Of a DNA stretch of 64,000 bases, positions 1-64,000 are shown one piece after another. Made by a program: the position numbers and the translations under genes. The first letter of the stretch is position 1. Every line of letters begins with the position of its first letter. Source of the DNA: Pseudomonas fluorescens (GTDB lineage: Bacteria > Pseudomonadota > Gammaproteobacteria > Pseudomonadales > Pseudomonadaceae). The notes beneath the pieces were generated by a model. It was not told where the DNA came from and searched no databases. It worked only from the letters and a program-made list of their open reading frames with translations. The stretch is from the NCBI RefSeq assembly GCF_002022275.1, contig NZ_MSDF01000017.1:62001-126000 (forward strand), read 5' to 3'.

Positions 1-157
1 CGTCCAGGCGTGTATCGGGCATCGGCACGATACCGGTGTTCGGTTCGATGGTGCAGAAGGGGAAGTTCTCCGCTGCAATACCTGACTTGGTCAGGGCGTT
101 GAACAGGGTGGATTTGCCGACGTTGGGCAGGCCGACGATGCCGCAATTGAATCCCAT
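1..157 (-). CDS. ychF: Redox-regulated ATPase YchF, N-terminal part
   Basis: Only the first 52 codons are in the window; the gene runs off the left edge. The visible protein begins [17 protein letters not shown], with the Walker A (G1) motif at residues 9-17, and continues into the Ala-Leu-Thr-Lys and [10 protein letters not shown] segments typical of YchF/Obg-family GTPase-like proteins. YchF binds ATP rather than GTP, associates with ribosomes and affects the oxidative stress response. It lies 21 bases downstream of pth on the same strand, the usual pth-ychF order in gammaproteobacteria, so co-transcription is likely. Confidence 0.95.
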
Positions 158-178
158 GGTGTTTCCCCTCGGTAAGAG

Positions 179-763
179 TCAGGCCTTCTGGCTGTGCAGG
201 TTTTTCATCGCGCGGTTCCATTCCCCGGCGAAGATATCCGGCAGCACGCCGAGGGCAAAGTCGATGCTGGCATCGAGTTTTTCCTGTTCGGCGCGTGGCG
301 CACGACCCAGGACGAAATTTGAAACCATACTGGCAACGCCCGGGTGGCCAATGCCAAGCCGCAGACGGTAGAAATTATTCTGATTACCCATCTGCGCGAT
401 GATGTCGCGCAGACCGTTGTGCCCACCATGTCCGCCGCCCAGCTTGAGCTTGGCAACACCGGGTGGCAGGTCCAGTTCGTCATGGGCCACCAGGATTTCT
501 TCGGGTTTGATCCGAAAGAAGCCCGCAAGCGCCGCGACAGCCTGGCCGCTGCGGTTCATGTAGGTGGTGGGAATCAGCAGACGAACATCCTGACCCTGGT
601 GCGAGAAGCGCCCGGTCAGGCCAAAATATTTGCGATCGGCCACAAGGTTCACACCTTGCGCGTGGGCGATACGCTCAACAAAAAGGGCCCCCGCGTTATG
701 CCGGGTCTGTTCGTATTCGGCGCCTGGATTTCCCAGGCCAACGATCAGTTTAATGGCAGTCAC
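179..763 (-). CDS. pth: Peptidyl-tRNA hydrolase
   Basis: The 194-residue protein hydrolyses peptidyl-tRNA released from stalled ribosomes and recycles tRNA in the cytoplasm. The N-terminal motif VGLGNPG (residues 8-14) and the catalytic His at residue 22 (RHNAG) are present, as are the HDELDLPPG and [12 protein letters not shown] signatures. Length matches the family (about 194). I chose the GTG at 763 because homologues begin right before the [13 protein letters not shown] segment; longer upstream starts would add an unrelated tail. It follows rplY in the same direction with a 167-base gap and precedes ychF. Confidence 0.95.
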
Positions 764-839
764 GACAGGGGCCCTTCCTTTGGAGTTGTGGATAACATCG
801 CCTGACCTTGGTGCGGCGAAAGTGGACAACAGTAGCTCA

Positions 840-855
840 TTTACTCAAGAGTAAA
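840..855. repeat. 16-bp perfect palindrome between rplY and pth
   Basis: TTTACTCAAGAGTAAA reads the same on both strands. It sits in the 167-base gap between the rplY stop and the pth start. It could be a protein-binding site or a small hairpin. I cannot assign it to a known regulator. Confidence 0.4.
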
Positions 856-930
856 CGTCGCGTTATCGCCCGCTTTCTCGCTACGTTCCGGTCCGCGATG
901 TTTCCTCAAGCTCCGGCAATACAGAGTGAA

Positions 931-1530
931 TTACTCTGCAGCGCCTTCTTCAGCTTCTGGTGCAACGCGTGGAGCGTGTACGTTTGCAACAGCTTTGTCA
1001 TCACCGTGAGCCAGTGCAACAAACTCAACGCCTTTAGGGGCTTTGAGGTCGGACAGGTGGATGATGTCGCCGATTTCAGCGTTAGCCAGGTCGACTTCGA
1101 TAAACTCAGGCAGGTCTTTCGGCAGGCAGGTCACTTCGATTTCAGAAGTAACGTGCGAGATTTCGCCGCCTTTCTTGATCGGAGCAGCTTCGCCAACGAA
1201 GTGCACTGGAACGATAGCGGTCAGTTTCTGACCAGCAACAACACGGATAAAGTCAGCGTGCAGCACGTGGCCTTTGGCCGGGTGGCGTTGCAGAGCTTTG
1301 ATGATCACGTTTTGCTTGGTGCCGCCAACGTTCAGTTCGATAACGTGGCTGTAAGCAGCATCGTTTTCGAGCAGTTTGGCGATTTCTTTGGCCAGCATGC
1401 TGATGGATTCAGGGGCTTTGTCGCCACCGTAAACTACAGCTGGAACCAGGCTTGCGAGACGACGCAGGCGGCGGCTCGCACCTTTCCCCAGGTCGGAACG
1501 CGCTTCAGCATTCAGAGTAAAATCGTTCAT
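931..1530 (-). CDS. rplY: 50S ribosomal protein L25/general stress protein Ctc
   Basis: The 199-residue protein is the long (Ctc-type) form of L25, which binds 5S rRNA in the large subunit. It has the L25 N-terminal domain ([11 protein letters not shown], then KGASRRLRR around residues 18-27) and the beta-rich C-terminal TL5/Ctc domain. It ends in an acidic, alanine-rich tail. The start at 1530 is supported by a GGAG ribosome binding site about 8 bases upstream; an upstream in-frame Met would add an unrelated tail. It lies downstream of prs, separated by an intrinsic terminator, so rplY probably has its own promoter in the 138-base gap. Confidence 0.96.
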
Positions 1531-1595
1531 GTTGTATCTCCAAAATAACCACATTCGCCCTAGCGTTTGCGACCAGCGCTAAAGGCGATATGGGC

Positions 1596-1636
1596 AAAAA
1601 AGCCCCGCCCCAACAGAATGCTGGGGCGGGGCGCTT
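1596..1636 (-). terminator. Intrinsic terminator after prs
   Basis: An 11-bp GC-rich perfect stem (1602-1612 with 1622-1632) with a 9-base loop is followed on the minus strand by six T residues. It ends the prs transcript before rplY. Confidence 0.9.
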
Positions 1637-1668
1637 TTCGTCAGTGAGGTGTACCGAAGGTTTGACCC

Positions 1669-2610
1669 TTAACGGAACATCGCGCTGATCGATTCTTCGT
1701 TGCTGATGCGGCGAACCGCTTCGGCAACTACCGGTGCGATATCCAGTTGACGGATACGCGAACAGGCTTGAGCTGCTGCGGACAACGGGATGGTGTTAGT
1801 CACCACCAGTTCGTCCAGCATTGAGTTCTCGATGTTCTCGATCGCTCGGCCCGACAGCACAGGGTGTGTGCAGTAGGCGAAGACTTTTGCTGCACCGTGC
1901 TCTTTCAGGGCTTTCGCCGCGTGGCACAGGGTGCCGGCGGTGTCGACCATGTCATCAACCAGAATACAGGTACGCCCTTCGACATCACCGATGATATGCA
2001 TCACTTCAGAGTGATTGGCTTTCTCACGGCGTTTGTCGATGATCCCGAGGTCCACGCCCAGGGATTTGGCAACAGCCCGTGCACGCACGACGCCACCAAT
2101 GTCCGGGGACACGATCATCAGGTTTTCAAAGCGCTGGTCTTCAATGTCATCCACCAATACCGGGGAGCCGTAGATGTTATCTACCGGAATATCGAAGAAC
2201 CCCTGGATTTGGTCAGCGTGCAGGTCAACCGTGAGAACACGGTCGATGCCTACCACGGTCAGCATGTCAGCAACGACTTTCGCGCTGATGGCCACACGTG
2301 CGGAACGCGGACGGCGATCCTGACGGGCATAACCAAAATAAGGGATTACAGCTGTGATTCGAGTCGCTGAGGAGCGGCGGAAGGCATCAGCCATCACGAC
2401 GAGTTCCATCAGGTTATCGTTGGTCGGAGCGCAAGTCGGCTGAATAATGAAGACGTCTTTACCGCGGACGTTTTCATTGATCTCGGCTGTAATTTCGCCG
2501 TCGGAGAATTTACCGACAGAGATGTCACCGAGAGGGATATGCAGCTGACGTACGACACGTCGAGCCAGATCGGGGTTAGCGTTCCCCGTAAAGACCATCA
2601 TCTTGGACAC
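1669..2610 (-). CDS. prs: Ribose-phosphate pyrophosphokinase
   Basis: PRPP synthase makes 5-phosphoribosyl-1-pyrophosphate from ribose-5-phosphate and ATP, for purine, pyrimidine, histidine and NAD synthesis. The 313-residue length is normal. The flexible-loop and ATP-binding segment ([11 protein letters not shown]), the [11 protein letters not shown] motif and the PRPP loop ([10 protein letters not shown], near residue 220) are all intact. The start is GTG at 2610, giving [15 protein letters not shown]. It lies directly downstream of tRNA-Gln and ispE, the standard Pseudomonas order, and ends in a strong terminator. Confidence 0.97.
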
Positions 2611-2656
2611 GCGCAGTACCTAGAGGCTGAGGGTAACCTGGATGAGTATTAGAAAA

Positions 2657-2731
2657 TGGCAGGGGCGGCTGGATTCGAACCAACGCATGGCAGGATCAAA
2701 ACCTGCTGCCTTACCGCTTGGCGACGCCCCT
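2657..2731 (-). tRNA. tRNA-Gln (TTG anticodon)
   Basis: A 75-base cloverleaf is read on the minus strand with a 7-bp acceptor stem AGGGGCG/CGCCCCT, D-arm, anticodon TTG in the loop GGTTTTGATCC, T-arm GGTTCGAATCC and an encoded CCA. It sits between ispE and prs, as in other pseudomonads. Confidence 0.97.
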
Positions 2732-2768
2732 GTATTTGTTGCAACGAGTGCCTAACACTCGATTCCTT

Positions 2769-3620
2769 TTAGAGCAGACTTTGCAGCTTGCGATGCAACA
2801 TCGAAACGTTGCTTCCCTTTGCTACAAACCCTGTAAGGGTCTCTGTAAGAAGGGCCGAGACTTTATCAGCTTCAGCTTTGCTTGGGAAGCCCCCAAACAC
2901 ACAACTTCCAGTTCCGGTTAATTTTGCTTCGGTAAATTTACCTAACAAATTCAAAGCGTTACGTACCTCTGGATAACGCCTTGCTACAACCGGTAAGCAG
3001 TCATTTCGACTGTTTCCCTTGGGAACGGGGCGCACTTTAATGGGAGGAGAGTTACGTGTCAACAGTGGATCTGAAAAAATTTCTGCTGTACTTACAGATA
3101 CTTGCGGAACAAGCACGACATACCACGGCTCTTCGGGGTATTCGGGGCTGAGTTTCTCGCCCACGCCCTCGGCAAAAGCCGCGTGCCCGCGCACGAAAAC
3201 CGGGACGTCGGCGCCCAGCGTCAGGCCCAGCGCAGCCAGGCGATCGTGGTCCCAGCCCAGTTGCCACAAGTGATTCAGGCCGAGCAGCGTGGTCGCAGCA
3301 TTCGAGCTGCCGCCTCCGATGCCACCGCCCATAGGCAGGATTTTATCGATCCATATATCGATGCCGAGCGAGCAGCCGGATTGCGCCTGAAGTTTTTTCG
3401 CCGCCTTCACAATCAGATTGCTGTCGTGGGGCACGCCTTCGAATTCGGTGTGCAGTTTGATCACACCATCGTCGCGTACGGCGAAGGTCAGTTCATCGCC
3501 GTAGTCGAGAAACTGAAACAGCGTCTGCAACTCGTGGTAGCCGTCTTCACGGCGACCCAGAATGTGCAGCATCAAATTGAGTTTGGCCGGGGAGGGCAGG
3601 GTCAGCGTTGTGGCGGTCAC
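2769..3620 (-). CDS. ispE: 4-diphosphocytidyl-2-C-methyl-D-erythritol kinase
   Basis: IspE phosphorylates CDP-methylerythritol in the MEP pathway of isoprenoid synthesis. The 283-residue protein carries the GHMP-kinase ATP-binding glycine-rich loop [16 protein letters not shown] at residues 95-110, the N-terminal [12 protein letters not shown] substrate segment and a C-terminal [11 protein letters not shown] motif. The start codon is GTG at 3620, one base after the lolB stop codon, so the genes are almost certainly cotranscribed and translationally coupled. Confidence 0.97.
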
Positions 3621-3621
3621 G

Positions 3622-4239
3622 TTATTGCCCCAGCTTGCGCGGTTGCCAGTCCTTGATCACCAGCGTGACGTCCAGGTCGGTGCCGTGCAGCTTGATGCGC
3701 TCGGGCAGCCAGTAATTGCCTTGCTGCACGTAGCTCAGGTATTCGACCTGCCAGCCGTCCTGTTCCAGCGTGGCCAGGCGGCTGTCGCCATTAAGGCTCA
3801 GGCGACTTTTGCTGTCCGGCGCGGGCAAACCGCGCACCCACCAGACCAAATGTGAAACGGGCAGCTTCCAGCCCATTTGCTGTTCCAGCAATTCTTCCGG
3901 CGAGGCCGCTTCATAGCGGCCCTGATTGGCCACTTCAAGGCTCACTTGGCCCGGGCGACCGGTCAGGCGTGCCGCGCCGCGACCCAATGGGCCCGACAAG
4001 CGAATGTCGTAATAGTCCTGGCGTTGCAACCAGAACAAGGTGCCGCTGCCGGAATCTTTCGGCGCGCGAACCCCGACCTTGCCTTCGATCTGCCAGCCAT
4101 CAATGCTGCTGAGCTGGTCCTTGTGCTGTTGCCATTGCGCCGGGTTGCCCTGGCCTTCAACGGATTCACGGCTGCCTATGCCCGCGCAACCGGCGAGCAG
4201 GGCGATAAAACTGAAAACAATGACATGGCGCAAAAACAT
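3622..4239 (-). CDS. lolB: Outer membrane lipoprotein localisation protein LolB
   Basis: LolB is the outer membrane receptor that takes lipoproteins from LolA and inserts them into the membrane. The 205-residue precursor has a lipoprotein signal peptide with lipobox LLAGC (Cys near residue 18), and the family segment [18 protein letters not shown] followed by the F-x-W-x-Q barrel strands. It sits between ispE and a TPR lipoprotein gene, 4 bases downstream of the latter. This is the conserved lolB-ispE pairing. Confidence 0.96.
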
Positions 4240-4243
4240 AAGC

Positions 4244-5968
4244 TTAAAGGGTCTCGGATCCGGTCAGGCGCTTGATGGTGCCGCGCAGAATTGGGCTTTC
4301 GGGTTGTTCCTTGAGGAATTTTTCCCAGATTTGTCGCGCTTCACGCTGCTTGCCATTGGCCCACAGCACTTCGCCCAAGTGGGCAGCGACTTCCTGATCG
4401 GGGAAGCGCTCCAGCGCCTGGCGCAGCAAGCGTTCGGCTTCATCGAGGTTGCCCAGGCGGTAATTCACCCAGCCGAGGCTGTCGAGTACGGCCGGGTCTT
4501 CCGGGTTCAGCTTGTGGGCTTGCTCGATCAGCACCTTGGCTTCGGCGTAACGCGTCGTTCGGTCAGACAGGGTGTAACCCAGGGCGTTCAGCGCCATGGC
4601 GTTGTCCGGGTCGCGCTTGATGATCAGGCGCAGGTCTTTTTCCATCTGCGCCAGGTCATTGCGTTTTTCCGCCTGCATGGCGCGGGTGTACAGCAGGTTC
4701 AAGTCGTCGGGGTATTGCAGCAAGGCTTGTTGCAGCAACTTCCAGGCGCGCTCGCCCTGATTGTTGGCCGACAGGGTCTCGGCCTGGATCAGGTACAGCT
4801 GGATCGCGTAGTCCGGTTCGGCATCACGCGCCGCAGCCAGGCGTTTTTCCGCCTCGTCGGTGCGGCCGTTGCTCATGAGAATGTCGGCCTGGCGCAACTG
4901 CGCCGGCAGGTAATCATTGCCGGGGCCGACCTTGGCGTATTCGAGCAAGGCACCTTGCGGGTCGTTGCGCTCCTCGGCGATACGGCCGAGGTTCAAATGC
5001 GCCGAGTCCACATGGCTTTCGCGCTGGATCAGCTCTTCCAGATAGCCCTTCGCCTCGTCCCACGCCTTGGCTTCCAGGCACACCAGCGCCAGGGAGTAGC
5101 GCAATTCATCGTCATCCGGGTATTGCTGGACCAGGTTGGCGAACTGCACTTTGGCGTCTTCCATGCGGTCCTGCTCAACCAGCATGCGCGCGTAAGTCAG
5201 GCGCAGACGTTTGTCGTCCGGGTACTTCTTGATGTTCTTTTCCAGCAGCGGAATCGCTTCCTTGCCGCGATTGAGGTTCTGCAACAGGCGTGCGCGCAGC
5301 AGAATCGGCGCGATCTCACCGTCTTCCGGCGGGTTTTGCTCCAGCAGCTTGAGTGCCGCGTCGGCCTCGTCATCCTGTTGCAACAGCAAGGCCTTGCCGA
5401 AAATCAGCTGGCTGTTCTTAGGGTGCTTTTGCAGCAGACGGTCGAAACTCTTCATCAAACCGTTGCGCGTGTCCTGGTCGGTGTCGGCAGCCGACAGCGC
5501 GAGGAAGTCGAAATGCGTGTCGCCCTTGCCCTGCAGGACCTTCTCCATATACACCATGGAGTCGTCATAGCGCCCGGCGCGCGCCAGTTGAACGGCGGCT
5601 GCTCGTTGCGCTTCCAGATCATCCGGGGCGTTTTTCGCCCAGATCAGCGACGTATCCAGCGCAGCCTGGTCGGCGCCCAGGTACTCGGCGATGCGAAACG
5701 CCCGCTCCGAAATGCCCGGATCCTGCGTATTGATGGCCTGGGTCACGTAGTTATCCAGCGCAATGTCGAAACGGTTGCGCTGGCCCGCCAGTTCGGCAGT
5801 CAACAGGCTATAGACCGTTTCTTCGCTGAACGAGGAATAAACCTTGGGCTTTTCAGGGGCTGGAGTGCTGTCTTCGACCGGCGGCGTACCGTCCGGCGAC
5901 ACGGGGGCCAAGGCCTGGCAGCCGCTGAGGAAGACAAAAGCGAGGAGCAACGCGGAAGATCTATTCAT
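4244..5968 (-). CDS. TPR-repeat lipoprotein
   Basis: The 574-residue protein starts with a lipoprotein signal peptide (lipobox LSGC, Cys near residue 17) followed by a Pro-rich linker. The rest is a long array of tetratricopeptide helices, including clear TPR units such as NALGYTLSD and [20 protein letters not shown] near residues 460-510. It occupies the position of the P. aeruginosa PA4667-type protein between hemA (divergent) and lolB. TPR lipoproteins scaffold envelope complexes, but no specific partner is visible here. The 183-base gap to hemA must hold divergent promoters. Confidence 0.88.
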
Positions 5969-6151
5969 ATAGGAAGAGGACGACTAACCTGCGGTCGGAT
6001 CATCATGACACAAGCCTTCGGCCAAACATAACCGAGACTCAGTGGATGCCTTTAATAGGCACAAGGCATTAGGACAATAGCCTACGGTGGTTGTTCTGAA
6101 TCATTCGAAGTAGGACAATTGTCGGCTTCCCGACATCATCAGCGATATTGA

Positions 6152-7441
6152 ATGGCCTTCCTCGCACTCGGTATTAACCACAAGACTGCTTCCGTAGACG
6201 TGCGCGAGCGCGTTGCGTTTACGCCAGAGCAGTTGGTTGAGGCCTTGCAGCAGCTCTGCCGGATCACCGACAGCCGCGAAGCTGCGATCCTTTCGACCTG
6301 CAATCGCAGTGAGCTTTATATAGAGCAGGAACATCTTTCGGCGGATGTGGTGCTGCGCTGGCTGGCCGATTTCCACCATTTGAGCCTCGATGAGCTGCGT
6401 TCGTGTGCCTACGTGCATGAAGAGGATGCGGCAGTTCGTCACATGATGCGCGTCGCCTCAGGCCTCGATTCGCTGGTGTTGGGCGAGCCGCAGATTCTCG
6501 GCCAGATGAAATCCGCCTACGCCGTGGCTCGCGAGGCCGGCACTGTCGGCCCACTGCTGGGTCGGCTGTTCCAGGCCACGTTCAATTCCGCCAAACAGGT
6601 GCGCACCGACACGGCCATCGGCGAAAACCCGGTGTCCGTGGCGTTTGCTGCCGTCAGCCTGGCCAAACAGATTTTCAGCGACTTGCAACGCAGCCAGGCC
6701 CTGCTGATTGGCGCCGGGGAGACCATCACCCTGGTCGCCCGCCATCTGCACGACTTGGGCGTGAAGCGTATTGTGGTCGCCAACCGTACACTGGAGCGCG
6801 CGAGCATCCTCGCCGAGCAGTTCGGCGCCCACGCGGTGCTGCTGTCGGACATCCCGGCGGAGCTGGTGCGCAGCGATATCGTGATCAGTTCCACCGCGAG
6901 CCAATTGCCTATTCTTGGCAAGGGCGCGGTGGAAAGCGCGCTGAAACTGCGCAAGCACAAACCGATTTTCATGGTAGATATCGCTGTTCCGCGCGATATC
7001 GAGCCTGAAGTCGGCGAGTTGGACGACGTTTACCTCTACAGCGTCGACGATTTGCACGAAGTCGTCGCCGAAAACCTCAAAAGTCGTCAGGGCGCTGCCC
7101 AGGCCGCCGAGGAAATGGTCAGCACCGGCGCTGAAGACTTCATGGTGCGCCTGCGTGAGCTGGCGGCGGTGGATGTGCTCAAGGCCTATCGTCAGCAGGG
7201 CGAACGCCTGCGCGACGAGGAGTTGACCAAGGCCCAGCGGATGCTCGCCAACGGCAGCAGCGCCGAAGAGGTGCTGATGCAGTTGGCGCGTGGCCTGACC
7301 AACAAATTGCTCCATGCACCCAGTGTGCAGCTTAAAAAATTGACTGCCGAAGGCCGCCTCGATGCGCTGGCCATGGCCCAGGAACTCTTTGCCCTCGGTG
7401 AGGGCGCGTCAGACAGCTCTTCGGATAAAAAACCGCAATGA
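6152..7441 (+). CDS. hemA: Glutamyl-tRNA reductase
   Basis: HemA reduces glutamyl-tRNA(Glu) to glutamate-1-semialdehyde with NADPH, the first committed step of C5 tetrapyrrole synthesis. The 429-residue protein has the catalytic Cys50 in STCNRSELY, the NADPH-binding Rossmann segment LLIGAGETI near residue 190, and a C-terminal dimerisation helix ([10 protein letters not shown]). The prfA start overlaps its stop as ATGA, so prfA translation is coupled. The hemA-prfA-prmC set links haem supply and translation termination as in E. coli. No strong Shine-Dalgarno is visible before the ATG. Confidence 0.97.
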
Positions 7442-8520
7442 AAGCGTCACTGCTCAATAAACTGGACGTGCTCCAGGACCGTTTCGAAGAACTGACCGCC
7501 TTGCTCGGCGATGGCGAAGTCATCTCCGATCAGACCAAATTCCGCACCTATTCCAAGGAATACGCGGAAGTTGAGCCGATTGTGACGACCTACAGCCAGT
7601 GGCTCAAAACCCAGGCCGACCTTGAAGGTGCCCAGGCGCTGCTCAAGGACAGCGACCCGGACATGCGCGAAATGGCCGTGGAAGAAGTCCGCGAGGCCAA
7701 GGAAAAGCTGATCGAGCTGGAAGGTGCCCTGCAGCGCATGTTGCTGCCCAAAGACCCGAACGACGGGCGCAACGTGTTCCTCGAAATCCGTGCCGGCACC
7801 GGCGGCGACGAGGCGGCGATTTTCTCCGGCGACCTGTTTCGCATGTATTCGCGTTACGCCGAGCGTCGTGGCTGGCGGGTCGAGATTCTTTCCGAAAACG
7901 AAGGCGAACACGGCGGCTATAAAGAAGTCATCGCGCGGGTCGAAGGCGAGAATGTCTACGGCAAGCTCAAGTTCGAGTCCGGCGCGCACCGCGTGCAGCG
8001 GGTTCCGGCGACTGAATCCCAGGGCCGTATCCACACGTCCGCGTGCACCGTGGCTGTGTTGCCGGAGCCAGACGAGCAGGAAGCCATCGAGATCAACCCG
8101 GCAGACTTGCGTGTCGATACCTACCGCTCGTCGGGCGCCGGTGGTCAGCACGTCAACAAGACCGATTCCGCGATTCGTATTACCCACTTGCCGTCCGGCA
8201 TCGTGGTGGAGTGCCAGGAAGAACGTTCCCAGCACAAGAACCGCGCGCGGGCCATGTCCTGGCTGTCGGCCAAGCTGAACGATCAGCAGACCAGCGCCGC
8301 CGCCAACGCGATTGCCAGCGAACGCAAATTGCTGGTGGGTTCGGGCGACCGCTCGGAGCGCATTCGTACTTACAACTTTGCCCAGGGCCGGGTCACCGAC
8401 CACCGGGTCAACCTCACCCTCTACTCCCTCGACGAGATTCTCGCCGGCGGCGTGGATGCGGTGATCGAGCCGTTGCTCGCCGAATACCAGGCCGATCAAC
8501 TCGCGGCGATTGGTGAATAA
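7438..8520 (+). CDS. prfA: Peptide chain release factor 1
   Basis: RF1 terminates translation at UAA and UAG. The 360-residue protein has the GGQ peptidyl-hydrolase motif in [14 protein letters not shown] near residue 235 and the codon-recognition PxT-type segment [14 protein letters not shown] just before it. It overlaps hemA by 4 bases (ATGA). Its GGQ glutamine is expected to be methylated by the product of the next gene, prmC. Confidence 0.97.
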
Positions 8521-8532
8521 ACAGGTGAATAA

Positions 8533-9363
8533 ATGACCATTATCGCCAGCCTGTTGCGCGCCGCCGACCTGCCGGACTCGCCTACTGCGCGTCTGGACGT
8601 GGAGTTACTGCTCGCCGCTGCCTTGGGCAAACCGCGCAGCTACTTGCACACCTGGCCGGAAAAAATCGTCAGCAGCGAACACGCGCTGACGTTTGCCAAC
8701 TACTTGCAGCGCCGCCGCAGCGGTGAGCCGGTGGCCTATATCCTCGGCCAGCAAGGCTTTTGGAAACTCGACCTGGAGGTCGCGCCGCACACCCTGATCC
8801 CGCGTCCCGAAACCGAGCTGCTGGTGGAAGCTGCGCTGGAATTGCTGCCGGCCACGCCCGCCAAGGTGCTCGACCTCGGTACGGGCAGCGGCGCCATCGC
8901 TCTGGCCCTGGCCAGCGAACGCCCGGCCTGGCAGGTGACGGCCGTGGACCGCGTGCTGGAAGCCGTGGCCCTGGCCGAACGCAACCGCCAGCGCCTGCAC
9001 CTTAAAAACGCCACGGTGCTGAACAGCCATTGGTTCAGTGCCCTGCAAGGTCACGCCTTTGACCTGATCATCAGCAACCCGCCCTACATCGCCGACAACG
9101 ACCCGCACCTGGTGGCCGGTGATGTGCGCTTCGAACCGGCCAGTGCGTTGGTGGCGGGCCATGATGGTCTGGATGATTTGCGCGTGATCATCGCGCAGAG
9201 CCCGGCTCACCTGAATGCCGGGGGCTGGTTGTTGCTCGAGCATGGTTACGACCAGGCGGCGGCGGTGCGTAATTTGTTGACGAGCGAGGGCTTTGAAGAC
9301 GTTCAAAGCCGCCTCGACCTCGGCGGCCACGAACGCATCACCCTGGGACGCCGCCCGTGCTAA
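8533..9363 (+). CDS. prmC: Peptide chain release factor N5-glutamine methyltransferase
   Basis: PrmC (HemK) methylates the GGQ glutamine of RF1 and RF2 with S-adenosylmethionine. The 276-residue protein has an N-terminal helical substrate domain, the SAM motif VLDLGTGSGAIALALA near residues 114-129 and the catalytic NPPY motif (SNPPYIADND) near residue 185. It starts 12 bases after prfA, and its stop overlaps the GTG start of moeB. Confidence 0.97.
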   Translation: MTIIASLLRAADLPDSPTARLDVELLLAAALGKPRSYLHTWPEKIVSSEHALTFANYLQRRRSGEPVAYILGQQGFWKLDLEVAPHTLIPRPETELLVEAALELLPATPAKVLDLGTGSGAIALALASERPAWQVTAVDRVLEAVALAERNRQRLHLKNATVLNSHWFSALQGHAFDLIISNPPYIADNDPHLVAGDVRFEPASALVAGHDGLDDLRVIIAQSPAHLNAGGWLLLEHGYDQAAAVRNLLTSEGFEDVQSRLDLGGHERITLGRRPC

Positions 9364-10112
9364 CCGATCAGGAGCTGTTGCGCTATAGCCGGCAGATTCT
9401 GTTGCAGCATGTCGACATCGACGGCCAGTTGCGCCTGAAAAACAGCCGCGCACTGATCATCGGCCTTGGTGGCCTGGGCGCGCCAGTCGCACTTTATTTG
9501 GCCGCAGCAGGTGTGGGCGAGTTGCACGTCGCCGACTTCGACACGGTCGACCTGACGAACCTGCAACGCCAGATCATTCATGACACCGACAGCGTCGGGC
9601 AGACCAAGGTTGATTCGGCGTTGCGCCGTCTGACCGCGATCAACCCTGAAATCACCTTGGTTGCCCATCGCAGTGCACTGGATGCCGACTCACTCGCGGC
9701 AGCCGTGTCGGCAGTGGATGTGGTGCTCGATTGCAGCGACAATTTCTCCACCCGCGAGGCCGTCAACGCCGCGTGTGTGGCCGCCGCCAAACCATTGATC
9801 AGCGGCGCGGCGATTCGTCTTGAAGGCCAGTTGTCGGTGTTCGACCCGCGTCGCGCCGACAGCCCGTGTTACTACTGTTTATACGGGCACGGCAGCGACA
9901 CCGAACTGACTTGCAGTGAAGCCGGCGTGGTCGGCCCGCTGGTGGGGCTGGTCGGCAGCCTGCAAGCGCTGGAAGCCTTGAAACTGCTCGCCGGTTTTGG
10001 CGAGCCGTTGGTGGGCCGCCTGTTGCTGATCGATGCGCTGACCACGCGTTTTCGCGAGTTGCGCGTCAAACGCGACCCCGGCTGCGCCGTATGCGGGACG
10101 CAACATGGTTAA
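9357..10112 (+). CDS. moeB: Molybdopterin-synthase adenylyltransferase MoeB (ThiF/HesA family)
   Basis: This 251-residue E1-like enzyme adenylates the C-terminal glycine of the small sulfur carrier MoaD. The nucleotide-binding loop [17 protein letters not shown] (about residues 37-53), the DLTNLQRQ motif and two zinc-binding CxxC pairs (CYYC near 179, CAVC near the C-terminus) are present. The start is GTG at 9357, overlapping the prmC stop by 7 bases. A role with ThiS instead of MoaD is possible, since MoeB and ThiF are close relatives, but the context matches pseudomonad moeB. Confidence 0.9.
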
Positions 10113-10899
10113 GGACGCGCCCATTGGTGTGTTCGACTCCGGTGTCGGCGGCTTGTCGGTGCTGGATGAAATCCAGCAGCTATTGCCCCATGAGTCCCTG
10201 CTGTACGTCGCCGATGGCGGGCATATCCCCTATGGCGAGAAAACTCCGGCGTTTATTCTGCAACGCTCGCGTTTAGTCGCCGAGTTTTTCCGCGAGCGGG
10301 GTGCCAAGGCCTTTGTCATCGCCTGTAACACCGCGACGGTCGCCGCTGTTGCGGACCTGCGCAAGGACTATCCCGACTGGCCTTTGGTGGGCATGGAGCC
10401 CGCTGTCAAACCTGCCGCCGCTGCAACTCGCAGCGGTGTGGTCGGTGTGCTTGCGACTACCGGGACTCTGCAAAGCGCCAAGTTCGCCGCCTTGCTGGAC
10501 CGCTTCGCCCTCGATGTACGGGTTATCACCCAGCCGTGCCCCGGCCTGGTCGAGTTGATCGAAACCGGCGACCTGCATAGCCCTGCGTTACGCACGATGT
10601 TGCAGGGTTACGTCGAGCCGCTGCTCAGCGCAGGGTGTGACACCATTATTCTCGGCTGCACCCATTACCCCTTCCTCAAGCCACTCCTGGCGCAGATGCT
10701 TCCCCCCAGCATCATCCTGATCGACACCGGCGCCGCCGTGGCGCGTCAACTCAAGCGTTTGCTGGGCGAGCGTGACCTGTTGGCCTCCGGCAATCCTGAG
10801 CCGGCACAGCTCTGGACCAGCGGTGATGCTGATCACCTCAGAAATATCCTACCGACACTATGGAAATACCCCGGCGTTGTGCGAAGCTTCGACGCGTGA
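10105..10899 (+). CDS. murI: Glutamate racemase
   Basis: MurI makes D-glutamate for peptidoglycan. The 264-residue protein has the two catalytic cysteines in their motifs, [10 protein letters not shown] (about residue 73) and LGCTHYPFL (about residue 183), and the N-terminal [14 protein letters not shown] signature. It overlaps the end of moeB by 8 bases and closes the hemA-murI gene run. Confidence 0.97.
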
Positions 10900-10924
10900 A
10901 AAATTCGTGAAATACCGGCGTTAT

Positions 10925-10954
10925 AAGCTGGAACTTCTGTCTTCACGCCAGCTT
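10925..10954. other. Inverted repeat between murI and pagL
   Basis: AAGCTGG (10925-10931) and CCAGCTT (10948-10954) form a 7-bp stem around a 16-base loop, flanked by TATA on one side and CTATA on the other. No T-run follows, so it is either a weak terminator for murI or an operator for the lipid A deacylase gene. Confidence 0.35.
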
Positions 10955-11012
10955 CCTATAGCGAGATAGCCTGCACAAAACCCTATAACTTCGTTTGGAA
11001 AGGATGTTTCTT

Positions 11013-11531
11013 ATGAAGCGCTTGTTCTGTTTGGCTGCGATTGCGGCCGTAGTGGTGGGACACTCGGTTTCGGCCCAGGCCGCTGGCCTGGAATTGGGTG
11101 TGGGGAGCACCAGCGATTCGACCCTGACTTATCGTCTGGGGCTGACATCGGACTGGGACAAAAGCTGGTGGCAGAGCGATACGGGCCGGTTGACCGGTTA
11201 CTGGAGCGGCGCCTACACCTACTGGGACGGTGACAAGCGCGCGGGCGCCAGCAGCCTGTCGTTCTCGCCGGTGTTTGTGTATGAGTTTGCCGGGCAGTCG
11301 GTGAAGCCCTACATCGAGGCCGGTATCGGTGTGGCGGTGTTTTCGCGTACACGCCTTGAAGACAACAACATCGGCCAGGCCTTCCAGTTCGAAGACCGCT
11401 TGGGCTTTGGCCTGCGCTTTGCCGGTGGGCATGAAGTGGGGATTCGCGCGACGCATTATTCCAACGCGGGGATCAGCAGTAACAACGACGGGGTAGAAAG
11501 TTACTCGTTGCACTACACCTTGCCGCTGTAA
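11013..11531 (+). CDS. pagL: Lipid A deacylase, PagL family
   Basis: PagL is an outer membrane beta-barrel lipase that removes the 3-O acyl chain of lipid A. The 172-residue precursor has a signal peptide (cut likely after AQA, residue 23) and a PagL-type barrel. The predicted catalytic triad is His148, Ser150 and Glu162 in THYSNAG...GVES; the H-S-E spacing (2 and 14) equals that of characterised PagL. The ATG at 11013 follows a GGAAAGG ribosome binding site; an upstream in-frame start would add six residues with no better site. It lies in the PA4661 position, between murI and the photolyase cluster. Confidence 0.88.
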   Translation: MKRLFCLAAIAAVVVGHSVSAQAAGLELGVGSTSDSTLTYRLGLTSDWDKSWWQSDTGRLTGYWSGAYTYWDGDKRAGASSLSFSPVFVYEFAGQSVKPYIEAGIGVAVFSRTRLEDNNIGQAFQFEDRLGFGLRFAGGHEVGIRATHYSNAGISSNNDGVESYSLHYTLPL

Positions 11532-11556
11532 ATCCAGAGCCCCATGCAAAATCCAA

Positions 11557-11643
11557 TGTGGGAGCTGGCTTGCCTGCGATGCAGGCACCTCGGTCTATCA
11601 GTTACACCGAGGTGATGCTATCGCAGGCAAGCCAGCTCCCACA
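11557..11643. repeat. REP-type extragenic palindrome (copy 1)
   Basis: Two inverted REP arms (GTGGGAGCTGGCTTGCCTGC and its complement) flank a central part containing a second inverted repeat (CACCTCGGT/ACCGAGGTG). It lies between the convergent pagL and ykgJ-like genes. Confidence 0.9.
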
Positions 11644-11665
11644 GGGATTATCGCCACATTTGGAA

Positions 11666-11971
11666 TCAGCGATAGGCCGTCGCAATGCCTTCACGCTCGG
11701 TCAGACATTCCGGCGCACCCATCTCGAACTCCCGGCAAATCAGCGGCCGTCGCTCATAAATCGTGCACATCATCGTGTCCCGATCCAGCGCCGCACACCA
11801 GCCGTCATCCAGGCGCAGCATCACTTCGCCGCCCCAATCGTCGGTATCGATATAGCGCTCCGGCACGCCAGTGTCGGTGATCAGCATCACTTCCAGCTGG
11901 CAGCAACAGGCCGCGCACGTCGAGCAGGTCACGGCGGGTTCGGGAATCTCGGTGAGAGGGATGTTTGTCAT
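11666..11971 (-). CDS. YkgJ-family cysteine cluster protein
   Basis: The 101-residue protein is rich in cysteines arranged as CSTCAACCC near residues 16-24, then MCTIY...RPLIC and PEC towards the C-terminus. This is the YkgJ-type putative zinc/iron-chelating cluster (UPF0153). The biochemical function of the family is unknown. It lies 54 bases downstream of the DUF2878 gene in the same direction and may be read from the same operon. Confidence 0.85.
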   Translation of the reverse strand: MTNIPLTEIPEPAVTCSTCAACCCQLEVMLITDTGVPERYIDTDDWGGEVMLRLDDGWCAALDRDTMMCTIYERRPLICREFEMGAPECLTEREGIATAYR

Positions 11972-12025
11972 AGGCGCGCAGTGTAAGGCAAGCGCGTTGT
12001 GCGCGTATGAATGCTCTGACGGACG

Positions 12026-12517
12026 TCAGTGCCCCAGTTGCCGGGCGATCCAGTGCAGCAGCGGAAACAGCAGGGCCCACAGCAGCGCCAGCCCGATCAG
12101 GGTGGGCGCCGTGCCGTAGCCGAAACTCACCCCGGCCAGTTGGCTGCCCGCGTAGTAAGACAGCGGCCCGCCCACTGCGCCCAACAGGCTGGCACGCCAC
12201 CAGGGCTGTGCGCTCCAGGCCAGGCAGTGGCGCAATGTGGTCGCGAGCAACGCCCACAGCAACACCAGCCAAAAAGGAATCAGGGGCCCTGGAAAGCTGA
12301 AATGAAACACGCCAAAGGTACGCAACGAGGTGTCGACCACCGTGCCCAGCAGGGTCACGGCGAGGATCACTTGCCCCTCGGCCGACCACGCACTTATCCA
12401 CAGCAGGTGGATAGCCAGCACCGCCAACCCCACCAGCAGCCAGCGGCTGTCACCGCCGAGCACGCAGGCAAACCAGCCGCACTGGAACAGCACGGCGTTC
12501 GCCAACGGTTTAAGCAC
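12026..12517 (-). CDS. DUF2878 membrane protein
   Basis: The 163-residue protein is strongly hydrophobic with about five membrane segments, fits the DUF2878 family, and has no recognisable catalytic motif. It is the last gene of a nine-gene minus-strand run; its start overlaps the end of the Cfa-like gene by 8 bases. Family members are commonly found beside cfa and DUF1365 genes, so a role in the same lipid modification or in membrane handling is likely by context only. Confidence 0.8.
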   Translation of the reverse strand: MLKPLANAVLFQCGWFACVLGGDSRWLLVGLAVLAIHLLWISAWSAEGQVILAVTLLGTVVDTSLRTFGVFHFSFPGPLIPFWLVLLWALLATTLRHCLAWSAQPWWRASLLGAVGGPLSYYAGSQLAGVSFGYGTAPTLIGLALLWALLFPLLHWIARQLGH

Positions 12518-13781
12518 TGAAGCGCCCGAGCAACGGCGGGTTCATCGCCGCCGGCTTGGCCAGCAGCAACTGCGCGGTGCCGATCGTCCGTTCCATGAAT
12601 CCCCCTTCGCAGTAGCACAAGTAGAATTCCCACAAGCGCAGGAAGTACTCATCGTAGCCCAGCTCGGCGAGACGACTATGGGCGCGGCGAAAGTTCTCGT
12701 GCCACAGGCGCAGGGTTTTCGCATAGTGCAGGCCGAAGTCTTCCATGTGCAGCAGGTTCATGTCGGTGTCGCGGCTGACAATCTGCAGCATGTTTTGCAC
12801 ACACGGCAGGGCGCCACCGGGGAAAATGTAACGCTGGATAAAGTCGACGCTGTTTTTGGCTTGTTCGAAGCGTTGCTCACGAATGGTGATGGCTTGCAGC
12901 AGCATCAGGCCGTCGCGCTTGAGCAACTGCGCGCACTGTTTGAAGTAGGTTGGCAGGAAACGATGGCCCACCGCTTCAATCATTTCGATGGACACCAGCT
13001 TGTCGTACTCGCCGGTGAGGTCACGATAATCCTGCAACAACAGAGTGACCTGGCCTTGCAGCCCCAGCGCCTCGATGCGTTTTTCGGTGTAGGCGAACTG
13101 CTCTTTGGACAGCGTCGTGGTGGTGACCTTGCAGCCGTACTGCTGCGCCGCGTACAACGCCATGCTGCCCCAACCGGTGCCGATTTCCAGCAGATGGTCA
13201 GTGGGCTTGAGCGCGAGCTTTTGGCAGATGCGTTCCAGCTTGTTCAATTGCGCCTGTTCCAGGCTGTCGTCGGGCGTCAGAAATTGCGCCGCCGAATACA
13301 TCATGGTCGGGTCGAGAAACTCCTCGAACAGGTCGTTGCCCAGGTCATAGTGAGCAGCGATGTTTTTCTGCGAGCCTTTGCGCGTGTTGCGATTAAGCCA
13401 GTGCAGGCCCTGGGTGAACGGGCGTGCCAGGCGCGCGAGGCCGCCTTCCATCGCATCGAGCACGTCCAGGTTGCTGACCATCACGCGCACCACGGCGGTC
13501 AGGTCCGGGCTGCTCCAGTAACCGTGGATAAACGCTTCGCCCGCGCCGATCGAACCATTGGCCGCCACCAGGCCCCACACCGCCGAATCCAGGATCTGGA
13601 TTTCCCCCAGCAGGTGCGCTTCGCGGGCACCGAAGACCTGGCGCTCGCCGTCCTCAATCACCACGAGTTGACCGTGACGCAACTGGCTGAGTTGACGCAG
13701 CACGGCCTTGCGCAGCAGCGTGGTGGTCAGGCCGTTGACGTTCAGGCGGTTGGCCTTGACCGATAAGCTAGGGGTTTTCAT
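12510..13781 (-). CDS. Cyclopropane-fatty-acid-synthase-like SAM methyltransferase (UfaM/CfaA type)
   Basis: The 423-residue protein is a Cfa-family SAM-dependent methyltransferase acting on phospholipid acyl chains. It has the HYDLGNDLFEEFLDP signature near residues 144-158, the SAM motif LLEIGTGWGSMALYAA and a C-terminal CYCEGGFMERTIG segment. The active-site Cys of true cyclopropane synthases (Cys139 in E. coli, in YSCA) is replaced by Ala164 in MMYSAAQF. That fits an enzyme that methylates without ring closure, such as UfaM of furan fatty acid synthesis; this is inference. ATG at 13781 is chosen because it gives the normal Cfa N-terminus. It overlaps DUF1365 upstream by 14 bases. Confidence 0.88.
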   Translation of the reverse strand: MKTPSLSVKANRLNVNGLTTTLLRKAVLRQLSQLRHGQLVVIEDGERQVFGAREAHLLGEIQILDSAVWGLVAANGSIGAGEAFIHGYWSSPDLTAVVRVMVSNLDVLDAMEGGLARLARPFTQGLHWLNRNTRKGSQKNIAAHYDLGNDLFEEFLDPTMMYSAAQFLTPDDSLEQAQLNKLERICQKLALKPTDHLLEIGTGWGSMALYAAQQYGCKVTTTTLSKEQFAYTEKRIEALGLQGQVTLLLQDYRDLTGEYDKLVSIEMIEAVGHRFLPTYFKQCAQLLKRDGLMLLQAITIREQRFEQAKNSVDFIQRYIFPGGALPCVQNMLQIVSRDTDMNLLHMEDFGLHYAKTLRLWHENFRRAHSRLAELGYDEYFLRLWEFYLCYCEGGFMERTIGTAQLLLAKPAAMNPPLLGRFSA

Positions 13782-14577
13782 GGCGGCGATCCTTGGTATA
13801 CCCGACTGCGGTGCGAGAGGCGCCATCGGCGGCCCTGTGGGAAAAAATCGGTGTGCGTTTGAGCAGCAGGCGCATGGCCTGCCAGTAAATCGCGAGGCAC
13901 GTCTTGGCGGTCATCCACGGAAAACGCCACAGGTAGCGATGCAGGGTGGCGCGGTTCAGCGCTTCCCTTTGCAGGCTCAAGGTGGCGTCGAAGACTTTGT
14001 GCGCACCTTGCCAATCGGCCATGTGCACGCCGAGTTTGGCGGCGGGTGGGCTGAAGCTCATGCGGTATTCGAGGTCGCGCGGCAAAAACGGCGACACATG
14101 AAAAGCCTTGGCTACGGCGAAATGCTGATGCTCATCCGCGCCAAGGGCCTGGGCCGGCAGCACGTAGTGATAACGCTCACGCCACGGGGTGTTCGTCACT
14201 TCACACAGGATCGCCGCCAGACTGCCGTCGGCCTCGAAGCAGTAGAAGAAACTCACCGGATTAAAAGCCAGGCCCCAACTGCGGGCCTGGGTCAGTAGGC
14301 AGATAACGCCCTGGGGCGTACGCCCCAGCGCCTTGCCGACTTCCTGGCGCACGGCATCGGTCAAGCTCATGCCGTGGCGCGTCAATTCACGCAGGTAATC
14401 CTGCTGGCGAAAACCAAAGGGTGCCAGGCGACTTGCGCCGGCCAATGGCGACAGGCCGAGCACTTCGTCCTGTTCGCTCAAATCCAGGTACAGCAGGCCG
14501 ATGCGGTAGCGAAAGGCGTGGGCCTTGGGCGAGAACCGGCGATGGGCAATCCAGCCGCTGTACAGGGCGCTGTTCAC
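13768..14577 (-). CDS. DUF1365 protein
   Basis: The 269-residue protein begins with GTG at 14577 (VNSALYSGWIAHRRF), matching the usual DUF1365 N-terminus, and contains the NPVSFFYCF segment typical of the family. The GTG overlaps the TGA of the upstream FAD oxidoreductase (GTGA), a sign of translational coupling. DUF1365 genes almost always sit between an FAD oxidoreductase and a Cfa-like gene, so a role in modifying membrane fatty acids is widely assumed; the reaction is not known to me. Confidence 0.88.
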   Translation of the reverse strand: MNSALYSGWIAHRRFSPKAHAFRYRIGLLYLDLSEQDEVLGLSPLAGASRLAPFGFRQQDYLRELTRHGMSLTDAVRQEVGKALGRTPQGVICLLTQARSWGLAFNPVSFFYCFEADGSLAAILCEVTNTPWRERYHYVLPAQALGADEHQHFAVAKAFHVSPFLPRDLEYRMSFSPPAAKLGVHMADWQGAHKVFDATLSLQREALNRATLHRYLWRFPWMTAKTCLAIYWQAMRLLLKRTPIFSHRAADGASRTAVGYTKDRRHENP

Positions 14578-15821
14578 AGGGTTTCCCCAAAAGCCTGGGC
14601 CACACGCAGGGCGCTGACTACACCGTCTTCGTGAAAACCATTGGCCCAGTAAGCACCGCAATAAAAGGTATGGCGCGTGCCGTGCAATTCTTCCCAGCGG
14701 TTCTGCGCCGCCACCGCCGCGAGGCTGTATTGCGGATGGGCGTAGGTGTAGCGCGCGAGAATTTTCAGCGGGTTGATCATTGGCGTCTGGTTGAGGCTGA
14801 CGCAAAAGGTGGTGGCGCTGTCGATGCCTTGCAGGATGTTCATGTCGTAGGTGACGGCAGCCTGGGTTTGCGCCTTGCCGATCAGCCGGTAATTCCAGCT
14901 GGCCCAGGCCAGTTTGCGGTCGGGCAGCAGGCGGGTGTCGGTGTGCAGCACCACGTCGTTGTCGGCGTAGGGCAGGGCGCCGAGGATCTGCTGTTCAGCC
15001 GCACTCGGGTCGCCGAGCAAGGCCAGCGCCTGGTCGCTGTGGCAGGCGAACACCACTTTGTCGAAGGCTTCGGTGCCGGCGGCGCTGTGAATCACCACGC
15101 CCTCGGCGTCGCGCTCGACCAGATGCACCGGGCAATTGAGGCGAACCTGTTTGTGAAAGCTGCGGGTCAGCGGTTCGATGTAGCTACTCGACCCGCCCTC
15201 GATCACGCACCATTGCGGCCGGTTGTTCACCGACAACAAACCGTGGTTTTTGAAGAAACGCACGAAGAATTGCAGCGGAAAACCGAGCATGTCCTTAAGC
15301 GACATCGACCAGATCGCCGCGCCCATCGGCACGATGTAATGCCGGATAAACCGCTCGCCGTAGCCGCCGGCTTCGAGGTAATCGCCCAGGGTCATCTCGG
15401 CGCTGATGCGTTGTTCCTGCAAGTCCAGCGGCGCCTGGCGGTTGAAGCGCAAAATGTCGCGCAACATGCCCCAGAACCCCGGCGACAGAATATTGCGACG
15501 CTGGGCGAACAGGCTGTTGAGGTTATTGCCGTTGTATTCGAACCCTGCGTTCTGGTCGCACACCGAAAAGCTCATTTCGGTGGGTTTGAAGGCCACGCCA
15601 ATCTGCCCCAGCAGGCGAATGAAATTGGGGTAGGTCCAATCGTTGAACACGATAAAGCCGGTATCCACCGCATAGCTTTTGCTGTCGACGGTCACGTTGA
15701 CCGTATGGGTGTGCCCGCCGATGCGGTCACCCGCTTCGAACAGCGTGATCTCATGCTGGCGGCTGAGCAGATAGGCGCTGGTCAGCCCGGCGATGCCGCT
15801 GCCGATAATGGCGATCTTCAC
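14574..15821 (-). CDS. FAD/NAD(P)-binding amine-oxidase-like protein
   Basis: The 415-residue protein starts with the dinucleotide-binding motif IAIIGSGIAGLTSAYLLS (residues 3-20), followed by ExGDRIGGHTHT, the pattern of flavin amine oxidases and phytoene-desaturase-like enzymes. It lies between an SDR (ATGA overlap at its start) and DUF1365 (GTGA overlap at its end). In bacteria with furan fatty acids a flavoprotein desaturase acts after the Cfa-like methylase, and this gene is the natural candidate here; the substrate is inferred from context. Confidence 0.87.
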   Translation of the reverse strand: MKIAIIGSGIAGLTSAYLLSRQHEITLFEAGDRIGGHTHTVNVTVDSKSYAVDTGFIVFNDWTYPNFIRLLGQIGVAFKPTEMSFSVCDQNAGFEYNGNNLNSLFAQRRNILSPGFWGMLRDILRFNRQAPLDLQEQRISAEMTLGDYLEAGGYGERFIRHYIVPMGAAIWSMSLKDMLGFPLQFFVRFFKNHGLLSVNNRPQWCVIEGGSSSYIEPLTRSFHKQVRLNCPVHLVERDAEGVVIHSAAGTEAFDKVVFACHSDQALALLGDPSAAEQQILGALPYADNDVVLHTDTRLLPDRKLAWASWNYRLIGKAQTQAAVTYDMNILQGIDSATTFCVSLNQTPMINPLKILARYTYAHPQYSLAAVAAQNRWEELHGTRHTFYCGAYWANGFHEDGVVSALRVAQAFGETL

Positions 15822-16600
15822 AGGTTGTCCTTGTGCGGCGGCGGGCTGCGTAGCATGCGTTTGCCGATGATCAATTGCGCACGGTTAGGCAGCTTCGACA
15901 GCGGCCACAGGGTGGCGATGAACAGGGCCGGGAAGGCAATTTCCAGTGGGCGTTTTTCCAGCTTGGCGAAGATATGCCGTGCCGCTTTGTCGGCAGACCA
16001 GCTCAGGGGCATCGGGAAGTCATTGCGTTCAGTCAGTGGTGTGTCGACAAACCCCGGGCTGATCACCGTGACGTCAATATTCTCCGGCGACAGGCTGATG
16101 CGCAGGGATTCAAACAGGTAACGCAGCCCGGCCTTGGACGCGCCATAAGCTTCGGCGCGCGGCATCGGCAAGTAGGTGACGGCACTGGCCACGCCCACCA
16201 GGTGCGGCGTGTGCCCGGCACGCAACAACGGCAGCGCAGCTTCAATGCAGTAACTGCTGGCGAGCAGGTTGGTGCGCACCACGTGCTCGACGATCGAGGC
16301 ATCGAATTGCTTGGCGTCGACGTATTCACAGGTGCCGGCGTTCAGAATCACCGTGTCCACCGAGCCCCAGACCACGCCGATATGCTCGCCGATTTCGCGC
16401 ACGGTCTGGCTATTGGTCAAGTCGCCCGCCACCACCAGCACTTGCCCGGGGTACCTGTGGGCGAGGGCTTCCAGCGGGCCCTTGGTGCGTGAGCTCAGCG
16501 CCACATGGGCGCCGCTGTTGAGCAATTCCACGGCCAGAGACGCGCCGATGCCACTGCTGGCGCCGGTCAGCCAATAACGGCGGGGAGGTGTACTGCTCAT
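15818..16600 (-). CDS. Short-chain dehydrogenase/reductase
   Basis: The 260-residue SDR has the cofactor motif TGASSGIG near residues 11-18 and the catalytic Y-x3-K as YGASK near residue 154, with the NAG motif (LNAGTC) near residue 88. Its start overlaps the stop of the NTF2-like gene (ATGA) and its stop overlaps the FAD oxidoreductase start (ATGA). An in-frame upstream Met is ignored because it would lengthen the overlap. The substrate is unknown; the genomic partners suggest a lipid or isoprenoid. Confidence 0.88.
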   Translation of the reverse strand: MSSTPPRRYWLTGASSGIGASLAVELLNSGAHVALSSRTKGPLEALAHRYPGQVLVVAGDLTNSQTVREIGEHIGVVWGSVDTVILNAGTCEYVDAKQFDASIVEHVVRTNLLASSYCIEAALPLLRAGHTPHLVGVASAVTYLPMPRAEAYGASKAGLRYLFESLRISLSPENIDVTVISPGFVDTPLTERNDFPMPLSWSADKAARHIFAKLEKRPLEIAFPALFIATLWPLSKLPNRAQLIIGKRMLRSPPPHKDNL

Positions 16601-17019
16601 CCCATTCTCCTTTTCAACCAACTGATGACTCGGCCGAGGACCGGCAGGTGTTCATAGAGCAAGGCACCGGCATCGAAATAGTCGCGATGGCGGTAGACCT
16701 TGTCGCGCCACATCAGGTGCGAGCAGCCTTCCACCCGGATCACGTTTCCATTGGCCAGACGCGGGTGGCAAAAGCTCATTTTCCAGCGCAGGTAGCCTTC
16801 ACCTTCGGCCACTTGGTCGAAGCCGTGAAAGTCGAAGCGCAACTGGCTGACGTTGCTGTACAGCTCGGTAAAGTAGTGGTGCATTGCGGGCAGGCCGTGG
16901 ACTTCGTGCAGCGGGTCGGCGAAGGCAATGTCCTTGCTGTACAAACTGTCGAGCAGGTGCAGGTTGTGCTTGTCCAGCGTGGAGAAGGCCTGGGCAAACC
17001 GGCGCAGGAAGTCACTCAT
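16597..17019 (-). CDS. NTF2-like (SnoaL-type) protein
   Basis: The 140-residue protein has the alpha+beta cone features of nuclear-transport-factor-2-like proteins: an N-terminal helix (DFLRRFAQAFSTLD), then FADPLHEVHG and HHYFTELY, ending in a conserved YRHRDYFDAG segment. Such folds can be small isomerases or ligand binders. No catalytic set is certain. It overlaps the phr stop by 8 bases and the SDR start by 4, so it is firmly part of the photolyase operon. Confidence 0.85.
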   Translation of the reverse strand: MSDFLRRFAQAFSTLDKHNLHLLDSLYSKDIAFADPLHEVHGLPAMHHYFTELYSNVSQLRFDFHGFDQVAEGEGYLRWKMSFCHPRLANGNVIRVEGCSHLMWRDKVYRHRDYFDAGALLYEHLPVLGRVISWLKRRMG

Positions 17020-18457
17020 GCACACCCCCGACCGCTTCACGGGAAGGCAGGCTGCGGAAGGCTGCCAGCGCACGTTCGCGGGACTTCTTCAAATCGACGA
17101 TTGCGCGGGGGTAGTCCGCCACGCCAAACAGTCCGCCGACCGCCTCGGGGTTGTGCACTTCCTTTTTATTCAGCGCCGCCAGTTCCGGCAGCCAGTGCTT
17201 GATAAAAACGCCTTCGCCATCGAATTTCTCCGACTGGCTCAGTGGGCTGAAAATCCTGAAATACGGCGCCGAGTCCGTGCCGGTGGACGAGCTCCACTGC
17301 CAGCCGCCGTTGTTGGCGGCCAGGTCGCCGTCGATCAAGTGGCGCATGAAAAAGCGCTCGCCTTCGCGCCAGTCGATCAGCAGGTTTTTGGTCAGGAACA
17401 TCGCCACCACCATGCGCAGGCGGTTATGCATCCAGCCAGTTTCGAGAAGTTGGCGCATGGCCGCATCAATGATCGGCAAACCGGTGCGCGCTTCCTGCCA
17501 GGCGGCCAGATCCTTTGGCGCATTGCGCCAGGCCACGGCTTCTGTCTCGGGGCGGAACGCGCGGTGGCGGGACACCCGTGGGTAGCCCACCAGAATGTGT
17601 TTGTAGAACTCGCGCCACAGCAGTTCGTTGATCCAGGTGATGGCGCCCATGTCGCCACTTTCGAATTCGCCGCCGTTGGTTTGCAGCGCGGCGTGCAGGC
17701 ATTGGCGTGGCGACACCACCCCGGCAGCGAGGTAGGCCGACAGCTGGCTGGTGCCGGGCTTGGCCGGGAAGTCGCGTTCGTCCTTGTAGTAGCTGATCTG
17801 CTGGTCGGCGAAGGCGTCGAGGCGGCGACGGGCTTCGTCTTCACCGGCCGGCCAGAGCGCGCGCAGGGTTTCGCTCGGTGGCTCGAAGCCTTCGACGGTA
17901 TTCGGGATCGGGTCGCTTTTCAGCTCAATCGGCGCCTGGGCTTTGGGAGCCGCCACTGTGCGCGGCAAGGCGCTGTGCAAGCGGGTGTAGCAGACTTTGC
18001 GGAACTGGCTGAAGACCTGAAAGTAGGTGCCGGTCTTGGTCAGCACGCTGCCGGGTTGGAAGAACAGTTGGTCAAGGTAGCTGTGGAAAGTGACGCCGTC
18101 AGCTTCAAGGGCTTTGGCCACGGCCGCGTCGCGACGGCTCTCGTGGATGCCGTATTCCTCGTTGACGTGTACCGATTCCACCGCCAGTTCCCGGCACAGT
18201 TTGCCCAGTTCATCCGGCACGTCGTCCCAGGTCGGGGCCGTGCGGATCAGCAGGGGAATATTCAGTTCGCCAAGCGTGTGGCGCAGGCTTTCCAGGTTGC
18301 GCAGCCAGAAGTCGACTTTGCACGGCGCGTCATCGTGGGCCAGCCATTGCTCGGGCGTTATCAGGAAAACAGCGGCGACCGGGCCCCGCTGGCTCGCGGC
18401 GGTCAGGGCGGTGTTGTCGTGCAGGCGCAGGTCGGTGCGCAGCCAGATCAAGTGCAT
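17012..18457 (-). CDS. phrB: Deoxyribodipyrimidine photolyase
   Basis: The 481-residue class I CPD photolyase uses blue light and FADH- to split cyclobutane pyrimidine dimers in DNA. It has the N-terminal antenna domain (MHLIWLRTDLRLHDN) and the C-terminal FAD-binding domain with TGLPIIDAAMRQL, WMHNRLRM and the NNGGWQWSSSTGTD motif (roughly residues 325-400) that carries flavin-binding and electron-transfer residues. The start ATG immediately follows the stop of the MerR regulator. Light control through that regulator is likely. It lies in the PA4660 position. Confidence 0.95.
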   Translation of the reverse strand: MHLIWLRTDLRLHDNTALTAASQRGPVAAVFLITPEQWLAHDDAPCKVDFWLRNLESLRHTLGELNIPLLIRTAPTWDDVPDELGKLCRELAVESVHVNEEYGIHESRRDAAVAKALEADGVTFHSYLDQLFFQPGSVLTKTGTYFQVFSQFRKVCYTRLHSALPRTVAAPKAQAPIELKSDPIPNTVEGFEPPSETLRALWPAGEDEARRRLDAFADQQISYYKDERDFPAKPGTSQLSAYLAAGVVSPRQCLHAALQTNGGEFESGDMGAITWINELLWREFYKHILVGYPRVSRHRAFRPETEAVAWRNAPKDLAAWQEARTGLPIIDAAMRQLLETGWMHNRLRMVVAMFLTKNLLIDWREGERFFMRHLIDGDLAANNGGWQWSSSTGTDSAPYFRIFSPLSQSEKFDGEGVFIKHWLPELAALNKKEVHNPEAVGGLFGVADYPRAIVDLKKSRERALAAFRSLPSREAVGGVHE

Positions 18458-19387
18458 TTAAACGATTCCACGCTGGATCAGTATCTGGTGGGCCGACAAG
18501 GGGTCTTCGGCCACGAACAATTCAGGGGTGTCACGGGTTAATACGGCTAACTCGGCCTGGTGGATGCATACCGTTGGTCCGGCAATCAGAATTGGGCAAC
18601 GGATGCCACCCAGAAGTTTGGGGATTGCCGACAAATGGAGGGACTTGCTCGAATACAGCAGCACGGCGCGCGGTTGCAGGTGTTCAACCGCCAGGGCGAG
18701 TTCGCCGGTCGGCAGCGGCCAGTCGAACACTTCCACCGGGCAATCGGCACTGCTGGCCAGCCAGGCGCTGAGCCACAGGTGCGGTTCCAGCGGCAAATCG
18801 GAATGGTTGACTAATAGCAGCGGCGCGCCGTGCAGTTGCCGGTTGTTGTGGTAAATGCGCGCGCCGAATTTGCTGCGCAGCCATGAGAGGAAAAACACCC
18901 GCTCCATCTGTGCGCCGAACTGGCCCTGCCAGCGTTGCTCCAGCTCCTGAAGCAGCGGCAACAGCAGTTGCTCGCACAACGTGCGCGGCGGGTACAGCGC
19001 CATGGCCTGGTTAACCGCATCATCGACTCGGCGCTCGGCCAGCTCGCTGATCGCATTGATCAGGTTCTGGCGCAGCGCGTGCCATTCGTTTTCCACGCTG
19101 TCGGGGCTGGTCTGGGCAGAATCAATCAGGTTTTTGACTTGGCTGACCGGTACGCCACGGTTGAGCCAGGTAAGGATGGTGTGGATGCGTTGCACATGTT
19201 CGGCGCTGAACAGCCGATGGCCCTTGGGCGTGCGCTGGGGCACGATCAGGCCGTAACGGCGCTCCCATGCGCGCAAGGTCACGGCGTTGACGCCGGTCTG
19301 GCGCGCGACTTCGCGAATCGGCAACCAGCCATCTTCAAGGGCTTGGGCGATGTCTTCGCCGGGTTCGTCTTGCAGGGCAGGCTTCAT
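18458..19387 (-). CDS. MerR-family regulator, LitR/CarH-like without B12 motifs
   Basis: The 309-residue protein has an N-terminal MerR winged helix (LPIREVARQTGVNAVTLRAW then GHRLFSAEHV, residues 22-75), a middle helical region, and a C-terminal Rossmann-like domain resembling cobalamin-binding domains. The B12 base-off motif DxHxxG is absent, and the W-x9-EH capping motif is degraded (W-x8-ER). This fits class II LitR regulators, which do not bind B12 and repress photolyase and lipid genes in the dark in P. putida. It lies between the DUF523-DUF1722 gene (3-base gap) and phr (no gap). It probably binds the TGTACA-N12-TGTACA sites upstream of the operon. Confidence 0.88.
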   Translation of the reverse strand: MKPALQDEPGEDIAQALEDGWLPIREVARQTGVNAVTLRAWERRYGLIVPQRTPKGHRLFSAEHVQRIHTILTWLNRGVPVSQVKNLIDSAQTSPDSVENEWHALRQNLINAISELAERRVDDAVNQAMALYPPRTLCEQLLLPLLQELEQRWQGQFGAQMERVFFLSWLRSKFGARIYHNNRQLHGAPLLLVNHSDLPLEPHLWLSAWLASSADCPVEVFDWPLPTGELALAVEHLQPRAVLLYSSKSLHLSAIPKLLGGIRCPILIAGPTVCIHQAELAVLTRDTPELFVAEDPLSAHQILIQRGIV

Positions 19388-19390
19388 AGG

Positions 19391-20350
19391 TTAGATCGCA
19401 TTACGCAGGCTGAGGTTTTCCGGGTGCGGCTGCAGGTAGGCCTGTTGCGCGATGTAGCGGTCCGGATGTTGGCGAAAGTGATGCTTGAGCAAGGTCAGCG
19501 GCACCACCAGTGGCACGATGCCGTGGCGGTATTGGCCGATCACGGTTTGCATTTCCTGCTTGTCGTCGGTGCTGATGGCTTGCTTGAGATAGCCGCTGAT
19601 GTGTTGCAACACGTTGGTGTGAGTGCCACGGGTGGCGCATTTTTTCAGGCCGGTCATCAGGTCGCTGAAGTAGCCGGCGGCCAGTTCATCCAGGTTGATG
19701 CCCTTGCCCATGCTTCCCAGCAGATGGCCAAGGCTTTTGTAGTGCACTGGACTGTGGGCCATCAACAGGTATTTGTAGCGCGAATGAAAGGCCAGCAGGC
19801 GGTGGCGGGTCAGGCCTTCGGCCAGCAATGTTTGCCAACTGGCGTAGACGAAAACCCGGGTCAGGAAATTTTCCCGCAACACCGGGTCGTTCAGGCGACC
19901 GTCCTCTTCCACCGGCAGGTTGGGGTGGCGCGCGCAAAAGGCCTGGGCGTAAATGCCTCGACCTCCGCCGTCGACCGGCGTGCCGTTTTCGCGGTAGACC
20001 TTGACCCGTTCCAAACCGCACGACGGCGACTTTTGCATAAAGATGTAACCGCACAAGTCGGTGTGTTCCGCCGCCATTTGCTGGCCGTAGTCGTCCAGCG
20101 GCTGGGTGACGTTGAGTTCGCGGTTCACGGTGCCAATTGCCTGCGGGTGAGCGGGGTCGCCCACCAGGCGGATCGGCTCACGCGGGATGCCCAGGCCAAT
20201 GGCAACCTCAGGGCACAGCGGCACGAAGTCGAAATAATCGGCGAGGGTCTGGCTGCACAGCAGGGATTGTTTGTGCCCGCCGTTGAAGCGCACGTTCTCG
20301 CCCAATAGGCAGGCGCTGATGGCGATCTTCGGTTTCACGGTGCTGGACAT
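19391..20350 (-). CDS. DUF523-DUF1722 fusion protein (TudS/RudS-type desulfidase, YbgA-like)
   Basis: The 319-residue protein joins an N-terminal DUF523 domain (residues 8-155) and a C-terminal DUF1722 domain (about 190-310). The three cysteines that hold the [4Fe-4S] cluster in TudS-type thiouracil desulfidases are present at Cys14 (ISACLLG), Cys46 (PLCPE) and Cys111 (SPSCG). Proteins with this architecture are linked to removal of sulfur from tRNA 4-thiouridine. In E. coli the related ybgA gene is next to phr. It is the first gene of the nine-gene run, and its promoter region carries two LitR-type operators. Confidence 0.88.
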   Translation of the reverse strand: MSSTVKPKIAISACLLGENVRFNGGHKQSLLCSQTLADYFDFVPLCPEVAIGLGIPREPIRLVGDPAHPQAIGTVNRELNVTQPLDDYGQQMAAEHTDLCGYIFMQKSPSCGLERVKVYRENGTPVDGGGRGIYAQAFCARHPNLPVEEDGRLNDPVLRENFLTRVFVYASWQTLLAEGLTRHRLLAFHSRYKYLLMAHSPVHYKSLGHLLGSMGKGINLDELAAGYFSDLMTGLKKCATRGTHTNVLQHISGYLKQAISTDDKQEMQTVIGQYRHGIVPLVVPLTLLKHHFRQHPDRYIAQQAYLQPHPENLSLRNAI

Positions 20351-20372
20351 GGCCGAACCTCTGCAAGATTCC

Positions 20373-20396
20373 TGTACAAGCCTTAAAACTTGTACA
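20373..20396 (-). promoter_or_regulatory. Predicted LitR-type operator, proximal (TGTACA-N12-TGTACA)
   Basis: TGTACA at 20373-20378 and 20391-20396 are separated by exactly 12 bases. The site lies just downstream of the predicted transcription start and 22 bases before the ybgA-like start codon, where a bound repressor would block elongation or initiation. Confidence 0.7.
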
Positions 20397-20406
20397 ACTA
20401 AACCTC

Positions 20407-20434
20407 ATCATAGGTTTGATGCTGTACAAGTCAA
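20407..20434 (-). promoter_or_regulatory. Predicted sigma-70 promoter of the photolyase operon
   Basis: On the minus strand TTGACT (20434-20429) and TATGAT (20412-20407) are separated by 16 bases, close to consensus. The start point would be near 20400. The -35 box lies inside the distal TGTACA operator. Confidence 0.6.
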
Positions 20435-20446
20435 ATATTTTGTACA
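20423..20446 (-). promoter_or_regulatory. Predicted LitR-type operator, distal (TGTACA-N12-TGTACA)
   Basis: TGTACA at 20423-20428 and 20441-20446 again have a 12-base spacer. The -35 box is in the spacer. The repeat of the same spacing within 50 bases makes chance unlikely. Confidence 0.7.
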
Positions 20447-20462
20447 AGTATTTTCGGTGCCG

Positions 20463-21691
<1,229 letters not shown>

Positions 21692-21710
21692 CTACGCCGA
21701 CACCAATAGC

Positions 21711-21734
21711 TGTACAATATTGTTTTTTGGTATA
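21711..21734 (-). promoter_or_regulatory. Predicted LitR-type operator upstream of renalase-like gene
   Basis: Read on the minus strand it is TATACC-N12-TGTACA, one base from the T(G/A)TACA-N12-TGTACA pattern seen in front of the photolyase operon. A possible promoter on that strand is TTGTAC (21717-21712) with TAGTCT (21694-21689) at 17-base spacing. The site is also about 130 bases upstream of the divergent epimerase-hemH genes and could affect both directions. Confidence 0.5.
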
Positions 21735-21860
21735 AGTTTTGGCGTACCTGTTCTAACGGCGTGGCCTATGGTTAAACGACAGGCCACGCCCGATTACAAA
21801 TGATCCCTGCTTATAAAATAGACTAACGGCGGGCGGCGAACGTTACATGAGGAGGATCCC

Positions 21861-22760
21861 ATGCACATTTTGCTGACCGGCGGTACGGGTCTGATTGGCC
21901 GCAAGCTTTGCCTGCACTGGCTCGCCCAGGGCCATCGCTTGACCGTGTGGAGTCGTGAGCCGGACACCGTGGCTCACTGGTGCGGTGCTGACGTGCTCGG
22001 CGTCGGGCGGTTGCAGGATGTGATCGGCCATGTGGATGCGGTGGTCAACCTTGCCGGCGCGCCCATCGCCGATCGTCCCTGGACCAAAAAGCGCAAGGCG
22101 TTGTTGTGGAGCAGCCGCATCAGCCTCACCGAAACCTTGCTGGCGTGGATCGAAAGCCAGGAACAAAAGCCATCGGTATTGATTTCCGGTTCCGCCGTAG
22201 GCTGGTACGGCGACGGCGGCGAGCGCGAATTGACCGAAGCGAGCGGCCCGGTGCAAGACGATTTCCCCAGCCAACTGTGCATCGCCTGGGAAGAAACCGC
22301 CCTGCGCGCCGAAGCGTTGGGTGTGCGGGTGGTGCTGGTGCGCACGGGCCTGGTGCTGGCGGCCAAGGGCGGCTTTTTGTCGCGCATGCTGCTGCCGTTC
22401 AAACTGGGGTTGGGCGGGCCTATCGGCAATGGTCGGCAGTGGATGCCGTGGGTGCATATCAAGGATCAAATCGCCCTGATTGATTTTCTTCTGCACAAGT
22501 CCGACGCCAGCGGTCCTTATAATGCGTGCGCGCCACACCCGGTGCGCAACAGCGAGTTCGCCAAGACTCTGGGCAAGGTCTTGCACCGTCCTTCCTTTAT
22601 GCCACTGCCGGCGTTTGCCTTGAAGGTCGGGTTGGGCGAATTGTCCGGGTTGTTACTGGGCGGGCAAAAGGCGGTGCCTGAACGGCTGCTGGCCGCCGGT
22701 TTCACTTTTCAGTTCACTGAGTTGCACGCGGCTTTGGAAGACTTGTCCAGCCGCCTCTAG
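21861..22760 (+). CDS. TIGR01777 family NAD-dependent epimerase/dehydratase-like protein
   Basis: The 299-residue protein has the Rossmann motif [14 protein letters not shown] (residues 3-16), the TIGR01777 segment [13 protein letters not shown], and [10 protein letters not shown] in the catalytic region. Family members (E. coli YfcH, plant SULA-type) have no firmly established substrate. A good AGGAGG site precedes the ATG. It is followed after 14 bases by hemH, and lies divergent to the renalase-like operon, so it may be part of the same stress block. Confidence 0.88.
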
Positions 22761-22774
22761 AAATAGGATGTTGC

Positions 22775-23800
22775 ATGACGGATCACGCGTTGTTACTGGT
22801 CAACCTGGGCTCACCGGCGTCCACCTCGGTGGCCGATGTGCGCAGCTACCTCAATCAGTTTCTGATGGACCCTTATGTGATCGACCTGCCATGGCCGGTG
22901 CGGCGCTTGCTGGTGTCGCTGATCCTGATCAAGCGCCCCGAGCAGTCGGCGCATGCCTACGCGTCGATCTGGTGGGAAGAGGGTTCGCCGCTGGTGGTGC
23001 TCAGCCGCCGCTTGCAACAGCAAATGACTGCGCAGTGGACCCAGGGCCCGGTGGAACTGGCGATGCGTTATGGCGAGCCGTCGCTTGAAACGACCCTCAC
23101 GCGCCTCGCGGCCCAAGGCATTCAAAAGGTCACCCTGGCGCCGTTGTATCCGCAGTTTGCCGACAGCACCGTGACCACGGTGATTGAGGAAGCCAAACGG
23201 GTGGTGCGCGACAAAAAGCTCAACGTGCAATTCTCGATCCTGCAGCCGTTTTACGATCAGCCGGAATACCTCGATGCGCTGGTGGAGAGTGCCAGGCCTT
23301 ATGTGGCGCAGGATTTCGATCACCTGCTGCTGAGTTTCCACGGCTTGCCCGAACGCCATCTGACCAAGCTCGACCCGACAGGCCAGCACTGTTTCAAGGA
23401 TGCGGACTGCTGCAAGAACGCCTCGCCGCAAGTGCTTGCCACCTGCTACCGCGCGCAATGCTTCAGCGTGGCGCGGGAATTTGCCGCACGCATGGGGCTG
23501 CCGGAAGGTAAGTGGTCGGTGGCGTTCCAGTCGCGCCTGGGCCGGGCGAAGTGGATCGAACCCTACACCGAGGCGCGCCTTGAAGCACTGGCTCAGCAAG
23601 GCGTGAAAAAGCTGCTGGTGATGTGCCCGGCGTTTGTCGCCGATTGCATCGAGACGCTGGAGGAGATCGGTGATCGCGGGCTGGAGCAGTTCCGTGAAGC
23701 GGGGGGCGAGGAGTTGGTGCTGGTGCCGTGCCTTAATGATGATCCGCAGTGGGCGGCGGCGCTGAATACCCTGTGCGAGCGGGCGCCGTTGGCGCTGTAA
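22775..23800 (+). CDS. hemH: Ferrochelatase
   Basis: HemH inserts Fe2+ into protoporphyrin IX, the last step of protohaem synthesis. The 341-residue protein has the catalytic His in [10 protein letters not shown] near residue 192, the HCFKDADCC segment, and the family C-terminal [14 protein letters not shown] motif. It follows a TIGR01777 gene by 14 bases. Its nearness to photolyase and lipid genes is notable because protoporphyrin, its substrate, is itself a photosensitiser. Confidence 0.96.
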
Positions 23801-23828
23801 CCCGATTGTCGAAATGACAGCAATCAAC

Positions 23829-23914
23829 TGTGGGAGCTGGCTTGCCTGCGATAGCATCATCGCGGTGTCACTGATACACCGCGGTGTCTGCATCGCAGGC
23901 AAGCCAGCTCCCGC
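23829..23914. repeat. REP-type extragenic palindrome (copy 2)
   Basis: The arms GTGGGAGCTGGCTTGCCTGC and its inverted copy flank a central inverted repeat (CGCGGTGTC/GCGGTGTC region). One arm ends CCCGCA instead of CCCACA. It lies between the convergent hemH and DUF4198 genes. Confidence 0.88.
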
Positions 23915-23929
23915 ATTGTTTTGTGGTGT

Positions 23930-24649
23930 TTATTCGTGATGAGGTTCGCCCAAGAATGTCAGCGAAGTGAACAGACCCTGCGTCGCCACATCCGGATTGT
24001 CCTTGAGCGGCACTTCCACCTGCGCAGCGATCACATTCAACCCCTCATTACGCACCAGCACCTTAGCGCGGCCATCCTTGTCAGTCTCCGTGCTCAAGGT
24101 GTTCGGCATATTGCGATAGTCGCCGACCAACTTGACCCCCGCAGCCGGCTTGCCATCCAGCAGCACGCGCACCGGCAGTGACTTGCCCGGTCCTACAGTC
24201 AGTGGGTCAACTTCCGGCACAATAATCAGCCTGATCTGATCCAGTTTCGGCAACTTCGCCCCCGGTTGGTAAATCGCCAGGCTGTACTTGAAGGTCTGAG
24301 TCGACGCAATCGCCCCCTCGACCTTGCTGCGCCCTTGGTTGATCCACTTTTTATCCGCGTTCTGCGACCACATGCCGTTATCGAGCGCCACCGCCAGCAC
24401 CGCCGGTGGTTTGAGCGGTTTCAAGCGTGCATGGTCGGCCAGACGTTCCACGGTCACCGGAATCATCTTGCCGCTGGCGTCATACGCCCAGGCGCCGCTG
24501 ATTTTCTGGGCTTTGAACGCATTGTCTTCAGCGCCGTGGCCGTAGATCACCTCGATATTGCCGCGACGTTGTTCGGTCCAAAGGCCATGGGCCGACGCCT
24601 GGGTGGCGAACAGCAGGCCGATCAGGGCCAGGGGTTTGAGAAGGTGCAT
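23930..24649 (-). CDS. DUF4198 periplasmic protein
   Basis: The 239-residue protein has a signal peptide (cut after ASA near residue 20, leaving HGLWTE at the mature N-terminus) and a DUF4198 body with a C-terminal Ig-like part (GKPAAGVKLVGDYRN). It ends in EPHHE. DUF4198 proteins often accompany outer membrane metal or siderophore receptors and start with a histidine that may bind metal. It lies 13 bases after the TonB-receptor gene on the same strand, so the two are almost certainly an operon. Confidence 0.85.
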   Translation of the reverse strand: MHLLKPLALIGLLFATQASAHGLWTEQRRGNIEVIYGHGAEDNAFKAQKISGAWAYDASGKMIPVTVERLADHARLKPLKPPAVLAVALDNGMWSQNADKKWINQGRSKVEGAIASTQTFKYSLAIYQPGAKLPKLDQIRLIIVPEVDPLTVGPGKSLPVRVLLDGKPAAGVKLVGDYRNMPNTLSTETDKDGRAKVLVRNEGLNVIAAQVEVPLKDNPDVATQGLFTSLTFLGEPHHE

Positions 24650-24662
24650 GGGTGACGTCCTG

Positions 24663-26759
24663 TTACAGGTTGAGGGTCAGGCTGACGGTGAAATTGCGCG
24701 GCTCGCCGGGGTTGACCCAGTAATTGCTGTAGGAGCGCTCGTAATACTTTTCATCGAACAGGTTGTTGAGGTTCAGGCCCACGGTCACATTGTCCGTGGC
24801 CTTGTAATGCGCCAGCAGGTCGACGGTGTGGTAGGCCGGCAACTCGAAGCTGCCGCCCGCTTCGCCGGAACGGTCGCCCACGTAGGTGAATGCTGCGCCG
24901 ACGTCTGAACCGCGCAACGCGCCGTCCTGGAATTCATACACCCCCAACAGGCTGCCGCTGCGTTTGGCTACGCCGAGAATCCGGCTACCGGCGGGAATGG
25001 CTTTGTCGCCCTTGGTGACTTCGGCATCGATGTAGGCAAAGGCGCCGATCACGCGTACGGCTTCGGTCACTTGCCCGGTCAGTTGCAGGTCAAAACCCTG
25101 GCTACGCGCTTTGCCCATGGCGCGTGAGGTGTCGGTGGCCGGGTCGAGGGCGAGCACATTTTCCTTTTCGATATGAAAGGCCGCGAGGGTGGCGCTGAGA
25201 CGGTCGTCAAACAGCTCGCTCTTGATCCCCACTTCATAACCCACGCCTTCTTCGGGCTTGAAGGACTTGCCGCCCGCGTCCAGGCCATTGTTGGGTTTGA
25301 ACGAGGTAGACGCGTTGGCGAACACACCGACGTGCGGCGTCAGTTGGTAGAGCAAGCCGGCGCGTTGTGTCAAGGCGTCGTGGGTTTGCCGGCTTTTGGC
25401 GTGGTTGCGCGCGAAGTCATCGGTACGCTGATCGAAATGCTCGAAGCGCGCACCGAGCATGCCGCGCAGGCGGTCGGTGAAGATGATCTGGTCTTGCAGG
25501 TTCAGCGCCTGGCTTTTGACCTGCTCATAAATGTCAGTGCCGGAGCGTGCGCCATTGGGTTTGGGCTGGCCGTAGACCGGCTTGTAGATGTCGATGGCGT
25601 AGGGGCTGCCGGCAATCGCGGTCACCCGTTCTTTTTTGCGGTAGTCCTCGTATTCAGTGCCGATCAGCAGTTCGTGCTGCCAAGTGCCGATGTCGAACAG
25701 GCCACGCAGTTCCAGCTGGGTGATGCTGTCATGCCAACCGGTGGAACGCTCGCGGTAGCGGCGGTTGACGGTGTGGCCGTCGGCATTCATCGCGCGGTTT
25801 TCCGAAGCATCGCCCCACAGGCTGCCCTGTTTGTAGTGGCTGGCCAGGCGCAGTTTCCAGGCGTCGTTAAGGTGATGTTCGAGGGTGGCCTGGAGGCGGT
25901 TGTTGTGATTGCGGATGTTTCCGTCGTTGGGCTCGCCCAAGAAGGTCGAGCGGGACATGCCGTACGGCGCAACGATGCCTCGGTCGAACGTGGAGCTGTG
26001 GCGCACGAATTCGCTTTCCACCAGCAGGGTTGTGTCCGGGTCCAATTGCCAACTGAACGATGGCGCGACGAACACGCGCCTGGCGTCTACGTGATCGCGA
26101 AAGCTGTGGTTGTCTTCCACCGCCAGGTTTACCCGTGAGAGCACACGGCCTTCGCTGTCGAGCGGGGTGTTTACATCCAGGGCGGTGCGGTAACGGTCCC
26201 AGCTGCCGGCGCTGGTCTGCAGTGTCGTGAAGGCTTCCGGCTGCGGCTTTTTGCTGACGATATTCACCGTGCCGCCTGGATCACCGCGCCCGTAGAGGCT
26301 GGCGGCGGGGCCCTTGAGCACTTCAATACGCTCGATGTTGGCCGCGTCCGGCGTGCTTGGGTAGCCACGGTTGGCGCTGAAACCGTCCTGATAGAACTCC
26401 GAGGTAGTGAAGCCGCGCACGCTGTATTCGTAGAGGGTCAGGCCGCCAAAGTTGTTTTGTTTGGACACGCCGCCGGCAAATTCCAGGGCGCGTTCCACAC
26501 TGGTGCTGCCCAGATCTTTGAGGACGGTGGCGGGAATAACGCTGATGGCTTGTGGGATGTCGCGAATTGCGGTGTCAGTTTTGGTCGCGCTGGCGGAACG
26601 GGTGGCGCGGTAACCTTTGACCGGGCCGGTGGCGGACTCGTAGGCGTCGGAGGTGACGCTGATGGTGTCCAGTTCAACGGTGTTGTCTTCGGCGTAGGCG
26701 GGGTCGAGCAGCAAACCCAAGGCCAGGCCAGCCATGGGGGCAATTCTTCGAGACGGCAT
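24663..26759 (-). CDS. TonB-dependent siderophore/metal receptor
   Basis: The 698-residue precursor has a signal peptide (AYA near residue 24) and a TonB-box-like LDTISVTS at about residue 33. The plug follows (DIPQAISVIPATVL, then VRGFTTSEFYQDG, RIEVLKGPAASLYGRGDPGG), then a long beta-barrel with a receptor-typical NLFDEKYYE near the end. No N-terminal signalling domain is present, so it is not a cell-surface-signalling receptor. The last residues are TLNL, without the usual terminal aromatic residue. A weak Fur-like box precedes it. The ligand is unknown; ferrichrome or ferrioxamine-type receptors are the closest class by plug sequence. Confidence 0.9.
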   Translation of the reverse strand: MPSRRIAPMAGLALGLLLDPAYAEDNTVELDTISVTSDAYESATGPVKGYRATRSASATKTDTAIRDIPQAISVIPATVLKDLGSTSVERALEFAGGVSKQNNFGGLTLYEYSVRGFTTSEFYQDGFSANRGYPSTPDAANIERIEVLKGPAASLYGRGDPGGTVNIVSKKPQPEAFTTLQTSAGSWDRYRTALDVNTPLDSEGRVLSRVNLAVEDNHSFRDHVDARRVFVAPSFSWQLDPDTTLLVESEFVRHSSTFDRGIVAPYGMSRSTFLGEPNDGNIRNHNNRLQATLEHHLNDAWKLRLASHYKQGSLWGDASENRAMNADGHTVNRRYRERSTGWHDSITQLELRGLFDIGTWQHELLIGTEYEDYRKKERVTAIAGSPYAIDIYKPVYGQPKPNGARSGTDIYEQVKSQALNLQDQIIFTDRLRGMLGARFEHFDQRTDDFARNHAKSRQTHDALTQRAGLLYQLTPHVGVFANASTSFKPNNGLDAGGKSFKPEEGVGYEVGIKSELFDDRLSATLAAFHIEKENVLALDPATDTSRAMGKARSQGFDLQLTGQVTEAVRVIGAFAYIDAEVTKGDKAIPAGSRILGVAKRSGSLLGVYEFQDGALRGSDVGAAFTYVGDRSGEAGGSFELPAYHTVDLLAHYKATDNVTVGLNLNNLFDEKYYERSYSNYWVNPGEPRNFTVSLTLNL

Positions 26760-26800
26760 GATAGAGCGTTCCAATAGCGATATTGAAACAATATAACATG

Positions 26801-26819
26801 ACTAATGAGAATGAATTTC
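26801..26819 (-). promoter_or_regulatory. Possible Fur box upstream of TonB receptor
   Basis: ACTAATGAGAATGAATTTC matches 13 of 19 positions of the Fur consensus GATAATGATAATCATTATC. It lies about 42 bases upstream of the receptor start codon, near a TTATATTG-type -10 region. Iron regulation is plausible for such a receptor. Confidence 0.4.
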
Positions 26820-26838
26820 CGTTGAAACATTAGGTTAC

Positions 26839-26860
26839 AGGAGCCCGCCGCCGGGCTCCT
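26839..26860 (-). terminator. Hairpin after algW
   Basis: AGGAGCCCG (26839-26847) pairs with CGGGCTCCT (26852-26860) directly downstream of the algW stop. There is no T-tract, so termination efficiency is uncertain. Confidence 0.5.
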
Positions 26861-26868
26861 TCACGCGG

Positions 26869-28023
26869 TTATTCCTCTTCTTTGACCGGCGCAGGCGGCG
26901 GACGCAAACCAATTTCCGCCGAGAGCTTGATCTCTTTGCCGTTGCGCATCACCTGAATCGCCACCTTGTCGGTCGGCTTGATCCGCGCCACCTGGTTCAT
27001 CGACTTGCGGCCATCGCCGGCCGGTTCGCCGTCGATGCTGAGGATTACGTCGCCCAATTGCAGGCCGGCTTTCTGCGCCGGCCCGTCGCGGAAGATCCCG
27101 GCGACCACAATGCCCGGGCGCCCGGTCAGGCCAAACGACTCGGCGAGTTCCTTGGTCAGCGGCTGCACTTCAATACCCAGCCAGCCACGAATGACCTGGC
27201 CGTGCTCAATGATCGACTTCATCACCTCCATCGCCAATTTCACCGGGATCGCGAAACCGATGCCTTGGGAGCCGCCGGACTTGGAGAAGATCGCCGTGTT
27301 GATGCCGGTCAGGTTGCCATTGGCATCCACCAGCGCGCCGCCGGAGTTGCCCGGGTTGATCGCAGCGTCGGTCTGGATAAAGTCTTCGTAGCTGTTAAGG
27401 CCCAGCTGGTTACGCCCGGTGGCGCTGATGATGCCCATGGTCACGGTCTGGCCGACGCCAAACGGGTTGCCGATGGCCAACGCCACATCACCCACGCGCA
27501 AGGCTTCGGAGCGGCCGATAGTGATCGACGGCAGGCTTTTCAAATCGATTTTCAGCACCGCGAGGTCGGTTTCCGGATCGCTGCCGACCACACGGGCCAG
27601 GGTTTCGCGGCCGTCACGCAGGGCCACCACGATCTGGTCGGCGCCCGTGGTTACGTGGTTGTTGGTGAGGATGTAGCCTTCCGGGCTCATGATCACCCCG
27701 GAACCGAGGCTCGATTCCATACGGCGCTGCTTGGGCCCGTTGTCACCGAAATAGCGGCGAAATTGCGGGTCTTCAAACAAAGGATGCGCCGGTTTGTTGA
27801 TGACCTTGGTGGTGTACAGGTTGACCACCGCCGGCGCTGCGATGACGACGGCGTCTGCATAGGTCACCGGGCCTTGCACCACCGAGTTGGTTTGCGGGGC
27901 CTGTTGCAGGTTCACATCCAGGCTGGGCAAGCCCACCCACTGGGGGTAGCGCTGAATAATCAGCGTCGCGATCAGCACGCCAGCCAACAATGGCCATCCA
28001 AAAAAACGCAGTGCCTTGAGCAT
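26869..28023 (-). CDS. algW: Periplasmic serine protease AlgW (DegS-like)
   Basis: The 384-residue protein has one N-terminal membrane anchor (residues 8-24), a trypsin-like domain with His in NNHVTTGAD, Asp in DPETDLAVLK and Ser in NPGNSGGA, and one C-terminal PDZ domain (about residues 270-365), which is the DegS/AlgW layout. AlgW cleaves the anti-sigma factor MucA after envelope stress and releases AlgU (sigma-22). I chose the ATG at 28023; the codon before it in frame is TTG. It is divergent from the NIF3-like gene and sits in the PA4446 position near cysD. Confidence 0.93.
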   Translation of the reverse strand: MLKALRFFGWPLLAGVLIATLIIQRYPQWVGLPSLDVNLQQAPQTNSVVQGPVTYADAVVIAAPAVVNLYTTKVINKPAHPLFEDPQFRRYFGDNGPKQRRMESSLGSGVIMSPEGYILTNNHVTTGADQIVVALRDGRETLARVVGSDPETDLAVLKIDLKSLPSITIGRSEALRVGDVALAIGNPFGVGQTVTMGIISATGRNQLGLNSYEDFIQTDAAINPGNSGGALVDANGNLTGINTAIFSKSGGSQGIGFAIPVKLAMEVMKSIIEHGQVIRGWLGIEVQPLTKELAESFGLTGRPGIVVAGIFRDGPAQKAGLQLGDVILSIDGEPAGDGRKSMNQVARIKPTDKVAIQVMRNGKEIKLSAEIGLRPPPAPVKEEE

Positions 28024-28125
28024 CAAGTAAGTCCTGACAGGTTGCAGGGGGCGGGAGAGCGCCCATAATGTCGCGCATTATACGAGGCTGCGAGCGCCTC
28101 GGAACGGGATATTTAGGAGTCTTTT

Positions 28126-28884
28126 ATGGCCGTCCCCCTTAGCACCCTCGTCGAGGAAGCGGACCGCTACCTCGGCAGCGCAAAAATTGCCGATTACTGC
28201 CCCAACGGCCTGCAAGTGGAAGGGCGCCCGCAGGTGATGCGCATCGTCAGCGGCGTCACCGCCAGCCAGGCGTTGCTGGATGCGGCGGTCGAAGCCCAGG
28301 CCGATCTGATCCTGGTGCACCACGGGTATTTCTGGAAGGGCGAAAACCCGTGCATCACCGGCATGAAGCAGCGCCGCCTGAAAACCCTGCTCAAGCACGA
28401 CATCAGTTTGCTGGCCTATCACCTGCCGCTGGACCTGCATGCCGACGTGGGCAACAACGTTCAATTGGCTCGCCAGCTGGACATTACCGTCGAAGGCCCG
28501 CTGGACCCGAACAACCCGAAAATCGTCGGCCTGGTCGGCTCGCTGGCGGAGCCTTTGTCGCCCCGCGACTTCGCGCGCCGCGTGCAGGAAGTGATGGGCC
28601 GCGAGCCACTGCTGATCGAAGGCAGCGAAATGATCCGCCGCGTCGGCTGGTGCACCGGTGGTGGCCAGGGTTACATCGATCAGGCGATTGCCGCCGGCGT
28701 TGACCTGTTTTTGAGCGGCGAAGCGTCCGAGCAAACCTTCCACAGCGCCCGCGAAAACGACATCAGCTTTATCGCCGCCGGCCACCACGCCACCGAGCGC
28801 TACGGCGTGCAGGCGCTGGGCGATTACCTGGCACGGCGCTTTGCGCTGGAGCATTTATTCATCGATTGCCCGAACCCGATCTAA
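28126..28884 (+). CDS. NIF3/YbgI-family dinuclear metal-binding protein
   Basis: The 252-residue protein matches the toroidal hexameric NIF3-like family, with metal-binding residues visible in LVHHGYFWKGE (near residue 65) and GHHATERYG (near residue 222). E. coli YbgI is the homologue. Suggested roles include GTP cyclohydrolase-like or metal-handling activity; none is firm. It starts 103 bases from algW, divergently, and precedes a REP element. Confidence 0.92.
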   Translation: MAVPLSTLVEEADRYLGSAKIADYCPNGLQVEGRPQVMRIVSGVTASQALLDAAVEAQADLILVHHGYFWKGENPCITGMKQRRLKTLLKHDISLLAYHLPLDLHADVGNNVQLARQLDITVEGPLDPNNPKIVGLVGSLAEPLSPRDFARRVQEVMGREPLLIEGSEMIRRVGWCTGGGQGYIDQAIAAGVDLFLSGEASEQTFHSARENDISFIAAGHHATERYGVQALGDYLARRFALEHLFIDCPNPI

Positions 28885-28902
28885 AGAACACCAAGGCTCA
28901 AA

Positions 28903-28989
28903 TGTGGGAGCTGGCTTGCCTGCGATTGCATCACTTTGGTTTGCCTGAATGACCGAGGTGCCTGTATCGCAGGCAAGCCAGCTCCCACA
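28903..28989. repeat. REP-type extragenic palindrome (copy 3)
   Basis: REP arms of the GTGGGAGCTGGCTTGCCTGC type flank a short centre. A partial third arm (AGCCAGCTTCCACAAGCC) follows at 28991-29008, which suggests a repeated or decayed insertion. It lies between the NIF3-like gene and the cysD promoter. Confidence 0.88.
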
Positions 28990-29017
28990 AAAGCCAGCTT
29001 CCACAAGCCAAACCGGG

Positions 29018-29035
29018 CGGTATATTCATATACCG
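29018..29035. promoter_or_regulatory. 18-bp inverted repeat upstream of cysD
   Basis: CGGTATA-TTCA-TATACCG is a perfect 7-bp inverted repeat. A possible -10 box (TAGCAT) is near 29077, which would place the repeat at about -71 to -54 from the start, the position of an activator site. CysB is the expected activator of cysD, but I cannot show that this is its site. Confidence 0.5.
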
Positions 29036-29140
29036 TTTCGATCTAGCCCGCGCCCTGAATAGAAGAAGGTGCTGTGCTAGCATGCCCCGCTCGAACACGG
29101 CCCGCTGGCCGTCCATAAGATCGTTTTTCCGTGAGTAGCC

Positions 29141-30058
29141 ATGGTCGACAAACTGACGCATCTGAAACAGCTGGAGGCGGAAAGCATCCACATCATCCGC
29201 GAGGTCGCCGCCGAGTTCGATAACCCGGTGATGCTCTACTCGATCGGTAAAGACTCCGCCGTGATGCTGCACCTGGCGCGCAAGGCTTTCTTCCCGGGCA
29301 AACTGCCGTTCCCGGTGATGCACGTCGACACCCGCTGGAAATTCCAGGAGATGTACAAGTTCCGCGACAAAATGGTCGAAGAGCTGGGCCTGGACCTGAT
29401 CACCCACATCAACCCGGACGGCGTGGCGCAGAACATCAACCCGTTCACCCACGGCAGCGCCAAGCACACCGACATCATGAAGACCGAAGGCCTCAAACAG
29501 GCCCTGGACAAGCATGGTTTCGACGCAGCGTTCGGCGGTGCCCGTCGCGATGAAGAGAAATCCCGCGCCAAAGAGCGCGTGTACTCGTTCCGCGACAGCA
29601 AGCACCGCTGGGACCCGAAAAACCAGCGCCCGGAGCTGTGGAACGTCTACAACGGCAACGTCAACAAGGGCGAATCCATCCGCGTGTTCCCGCTGTCCAA
29701 CTGGACCGAGCTGGATATCTGGCAGTACATCTACCTGGAAGGCATCCCGATTGTGCCGCTGTACTTCGCCGCCGAGCGCGACGTGATCGAGAAGAACGGC
29801 ACGTTGATCATGATCGACGACGACCGCATCCTTGAGCACTTGTCCGACGAAGACAAAGCCCGAATCGTCAAAAAGAAAGTACGTTTCCGTACCCTTGGCT
29901 GCTACCCGTTGACGGGCGCGGTGGAGTCCGAAGCCGAGACGCTGACGGACATCATTCAGGAAATGCTCCTGACGCGAACTTCCGAGCGCCAGGGCCGTGT
30001 CATCGACCACGATGGTGCAGGCTCGATGGAAGACAAAAAACGTCAGGGTTATTTCTAA
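29141..30058 (+). CDS. cysD: Sulfate adenylyltransferase subunit 2
   Basis: CysD is the catalytic adenylyltransferase that makes APS from sulfate and ATP, driven by the GTPase CysN. The 305-residue protein has the PP-loop-like [10 protein letters not shown] near residue 33 and the [15 protein letters not shown] segment near residue 128 that binds substrate. It is followed 9 bases later by cysNC, forming the assimilatory sulfate activation operon. Confidence 0.97.
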
Positions 30059-30067
30059 GGGGTTGTC

Positions 30068-31966
30068 ATGTCGCACGTATCTGATTTGATCAGCGAGGAC
30101 ATCCTCGCCTACCTGGGCCAGCACGAGCGCAAGGAAATGTTGCGCTTCCTGACCTGTGGCAACGTCGACGACGGCAAGAGCACCCTGATAGGGCGCCTGC
30201 TGCACGACTCCAAGATGATCTACGAAGATCACCTGGAAGCCATCACCCGCGATTCGAAAAAATCCGGCACCACCGGCGATGACATCGACCTGGCGTTGCT
30301 GGTCGACGGCCTGCAGGCCGAGCGCGAGCAGGGCATCACCATTGATGTTGCCTACCGCTACTTCTCCACCGCCAAGCGCAAATTCATCATTGCCGACACC
30401 CCCGGCCATGAGCAGTACACCCGCAACATGGCCACCGGTGCTTCCACCTGTGACCTGGCGATTATCCTGATTGACGCCCGTTACGGCGTGCAGACCCAGA
30501 CCCGCCGCCACAGCTTTATCGCCTCGTTGCTGGGCATCAAACATATCGTGGTGGCCGTCAACAAGATGGACATCAATGGCTTCGATCAGAGCGTTTTCGA
30601 GCAGATCAAGGCCGATTACCTGAAGTTCGCCGATGGCATCGCGTTCAAGCCGAGCACCATGGCCTTCGTGCCGATGTCAGCGCTCAAGGGCGATAACGTG
30701 GTGAACAAGAGCGAGCGGTCGCCCTGGTACACCGGCCAGTCGCTGATGGAGATCCTCGAAACCGTCGAGATCGCCAACGACCGCAACTACACCGACCTGC
30801 GTTTCCCGGTGCAGTACGTCAACCGTCCGAACCTGAACTTCCGTGGTTTCGCCGGCACCCTGGCCAGCGGCATCGTGCACAAGGGCGACGAAGTCGTGGT
30901 GCTGCCGTCGGGCAAGAGCAGTCGCGTCAAATCCATTGTCACCTTTGAAGGTGAACTGGAACACGCCGGCCCAGGCCAGGCCGTGACCCTGACCATGGAA
31001 GACGAGATCGACATCTCCCGTGGCGACCTGTTGGTACACGCCGACAACGTGCCGCAAGTGACCGACGCGTTCGATGCCATGCTGGTGTGGATGGCCGAAG
31101 AACCGATGTTGCCGGGCAAGAAATACGACATCAAACGCGCCACCAGCCACGTGCCGGGTTCCATCACCAGCATTGTGCACCGTGTGGACGTGAACACCCT
31201 GGCCGAAGGCCCGGCGAGTTCGCTGCAGTTGAACGAGATCGGCCGGGTCAAGGTCAGCCTCGATGCCGCCATCGCGCTGGACGGTTACGACAGCAACCGC
31301 ACCACCGGTGCGTTTATTGTCATCGACCGTTTGACCAACGGCACCGTGGCCGCGGGCATGATCATCGCGCCGCCGGTTAACCATGGCGGTTCCGGGCAAC
31401 ACGGCAGCCTCGCGCATGTCGCCACCGAAGAGCGTGCCCAGCGCTTCGGCCAGCAGCCAGCCACCGTGTTGTTCAGCGGCTTGTCGGGCGCGGGCAAAAG
31501 CACCCTGGCCTATGCGGTTGAGCGCAAGCTGTTCGACATGGGCCGTGCGGTGTTTGTACTGGACGGCCAGAACCTGCGCCACGACCTGAACAAAGGGCTG
31601 CCGCAGGACCGTGCCGGGCGTACCGAGAACTGGCGCCGTGCTGCTCACGTGGCGCGTCAGTTCAACGAAGCGGGCTTGCTGACCCTGGCCGCATTCGTTG
31701 CCCCGGATGCCGAAGGGCGTGAACAGGCCAAAGCCTTGATCGGCAGCGACCGCCTGCTGACCGTGTACGTGCAGGCGTCGCCGCTGGTATGCGCCGAGCG
31801 TGATCCGCAAGGTTTGTACGCTGCCGGTGGGGATAACATCCCTGGCGAATCCTTCCCGTACGACGTGCCGTTGAACGCCGATCTGGTGATCGACACTCAG
31901 GCCCTGTCGCTGGAAGACAGCGTCAAGCAAGTGCTGGAGCTGTTGCGTCAGCGCGGCGCGATCTAA
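30068..31966 (+). CDS. cysNC: Bifunctional sulfate adenylyltransferase subunit 1/adenylylsulfate kinase
   Basis: The 632-residue fusion has an N-terminal CysN GTPase ([15 protein letters not shown] near residue 31, [16 protein letters not shown]) and a C-terminal CysC APS kinase ([20 protein letters not shown] near residue 475). It couples GTP hydrolysis to APS formation with CysD and then phosphorylates APS to PAPS. The fusion is usual in pseudomonads. A strong terminator follows. Confidence 0.97.
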
Positions 31967-31980
31967 ACCTAGCCGCCACT

Positions 31981-32020
31981 AAAAAGCCCGCCACCGATCA
32001 CTCGGTGGCGGGCTTTTTCC
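31981..32020 (+). terminator. Intrinsic terminator after cysNC
   Basis: GCCCGCCACCG pairs with CGGTGGCGGGC across a short loop, followed by five T. The A-run before it makes it usable on both strands. Confidence 0.9.
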
Positions 32021-32044
32021 ATTCCCAAGGTTGGACTCAATCCA

Positions 32045-32133
32045 TGTGGGAGCTGGCTTGCCTGCGATAGCTGCCTGCCAGTTGATACATGTGCAGCTGA
32101 CCCACCGCTATCGCAGGCAAGCCAGCTCCCACA
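32045..32133. repeat. REP-type extragenic palindrome (copy 4)
   Basis: Inverted REP arms, GTGGGAGCTGGCTTGCCTGCG with GCGATAGC-type inner ends, lie between the convergent cysNC and acyltransferase genes. Confidence 0.9.
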
Positions 32134-32139
32134 GGGTGA

Positions 32140-33039
32140 TTACCTTTTGCCTGGAAATTGTGTGTGCAGTTTTTCCAGCAACTGATCCTTGTCTTCCCAC
32201 AGCTTATTGATCCAGCCCTGAAACGCCGTCCGATACTCATCATCCTGCTCATAATTCTTGCCAATAAACCCGGCCGGAATCTGCACCTCTTCAAACTGCA
32301 CCACTACATCCTTTACATTCCCGCACAGCAAATCCCAATATCCTGGGCGCCCGGCAGGGTAGTGAATGGTCACATTGACCAGCGACTTCAACTGCTCACC
32401 CATCGCATCCAACACAAACGCGATACCGCCAGCCTTGGGCTTGAGCAGATAGCGAAACGGCGATTTCTGCTGCGCATGCTTGCCCGGGGTAAACCGTGTG
32501 CCCTCGGCAAAGTTGAAAATGCCCACCGGGTTGTCGCGAAACTTCGCACAGGTCTTGCGCGTGGTTTCCAGGTCTTTACCTTTCTTCTCCGGGTGTTTCT
32601 CCAGGTAGGCCTTGGAGTAGCGCTTCATGAACGGAAAGCCCAGCGCCCACCATGCCAGACCAATCACCGGCACCCAGATCAGCTCTTGCTTGAGGAAGAA
32701 CTTCAGCGGGCGAATCCGGCGGTTGAGCACGTATTGCAGCACCATGATGTCGACCCAGCTCTGGTGGTTGCTGGTCACCAGGTACGAGTGCTCATAGTCC
32801 AGCCCTTCAAGACCGGTCAGGTGCCAGCGTGTGCGCCGCACCAGGTTCATCCAGCCCTTGTTGTTGGTCACCCAGGCTTCGTGGGTGTGGTTCATCAGCC
32901 ATTCGCTGAAACGCTTGGCAAACGGCAGCGCCTTGAACAGCGCGACGATAAACAGAAACGAACACAGCAGAATGGTATTGAGCGCCAACAACAAGGACGC
33001 GATCACCCCGCGTACGGCGGCAGGCAGAAAATCCAGCAT
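32140..33039 (-). CDS. PlsC-type 1-acyl-glycerol-3-phosphate acyltransferase-like protein (YihG-like)
   Basis: The 299-residue protein has an N-terminal membrane segment (residues 12-36), the acyltransferase motif NHQSWVDI (HX4D) near residue 92, and FAEGTRF near residue 178. It belongs to the YihG/PlsC-like branch, which acylates lysophosphatidic acid or related lysophospholipids. Its start is adjacent to the pta stop codon, so it is cotranscribed with pta. The exact acceptor and acyl preference cannot be read from sequence. Confidence 0.88.
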   Translation of the reverse strand: MLDFLPAAVRGVIASLLLALNTILLCSFLFIVALFKALPFAKRFSEWLMNHTHEAWVTNNKGWMNLVRRTRWHLTGLEGLDYEHSYLVTSNHQSWVDIMVLQYVLNRRIRPLKFFLKQELIWVPVIGLAWWALGFPFMKRYSKAYLEKHPEKKGKDLETTRKTCAKFRDNPVGIFNFAEGTRFTPGKHAQQKSPFRYLLKPKAGGIAFVLDAMGEQLKSLVNVTIHYPAGRPGYWDLLCGNVKDVVVQFEEVQIPAGFIGKNYEQDDEYRTAFQGWINKLWEDKDQLLEKLHTQFPGKR

Positions 33040-35139
33040 TTAGATATCCATAGGTCGGTTGGCGGCTTGAATCGCAGTCAGCGCGATGGTGTACACAATG
33101 TCGTCTACCTGGGCGCCACGGGGCAGGTCGTTGACCGGTTTGCGCAGGCCCTGGAGCATCGGCCCCAGGCTTACGCAATCGGCGCTGCGTTGCACGGCTT
33201 TGTGGGTGGTGTTGCCCGTGTTCAGGTCCGGGAACACAAACACCGTGGCCCTGCCAGCCACCTGGCTGTTGGGCGCCAGTTGCCGCGCCACGGTTTCGTT
33301 GGCGGCGGCGTCGTACTGCAAGGGGCCGTCGATCAGCAGCGAACTTTGCTGCTCGTGGGCGAGCAGGGTGGCTTCGCGGACTTTCTCCACTTCCTCACCG
33401 CTGGCTGAATCACCGCTGGAATAGCTGATCATCGCCACGCGCGGGGTAATCCCGAACGCGGCGGCCGAGTCGGCACTTTGCAGGGCGATTTCCGCCAGCT
33501 CGGCGGCGCTCGGGTGCGGGTTCATCACGCAGTCGCCATACACCAGCACTTGCTCGGGAAACAGCATGAAGAACACCGACGAGACCAGCGTGCAGCCCGG
33601 CGCGGTTTTAATCAGCTGCAGGGCCGGGCGGATGGTGTTGGCGGTGGAGTGAATGACGCCGGAGACCAGGCCGTCCACTTCATCCAGCGCGAGCATCATG
33701 GTGGCGATCACCACGGTGTCTTCCAGTTGCTGCTCGGCCATCGGCGCGTTGAGGCTTTTGCTCTTGCGCAGGGCGACCATCGGTTCGACGTAGCGCTGAC
33801 GAATCAGGTCTGGGTCGAGAATTTCCAGGCCTTCGGGCAATTCGATGCCATGGGCGCGGGCCACTGCTTCCACATCCGCCGGCTTGGCCAGCAGCACGCA
33901 GCGCGCAATGCCTCGCGCCTGGCAGATGGCGGCGGCCTGCACGGTCAGCGGCTCGCTGCCTTCGGGCAGCACGATGCGCTTGTTGGCGGCCTGAGCGCGC
34001 TGGATCAACTGATAACGGAACACCGCCGGCGACAGGCGCATCTCCCGTGGCGTGCCGCAGCGTTGGTGCAACCAGCGCGCGTCGAGGTGGCTGGCGACGA
34101 AGTCGGTGATGATCTCCGCGCGCTCGCGGTCATCAATCGGGATTTCCTTGTTCAGGCTGTTGAGCTGGTTGGCGGTGTCGTAGGAGCCGGTGCTCACCGA
34201 CAACACCGGCAACCCGGCCTGAAAGGCGCCACGGCACAGATCCATGATGCGCGGGTCGGGCAGGGTGTCGCTGGTCAGCAGCAGGCCGGCCAGGGGCACG
34301 CCGTTGATCGCGGCCAGGCTGACCGCGAGGATGATGTCGTCACGGTCGCCCGGAGTCACCACCAGCACGCCGGGCTTGAGCAGCTCCACGGTGTTGCGCA
34401 TGGTGCGGGCGCAGATGATGATTTTGGTCATGCGCCGGGTTTCGTAATCACCGGCATTAAGGATCTGCGCGCCCATCAGGTCGGCCACGTCACGGGTACG
34501 CGGCGCATTGAGTTCGGGCTGGTAAGGGATGCAGCCGAGCAGGCGGAAATCGCCGCTGCGCAACAATGGCGAATGCTCTTTGAGGCGCGCCGAGAATGCC
34601 TCCATGCTTTCGTCGGTGCGCACTTTGTTGAGGATGACGCCGAGCACTTTCGGGTCTTTCGGGCCGCCGAACAGTTGGGCCTGCAACTCCACGCGGCCGG
34701 ATAGCTCGGTGAGCACTTCGTTTTCCGGGGCGGAGACCAGAATCACTTCCGCATCCAGGCTCTTGGCCAGGTGCAGGTTGACCCGCGCCGCATAGCTGGC
34801 GCTGCGCGTTGGCACCATGCCTTCGACGATCAGCACGTCCTTGCCCACGGCGGCCTGCTGGTACAGGGTGATGATTTCTTCGAGCAACTCGTCGAGCTGG
34901 CCGTCGCCGAGCATGCGCTCAACATGGGCCAGGCCCAGTGGTTGCGGCGGTTTCAAACCGTGGGTGCGCGCCACCAGCTCGGTGGAGCGCTCGGGGCCGG
35001 TGTCGCCGGGATGCGGCTGGGCAATCGGTTTGAAGAAGCCGACTTTCAGCCCGGCTCGCTCAAGGGTACGCACCAGCCCAAGGCTGATGGAGGTCAGACC
35101 CACTCCAAAATCGGTGGGCGCGATAAAAAAAGTCTGCAT
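33040..35139 (-). CDS. pta: Phosphate acetyltransferase
   Basis: Pta interconverts acetyl-CoA and acetyl phosphate. The 699-residue long-form protein has an N-terminal AAA/dethiobiotin-synthetase-like domain (MQTFFIAPTDFGVGLTSISLG), a middle DRTGG domain, and the C-terminal PTA_PTB catalytic domain (from about residue 375 to the end). I start it at 35139, because MQTFFIAP is the usual N-terminus; no Shine-Dalgarno supports the longer option. Unlike in P. aeruginosa, no ackA lies next to it in this window: the upstream genes are DUF3565 and slyD. Confidence 0.93.
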   Translation of the reverse strand: MQTFFIAPTDFGVGLTSISLGLVRTLERAGLKVGFFKPIAQPHPGDTGPERSTELVARTHGLKPPQPLGLAHVERMLGDGQLDELLEEIITLYQQAAVGKDVLIVEGMVPTRSASYAARVNLHLAKSLDAEVILVSAPENEVLTELSGRVELQAQLFGGPKDPKVLGVILNKVRTDESMEAFSARLKEHSPLLRSGDFRLLGCIPYQPELNAPRTRDVADLMGAQILNAGDYETRRMTKIIICARTMRNTVELLKPGVLVVTPGDRDDIILAVSLAAINGVPLAGLLLTSDTLPDPRIMDLCRGAFQAGLPVLSVSTGSYDTANQLNSLNKEIPIDDRERAEIITDFVASHLDARWLHQRCGTPREMRLSPAVFRYQLIQRAQAANKRIVLPEGSEPLTVQAAAICQARGIARCVLLAKPADVEAVARAHGIELPEGLEILDPDLIRQRYVEPMVALRKSKSLNAPMAEQQLEDTVVIATMMLALDEVDGLVSGVIHSTANTIRPALQLIKTAPGCTLVSSVFFMLFPEQVLVYGDCVMNPHPSAAELAEIALQSADSAAAFGITPRVAMISYSSGDSASGEEVEKVREATLLAHEQQSSLLIDGPLQYDAAANETVARQLAPNSQVAGRATVFVFPDLNTGNTTHKAVQRSADCVSLGPMLQGLRKPVNDLPRGAQVDDIVYTIALTAIQAANRPMDI

Positions 35140-35218
35140 GCGAATTCTCTGGAGGTGCATGGCTTGGGTGGCGCTCTATGGCTGAGTGCCTACCGCGAAT
35201 CAGGTGCCAAGGTTATCG

Positions 35219-35509
35219 TTATTCGCGTGCTTGCGCACACCAGCCGCAAGCAAAGGGTTGGCCTATTTTTTCAAGGCGTTGCGCGGGGTCAAGCACCCAG
35301 GCGCGAGACTGCCAGGGCGGCTGGTGGCGCAGGTGTTGGGTGTGGCCGCAGGACAGCTCGGCCACCCAGTGCCGGTCTTCGTCCGTGTGGAAGCCGATGA
35401 TGAAGGTTGCCGTTGATCGGCTCCGTCCGTCCGGGTTCTGTTCGCTTTCGGGCAAATCCTTGTTTAGACTTGTCCGTTCTTCATTCTTATGCAAAAGGTC
35501 TCGCCCCAT
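35219..35509 (-). CDS. DUF3565 small protein
   Basis: The protein of up to 96 residues contains the DUF3565 signature FIIGFHTDEDRHWVAELSCG, then PPWQSR and a final CGWC pair. The Cys and His residues suggest a metal site. The start is uncertain: ATG at 35509 overlaps the divergent slyD start codon, leaving no room for a promoter, and a shorter non-ATG start inside the tail is possible. It lies between pta and slyD, where P. aeruginosa has ackA. Confidence 0.7.
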   Translation of the reverse strand: MGRDLLHKNEERTSLNKDLPESEQNPDGRSRSTATFIIGFHTDEDRHWVAELSCGHTQHLRHQPPWQSRAWVLDPAQRLEKIGQPFACGWCAQARE

Positions 35510-35993
35510 GACGATCGCCGCTAACAAGGCTGTCTCCATCGACTATACCCTGACCAACGACGCTGGTGAGGTCATCGACAGCTCCGCCGGCGGCGCGCCG
35601 CTGGTCTACCTGCAAGGCGCAGGTAACATTATCCCGGGCCTGGAGAAGGCTCTGGAAGGCAAAAACGTCGGTGATGAACTGACTGTTGCCGTAGAACCTG
35701 AAGATGCCTACGGCGAATACTCCGCTGAGCTGGTCAGCACGTTGAGCCGCAGCATGTTCGAAGGCGTAGACGAGCTGGAAGTGGGCATGCAGTTCCACGC
35801 TTCCGCGCCGGACGGCCAAATGCAGATCGTGACCATCCGTGATCTGGACGGCGACGACGTGACGGTTGACGGTAACCACCCGCTGGCTGGCCAGCGCCTG
35901 AACTTCCAGGTGAAGATCGTTGCCATCCGCGACGCTTCCCAGGAAGAAGTGGCCCACGGCCACGTCCACGGTGAAGGCGGTCATCAGCACTGA
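35508..35993 (+). CDS. slyD: FKBP-type peptidyl-prolyl isomerase SlyD
   Basis: SlyD is a cytoplasmic prolyl isomerase and metallochaperone. The 161-residue protein starts MTIAANKAVSIDYTL, has the FKBP core interrupted by the insert-in-flap domain (about residues 70-120), and ends in a His-rich metal-binding tail (HGHVHGEGGHQH). It is followed by a strong terminator. It is separate from the second FKBP gene, fkpB, at 42.8 kb. Confidence 0.95.
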   Translation: MTIAANKAVSIDYTLTNDAGEVIDSSAGGAPLVYLQGAGNIIPGLEKALEGKNVGDELTVAVEPEDAYGEYSAELVSTLSRSMFEGVDELEVGMQFHASAPDGQMQIVTIRDLDGDDVTVDGNHPLAGQRLNFQVKIVAIRDASQEEVAHGHVHGEGGHQH

Positions 35994-36017
35994 TTGATGT
36001 AATGATCAGTTGCTAGC

Positions 36018-36050
36018 AAAAACGCCCCGACTGGATCGGGGCGTTTTTTT
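36018..36050 (+). terminator. Intrinsic terminator after slyD
   Basis: ACGCCCCGA (36022-36030) pairs with TCGGGGCGT (36036-36044), and T residues continue to 36050. Confidence 0.92.
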
Positions 36051-36077
36051 GTGCCTAAAGAATGTACACGGTCCGAA

Positions 36078-36181
36078 TGTGGGAGCGGGCTTGCCCGCGA
36101 TTGCGGTGGGTCAGCGATGTATAAGGTGGCTGACACGCCCTCATCGCGGGCAAGTCGAATCGTCGCACCGCCGCTCCCACA
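36078..36181. repeat. REP-type palindrome, divergent class (copy 5)
   Basis: The left arm is GTGGGAGCGGGCTTGCCCGC, a GC-richer relative of the other copies. The right arm is extended, with a GCGGTGCGACGATTCGACTT insert between the GTGGGAGC and TTGCCCGCGAT halves. It lies between slyD and rpsT. Confidence 0.82.
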
Positions 36182-36215
36182 TTGGGATCTGTACAGTCCA
36201 TAAATCAGGCACAAA

Positions 36216-36250
36216 CAAAAATGCCCCGGACCTTTCGATCCGGGGCATTT
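36216..36250 (-). terminator. Intrinsic terminator after rpsT
   Basis: ATGCCCCGGA (36221-36230) pairs with TCCGGGGCAT (36239-36248), and the minus strand then has a T-rich tail. Confidence 0.88.
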
Positions 36251-36293
36251 CTTAACTGTTGCGTAACCTGGGTTACGCGGCAGTTGTTACCAC

Positions 36294-36572
36294 TTAGGCT
36301 GCTGCAGCGACGTTCAGAGCCTTGATGTGGCCATTCAGGCGGCTCTTATGACGAGCGGCCTTGTTCTTGTGGATGATGCCTTTATCGGCCATACGGTCGA
36401 TAACTGGCACAGCCAGAACGTAAGCTGCTTGAGCTTTTTCAGCGTCTTTGGTGTCGATGGCTTTAACTACATTCTTGATGTAGGTACGAACCATGGAACG
36501 CAGGCTGGCGTTGTGGCTGCGACGCTTCTCAGCCTGTTTTGCACGTTTTTTGGCGGAAGGTGTGTTGGCCAC
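36294..36572 (-). CDS. rpsT: 30S ribosomal protein S20
   Basis: The 92-residue basic protein starts [20 protein letters not shown] and has the S20 helical bundle. It binds 16S rRNA in the small subunit. It lies divergent from murJ, the typical gammaproteobacterial layout; the 253-base gap holds the divergent promoters, in which I can name no specific site. Confidence 0.97.
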
Positions 36573-36825
36573 CGTCGAGCTCCTCGAAAGACTTTTTAGG
36601 AAATAGCAAACAAAATAGGCCGCGAATCATGCCGATGACTTGATGGGTTGTCAAGGGCGGCTGATGCGAACTGCTGAGTGGTCGATCTGAAGAGGCGGGT
36701 GATTTATTTCCGGCGCTTGACCTGTAAACTCGCGAGCTTTGGCTCTGTGCTGTTGCAGGCGCGCAGTATCGCATAAACAGGCGCTTTGTTCGCCTGCTCT
36801 TTATCTAAAGGCGCAAACTCTTTCA

Positions 36826-38364
36826 ATGAATCTGCTCAAATCGTTGGCTGCCGTCAGCTCTATCACGATGATCTCCCGGGTTTTGGGGTTTGTGCGTGAC
36901 ACCCTGCTGGCGCGTATTTTTGGCGCCAGCATGGCCACGGATGCGTTCTTTATTGCCTTTAAATTGCCCAACCTGCTGCGGCGGATCTTCGCCGAAGGCG
37001 CATTTTCCCAGGCGTTCGTGCCGATCCTGGCCGAATACAAGAGCCAGCAGGGCGAAGAAGCGACCCGCACCTTTATTGCCTATGTGTCGGGCCTGCTGAC
37101 CCTCGTGCTGATGCTGGTGACCATCGCCGGCATGCTCGCCGCGCCCTGGGTGATCTGGGCCACGGCGCCCGGTTTTGCCAACACGCCGGAAAAATTCGCC
37201 CTGACCACTGATCTGCTGCGGGTGACCTTTCCTTATATATTGCTGATTTCCCTGTCGTCCCTCGCCGGGGCGATCCTCAATACCTGGAACCGTTTCTCGG
37301 TGCCCGCCTTCGTGCCGACCCTGCTCAACGTCAGCATGATTATTTTCGCGCTGTTCCTGACGCCGTACTTTGACCCGCCGGTCATGGCGCTGGGTTGGGC
37401 AGTGCTGGCCGGTGGCCTGGCGCAATTGCTCTATCAACTGCCGCACCTGAAAAAAATCGGCATGCTCGTGCTGCCGCGTCTGAACCTCAAGGACACCGGC
37501 GTATGGCGCGTGATGCGCAACATGCTGCCGGCCATCCTCGGCGTTTCAGTGAGCCAGATTTCCTTGATCATCAACACGGCATTCGCCTCGTTGCTGGTCT
37601 CGGGCTCGGTGTCGTGGATGTACTACGCCGACCGCCTGATGGAGTTGCCGTCCGGCGTGCTCGGCGTAGCCCTCGGTACCATTTTGCTGCCGACCCTGTC
37701 GCGCACCTACGCCAGCAAGGACCGCCAGGAATACTCGCGCATCCTCGATTGGGGCCTGCGCCTGTGCTTTGTGCTGGTGCTGCCGTGCTCCCTGGCCTTG
37801 GGGATCCTGGCCGAGCCACTGACCGTGTCGCTGTTCCAGTACGGCCAATTCAGCGCGTTTGACGCGTCGATGACCCAGCGCGCGCTGATCGCCTATTCCG
37901 TCGGATTGCTCGGCATCATCGTGATCAAAGTGCTGGCGCCGGGCTTCTACGCCCAGCAGAACATCCGCACACCGGTGAAAATCGCGATTTTTACCCTGGT
38001 CGTCACTCAATTGCTCAACCTGGTGTTTATCGGCCCGCTGGCCCACGCCGGCTTGGCTTTGGCCATCAGCGCAGGCGCCTGCATCAATGCGGGCCTGCTG
38101 TTCTATCAACTGCGCAAACAGCAAATGTTTCAGCCGCAACCAGGCTGGGGGATGTTTGCCATCAAATTGCTGGTGGCGGTGGCGATGATGTCGGCCGTGT
38201 TGCTGGGGCTGATGCACTTCATGCCCGCCTGGGACGAGGGGCATATGCTCGAACGCTTCATGCGCCTTGGCATTCTGGTCGTGGCCGGTGTGGTGGTGTA
38301 CTTCGGGATGTTGCTGCTGCAAGGCTTCCGCCTGCGGGATTTCAATCGCAAGTCCCTCGGCTAG
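36826..38364 (+). CDS. murJ: Lipid II flippase MurJ
   Basis: MurJ (MviN) flips lipid II across the inner membrane for peptidoglycan synthesis. The 512-residue protein has about 14 membrane helices and the MviN N-terminus [30 protein letters not shown] with TM1. ATG at 36826 gives the usual start. It is followed by ribF after 119 bases with a hairpin in the gap. Confidence 0.96.
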
Positions 38365-38375
38365 AGACTTTACAG

Positions 38376-38397
38376 CGATAAAACGGTTGTTTTATCG
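38376..38397. other. Perfect 9-bp AT-rich hairpin between murJ and ribF
   Basis: CGATAAAAC (38376-38384) and GTTTTATCG (38389-38397) are perfectly complementary around a GGTT loop. There is no T-tract, so it is not a classic terminator. It could be a processing or protein-binding site. Confidence 0.5.
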
Positions 38398-38483
38398 ATT
38401 CGATCCATTTGGCCTGCGCTGTTGCCTGTCGTCCGGGGCCGGGTGTGGTTATAATCGACCACTTTATGAGCAAGAAGCGCGTT

Positions 38484-39422
38484 ATGCAGCTGGTTCGAGG
38501 TCTCCACAACCTGCGCCCCGAGCATCGGGGCTGCGTCGCCACTATTGGCAACTTTGACGGTGTTCACCGTGGCCACCAGGCTATCCTGGCCCGGCTGCGT
38601 GAACGTGCGGTCGAGTTGGGCGTGCCCAGCTGCGTGGTGATTTTCGAGCCACAGCCGCGTGAGTACTTCACCCCCGAGACGGCGCCGGCACGCCTGGCCC
38701 GCTTGCGGGACAAGCTGCAGCTGCTGGCTGAAGAAGGCGTGGACCGTGTCCTCTGCCTGGCCTTCAACCAGCGCCTGCAAAGCCTCAGTGCCGCCGAGTT
38801 CGTCGACCGTATTCTGGTGGATGGCCTGGGCGTGCAGCATCTGGAGGTCGGCGACGACTTCCGTTTTGGTTGCGACCGCGTGGGCGATTTCGATTTCCTG
38901 CAACACGCCGGCGTCAACCAGGGTTTTACCGTCGAAGCCGCGCAAACCGTCGAACTGGACGGCCTGCGCGTGAGCAGTACCCAGGTGCGTAACGCCCTGG
39001 CCGCTGCCGACTTCGCCTTGGCCGAGCGTTTGCTCGGTCGCCCGTTCCGCATTGCCGGGCGGGTTTTGCACGGCCAGAAGCTGGCGCGCCAACTGGGCAC
39101 GCCAACGGCCAACGTGCAACTCAAGCGCCGTCGCGTACCGCTCACCGGGGTTTACCTGGTCAGCGTCGACATCGATGGCCAACCGTGGCCGGGAGTCGCC
39201 AACATAGGCGTCAGGCCCACGGTTGCAGGTGATGGCAAGGCCCACCTGGAAGTTCACCTTTTGGATTTTGCCGGTGATTTGTATGACCGGCGTTTGACGG
39301 TGGTTTTCCACCAGAAGCTGCGTGAAGAGCAGCGTTTCGCCTCGCTTGAGGCGTTGAAAACGGCGATCAATGCGGATGTCGCCGCCGCCCGTGCACTAGC
39401 CGCACCTAGCGCCCATCGCTAA
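38484..39422 (+). CDS. ribF: Bifunctional riboflavin kinase/FAD synthetase
   Basis: RibF phosphorylates riboflavin to FMN and adenylates FMN to FAD. The 312-residue protein has the N-terminal nucleotidyltransferase motif TIGNFDGVHRGH (residues 22-33) and the C-terminal flavokinase domain (GVYLV, GVANIGVRPT near residues 220-240). The ATG at 38484 gives the usual start. It precedes ileS by 14 bases. Confidence 0.96.
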   Translation: MQLVRGLHNLRPEHRGCVATIGNFDGVHRGHQAILARLRERAVELGVPSCVVIFEPQPREYFTPETAPARLARLRDKLQLLAEEGVDRVLCLAFNQRLQSLSAAEFVDRILVDGLGVQHLEVGDDFRFGCDRVGDFDFLQHAGVNQGFTVEAAQTVELDGLRVSSTQVRNALAAADFALAERLLGRPFRIAGRVLHGQKLARQLGTPTANVQLKRRRVPLTGVYLVSVDIDGQPWPGVANIGVRPTVAGDGKAHLEVHLLDFAGDLYDRRLTVVFHQKLREEQRFASLEALKTAINADVAAARALAAPSAHR

Positions 39423-39436
39423 CCGAAGAGCCTTAA

Positions 39437-42268
39437 ATGACCGACTATAAAGCCACGCTAAACCTTCCGGACACCGCCTTCCCAATGAAGGCCGGCCTGC
39501 CACAGCGCGAACCGCAGATCCTGCAGCGCTGGGACAGTATTGGCCTGTACGGAAAGTTGCGCGAAATTGGCAAGGATCGTCCGAAGTTCGTCCTGCACGA
39601 CGGCCCTCCTTATGCCAACGGCACGATTCACATCGGTCATGCGCTGAACAAAATTCTCAAGGACATGATCCTGCGCTCGAAAACCCTGTCGGGCTTCGAC
39701 GCACCTTATGTTCCGGGCTGGGACTGCCACGGCCTGCCGATCGAACACAAAGTCGAAGTGACCTACGGCAAGAACCTGGGCGCGGATAAAACCCGTGAAC
39801 TGTGCCGTGCCTACGCCACCGAGCAGATCGAAGGGCAGAAGTCCGAATTCATCCGTCTGGGCGTGCTGGGCGAGTGGGACAACCCGTACAAAACCATGAA
39901 CTTCACGAACGAGGCCGGTGAGATCCGTGCCTTGGCCGAAATCGTCAAGGGCGGTTTCGTGTTCAAGGGCCTCAAGCCTGTGAACTGGTGCTTCGACTGC
40001 GGTTCGGCCCTGGCCGAGGCCGAAGTCGAGTATGAAGAGAAGAAGTCCTCGACCATCGACGTCGCCTTCCCGATCGCCGACGAGGCCAAGCTGGCCCAGG
40101 CTTTCGGCCTGGCAAGCCTGAGCAAGCCAGCAGCCATCGTGATCTGGACCACCACCCCGTGGACCATCCCGGCCAACCAGGCGCTGAACGTGCATCCGGA
40201 ATTCACCTACGCCCTGGTGGACGTCGGTGACCGCCTGCTAGTGCTCGCCGAGGAAATGGTTGAAGCCTGTCTGGCCCGTTACGAGCTGCAAGGTTCGGTG
40301 ATCGCGACGACTACCGGTTCCGCGCTGGAACTGATCAACTTCCGTCACCCGTTCTATGACCGTCTGTCGCCGGTGTACCTGGCTGACTACGTTGAACTGG
40401 GTTCGGGCACCGGCGTGGTTCACTGCTCGCCTGCCTACGGCGTGGACGACTTCGTGATCTGCAAGAAGTACGGCCTGGTCAACGACGACATCATCAACCC
40501 GGTGCAAAGCAACGGCGTGTACGTACCGTCGCTGGAATTCTTCGGCGGCCAGTTCATCTTCAAAGCCGACCAGCCGATCATCGACAAGCTGCGTGAAGTC
40601 GGTGCACTGATGCAAACCGACATCATCAAGCACAGCTACATGCACTGCTGGCGCCACAAGACCCCGCTGATCTACCGCGCCACCGCGCAGTGGTTTATCG
40701 GCATGGACAAAGAGCCGACCAGCGGCGACACCTTGCGCAACCGTGCGATCAAGGCCATCGAAGAGACCACGTTCGTCCCGGCCTGGGGCCAGGCGCGCCT
40801 GCACTCGATGATCGCCAACCGTCCGGACTGGTGCATCTCCCGTCAGCGCAACTGGGGCGTGCCGATCCCGTTCTTCCTGAACAAGGAAAGCGGCGAACTG
40901 CACCCGCGCACCGTTGAACTGATGGAAGAAGTGGCCCAGCGCGTTGAACAGGAAGGCATCGAAGCCTGGTTCAAGCTGGACGCTGCCGAACTGCTGGGCG
41001 ATGAAGCGCCGCAGTACGACAAGATCAGCGACACCCTCGACGTGTGGTTCGATTCCGGCACCACGCACTGGCATGTGCTGCGCGGCTCGCACCCGATGGG
41101 CCACGAAACCGGCCCGCGTGCCGACCTGTACCTAGAAGGCTCCGACCAACACCGTGGCTGGTTCCACTCGTCGCTGTTGACCGGTTGCGCCATCGACAAC
41201 CACGCGCCGTACCGCGAATTGCTGACCCACGGCTTCACCGTCGACGAGACGGGCCGCAAGATGTCCAAGTCGCTGAAAAACGTGATCGAGCCGAAAAAAA
41301 TCAACGACACCTTGGGCGCCGACATCATGCGTCTGTGGGTCGCTTCGACCGATTACTCGGGTGAAATCGCCGTGTCGGACCAGATCCTGGCCCGTAGCGC
41401 CGATGCCTACCGCCGCATCCGTAATACCGCACGCTTCCTGCTGTCGAACCTGACCGGTTTCAACCCGGCCACCGACATCCTGCCGGCCGAGGACATGCTC
41501 GCCCTGGACCGTTGGGCCGTGGACCGTACCCTGTTGCTGCAGCGCGAGTTGCAGGAAAGCTACGGCGAATACCGCTTCTGGAACGTGTACTCGAAGATCC
41601 ACAACTTCTGCGTGCAGGAACTGGGCGGTTTCTACCTCGACATCATCAAGGACCGCCAGTACACCACCGGCGCCAACAGCAAGGCCCGCCGTTCGGCGCA
41701 GACCGCGCTGTACCACATCAGTGAAGCGCTGGTGCGCTGGATCGCACCGATCCTGGCGTTCACCGCCGACGAGCTGTGGGAATACCTGCCGGGCGAGCGT
41801 AACGAGTCCGTGATGCTCAACACCTGGTACGAAGGCCTGACCGAACTGCCGGCCGACTTCGAAATGGGCCGCGAGTACTGGGAAGGCGTGATGGCCGTGA
41901 AGGTTGCGGTGAACAAGGAGCTGGAAGTTCAGCGTGCGGCCAAGGCCGTCGGTGGCAACCTGCAAGCCGAAGTCACTCTGTTTGCCGAGGAAGGCCTGAC
42001 CGCCGACTTGGCCAAGCTGAGCAACGAACTGCGCTTCGTGTTGATCACCTCCACCGCAAGCCTGGCACCGTTTGCCCAGGCCCCGGCGGATGCCTTGGCT
42101 ACCGAAGTACCGGGCCTGAAACTCAAAGTGGTCAAGTCGGCCTTCCCTAAATGTGCCCGTTGCTGGCACTGCCGTGAAGACGTCGGCGTGAACCCGGAGC
42201 ACCCGGAAATCTGCGGTCGTTGCGTCGACAACATCAGCGGTGCTGGCGAGGTTCGCCACTATGCCTAA
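39437..42268 (+). CDS. ileS: Isoleucyl-tRNA synthetase
   Basis: The 943-residue class I synthetase has HIGH as HIGH ([16 protein letters not shown] near residue 58), the CP1 editing domain, KMSKS ([10 protein letters not shown] near residue 606) and a C-terminal zinc finger with [10 protein letters not shown]...CGRC. The lspA start codon overlaps its end by 8 bases. The protein is of the mupirocin-sensitive bacterial type by length and layout. Confidence 0.98.
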
Positions 42269-42773
42269 CGCAGCCGGCCGTTTTGGACGCCTGGGCTGGC
42301 TCGTATTGAGCGTGCTGGTGCTGATCATTGATCAGCTCAGCAAGGCTCATTTCGAGGGCGCCTTGCAGATGTACCAGCAGATTGTGGTCATTCCGGACTA
42401 TTTCAGCTGGACCCTGGCCTACAACACCGGCGCGGCCTTCAGCTTTCTCGCTGATGGCGGCGGCTGGCAGCGCTGGCTGTTCGCCCTGATCGCCGTGGTG
42501 GTCAGTGCGGTGCTGGTCGTGTGGCTCAAGCGTCTTGGTCGCGATGACACCTGGCTTGCCATCGCCCTGGCCCTGGTGCTGGGCGGCGCGCTGGGCAACC
42601 TGTACGACCGCATTGCCCTCGGCCATGTGATCGACTTCATTCTGGTGCATTGGCAGAACCGCTGGTATTTCCCGGCGTTCAACTTTGCCGACAGCGCCAT
42701 CACCGTCGGTGCAATCATGCTGGCGTTGGACATGTTCAAAAGCAAGAAAACCGGAGAGACCGTCAATGACTGA
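42261..42773 (+). CDS. lspA: Lipoprotein signal peptidase
   Basis: LspA removes the signal peptide of diacylglyceryl-lipoproteins. The 170-residue inner membrane protein has four predicted helices and the two catalytic aspartates in GNLYDRI and FNFADSAI (near residues 118 and 141). It overlaps ileS by 8 bases and fkpB by 8, typical for this cluster. Confidence 0.96.
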
Positions 42774-43218
42774 TCAGGTATTGGCTGAGCAACGCATCGG
42801 CCAGAACACGGAAGTCACTTTGCATTTTGCACTGCGCCTGGAGAATGGCGACACGGTCGACAGCACGTTCGACAAAGCCCCGGCCACCTTCAAGGTCGGC
42901 GACGGCAACCTGCTGCCGGGTTTCGAAGCGGCCCTGTTCGGTTTCAAGGCCGGCGACAAGCGCACCCTGCAGATCCTGCCGGAAAACGCCTTTGGCCAGC
43001 CCAACCCGCAAAACGTGCAGATCATCCCGCGTTCGCAGTTCCAGGACATGGAGCTGTCGGAAGGCCTGTTGGTGATCTTTAACGATGCGGCCAATACTGA
43101 ATTGCCAGGTGTGGTGAAAACTTTCGATGACGCGCAAGTGACCATCGACTTCAACCACCCGCTGGCCGGTAAAACCTTGACCTTTGATGTTGAAATATTC
43201 GACGTTAAAGCGCTCTGA
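42766..43218 (+). CDS. fkpB: FKBP-type peptidyl-prolyl isomerase (FkpB/SlpA)
   Basis: The 150-residue FKBP has an SlyD-like core with an insert-in-flap but no His-rich tail, which separates it from SlyD. It overlaps the lspA stop by 8 bases and is the conserved third gene of the ileS-lspA-fkpB-ispH cluster. A REP element separates it from ispH. Confidence 0.94.
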   Translation: MTDQVLAEQRIGQNTEVTLHFALRLENGDTVDSTFDKAPATFKVGDGNLLPGFEAALFGFKAGDKRTLQILPENAFGQPNPQNVQIIPRSQFQDMELSEGLLVIFNDAANTELPGVVKTFDDAQVTIDFNHPLAGKTLTFDVEIFDVKAL

Positions 43219-43251
43219 CTGACAGAGCCGGCTCGCGCAGGTGCTGGCTTC

Positions 43252-43338
43252 TGTGGGAGCTGGCTTGCCTGCGATGCAGACGACGCGGTACAGCAAGTAC
43301 GCCGCGGCGATGCAATCGCAGGCAAGCCAGCTCCCACA
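43252..43338. repeat. REP-type extragenic palindrome (copy 6)
   Basis: Inverted arms of the GTGGGAGCTGGCTTGCCTGCGAT class flank a GC-rich centre with its own inverted repeat. It lies between fkpB and ispH, which are co-directional. Confidence 0.9.
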
Positions 43339-43402
43339 AAAGCCGGTTCCTGCAAGGGTTGAGTTGATCTAATTTCTTGCGCTGCAAGACACGAGGCACA
43401 GC

Positions 43403-44350
43403 ATGCAAATCAAACTCGCCAACCCCCGTGGCTTCTGCGCCGGCGTGGACCGTGCGATCGAAATCGTCAACCGCGCCCTGGAAGTCTTCGGGCCGCCGAT
43501 TTACGTGCGCCATGAAGTGGTCCACAACAAATTCGTGGTCGAAGACCTGCGCGCTCGCGGCGCCATCTTTGTCGAAGAGCTCGACCAGGTGCCGGACGAC
43601 GTGATCGTCATCTTCAGCGCCCACGGTGTTTCTCAGGCCGTGCGCACCGAAGCGGCCGGCCGTGGCCTGAAAGTATTCGACGCGACCTGCCCGCTGGTGA
43701 CCAAGGTGCACATCGAAGTTGCGCGCTACAGCCGCGACGGTCGTGAGTGCATCCTGATCGGCCATGCCGGTCACCCGGAAGTCGAAGGCACCATGGGCCA
43801 ATACGACGGCAGCAACGGCGGTGCGATCTATCTGGTGGAAGACGAGAAAGACGTCGCCAACCTGCAGGTGCAAAACCCCGAGCGTCTGGCCTTCGTGACG
43901 CAGACCACCTTGTCCATGGACGACACCAGCCGCGTAATCGATGCCCTGCGCACGCGTTTCCCGGCCATTGGCGGCCCGCGCAAGGACGACATCTGCTACG
44001 CCACGCAAAACCGTCAGGATGCAGTCAAGCAACTGGCCAACGAGTGCGATGTGGTACTGGTGGTCGGCAGCCCGAACAGCTCCAACTCCAACCGCTTGCG
44101 CGAGCTGGCTGAGCGTATGGCAACACCGGCCTACCTGATCGACGGCGCCGAAGACCTGCAGCGCGGCTGGTTCGATGGCGTCGAGCGTATCGGCATTACC
44201 GCAGGTGCTTCGGCCCCGGAAGTGCTGGTGCGCGGTGTGATCCAGCAACTGCAGGCTTGGGGTGCCACGGGGGCCGATGAATTGGCCGGCCGTGAAGAGA
44301 ACATCACGTTCTCCATGCCCAAAGAGCTGCGGGTTCGCTCGCTGCTTTGA
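43403..44350 (+). CDS. ispH: 4-hydroxy-3-methylbut-2-enyl diphosphate reductase
   Basis: IspH makes IPP and DMAPP with a [4Fe-4S] cluster, ending the MEP pathway. The 315-residue protein has the three cluster cysteines in [12 protein letters not shown] (Cys12), [11 protein letters not shown] (near 96) and the C-terminal [10 protein letters not shown] region preceded by CDVV. The start follows the usual cluster order after fkpB. Confidence 0.96.
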
Positions 44351-44368
44351 TCCCTTAAACCCCCAGGT

Positions 44369-44887
44369 TCAGCTACGGCATAAAGCCTGTTCAGTGTTAT
44401 CACTGCGCAGGCTGATCCGCCCGCTGGGGGCCAGTACCACCTGGTACACGCTTCTGGCCTGCTCCGTGTCGCATACATGCACGGTGCCGGCGCGAAAACT
44501 GCCTCCGGCAAACACCGGCTCACCCAATCCGCTGAAGCGCACCTGAGTCTTGACCGGCCCGTTGCCGGCAATCGCAACACGCCCGCTGTCCTGACGCTCC
44601 AGCAGCACCGGGTTGTCGTCGTCGAGATGGCCGCGGCCGCTGACGTCGGCAATCACTCGCCAGCCTCGACTCCAGTCGTCCTCCAATGCATGCATCACTA
44701 CGGCGCGATTGCGCACGATGGCTTCGACGCGCGCGAAACGCAGGCCGTCCGCCAGTGCGTTTGCTGCGCTGTTTCGCTGTTGTGATGCCAGGAGCCCCTT
44801 GAAACCGGGGGCTGCCATTAGAGCCAGAAGGCAGCTCAGCAGCAGGCTGAGCAGCAATTCGATCAGGGTGAAACCTCGCTGTTTCAT
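44369..44887 (-). CDS. fimT: GspH/FimT-type minor pseudopilin
   Basis: The 172-residue protein has a prepilin signal (MKQRG cut before FTLIELLLSLL), with Glu at position 5 of the mature form, then a GspH/FimT globular domain. PilD is the expected processing enzyme. It is divergent from the pilVWXE run, whereas it is usually in the same direction in P. aeruginosa. Minor pilins prime type IV pilus assembly; FimT-type pilins also bind DNA in natural transformation. Confidence 0.88.
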   Translation of the reverse strand: MKQRGFTLIELLLSLLLSCLLALMAAPGFKGLLASQQRNSAANALADGLRFARVEAIVRNRAVVMHALEDDWSRGWRVIADVSGRGHLDDDNPVLLERQDSGRVAIAGNGPVKTQVRFSGLGEPVFAGGSFRAGTVHVCDTEQARSVYQVVLAPSGRISLRSDNTEQALCRS

Positions 44888-45041
44888 AGGCCGTCCCTCC
44901 GTGGACGTGGTGGTTTTTTCAACAGGTCGACTTAGGTATAGCCCGGCGCTTCCTGGGTTGAGTGATGGCCTTTATGTCCAAAGTATTTCCCTTTGTTCCG
45001 GGAGCAGCGCCAGCCGAAATCGGACGCTAGTCTTGGGCCAC

Positions 45042-45066
45042 GCAGCAGGTTTCTGCTGTTTTTTTT
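45042..45066 (+). terminator. Terminator-like hairpin in the pilV leader
   Basis: CAGCAG (45043-45048) and CTGCTG (45053-45058) form a 6-bp stem with a GTTT loop, followed by eight T. It sits 26 bases upstream of the pilV start on the plus strand. The neighbouring plus-strand gene, ispH, ends 690 bases away, so it most likely acts on the minor pilin leader or blocks read-through. Confidence 0.65.
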
Positions 45067-45092
45067 GGCCTTCGACAAGGACGACGACGGTA

Positions 45093-45578
45093 ATGTTTGC
45101 ATCCCCGAACACGCGTTCCCCCTGCACCTTGCCTCGCGAGCAATCCGGCATGACCTTGATCGAGGTGATGGTGTCGGTGCTGATTCTGGCGGTGGGCCTG
45201 CTCGGTGCTGCGGTCATTCAGCTCAATGCCCTCAAGTACACCGACAGCTCAAGGATGATCAGTCAGGCCAGTTTCATTGCTTACGACATGCTCGACCGGG
45301 TTCGCGCCAACGCAGGGGTCGATTATTCCTGGAGTCAGACCGCGCAAACGCTGAGCGGCACGGCAGGCGCCAGCGTGCGAGACCTCGACCTGCATGACTT
45401 TGAGGCGAACATCGCCGAGTTTGCGGGGGAGAGCGCCAGAGGCTCCGTGGCCGTCAGTGGCGGTGAGGTGACTGTCAGCATCAGTTGGGATGATGACAGA
45501 GGGGCGAATACCCCCGGCGCACGGGAAACGTTCACGCTCACCAGTCGCATGGCCAGTGAGTCGGGGGTGGGGCCATGA
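45093..45578 (+). CDS. pilV: Type IV pilus minor pilin PilV
   Basis: The 161-residue protein has a prepilin signal with a leader of about 19 residues ending in G before MTLIEVMVSVL; Glu is at +5. The rest matches the PilV family. It overlaps pilW by ATGA. An AAGGAC site lies upstream of the ATG. It is the first of four minor pilin genes, pilV-W-X-E. Confidence 0.87.
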   Translation: MFASPNTRSPCTLPREQSGMTLIEVMVSVLILAVGLLGAAVIQLNALKYTDSSRMISQASFIAYDMLDRVRANAGVDYSWSQTAQTLSGTAGASVRDLDLHDFEANIAEFAGESARGSVAVSGGEVTVSISWDDDRGANTPGARETFTLTSRMASESGVGP

Positions 45579-46282
45579 ATCGTTCTGCAAGAGGTTTCAG
45601 CCTGGTGGAGTTATTGCTGGCGCTGGCTGTCGGGCTGTTGCTCATACTCGGTATCAGCCAGGTGGCAATCAGTTCCCGGATGACCCATGCCGCCCAGCAG
45701 GCTGCGATGTTGCTTCAGGACGATGCCCGTTTCGTGCTGGGCAAGCTGACTCAGGATATTCGTCAGGCCGGGATGTTTGGCTGCCTTGATGTGGCCTCCA
45801 TCGAAAACGCCCCGGCAGCGTTCGATCGGCCTGTCGGTTGGAGTGATTCAGGGGGCTCCAGGTCGCTGACACTGGTCACCGCCGACGTCGGCAGTGAGGG
45901 TGGCACGCCCGACTGGACCGTGCTTTCCGATTGCCGCAGCACTGCCCGAGCCTATGCGGGCAACGGGCCAGTGCCGGGGCCTGGCGAGGTTCGATTTGCG
46001 ATACGTCAGCTCACCTATTCCTTTGAGGCGGGCCAACTGAGAGTCAGCACGCCTGCCGCGCCAGCCAGGGCGGTATTGGTCGATAACGTTGAAGCATTCG
46101 ATATCAGTTTCGGCATGGCGGCCAGGGTGGGGGCGGCGGGTGTGCAGCGCTATGAATCCACCCCGGCCGATGAATCGCTGATACGCAGCGTACGCCTCCA
46201 AATGACGCTGCGCGACCCGACGGGGCGCGTGAAAAATCAGGTCTACAGCGTCGTAGCGGCGCTGCGTAACCGGTTGGGCTAG
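45575..46282 (+). CDS. pilW: Type IV pilus minor pilin PilW
   Basis: The 235-residue protein starts MNRSARG with a cut before FSLVELLLAL, with Glu at +5, and has the PilW body with cysteines in MFGCLDV and SDCRST. It overlaps pilV by 4 bases. PilW and PilX form part of the tip complex that starts pilus assembly. Confidence 0.87.
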   Translation: MNRSARGFSLVELLLALAVGLLLILGISQVAISSRMTHAAQQAAMLLQDDARFVLGKLTQDIRQAGMFGCLDVASIENAPAAFDRPVGWSDSGGSRSLTLVTADVGSEGGTPDWTVLSDCRSTARAYAGNGPVPGPGEVRFAIRQLTYSFEAGQLRVSTPAAPARAVLVDNVEAFDISFGMAARVGAAGVQRYESTPADESLIRSVRLQMTLRDPTGRVKNQVYSVVAALRNRLG

Positions 46283-46291
46283 GGGGCGAGC

Positions 46292-46810
46292 ATGGCGCGT
46301 TATGACGGCATTCGTTGGCCGCAAAAAGGCATGGTTCTGCTGATCAGCCTGGTGTTTCTGCTGGCGCTTTCCTTGATCGGCCTGGCATCGATGCAGGGGG
46401 CTGTATTCCAGCAAAAAATTGCCGGCAGCCTCTGGCACCGAAATCAGTCATTTCAAGCTGCGGAAAGCGGCCTGCGGCTGGGGGAGACGACGGTCCGCAA
46501 CACCGGAGCCGCGTTGCCGTTGTGCCCGTCGATCAGCGCCTGCGTGCCGCCGCAAGAAGCGTATTCGGTGCTGGGCGCCGGGATGAATCCGGTTTCGGCG
46601 GTCATGTGGGTTTCCTCCAAAGGTGGCCTGTATGGCATCCAGTCGCTGGGACGGGTTGATCGGCCCACTGACAAACCGGCTGCTTTATACCGAGTGACGT
46701 CGGTCGGGCTCATTGGCCCGTCGCGTACGGTTCTGGAGACGGTATATGCACGGGTAGAAGGTGAGAACGGAGTGAAATTTCGGCGGGTTGTATGGCGTCA
46801 ACTTCAATAA
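46292..46810 (+). CDS. pilX: Type IV pilus minor pilin PilX
   Basis: The 172-residue protein has a PilX-type N-terminus with a cut before MVLLISLVFLLAL; the +5 position is not Glu, as in PilX and GspK families. It has a downstream FQAAESGLRLGE segment typical of PilX. It starts 9 bases after pilW. Confidence 0.85.
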   Translation: MARYDGIRWPQKGMVLLISLVFLLALSLIGLASMQGAVFQQKIAGSLWHRNQSFQAAESGLRLGETTVRNTGAALPLCPSISACVPPQEAYSVLGAGMNPVSAVMWVSSKGGLYGIQSLGRVDRPTDKPAALYRVTSVGLIGPSRTVLETVYARVEGENGVKFRRVVWRQLQ

Positions 46811-46821
46811 GGAGCACACCC

Positions 46822-47223
46822 ATGGGCAAGGATTGCCGAGGTTTTACGTTGATCGAGTTATTGATCGCAGTAGCGATCGTCGCATTTCTGGCCGGGATCG
46901 CTTACCCCGGCTATGAACGGCATGTGAAAAGGGCCTACCGTGCAGAAATCGTAGGGCTGCTTTTGGATCAAGCTCAGCACCTGGAGCGTTTTTACACGCG
47001 CAACGGCACTTTTATTGATGCAAGCGGCGTGAGTGAGGGCAATGATCGCTATAGAATCAGCGCTGCATTGAACCCACAGGCTTTCAGTCTGCTGGCCACG
47101 CCAATCGCCGGCTCTGTGATGTGGGGCGACCCTTGCAGCGAGTTCAGGCTGACCAGTTCCGGCGTGCGAAGCAACCCGGGTGCGGCACCTGAAATGTCGC
47201 GTCAGGCGTGCTGGGGTCAGTGA
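46822..47223 (+). CDS. pilE: Type IV pilus minor pilin PilE
   Basis: The 133-residue protein has a prepilin signal (MGKDCRG before FTLIELLIAVA), with Glu at +5, and a C-terminal pair of cysteines (DPCSEF and QACWGQ) likely in a disulfide. The ATG at 46822 has a good AAGGAG site. In P. aeruginosa pilY1 and pilY2 lie between pilX and pilE; here the gap is only 11 bases. Confidence 0.88.
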   Translation: MGKDCRGFTLIELLIAVAIVAFLAGIAYPGYERHVKRAYRAEIVGLLLDQAQHLERFYTRNGTFIDASGVSEGNDRYRISAALNPQAFSLLATPIAGSVMWGDPCSEFRLTSSGVRSNPGAAPEMSRQACWGQ

Positions 47224-47282
47224 TGAGCGTGCAGCATGATCTGGCGCCGGGTGCGCTTTTCCCCCTCTATCGGCTGGAACAA

Positions 47283-48395
47283 ATGATGGCTAAGCAACAG
47301 CAAGTGGTGATTGTCGGCGGCGGCGTTATTGGTTTGTTGACGGCGTTCAACCTGGCGACCCAGGGGCAGGCGGTCGTGCTGCTGGAACGTTCCGGGCTAG
47401 GGCAGGAGTCTTCGTGGGCCGGCGGCGGGATTGTTTCGCCATTGTATCCATGGCGCTACAGCCCGGCGGTCACTGCGCTGGCCCACTGGTCGCAGGATTT
47501 TTACCCACAATTGGCCGAGCGCTTGTTTGCGGCTACCGGTGTTGATCCAGAGGTGCACACCACTGGCCTGTATTGGCTGGACCTGGACGATGAGGCTGAG
47601 GCGTTGGCTTGGGCTGCGCGTGAGGGCCGGCCGTTGAGCAAGGTGGATGTATCAGCCGCCCATGATGCGGTGCCTGTGCTGGGCGGGGGGTATTCCCGGG
47701 CAATCTACATGGCGGATGTGGCCAATGTGCGTAACCCGCGTCTGGTCAAGTCCCTCAAGGCGGCGCTGTTGGCGCTGCCAAGCGTAACCGTCCACGAACA
47801 GTGCGAAGTGCGCGGGTTTGTTCTCGATGGCGATCACGTAGTGGGTGTGGACACGGCCACGGGGCCGGTCATGGGGGATCAGGTCGTTTTGGCGGCAGGT
47901 GCCTGGAGCGGTGAATTGCTCGGAAAACTGGGCCTGGAACTGCCTGTGGAGCCGGTCAAAGGCCAAATGATTTTGTACAAGTGTGCATCGGATTTCCTCT
48001 CGAGCATGGTCCTGGCCAAAGGGCGTTACGCGATCCCGCGACGTGACGGGCACATTCTGATTGGCAGTACGCTGGAGCATGAGGGGTTCGACAAGACCCC
48101 GACCGACTCGGCGCTGGAAAGCCTCAAGGCGTCGGCGCAAGAGTTGATTCCCGCGTTGGCGGGTGCCGAGGTCGTCGGCCATTGGGCAGGTTTGCGTCCC
48201 GGCTCGCCCGAGGGTATCCCCTATATCGGCGAGGTTCCGGGCTTCAAGGGGTTGTGGCTCAACTGCGGGCATTACCGCAACGGCCTGGTGCTGGCGCCGG
48301 CGTCCTGTCAGTTGTTTGCCGACCTGTTGCTGGGGAATGCGCCGATTATCGACCCGGCGCCTTATGCCCCTGAAGGTCGGCTCAACGCTGGATAG
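47283..48395 (+). CDS. thiO: Glycine oxidase ThiO
   Basis: ThiO oxidises glycine to the iminoglycine used in thiazole synthesis for thiamine. The 370-residue FAD enzyme has the dinucleotide motif VVIVGGGVIGLLTAFNLA, SSWAGGGIVSPLYPW, and a C-terminal GHYRNGLVLAP segment. Two adjacent ATGs at 47283 and 47286 are possible; the ribosome binding site is weak. It is 59 bases after pilE. Confidence 0.92.
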   Translation: MMAKQQQVVIVGGGVIGLLTAFNLATQGQAVVLLERSGLGQESSWAGGGIVSPLYPWRYSPAVTALAHWSQDFYPQLAERLFAATGVDPEVHTTGLYWLDLDDEAEALAWAAREGRPLSKVDVSAAHDAVPVLGGGYSRAIYMADVANVRNPRLVKSLKAALLALPSVTVHEQCEVRGFVLDGDHVVGVDTATGPVMGDQVVLAAGAWSGELLGKLGLELPVEPVKGQMILYKCASDFLSSMVLAKGRYAIPRRDGHILIGSTLEHEGFDKTPTDSALESLKASAQELIPALAGAEVVGHWAGLRPGSPEGIPYIGEVPGFKGLWLNCGHYRNGLVLAPASCQLFADLLLGNAPIIDPAPYAPEGRLNAG

Positions 48396-48615
48396 ACTTC
48401 GGCCCTTGTTCCAGATGTGCCTGACTGCAGTACCACGCTTGGCGTGAGCTCAGTGCCCGGTCCTGCGGCAGGTGCACGCCGCAGTGTGCGCAGCGCACCA
48501 TCAAGGCCGCATCGGGCTCGCCGGAACGTTGCTGTTTAGCGGCCGGGCTTTTGAATTTGCGCCAGAACCAAACCGCGGCAGCAATAACGGCAATCCAGAA
48601 CAGTAGACGAACCAT
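48382..48615 (-). CDS. PP0621-family small protein
   Basis: The 77-residue protein has an N-terminal membrane segment (LLFWIAVIAAAVWFW, residues 4-18) and a C-terminal zinc-ribbon-like part with CAHC near residue 42 and YCSQAH near 62. This matches the PP0621 family of unknown function. It overlaps the end of thiO on the opposite strand by 14 bases. Confidence 0.85.
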   Translation of the reverse strand: MVRLLFWIAVIAAAVWFWRKFKSPAAKQQRSGEPDAALMVRCAHCGVHLPQDRALSSRQAWYCSQAHLEQGPKSIQR

Positions 48616-48692
48616 GATGGGGGGTTTCTCGACAAGGAATGCGCCAGTTTAGCCAAGGACGCGACGGGCGCACAGAGCAATATGCTGGCCCA

Positions 48693-48725
48693 CAAAAAAG
48701 GGAGCCTCGAGGGCTCCCTTTTTTT
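48693..48725 (-). terminator. Intrinsic terminator after bamD
   Basis: GGGAGCC (48700-48706) pairs with GGCTCCC (48712-48718) around a short loop, with A- and T-runs on both sides; it works in both directions. Confidence 0.9.
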
Positions 48726-48739
48726 AACGCGTCGACAGA

Positions 48740-49765
48740 TCAGTCGAAGATGCCGAAGGTCATGTAGCTGAACCACGAGCGGTCTTCGTTGTTGCCGAGG
48801 GCCTGTGGTGCTTCTTCCTGGATCACGTCGCCATTGGCGTCATGCGGCTTGAGCTCCGAAGGAATGGCTTCCTTGGCGTCCTGGAACTGCTTCATCACGT
48901 CCTGGTTGGCGCGGGTTTCGCCCGGTGGCAACGGTGGACGGGAGCTGATCAGGCCCAAGGTGTATTTGCTCAGCCACGAACGGTTGTCGGCTTCGGCAAC
49001 CCGAGGCACGAGCTGGCCGTCTTTCAGGTTTGGGGAGTCCGGGTAGTTAAGCTTCAGGGTTTCCAGGCTGGTAGCTGCCAATGCGTCCAGGTGCAGTGCC
49101 TGGTAAGCCTCGGTCATCACCGCCAGGCCGTCACCCACGGATGGGGTTTCCTGGAAGTTTTCCACTACGTAACGACCACGGTTGGCGGCGGCTACATAGG
49201 CCTGACGGGTCAGGTAGTAGTCGGCTACGTGAATCTCGTAGGAAGCCAGCAGGTTGCGCAGGTAGATCATGCGCTGCTTGGCGTCCGGCGCGTAGCGGCT
49301 GTTCGGGTAGCGGCTGGTCAGCTGGGCGAACTCGTTGTAGGAGTCGCGGGCAGCACCCGGGTCACGCTTGGTCATGTCCAGCGGCAGGAAGCGCGCCAGC
49401 AGGCCAACGTCCTGGTCGAACGAGGTCAGGCCCTTCATGTAGTAGGCGTAGTCGACGTTCGGGTGCTGCGGGTGCAGGCGGATAAAACGTTCGGCGGCAG
49501 ACTTGGCGGCTTCCGGCTCGGCGTTCTTGTAGTTGGCGTAGATCAACTCAAGTTGGGCCTGGTCGGCGTAGCGCCCGAACGGATAACGCGACTCCAGGGC
49601 CTTCAGCTTCGCTGTGGCGCTGGTGTAGCTATTATTGTCCAAGTCTTTCTGAGCCAGTTGATACAACTCGACTTCGCTCAGGTTTTCGTCGACGACTTCC
49701 TTTGTTGACGAGCAAGCAGCAGTCATGGCGAGGATGGCGATCAGCAGCAGGTGTTTCACTTGCAT
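48740..49765 (-). CDS. bamD: Outer membrane assembly factor BamD
   Basis: BamD is an essential lipoprotein of the BAM complex that inserts outer membrane proteins. The 341-residue precursor starts [18 protein letters not shown] (lipobox TAAC, Cys18) and has five TPR-like repeats ([20 protein letters not shown] and others). The C-terminal tail is longer than in E. coli, as usual for Pseudomonas. It is divergent from rluD. Confidence 0.95.
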
Positions 49766-49914
49766 GGCGGCTTGCGTCCCTATGACGGCCGCTGTCTTGG
49801 GCGGGGCCGTCCTGTTATGATGAGCGCCCCGTTGAAAGCCTCGGGGCAAAAGACGCCGTATTTAACCACAAGCGCGCAGCCGAAACCAAAGGCTGTGCCA
49901 CGCCTAGTCTGAGC

Positions 49915-50877
49915 ATGTCCGATAAAATTGAACTTCGCGCAGAGGTGCCGTCCGAATTGGGCGGCCAACGCCTCGATCAAGTCGCCGCACAATTATTCGC
50001 TGAGCACTCGCGCTCGCGCCTTTCCGCCTGGATCAAAGACGGCCGCCTGACTGTGGATGGGGCGGTTATACGCCCGCGAGACATAGTTCATGGCGGTGCG
50101 ATTCTTGAGCTGACTGCCGAGCAGGAAGCCCAAGGAGAATGGGTTGCCCAGGACATCGAGCTGGACATCGTCTATGAAGACGACGACATCCTCGTCATCA
50201 ACAAACCCGCAGGCCTGGTGGTTCACCCGGCCGCCGGGCACGCTGATGGCACCTTGCTCAATGCCCTGTTGCACCACGTGCCGGACATCATCAATGTCCC
50301 GCGCTGCGGCATCGTGCACCGCCTGGACAAGGACACCACCGGTCTGATGGTGGTGGCCAAGACTATTCAGGCCCAGACGCAGCTGGTCACACAATTGCAG
50401 AGTCGCAGCGTCAGCCGGATCTACGAGTGCATCGTGATCGGCGTCGTGGTGGCCGGTGGCAAAATCAACGCCCCGATCGGTCGTCACGGCCAGCAACGCC
50501 AGCGTATGGCGGTGATGGAAGGCGGCAAGCAGGCCGTCAGCCACTACCGTGTGCTGGAGCGTTTTCGCTCCCACACCCATGTGCGGGTCAAGCTGGAAAC
50601 CGGCCGTACGCACCAGATTCGCGTGCACATGGCGCACATCAACTTCCCGTTGGTCGGAGATCCGGCCTACGGTGGCCGCTTCCGTATTCCGCCGGCGGCG
50701 AGCTTGACCATGGTTGAATCGCTGAAAACCTTCCCTCGCCAGGCGCTGCACGCACGCTTCCTGGAGCTGGATCATCCGACGAGCGGTAAGCGGATGAGCT
50801 GGGAATCGCCTCTTCCAGACGATTTGGTCTGGTTGTTGTCGCTGCTCAAGCAGGATCGTGAGGCGTTTATCGGATGA
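49915..50877 (+). CDS. rluD: 23S rRNA pseudouridine(1911/1915/1917) synthase
   Basis: The 320-residue enzyme has an N-terminal S4 domain (RLDQVAAQLFAEHSRSRLSAWI) and the pseudouridine synthase motif GIVHRLDKDTTGLMVVAK with the catalytic Asp (near residue 140). It is transcribed away from bamD, and pgeF overlaps its stop by 4 bases. Confidence 0.96.
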   Translation: MSDKIELRAEVPSELGGQRLDQVAAQLFAEHSRSRLSAWIKDGRLTVDGAVIRPRDIVHGGAILELTAEQEAQGEWVAQDIELDIVYEDDDILVINKPAGLVVHPAAGHADGTLLNALLHHVPDIINVPRCGIVHRLDKDTTGLMVVAKTIQAQTQLVTQLQSRSVSRIYECIVIGVVVAGGKINAPIGRHGQQRQRMAVMEGGKQAVSHYRVLERFRSHTHVRVKLETGRTHQIRVHMAHINFPLVGDPAYGGRFRIPPAASLTMVESLKTFPRQALHARFLELDHPTSGKRMSWESPLPDDLVWLLSLLKQDREAFIG

Positions 50878-51599
50878 GTGACTGGCTGATTCCTGACTGG
50901 CCCGCGCCGGCCGGGGTGAAAGCCTGCGTTACCACCCGAGCGGGCGGCGTCAGTCTGGCGCCGTTCGACAGCCTCAACCTGGGCGATCATGTCGAGGACA
51001 GCCTTGAAGCTGTCCTTGAAAATCGCCGTCGTCTTACCGATGCATTCGCCATTCAGCCCGCCTGGTTACGCCAGGTCCATGGGGTAACCGTGGTCGAGGC
51101 TGATCCGTCGCGCACCGTCGAAGCCGATGGCAGCTGGTCCAGCACCCCTGGAGTCGCCTGCACATCAATGACCGCCGATTGCCTGCCCGCGTTGTTCTGC
51201 AACCGTGCCGGCACACGTGTGGCAGCTGCGCACGCCGGTTGGCGTGGCTTGGCAGCGGGAGTTCTGGAAGCTGCCTTTGACAGTCTGGACGCTGAGCCAG
51301 CTGATGTTTTGGTCTGGCTGGGCCCGGCAATCGGCCCGCAAGCCTTTGAAGTCGGCCCGGAAGTGCGTGAAGCGTTCATGCAGCAACTGCCGAGTACCGC
51401 CGAAGCCTTTGTACCCAGCCGTAATCCCGGCAAGTACATGGCTGACATCTACCAGCTGGCGCGCCTGCGCCTCGCAGAGAAAGGTGTTACGGCAGTTTAC
51501 GGTGGCGGTTTCTGTACCGTGACCGACCCGCGTTTCTTTTCCTACCGCCGCAGCCCTCGCACCGGTCGCTTCGCCTCCTTAATCTGGCTTGAACGCTAG
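50874..51599 (+). CDS. pgeF: Peptidoglycan editing factor PgeF (YfiH, polyphenol oxidase family)
   Basis: The 241-residue protein has the YfiH metal-site motifs in MTADCLPALF and AHAGWRGLAAGVLEA (Cys and His residues near 104 and 121). YfiH proteins have been called laccases and purine nucleoside phosphorylases, and also remove incorrect residues from peptidoglycan precursors. It overlaps rluD by ATGA, the conserved pairing. Confidence 0.92.
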   Translation: MSDWLIPDWPAPAGVKACVTTRAGGVSLAPFDSLNLGDHVEDSLEAVLENRRRLTDAFAIQPAWLRQVHGVTVVEADPSRTVEADGSWSSTPGVACTSMTADCLPALFCNRAGTRVAAAHAGWRGLAAGVLEAAFDSLDAEPADVLVWLGPAIGPQAFEVGPEVREAFMQQLPSTAEAFVPSRNPGKYMADIYQLARLRLAEKGVTAVYGGGFCTVTDPRFFSYRRSPRTGRFASLIWLER

Positions 51600-51629
51600 A
51601 CTCTCCTGACCTGCGTCAACTATCCACAG

Positions 51630-51655
51630 CTTGAATCTTCCAGAATCGGCCACAT
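51630..51655 (+). promoter_or_regulatory. Predicted sigma-32 (RpoH) promoter of clpB
   Basis: CTTGAA (51630-51635), a 14-base spacer and CCACAT (51650-51655) closely match the heat-shock consensus CTTGAAA-N14-CCCCAT. The site is 77 bases before the clpB start. Confidence 0.7.
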
Positions 51656-51732
51656 CTATAGGGGTATCTGGCAGGTTTCTTCATTCAGGATGTGTGTTTA
51701 TAGCTCCGGCCTGCTCAAAAGGAAGGTGACTA

Positions 51733-54297
<2,565 letters not shown>

Positions 54298-54322
54298 GCC
54301 CGGCCTGTATGGCGATAAGAGG

Positions 54323-54350
54323 AGGCCCCGCATTGCGGGGCCTTTTTTTT
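54323..54350 (+). terminator. Intrinsic terminator after clpB
   Basis: GGCCCCGC (54324-54331) pairs with GCGGGGCC (54335-54342), followed by eight T. The stretch from here to the tRNA promoter (to 54482) shows no gene. Confidence 0.93.
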
Positions 54351-54482
54351 CGATAGGGCGTTGAACTGTAAGGCAAAGGCTTGTAAAGTGCGCCCCGCAG
54401 CAACGTCAGCCCACGGGTTTCTTCTCCCCAAGAAGAAATCAGAAACAAGCGCAAATCATTGTCTTAAAAGCAATTTAAAGGG

Positions 54483-54510
54483 TTGACAGGGGTTTTTAAG
54501 ATTGTAGAAT
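54483..54510 (+). promoter_or_regulatory. Strong sigma-70 promoter of the tRNA cluster
   Basis: TTGACA (54483-54488), a 16-base spacer and TAGAAT (54505-54510) are followed by a GC-rich discriminator (AGCGCGCC), the form expected for growth-rate and stringent control of tRNA genes. The start would be about 85 bases before tRNA-Asn. Confidence 0.75.
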
Positions 54511-54600
54511 AGCGCGCCTCAGACACATGAACGTAGCGATACGGGCAAGTCGAAGAGAAGGTTACATAGCGGTAAAAGTTGCACATTTGAAATATGTAGT

Positions 54601-54676
54601 TCCGTGATAGCTCAGTCGGTAGAGCAAATGACTGTTAATCATTGGGTCCCAGGTTCGAGTCCTGGTCACGGAGCCA
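54601..54676 (+). tRNA. tRNA-Asn (GTT)
   Basis: The 76-base cloverleaf has acceptor TCCGTGA/TCACGGA, anticodon GTT in GACTGTTAATC, T-loop GGTTCGAGTCC and an encoded CCA. Confidence 0.98.
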
Positions 54677-54686
54677 ATTTCAAAAC

Positions 54687-54763
54687 CGGGGTATAGCGCA
54701 GTCCGGTAGCGCGCCTGCTTTGGGAGCAGGATGTCAGGAGTTCGAATCCCCTTACCCCGACCA
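54687..54763 (+). tRNA. tRNA-Pro (TGG), copy 1
   Basis: The 77-base cloverleaf has acceptor CGGGGTA/TACCCCG, anticodon TGG in CTTTGGGAG, and an encoded CCA. An identical copy lies at 54939. Confidence 0.98.
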
Positions 54764-54768
54764 TATTT

Positions 54769-54844
54769 GGGTCGTTAGCTCAGTTGGTAGAGCAGTTGGC
54801 TTTTAACCAATTGGTCGTAGGTTCGAATCCCACACGACCCACCA
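54769..54844 (+). tRNA. tRNA-Lys (TTT)
   Basis: The 76-base cloverleaf has acceptor GGGTCGT/ACGACCC, anticodon TTT in GGCTTTTAACC, and an encoded CCA. Confidence 0.98.
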
Positions 54845-54907
54845 TTTTTGAGACCAGTTAATGCTGGAATCGAATCTTAAGATCAGAGGCCAAAAGCGCT
54901 GATCGAA

Positions 54908-54936
54908 GAAGGCGACTGAAAGGTCGCCTTTTTTTT
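54908..54936 (+). terminator. Terminator between tRNA-Lys and the second tRNA-Pro
   Basis: AAGGCGAC (54909-54916) pairs with GTCGCCTT (54923-54930), and the T-run reaches 54936. The second tRNA-Pro starts three bases later. An inverted repeat GATCAG/CTGATC (54881-54904) precedes it. Confidence 0.85.
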
Positions 54937-54938
54937 AC

Positions 54939-55015
54939 CGGGGTATAGCGCAGTCCGGTAGCGCGCCTGCTTTGGGAGCAGGATGTCAGGAGTTCGAATC
55001 CCCTTACCCCGACCA
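54939..55015 (+). tRNA. tRNA-Pro (TGG), copy 2
   Basis: The sequence is identical to the tRNA-Pro at 54687, and the shared block includes ACC before and ATATT after the gene. It sits directly behind a terminator, so it must rely on read-through or on an upstream promoter inside the terminator region. Confidence 0.97.
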
Positions 55016-55020
55016 TATTA

Positions 55021-55057
55021 AAAATCCTCGTATCGAAAGATACGGGGATTTTTTTTA
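55021..55057 (+). terminator. Terminator after tRNA-Pro copy 2
   Basis: AATCCTCGTATC and GATACGGGGATT form a stem around GAAA with one non-canonical pair, followed by six or more T. Confidence 0.85.
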
Positions 55058-55091
55058 CTTGTTGAAAATCTCAAATGCGACGCAAAAAAAA

Positions 55092-55180
55092 TGTGGGAGC
55101 TGGCTTGCCTGCGATAGCGGTCTGTCAGCCAACATATTTGCTGCTGATCCGCCGCCATCGCGGGCAAGCCCGCTCCCACA
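55092..55180. repeat. REP-type palindrome with mixed arms (copy 7)
   Basis: The left arm is GTGGGAGCTGGCTTGCCTGC as in copies 1-4 and 6; the right arm complements GTGGGAGCGGGCTTGCCCGC, the class of copy 5. It lies between tRNA-Pro and ndh. Confidence 0.85.
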
Positions 55181-55193
55181 CGGGTGCGTGTGG

Positions 55194-56492
55194 TTAGTGC
55201 AATTTGAGCCTTGGCTCAGTACCCCGCCCGATCTTGCTGCCCAGCATCAACATGGCCGTGCGGAAAAAACCATACAGCGCCATCTGGTGCATGCGGTACA
55301 GCGACACATAAAACATCCGCGCCAGCCAGCCTTCCAGCATTACGCTGCCGGTCAGGTTGCCCATCAAGTTACCCACTGCCGAGAAGCGCGACAGCGAGAT
55401 CAGCGAGCCGTAGTCGGTGTACTTGTAGGTCGGCAACTCCTTGCCTTCGATGCGCAATTTCAGCGATTTGGCCAGCAACGACGCCTGCTGGTGAGCCGCC
55501 TGGGCGCGTGGCGGTACATTGCGATCAGTGCCAGGTTGCGGGCAGGCCGCGCAGTCACCGAAGGCAAAAATGTTTTCATCGCGTGTGGTTTGCAGCGTCG
55601 GCAGCACTTGCAGCTGATTGATGCGGTTGGTTTCCAGGCCATCGATGTCCTTGAGGAAGCCCGGCGCACGAATGCCGGCGGCCCATACCTTCAGGCTGGC
55701 TGGAATGACTTGGCCGCTGCTGGTGATCAGTGCGTCTGCCGTGACTTCACTGACTGCCGAGTTTGTCAGCACGGTCACACCCAGTTTCTCCAGGGTTTTA
55801 TGCACAGGCCCGCCAATTCGCTCGGGCAGCGCAGGCAAAACCCGTGGGCCGGCTTCGATCAGGGTGATGTGCATGTTTTCCGGCTTGATGCGGTCCAGGC
55901 CGTAAGCGGCGAGCTCGTGAGCGGCGTTATGCAGCTCGGCGGCCAGTTCGACACCGGTGGCGCCGGCGCCGACGATGGCAACGCTGATGTTCTCTTCCAC
56001 ATCGGTCTGCCCGGCATGGGCGCGCAGGTAGTGGTTGAGCAGTTGCTGGTGGAAGCGCTCGGCCTGCTTGCGGGTGTCGAGGAACAGGCAGTGCTGCGCC
56101 GCGCCCTCGGTGCCGAAGTCATTGGTGGTGCTGCCGACCGCAATCACCAGGCTGTCATAACCGAGTACGCGCGCAGGCACCAGTTCGCGGCCTTCTTCAT
56201 CGAGCGTCGCAGCCAGCTGGATTTTCTTCTGCTCACGGTCAAGCCCGCTCATGCGCCCCAGTTGGAACTCGAAGTGGTTCCATTTGGCCTGGGCGACATA
56301 ATTGAGTTCGTCTTCCGATGAGTTCAGCGAGCCGGCGGCCACTTCGTGCAGCAGCGGTTTCCAGATGTGGGTCAGGTTGGCGTCCACCAGCGTGATGCTG
56401 GCGGTGCCGCGCTTGCCCAGAGTCTTACCCAGGCGGGTAGCCAACTCCAGGCCGCCGGCGCCGCCGCCGACGATAATAATACGATGGGTCAT
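55194..56492 (-). CDS. ndh: Type II NADH:quinone oxidoreductase
   Basis: NDH-2 passes electrons from NADH to quinone without pumping protons. The 432-residue protein has the FAD motif IIIVGGGAGGLELATRL (residues 5-21), the NAD motif VAIVGAGATGVELAAEL near residue 170, and a C-terminal amphipathic membrane anchor (SLYRMHQMALYGFF). The ATG at 56492 is preferred to a longer start. It occupies the PA4538 position. Confidence 0.95.
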   Translation of the reverse strand: MTHRIIIVGGGAGGLELATRLGKTLGKRGTASITLVDANLTHIWKPLLHEVAAGSLNSSEDELNYVAQAKWNHFEFQLGRMSGLDREQKKIQLAATLDEEGRELVPARVLGYDSLVIAVGSTTNDFGTEGAAQHCLFLDTRKQAERFHQQLLNHYLRAHAGQTDVEENISVAIVGAGATGVELAAELHNAAHELAAYGLDRIKPENMHITLIEAGPRVLPALPERIGGPVHKTLEKLGVTVLTNSAVSEVTADALITSSGQVIPASLKVWAAGIRAPGFLKDIDGLETNRINQLQVLPTLQTTRDENIFAFGDCAACPQPGTDRNVPPRAQAAHQQASLLAKSLKLRIEGKELPTYKYTDYGSLISLSRFSAVGNLMGNLTGSVMLEGWLARMFYVSLYRMHQMALYGFFRTAMLMLGSKIGRGTEPRLKLH

Positions 56493-56552
56493 GGGGATAT
56501 CTCGCAAGGCTAAAAGAAATCGGAGCAGTTACCCCCGCGAGCGCCAGGCAGC

Positions 56553-56726
56553 TCATAGCGTCAGGTAACTCAAAAGGCGGCTCAGCAGACCGAGCCCGAT
56601 CACTGCCACCAGCACCATAACGAGGAGCAGCCACGGCCTGAAAGGCTTGCGCTCGACTCGGTTCTGGGAGAGTTGCAGATACTCTTCGACACGCTGTTGG
56701 TCATCGGGTTTCAGGCGGCTGGTCAT
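56553..56726 (-). CDS. DUF3094 small membrane protein
   Basis: The 57-residue protein has a polar N-terminus (MTSRLKPDDQQRVEEYLQLS) and one C-terminal membrane helix (WLLLVMVLVAVIGLGLLSRLL). This is the DUF3094 family of unknown function, placed between ndh and DUF1780 as in other Pseudomonas. Confidence 0.85.
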   Translation of the reverse strand: MTSRLKPDDQQRVEEYLQLSQNRVERKPFRPWLLLVMVLVAVIGLGLLSRLLSYLTL

Positions 56727-56815
56727 AAAGGCCTCGTCAGGTAGACGTTGCAAAAGGGCGCCACGTTACAGTCAGGGGGTTGGCGGTATCGCCACAAGCG
56801 TAGCCTGTGCCCGCG

Positions 56816-57445
56816 TCACAGGCTGATGCCCACGTCGAATACTATGCTGCGCCCCAGGTTGTTGCGCAAGAAGTCCGGCGCGTCCGGGTGGGCGAACAGC
56901 ACGCGGGCAAAGGTTGGCCCCACCAACGACAACGAGCGCCAGCCCTGGCGCAGGTATTCGGTGGGCGGCGGAAAATGGCTATTGAGGTCCAGCACTTCGC
57001 GCTTGAGGCTGCTGAAGGCGATCAGGTCCAGTTCGCCCAGGTCCATCCCGCGTTCTTTGTAGTTATGCGCCTTTTTGCGCAAGGTCGGCGCCAGGCGCAG
57101 CAAAAACTCATGCGCCGGGATTCTCCGCGGCTTGGCTTCGCGCCGCACCAGTTGACTCAGGGAAAACGCACTGCGCCGACGCAGCAGTTCGTCGCGCCAC
57201 TCATCGTTAAGGCGACGGCCCTCATCGAGCACAAAAAACACCTCGAAACTGGCATCGCGAAACAGCACATCCGGCGGTTCCTGGCCGGCAGGGTGAAACT
57301 CTTCGGCGCGGTAGGGCACATTCAAGCCTTGCAGCAGGCGCTGGCAGACCCAACGCTCACGCTCCCATTTGCGGGCATTGGACAAAAACGCGTTGGCTTG
57401 TTCGGCCGCTACGGTGAGCAGGCGCAAGTAATCTGAGTCATCCAT
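56816..57445 (-). CDS. DUF1780 protein
   Basis: The 209-residue protein is a soluble DUF1780 member (MDDSDYLRLLTVAAEQANAF). It has a PPDVLF-centred segment near residue 57 that resembles a nuclease-like fold, but I cannot assign activity. It is divergent from the ECF-type permease gene. Confidence 0.82.
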   Translation of the reverse strand: MDDSDYLRLLTVAAEQANAFLSNARKWERERWVCQRLLQGLNVPYRAEEFHPAGQEPPDVLFRDASFEVFFVLDEGRRLNDEWRDELLRRRSAFSLSQLVRREAKPRRIPAHEFLLRLAPTLRKKAHNYKERGMDLGELDLIAFSSLKREVLDLNSHFPPPTEYLRQGWRSLSLVGPTFARVLFAHPDAPDFLRNNLGRSIVFDVGISL

Positions 57446-57573
57446 AGTGCCAGCTTAGCGTTCAAATGATGACCGCAGGAAGTCTTGCTTAAAAACGCCG
57501 GTGTAGACTGGCCATTCGGCAGCCACCCAGGGATGAGGTGCGAAATGAAGTTTTACGAAAGGGGACAACGCCC

Positions 57574-58263
57574 GTGATCAGTGCCGCGGTATTGGCGCCG
57601 GAAACCCTCGGAATCGGCTGGCTGCTTTACATGCCGGTGGTGATGTGGGCAATCCTGCGCTCGCCGTGGGTCGAGCTGTTCGCTGACCGGCGGCGCCAGC
57701 ACTTGCTGTTCGGCACGGTGTTTGCGCTGTTCCTGCTGTGGTTGGTACGGCGTGATTTCGATACCGGCGTCTCTTACCATTTTATCGGCATGACGGCTGT
57801 CACTCTGTTGCTCGACTGGCCCTTGGCAATCGTCGGGGGGCTGGTTGCGCAGGCCGGTTTGGTGTTGCTGGGGCGCCAGGATCTGGCGGCCGTCGGGGTC
57901 AACGGCTTGCTGCTGATTGGGCTGCCGGTGCTGGTCACGGAAGCATGCGCGGTGTTGGTAGAAAGAGCCAAACCGCGAAACCCCTTTGTGTATATCTTCT
58001 GCTCCGGTTTCTTTGCCGCCGCGCTGTCGGCCTTGCTTTGCCTGTTGGTCGGGCTTGGATTGCTGTGGTTCGACGGCCGTTTCGCAATGCCCGAATGGCT
58101 GGAAGACTTCGTCGGCTACCTGTGGCTGATCGTATTCCCTGAAGCCTTTATCAACGGCATGATCGTCAGTGCACTGGTGGTGTTTTGCCCTGAATGGCTG
58201 GAAACCTTCAACCGTACGCGCTACCTCTCGGCGCCCTGGAAGGATGACGATTCGCAGCGTTGA
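57574..58263 (+). CDS. Energy-coupling factor ABC transporter permease-like membrane protein
   Basis: The protein of about 229 residues has six or so membrane segments and resembles CbiM-type permeases of cobalt or nickel ECF transporters (PETLGIGWLLYMP N-terminus; FVGYLWLIVFPEAFINGMIV near the C-terminus). The chosen start is GTG at 57574, preceded by AAAGGGGA; GTG at 57538 is an alternative giving 241 residues. No ATPase or T-component gene is adjacent, so its partner and substrate are unknown. Confidence 0.75.
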   Translation: MISAAVLAPETLGIGWLLYMPVVMWAILRSPWVELFADRRRQHLLFGTVFALFLLWLVRRDFDTGVSYHFIGMTAVTLLLDWPLAIVGGLVAQAGLVLLGRQDLAAVGVNGLLLIGLPVLVTEACAVLVERAKPRNPFVYIFCSGFFAAALSALLCLLVGLGLLWFDGRFAMPEWLEDFVGYLWLIVFPEAFINGMIVSALVVFCPEWLETFNRTRYLSAPWKDDDSQR

Positions 58264-58337
58264 TCCAGATCAAATCCCGGGAGGCTGTGCAGGCCCATGC
58301 TCCGCGAAACTTTTCTGAGCAGACGGGAGCACGGAGC

Positions 58338-58553
58338 ATGAGTGTGTATGAGTGGGCACGGCAGGAGTTGCGCAGAAGCCAGGACGCAGCGCAGGAAATC
58401 GGCTTTGACCCGGGATTGACCCTGCGCGCCATGCTCAGCGCGGTCGTGCAGCAGAGCAAGGGTGTGCGCACGTTTGAAGACTTGGCCGACGAGCTGCAAT
58501 ACTTGGCAGAGAATCTCGACGACCAGCAGGAATACGCCTTTATGCGGCCTTAA
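58338..58553 (+). CDS. Conserved small protein, function unknown
   Basis: The 71-residue protein starts [20 protein letters not shown] and is largely helical, with an acidic C-terminus ([20 protein letters not shown]). It has no recognised domain. It lies between the ECF-like gene (74 bases after) and yacG (convergent, overlapping by 4 bases). Confidence 0.7.
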
Positions 58554-58750
58554 TGGCGCGGCGGCAAGTCTTCGGAAAACAGCTCGTCTTCAGCATCCGG
58601 GGCCACAGGGATCTTGTGTTCCTCGGCCGCCCAAGCGCCGAGGTCGATGAGTTTGCAGCGGTCCGAGCAGAACGGCCGGTTGAGGTTGGTCGCTTTCCAT
58701 TCCACGGGTGCTCCGCAGGTTGGGCAGTCGACGGTCAAGGGTTGGCTCAT
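58550..58750 (-). CDS. yacG: DNA gyrase inhibitor YacG
   Basis: The 66-residue zinc protein has CPTCG near residue 10 and [10 protein letters not shown] near 32, forming the four-cysteine zinc site. YacG binds GyrB and inhibits gyrase. It overlaps coaE by 4 bases, the conserved pair downstream of pilD. Confidence 0.95.
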
Positions 58751-59370
58751 GATCGGCCTCCACGCAAAGTAAGGTAAAAGTGGTGCAGTCGCTCGACCTC
58801 GCTGTGCAGCCAGGCGAGGTCCTTGTCGTTGACCAGCACGTCATCGGCATGGTTCAAGCGGTCTTCCCGGCTGAACTGGGCCTTGAGAATCGCTTGCACC
58901 TGTTGCTCGCTGATGCCGTCGCGCTGCAGGGTACGCTGAATCTGCAGCGATTGCGGCACATCGATCACCAGGACGCGCTGGGTCATGCTGGACTGGCCGG
59001 ATTCGATCAGCAACGGTGATACCAGAATCGCGTAAGGCGAACGGGCGCGTGCCAGGTGGCTGCGAATTTCCTCGCCAATCAACGGGTGCAACAAAGCTTC
59101 CAGCCAGCGGCGCTCTTCGGGCACCTCAAAGATCAGCTTTCGCAGGGCCGCTCGGTCGAGTTGGCCGTCGGGCTGTAACACGCCGCCACCGAAATGCTCG
59201 GCGATGCGTGCCAGGGCAGGCCGGCCGGGCTCTACTACCCAGCGCGCGGCGTGGTCGGCGTCGACCAGGTCGATGCCCAAGTCGATAAAATGCTGGGCAG
59301 CCGCGCTTTTGCCGCTGCCTATGCCGCCGGTGAGGCCAAGAATCCAGGGTGTTGCAACAGAAGTGGTCAT
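58747..59370 (-). CDS. coaE: Dephospho-CoA kinase
   Basis: CoaE phosphorylates the 3' hydroxyl of dephospho-CoA in the last step of CoA synthesis. The 207-residue protein has the P-loop [11 protein letters not shown] (residues 12-22), the [13 protein letters not shown] segment, and the lid helix. Start ATG at 59370 is preferred; a longer upstream frame extends into pilD sequence. Confidence 0.95.
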
Positions 59371-60233
59371 TTGAAACCGACAGACTGCAAATAGAAGTCG
59401 GTTATTTGACCACCCCAGAGCAATGCAATCCAGCCGGCAATCGCCAGGCAGGGTCCAAATGGCATTGGCGCCGATGTCTGGTGCTTGCGCAAACGCAGCA
59501 GAATCAACCCGGTAAATACGCCGAGCAGCGACGCCATCAGCAGTGTCATCGGCAGAATCTGCCAGCCGCCCCAGGCACCCAGCAGCGCCAGTAATTTGAA
59601 GTCGCCATGGCCCATGCCGTCCTTGCCGGTGACCAATTTGAACAGCCAGAACACCGTCCACAGGCTCATATAGCCAACCACCGCGCCCCACAGCGCATCG
59701 GGCAGCGTTGCCAGCAAGCCGAAGCTGTTGCCGATCAGCCCCAGCCACAACAGCGGCAGCACCAGCACGTCCGGGAGCAGTTGATGGTCCACGTCAATCA
59801 GACTCATCGCCAACAAGCCCCAGCTCAGCATCATCACCGCACCGGCTTCCCAGCCAAAGCCGAAGTGCCAGGCCACCACTGCCGAGATCAGCGCGCAGGC
59901 CAGTTCCGTAAAGGGATAACGGGCGCTGATAGGTTCACGACAATGAGCGCAGCGGCCTCTGAGCATCGCATAACTGAGCAGCGGGATATTTTCCCAGGCA
60001 CGAATCGGCTGGTTGCAATTCGGGCAGCAGGAGTCGGGCCGCGCGAGGTTGTAAGTGGGGCCTGCGGGGTCAGCCGGCAAGCCGAGAATTTCACGGGCCT
60101 GGGCACGCCATTCACGCTCAAGCATCTTGGGCAAACGCCACACCAGCACGTTGAGGAAGCTGCCGACGATCAGCCCCAGCACCAACGCCATACCGACAAA
60201 CAGCCACGGTCGCTCACTCAAAAGCAGGCTCAA
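59367..60233 (-). CDS. pilD: Prepilin leader peptidase/methyltransferase
   Basis: PilD cuts and N-methylates prepilins and pseudopilins. The 288-residue protein has the N-terminal CCPNCNQPI...GRCAHC zinc region (near residues 70-100), the two catalytic aspartates in [12 protein letters not shown] and GMGHGDFK, and about seven membrane helices. The start is TTG at 60233 overlapping the TGA of pilC (TTGA); an internal ATG is possible but would cut into the first helix. Confidence 0.93.
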
Positions 60234-61438
60234 AACGCCGTACCCAACTGGAAAACCGGCAGGTACATGGCGATGACCAGGGCGCCGACGATGCCGCCCA
60301 GTACCACCATGATCAGTGGTTCCATCAAGCTCGTGAGGTTATCGACCAGGTGATCCACGTCAGCCTCGTAATGATTGGCCACTTTTTCCAGCATGTGGTC
60401 CAGGGTGCCTGATTCTTCGCCAATGGCGGTCATCTGGATCGCCATGCCAGGAAACACGCCACTGCGGGTCATGGACTGATGCAGAGGCATGCCTGTGGAT
60501 ACATCGTGACGCATATGTTCGATCGCCTGTTTGAACAGCCCATTGCCCGTTGCGCCCGCCACGGAGTCCAACGCCTGTACCAGGGGCACGCCCGCTGCAA
60601 AGGTTGTCGAAAGCGTGCGGGCATAGCGGGCGACGGCGGATTTTTTCAGCAGTGTGCCTGCCAGCGGTAGGTTCAACAAACCGGCGTCCACCCAATGGCG
60701 CACACCGGGAGATCGTTGATGCGCCTGTCTGAGCCCTGCAAACCCGGCAAACACGCCCAGTGCAACCACCCACCAGGCGCGTTGCAGGAATTCGGACAGC
60801 GCGATGACGCCCAGCGTGAAGCCTGGCAGCTTGCCGCCGACCCCGGCAAACAGGCTCTGAAACTGCGGCACCACATGGATCAGCAACACCGTGCTGACCA
60901 GGCACGCAACCACAATGACGGCAATGGGGTAAGTCATGGCCTTCTTGATGCGGGCTTTTAGCTGCTGGCTCTTCTCCAGGTGAATGGCCACGCGCTCCAG
61001 CAGGGTTTCCAGGGCGCCGGCCTGCTCGCCGGCGGCGATCAGGTTGCAGTACAAGTCATCGAAGTGGCGGGGGTGTTTGCGCAGTGCTTGCGATAAATTA
61101 TGACCGCCGGCGATCGCCTGTTTAAGTCCCTGTACCAGCTCGCGCATCCGGCGGTGGTCGGTGCCTTCGCGAATGATGTCAAAGGCCTGCAGCAGTGGTA
61201 TGCCGGCGCGCAGCAGGGTGGCCAGTTGACGCGTAAACAGAGCAATATCCACAGGCTTGATCGGCGGGGCAAAGCGCGGCAGGCGTCGGGCTGCCTTCTG
61301 CACCCGACCGGGGCAGATCCCTTGCTGGCGCAGTTGTGCCTTGATCAGCGCAAGGCTGTGCCCGCAGGTTTGCCCGGATACCCTGCGGCCTTTGCGGTTG
61401 ATGCCTTCCCAGGCGTAGATCGTTGAAGCGTCGTTCAT
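60230..61438 (-). CDS. pilC: Type IV pilus inner membrane platform protein PilC
   Basis: The 402-residue protein has two T2SSF domains (roughly residues 65-190 and 270-390) with three membrane helices, including MTYPIAVIVVACLVSTVLLI, and PLIMVVLGGIVGALVIAMYLP at the C-terminus. It forms the inner membrane platform for pilus assembly. It precedes pilD with a 4-base overlap, and pilA is divergent. Confidence 0.94.
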   Translation of the reverse strand: MNDASTIYAWEGINRKGRRVSGQTCGHSLALIKAQLRQQGICPGRVQKAARRLPRFAPPIKPVDIALFTRQLATLLRAGIPLLQAFDIIREGTDHRRMRELVQGLKQAIAGGHNLSQALRKHPRHFDDLYCNLIAAGEQAGALETLLERVAIHLEKSQQLKARIKKAMTYPIAVIVVACLVSTVLLIHVVPQFQSLFAGVGGKLPGFTLGVIALSEFLQRAWWVVALGVFAGFAGLRQAHQRSPGVRHWVDAGLLNLPLAGTLLKKSAVARYARTLSTTFAAGVPLVQALDSVAGATGNGLFKQAIEHMRHDVSTGMPLHQSMTRSGVFPGMAIQMTAIGEESGTLDHMLEKVANHYEADVDHLVDNLTSLMEPLIMVVLGGIVGALVIAMYLPVFQLGTAF

Positions 61439-61641
61439 GGCAACTGCCCGCACACCGGTAGTGGAAGATTTATAGCTTAGTCAGAAGACCGATTTGGGCA
61501 GGTGGCTGGCGCTGGATAAAATGTCAGATTGTGCGTCTCGAGCACGATGGGCTGCTCACGGATGAGTACACTGGCGCCGCTGCAAATTGCGGGGCGCAGG
61601 ACGCGCCCTGTCTTGGGTTTTATTTCTGGAGAGTGAAAGTG

Positions 61642-62055
61642 ATGCGTCAGAAAGGTTTTACATTGATCGAGTTGTTGATCGTCGTGGCAATCATCGGCAT
61701 TTTGGCCACCATCGGTTTGCCGATGTACACCAAGCACCAGGCCAAGGCCAAGTTCACGGCGGGCCTGGCTGAAATTTCAGCGCTCAAGGCCGGCTATGAA
61801 GACACGATCAATCAAGGCACGGTGCCCACCCTTGCGCTGATCGGCGGCACCAGCCCTACCGCCCACTGCAAGATCGACGTGACCGGGGATGTCGCCACCG
61901 GCGCCGGTTCCATCAGCTGTGAAATGCTCGATGCGCCGGCGCCTGTATTGGGCAAGACCATCACGTTGACGCGCAGTGCCACCACGGGTTGGAAATGCGC
62001 CACTACGGCTGATGCGCAGTACATCGCCAAGGGTTGCGGCGCCGACGGCGCATAA
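61642..62055 (+). CDS. pilA: Type IV major pilin PilA
   Basis: The 137-residue protein has a prepilin signal (MRQKG cut before FTLIELLIVVAIIGILATIG), with Glu at +5, and a globular part with four cysteines (AHCK, ISCE, WKCA, KGCG), two of which are likely to close the C-terminal disulfide loop. It is divergent from pilC with 203 bases between; the pilB ATPase gene is not here. No -24/-12 promoter for sigma-54 was found in the gap. Confidence 0.9.
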   Translation: MRQKGFTLIELLIVVAIIGILATIGLPMYTKHQAKAKFTAGLAEISALKAGYEDTINQGTVPTLALIGGTSPTAHCKIDVTGDVATGAGSISCEMLDAPAPVLGKTITLTRSATTGWKCATTADAQYIAKGCGADGA

Positions 62056-62119
62056 CGGCTGCCGGGCGGTAGGCGAGTTAGTTGCCGCATGCCCAATGCG
62101 GTGCTAGCTTTAGCCCACC

Positions 62120-62192
62120 GCCCGTGTAGCTCAGCCGGTAGAGCAGCGCACTCGTAACGCGAAGGTCGCAGGTTCGATTCCTGTCTCGGGCA
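62120..62192 (+). tRNA. tRNA-Thr (CGT), no encoded CCA
   Basis: The 73-base cloverleaf has D-arm GCTC/GAGC, anticodon CGT in the loop CTCGTAA, T-arm GCAGG/CCTGT, and acceptor GCCCGTG/CTCGGGC with one T-T mismatch. The discriminator A is followed by AAA, not CCA. It is downstream of pilA, as in other Pseudomonas. Confidence 0.88.
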
Positions 62193-62206
62193 AAAGGGCA
62201 ACACTG

Positions 62207-62232
62207 TTTCAACGGCATGTTTCAACGGCATG
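62207..62232. repeat. 13-bp tandem repeat after tRNA-Thr
   Basis: TTTCAACGGCATG occurs twice in tandem. No function is visible; it lies between tRNA-Thr and the small gene at 62369. Confidence 0.6.
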
Positions 62233-62368
62233 TTCCAAAGGCAACGTTTTCAGATGATCCCAGAATGGTTCTGAAGGCCAGACGAGGCGGCATTCGTGCC
62301 CACTCTTTTGTATCTGCGCAACCTTGATGACCCAGATGCATCCCCATTCCCAGATCTAAGAGAACAAC

Positions 62369-62674
62369 ATGACCACGACTGAAAAGACCCAGGAAGCCCG
62401 GCACGAAGAAGCCCTCGAGAAATACCTCAAGGAATCGCCGCAGCTTAAAGAAGAGATCAAGGACCTGAGCGCTGATGACCAGCGCGATCAAGTCCAGTGG
62501 GCATTTGAAGATGAGGCCGAGAGCCAGGGCTTGCAGCCTTGGGAGCTGACCCTCAAGTACACCTCGACGCCGGAAGAGTTCGAAGCCGCGCGGCTGGTCT
62601 TGCACAAAGAGGCGGCTGAAGTACTGGGCGTGGAGTGGAACGAGTACTGCGAGATGAATAATCTGGTGGTCTGA
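62369..62674 (+). CDS. Conserved small acidic protein, DUF6388-like
   Basis: The 101-residue protein is acidic and helical (MTTTEKTQEARHEEALEKYL) with a C-terminal LGVEWNEYCEMNNL segment. It resembles small pseudomonad proteins annotated as DUF6388; I am not certain. It is preceded by 176 bases with only the tandem repeat noted above. Confidence 0.7.
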   Translation: MTTTEKTQEARHEEALEKYLKESPQLKEEIKDLSADDQRDQVQWAFEDEAESQGLQPWELTLKYTSTPEEFEAARLVLHKEAAEVLGVEWNEYCEMNNLVV

Positions 62675-62684
62675 AACGCCGTTG

Positions 62685-62708
62685 AAGGAGCCGGCAATCC
62701 GGCTCCTT
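62685..62708. terminator. Hairpin between convergent genes
   Basis: AAGGAGCCGG (62685-62694) and CCGGCTCCTT (62699-62708) form a 10-bp stem with a CAAT loop. It lies between the convergent small gene and nadC and has no long T-run. Confidence 0.7.
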
Positions 62709-62716
62709 CCACACAT

Positions 62717-63565
62717 TCAGATACTCAGCCGCATCGACAGATCCACCGCCTTCACATCCTTCGTCATCGCACCGATGGAGATGTAGTCCACGCCCGTTTG
62801 CGCAATCGGCAGCAGGGTGGTTTCGTTGATCCCTCCGCTGGCTTCCAGCTTGGCCTTGCCCGCGTTCAGGCGCACGGCTTCACGCATGTCATCCAGGCTC
62901 AACTCGTCAAGCATGATGATGTCGGCGCCTGCCGCCAGTGCCTCGCGCAGTTCTTCCAGGCTTTCCACTTCAATTTCCACCGGCTTGCCCGGGGCGATTT
63001 TGTGGGCGGCGGTAATGGCTTGGGCAATTCCGCCACACGCGGCGATATGGTTTTCCTTGATCAGGAACGCGTCATACAAACCGATGCGATGGTTGTGGCA
63101 GCCGCCGCACGTCACCGCGTATTTCTGCGCCAGACGCAGGCCTGGCAGGGTTTTGCGGGTGTCGAGCAGCTTGACCTGGGTACTGGCGACAAAGTCCGCC
63201 AGGTAGTGCGCGCGGGTGGCTACGCCGGACAGCAGTTGCAGGAAATTCAGCGCGCAGCGTTCACCACTGAGCAGTGAGCGGGCCGGGCCTTCGAGGTGAA
63301 ACAACGCCTGGTTGGGGCTGACGCGCTCACCGTCGGCGACCTGCCAATGCACCGCTACCCGTGGGTCCAGCTGGCGAAACACCGCGTCCACCCAAGCTGT
63401 ACCCGCAATTACGGCGGCGTCGCGGGTAATGATGGTGGCTTTGGCCAGGCGTTCGGCCGGGATCAATTGCGCAGTGATGTCGCCACTGCCGAGGTCTTCC
63501 AGCAGTGCGCGGCGCACGTTGGCTTCGATTTCGGCGGTGAGGTCGGCAAGACGGAGATTCGGCAT
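62717..63565 (-). CDS. nadC: Nicotinate-nucleotide pyrophosphorylase (carboxylating)
   Basis: NadC makes NaMN from quinolinate and PRPP in NAD synthesis. The 282-residue protein has the [12 protein letters not shown] and [20 protein letters not shown] signatures (near residues 138-182). ATG at 63565 (MPNLRLADL) is preferred; a longer frame upstream has no support. It is divergent from the DUF1631 gene across 244 bases. Confidence 0.96.
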
Positions 63566-63809
63566 AACGGGCTCCACAAACAAAGTGCCTCGATTATAGG
63601 GGCAGTGCGCCGTTGAACCCAGACTCACCACCCAATTACCGCGCGATGACAGAGTTTGCTGGCGCAACCGCCCCCATTTGCCAGATAATCTCGCGCCTTG
63701 CAATTGGCGTCATAGCTTTGACGTCCAAGTGGTAACCGGTTATTGGCAGTGCCCGTTGGCCTGCAGCCAATCGTTCCCCGAACAGACACCGCCGTTTCAG
63801 GAGGCCAGG

Positions 63810-64000
63810 ATGCACATTGACGGAAAGGTGGTGCCCATCAACAAGGCACAGACCACGCCATCGCCGCTCGCGCGCCTGCCGGTAGTGTTGCTGCAGGTAC
63901 GTGACAAGGCTGCCCAGCAGTTGCAGCAAGGTTTGCAGGAACTGTTCGATAACGCTGACGACACCTTGTTCGAAATGGCCGACAAGGCCCGCAGCAATGC
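63810..64000 (+). CDS. DUF1631 protein, N-terminal part
   Basis: About 63 codons are in the window, beginning MHIDGKVVPINKAQTTPSP and followed by a helical stretch rich in Gln and Leu (LQVRDKAAQQLQQGLQELFD). A CAGGAGG ribosome binding site precedes the ATG. The start and position next to nadC match DUF1631 genes of Pseudomonas, whose products may bind cyclic-di-GMP-related or chaperone partners, but this cannot be read here. Confidence 0.72.
   Translation, partial: MHIDGKVVPINKAQTTPSPLARLPVVLLQVRDKAAQQLQQGLQELFDNADDTLFEMADKARSN

Follow-up and report, generated by a model that had tools for sequence, protein, structure and literature searches.

The window, a stretch of 64,000 nucleotides of Pseudomonas fluorescens DNA, carries nine open reading frames between positions 12026 and 20434. 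All lie on the minus strand, and each scored above the curated Pfam cut-off for the family named. From 5' to 3' they are:

19391 to 20350, minus strand: rudS, a fusion of DUF523/2-thiour_desulf (PF04463, 1.8e-36) with DUF1722 (PF08349, 1.4e-42), of the tRNA 4-thiouridine desulfidase type
18458 to 19387, minus strand: litR, a class II LitR/CarH-like MerR regulator with matches to MerR and B12-binding_2 only
17012 to 18457, minus strand: phr, a class I deoxyribodipyrimidine photolyase (NF007955, 538 bits; cut-off 506)
16597 to 17019, minus strand: an NTF2-like / SnoaL_2 protein (Pfam family match)
15818 to 16600, minus strand: a short-chain dehydrogenase/reductase (SDR), relative of RSP_1087 (Pfam and comparison with Cereibacter johrii)
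14574 to 15821, minus strand: a UfaD-like, putative FAD-dependent acyl desaturase (Pfam; 39.6% identity over 414 aa to C. johrii)
13768 to 14577, minus strand: a UfaO-like DUF1365 protein, putatively for furan-ring oxygen insertion (Pfam; 32.0% over 231 aa to C. johrii)
12510 to 13781, minus strand: a UfaM-like (Cfa-related), putative SAM-dependent acyl methyltransferase (Pfam; 39.2% over 406 aa to C. johrii)
12026 to 12517, minus strand: a DUF2878 hydrophobic protein (PF11086, 1.1e-42)

Counted from the recomputed start codons, the successive junctions were +3, 0, -8, -4, -4, -4, -14 and -8 bases (gaps positive, overlaps negative). The gap between rudS and litR is 3 bases and that between litR and phr is 0. 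The phr and NTF2 genes overlap by 8 bases, NTF2 and SDR share an ATGA overlap of 4, GTGA overlaps of 4 occur at both SDR/FAD and FAD/DUF1365, and the last two overlaps are 14 bases (DUF1365/Cfa) and 8 bases (Cfa/DUF2878). A preliminary description of this DNA had named the same nine genes with the same order, strand and junctions, in agreement with the recomputed starts and the Pfam matches; its term "fully overlapping" was accurate for six of the eight junctions and not for the first two. Because a 101-aa CxxCxxCC gene (11666-11971) trails on the same strand 54 bases past the DUF2878 gene, the transcription unit may exceed nine genes.

The region in front of rudS contains the following elements:

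20373 to 20396, minus strand: LitR box 2, a perfect match to the published consensus, between the promoter and the rudS start codon
20407 to 20434, minus strand: a sigma-70-like promoter, TTGACT-16-TATGAT, from a consensus scan
20423 to 20446, minus strand: LitR box 1, a perfect TGTACA-N12-TGTACA matching the published consensus, across the -35 hexamer
20463 to 20678, minus strand: a gene for a TIGR02450/DUF2389 Trp-rich small protein, joined by an ATGA overlap to the next gene listed
20675 to 21661, minus strand: a gene for an FAD-dependent oxidoreductase, which heads another predicted LitR unit directly upstream of the operon
21711 to 21734, minus strand: a LitR-type box with one mismatch from the box scan, TGTACA-N12-GGTATA as read on the plus strand, 49 bases upstream of the FAD-oxidoreductase gene

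The preliminary description had put a single promoter ahead of a unit ending at 20434. The only promoter-like site in a consensus scan of 11900-21900 (20434-20407, minus strand) begins at that base, but one site is no better than chance, and the match is weak taken alone because shuffled sequence yielded 1.7 +/- 1.5 such sites. Over this promoter lie boxes of the form T(G/A)TACA-N12-TGTA(C/T)A, which are predicted LitR sites. Seven LitR boxes with two or fewer mismatches were found in the 64-kb window against 1.19 expected, and none of 100 shuffles reached seven. In the whole genome, 20 places with at most one mismatch were found versus 11 for a reversed-pattern control, an approximately twofold excess. 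Exact boxes numbered four: the two at rudS, one on contig C40 and one on contig C63. The box on C40 is located 49 bases upstream of an unlinked gene for a DUF3833 lipoprotein. The perfect box at C63:66583 sits within open reading frames on both strands and was put down to chance. Two additional LitR targets are thus predicted from box positions, the FAD-oxidoreductase/TIGR02450 pair and the unlinked DUF3833 lipoprotein gene.

The gene neighbourhood was compared with those of other genomes. DUF1365 was present in 92 of 299 sampled Pseudomonadota genomes, this one included, giving 91 other neighbourhoods. Only window proteins served as queries for homologs, with a 40-bit floor except for DUF2878 and DUF1365, and genes were counted when they lay on the same strand within 1500 bases; every locus was picked by its DUF1365 gene, and the genomes are related and do not amount to independent trials. 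The cluster's first gene carried a LitR box in 8 of the 10 litR-containing clusters versus 3 of the 81 without litR. No box was found in the scanned region of the two remaining litR-containing clusters (L052 and L101). In all five same-genus neighbourhoods examined for it (L093-L097) rudS was boxed, with two perfect boxes in four of them and one in L094, and the upstream FAD-oxidoreductase gene was boxed in all four same-genus loci where it was found. The same nine genes occurred in the same order in L093-L098.

Among the 91 neighbourhoods, ufaD and ufaO were adjacent in 88, ufaO and ufaM in 74, and ufaM and DUF2878 in 26; DUF2878 was also detected in 74 of 99 same-genus genomes. The NTF2-like gene was present in 37 neighbourhoods, 36 of them with the SDR gene, which itself occurred in 51. 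For the remaining genes the counts were 30 for phr, 17 for rudS (16 with phr), 10 for litR (all with phr) and 23 for DUF3833. Since they often occur without photolyase in these DUF1365 neighbourhoods (NTF2 in 21/37, SDR in 36/51), the NTF2-like and SDR genes look like lipid-side genes; DUF2878 lacked phr in 13 of 26. That the pair instead goes with photolyase, on the repair side of the operon, is improbable. Direct succession of phr and ntf2 in 16 of the 91 neighbourhoods speaks for such an assignment, as does the presence of NTF2 with rudS in 16 of 17, which runs counter to a clean lipid/repair split. The phr-free occurrences speak against it, counted at DUF1365-chosen loci that leave out any phr-ntf2 loci without ufa genes. 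Within these neighbourhoods, neither the NTF2-phr nor the SDR-phr association was significant in either direction (Fisher p 0.11 and 0.50).

Residues Y27, D35, W79, D113 and D116 are kept across the NTF2-like family (36 sequences), whose profile picked up steroid isomerases, SnoaL-like proteins and the limonene epoxide hydrolase 5aif (E 6.4e-08). Limonene-1,2-epoxide hydrolase uses an Arg-x-Asp pair and a second Asp for catalysis. In the remote alignment (E 6.4e-08) the second Asp corresponds to D113 in RDYFD, invariant in the 36 sequences, and the Arg and Asp positions of the hydrolase align to K80 and S82. The comparison therefore does not support a genuine limonene epoxide hydrolase, as the Arg-x-Asp pair is lost in this remote alignment. 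The SDR is generic by sequence. A profile search of the PDB gave no match for DUF2878 at E 1 and a best match of E 0.41 for DUF1365, so that neither has a solved relative by sequence. Our literature search returned no reaction for the NTF2-like or DUF2878 proteins, although one may still exist in print, and no assigned reaction for the operon SDR.

The FAD, DUF1365 and Cfa-like genes are counterparts of UfaD, UfaO and UfaM, all three of which are present. UfaM methylates, UfaD desaturates, and O2-derived formation of the furan requires the DUF1365 protein UfaO (PMC7380195). Four products, the NTF2-like, SDR, DUF1365 and DUF2878 proteins, had at first been described as having no assigned reaction. 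For DUF1365 this must be revised: it corresponds to UfaO of the furan pathway and therefore has an assigned reaction (PMC7380195), and the FAD and Cfa-like genes too have assigned steps, UfaD and UfaM, in the same paper; for the other three none was found. The comparison species was C. johrii, close to R. sphaeroides, which itself was absent from the loci; the C. johrii loci were reached through a 100% identical reaction-centre protein. In addition to the three Ufa proteins, the window SDR (34.6% over 237) and photolyase (32.8% over 458) matched C. johrii proteins. One C. johrii row reads ufaD, ufaO, a 401-aa ORF, DUF3833 (186 aa) and SDR (245 aa), the last two having the lengths given for RSP1088 and RSP1087 (PMC7380195), and ufaM adjoins phr elsewhere. 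A search of these two C. johrii loci gave no match to NTF2, DUF2878, RudS or LitR. The UfaO-like protein probably performs the same chemistry as its C. johrii relative, which is only inferred because the identity is just 32%.

There is little chance that the Cfa-like gene encodes an ordinary cyclopropane synthase, with cyclopropane fatty acids as the product of the lipid genes. Its product does match CMAS (2.1e-89) and Cfa models, but it fell below every Cfa equivalog cut-off (290/400, 285/600 and 246/650 bits), and this identity was dropped on those scores. The same genome holds a separate, better CMAS match at C15 (360.9 versus 301.5 bits); moreover, the Cfa-like gene has ufaD and ufaO as neighbours, and its match in C. 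johrii lies beside phr. RSP_1089 was also considered as a second Cfa-like gene and dropped, being annotated as a sugar/cation symporter (PMC7074977).

The genome encodes two LitR proteins in all. The second, 37% identical to the operon LitR, is encoded elsewhere; its gene and a short LOV gene are divergently oriented and separated by a 201-aa ORF that matches no Pfam family. The best solved-structure matches of the LOV gene product were short bacterial sensory-box proteins (E 1.3e-87), and the Cys is visible in what we take to be the LOV motif. It was the sole strong short-LOV match in the genome; four weaker ones (E 3.2e-10 or worse) fell in open frames of 649-1319 aa.

The operon LitR matched B12-binding_2 at 5.8e-08 and, weakly, the NCBIfam CarH model (79.7 bits versus a cut-off of 400), as would suit control by coenzyme B12 photochemistry in this protein itself, in the manner of CarH and class I LitR and with no LOV protein. 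We regard this as very unlikely. No second B12-binding domain was detected in it at E 0.001, so the class I pair of B12-binding_2 and B12-binding is incomplete, and a LitR-LOV pair exists in this genome. B12 photosensing was set aside on the single B12-binding_2 domain and on the published account of P. putida, in which LOV is needed and B12 is not (PMC9758184). Control mainly as a singlet-oxygen regulon under an ECF sigma factor and ChrR, as in R. sphaeroides and P. syringae, with light acting indirectly, is hardly credible and was likewise set aside: the lipid genes and phr are related to the R. sphaeroides RpoE core regulon, but no ChrR in the genome exceeded the cut-off (partial match only, 39.8 versus 124.5 bits), and LitR boxes flank the operon promoter.

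The operon is already known; it is a described Pseudomonas operon found in another genome, correctly observed and largely correctly interpreted at the outset. In P. mendocina NBRC 14162, the pmlR1 region (PME6650-PME6610) comprises nine genes, likely one light-induced polycistron with translational overlaps, and light induced phrB 26.7- to 33.2-fold and ufaM 25.0- to 33.2-fold (Maruyama et al. 2022, PMC9758184). LitR (PmlR2) represses there, and the illuminated LOV protein lifts repression; at the promoter, Site 1 lies across the -35, and Site 2 follows the transcription start and precedes the start codon (PMC9758184). The present locus matches by gene number, promoter layout and the members named in that paper, among them LitR, phrB, SDR, FAD oxidoreductase and ufaM. 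It shares the double LitR boxes around the promoter and a LOV-controlled second LitR elsewhere, the set of pmlR1, pmlR2 and one LOV being as in this genome (PMC9758184). The original proposal, in which photolyase, a tRNA desulfidase and lipid genes make up a single compact operon of the light type, is, by analogy with this light-induced nine-gene unit, well supported (PMC9758184). The PplR/PpSB-LOV regulon of P. putida KT2440 is similar in that pplR1, phrB and ufaM are light-induced under LitR and LOV, and differs in having three LitR and two LOV proteins, whereas two LitR and one short LOV are found here (PMC9758184).

RudS removes 4-thiouridine from tRNA and is encoded, together with PhrB and LitR, in one operon under LitR control (PMC11417400); the tRNA demodification proposed for this locus is thus in print for RudS. 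The published protein has a TudS desulfidase domain joined to DUF1722, and its gene is placed beside phr and LitR in light operons (PMC11417400); the predicted rudS product and its neighbours share this arrangement. A MerR-phr operon of Vibrio cholerae is also induced by blue light (PMC5241685).

The R. sphaeroides RpoE core regulon (RSP_1091-1087; phrA-ufaM RSP_2143-2144) contains relatives of UfaD, UfaO, UfaM, SDR, DUF3833 and photolyase, and its UfaD, UfaO and UfaM are proven enzymes (PMC7380195). It differs in sigma-E/ChrR regulation, in having its genes split over two loci, in the RSP_1089 transporter missing from the Pseudomonas operon, and in that the search of two C. johrii loci turned up no relatives of NTF2, DUF2878 or RudS. 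P. syringae counterparts have been listed for RSP_1087, 1088, 1090, 1091, 2143 and 2144, all but one of them within PSPTO_1123-1115 (PMC5507510). Mutants in RSP_1090 are singlet-oxygen sensitive (PMC3818230 and PMC7074977, which also give annotations). In the published account of the pathway, deletion of RSP1087, RSP1088 or RSP1089 changed nothing detectable, and the SDR is dispensable for furan fatty acid synthesis (PMC7380195).

The gene order, families, boxes, promoter match, LOV/LitR pair and conserved order are observed directly in the sequence. Taking these together with the published relatives, we put the probability at roughly 0.92 that rudS-litR-phr-ntf2-sdr-ufaD-ufaO-ufaM-DUF2878 is a Pseudomonas light operon under LitR/LOV control, for repair, tRNA demodification and furan fatty acid. 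A class II LitR repressor would be bound in darkness to the two boxes over and just downstream of the sigma-70 promoter. Under blue light, the short LOV protein encoded beside the second LitR would release this repressor from the DNA, allowing transcription of the whole unit. Photolyase would then repair UV dimers in DNA, and RudS would strip from tRNA the 4-thiouridine, a base subject to near-UV crosslinking. UfaM, UfaD and UfaO would methylate, desaturate and oxidise phospholipid acyl chains, giving a singlet-oxygen-consuming furan fatty acid, with the NTF2-like, SDR and DUF2878 proteins as lipid-side accessories. Light induction, the LitR-LOV switch and the RudS and Ufa reactions are known from relatives, and by analogy we infer that they hold in this strain too.

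As a tentative extension, which we consider possible but doubtful, the NTF2-like and SDR proteins might work together as accessories on the oxidised acyl chain and, with DUF2878 and the DUF3833 lipoprotein, form a light-controlled furan-lipid maintenance cycle. The NTF2-like protein might guide an epoxide or dihydrofuran that UfaO produces as an intermediate; the SDR might reduce or oxidise that intermediate or clear the ene-dione left after singlet oxygen destroys the furan. DUF2878 and the LitR-boxed DUF3833 lipoprotein might join in, extending the system beyond synthesis alone to upkeep of the furan lipid. If true, this would explain why the SDR gene (and, in gammaproteobacteria, the NTF2-like gene) is kept beside the furan genes though the R. 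sphaeroides SDR is unneeded, and it would give a test of bacterial recycling of lipids spent on singlet oxygen.

With this locus the genome joins a well-supported Pseudomonas blue-light response, and the reading of its genes as unassigned is corrected for three of them. The LitR boxes ahead of the FAD-oxidoreductase/TIGR02450 pair and of the DUF3833 gene are modest additions to the known operon.

Directly upstream of the nine-gene operon, a LitR box, an FAD oxidoreductase gene and a gene for a TIGR02450 Trp-rich protein form a predicted second LitR unit. The two genes are joined by an ATGA overlap, and the box at the FAD gene was kept in all four same-genus loci having that gene.

20463-21734 (window), predicted second LitR unit
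22775-23800 (window), plus strand, ferrochelatase gene near the light genes
11666-11971 (window), same strand as the operon and 54 bases downstream of it, gene for a 101-aa CxxCxxCC protein
10995-11531 (window), gene for a PagL lipid A deacylase, facing the downstream end of the operon in convergent orientation
L019:5500-6100 (contig C40 of the same genome, G000), gene for a DUF3833 lipoprotein, preceded by a perfect LitR box at a distance of 49 bases
L018:794-1399, 201-aa ORF lying between the gene for the LOV protein and that for the second LitR

The CxxCxxCC protein gene, present in four of the five same-genus neighbourhoods and absent from L094, is possibly a tenth gene of the operon. No Pfam family was matched by the 201-aa ORF.

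Porphyrins are photosensitisers, through which the ferrochelatase gene may be linked to the light genes. A relative of the LitR-boxed DUF3833 gene is found in the ufa operon of R. sphaeroides. In two same-family genomes whose clusters lack phr, ntf2 has a perfect LitR box right beside it (L099:7539 and L100:13201), so the lipid half alone can, judging from sequence, be under LitR control.
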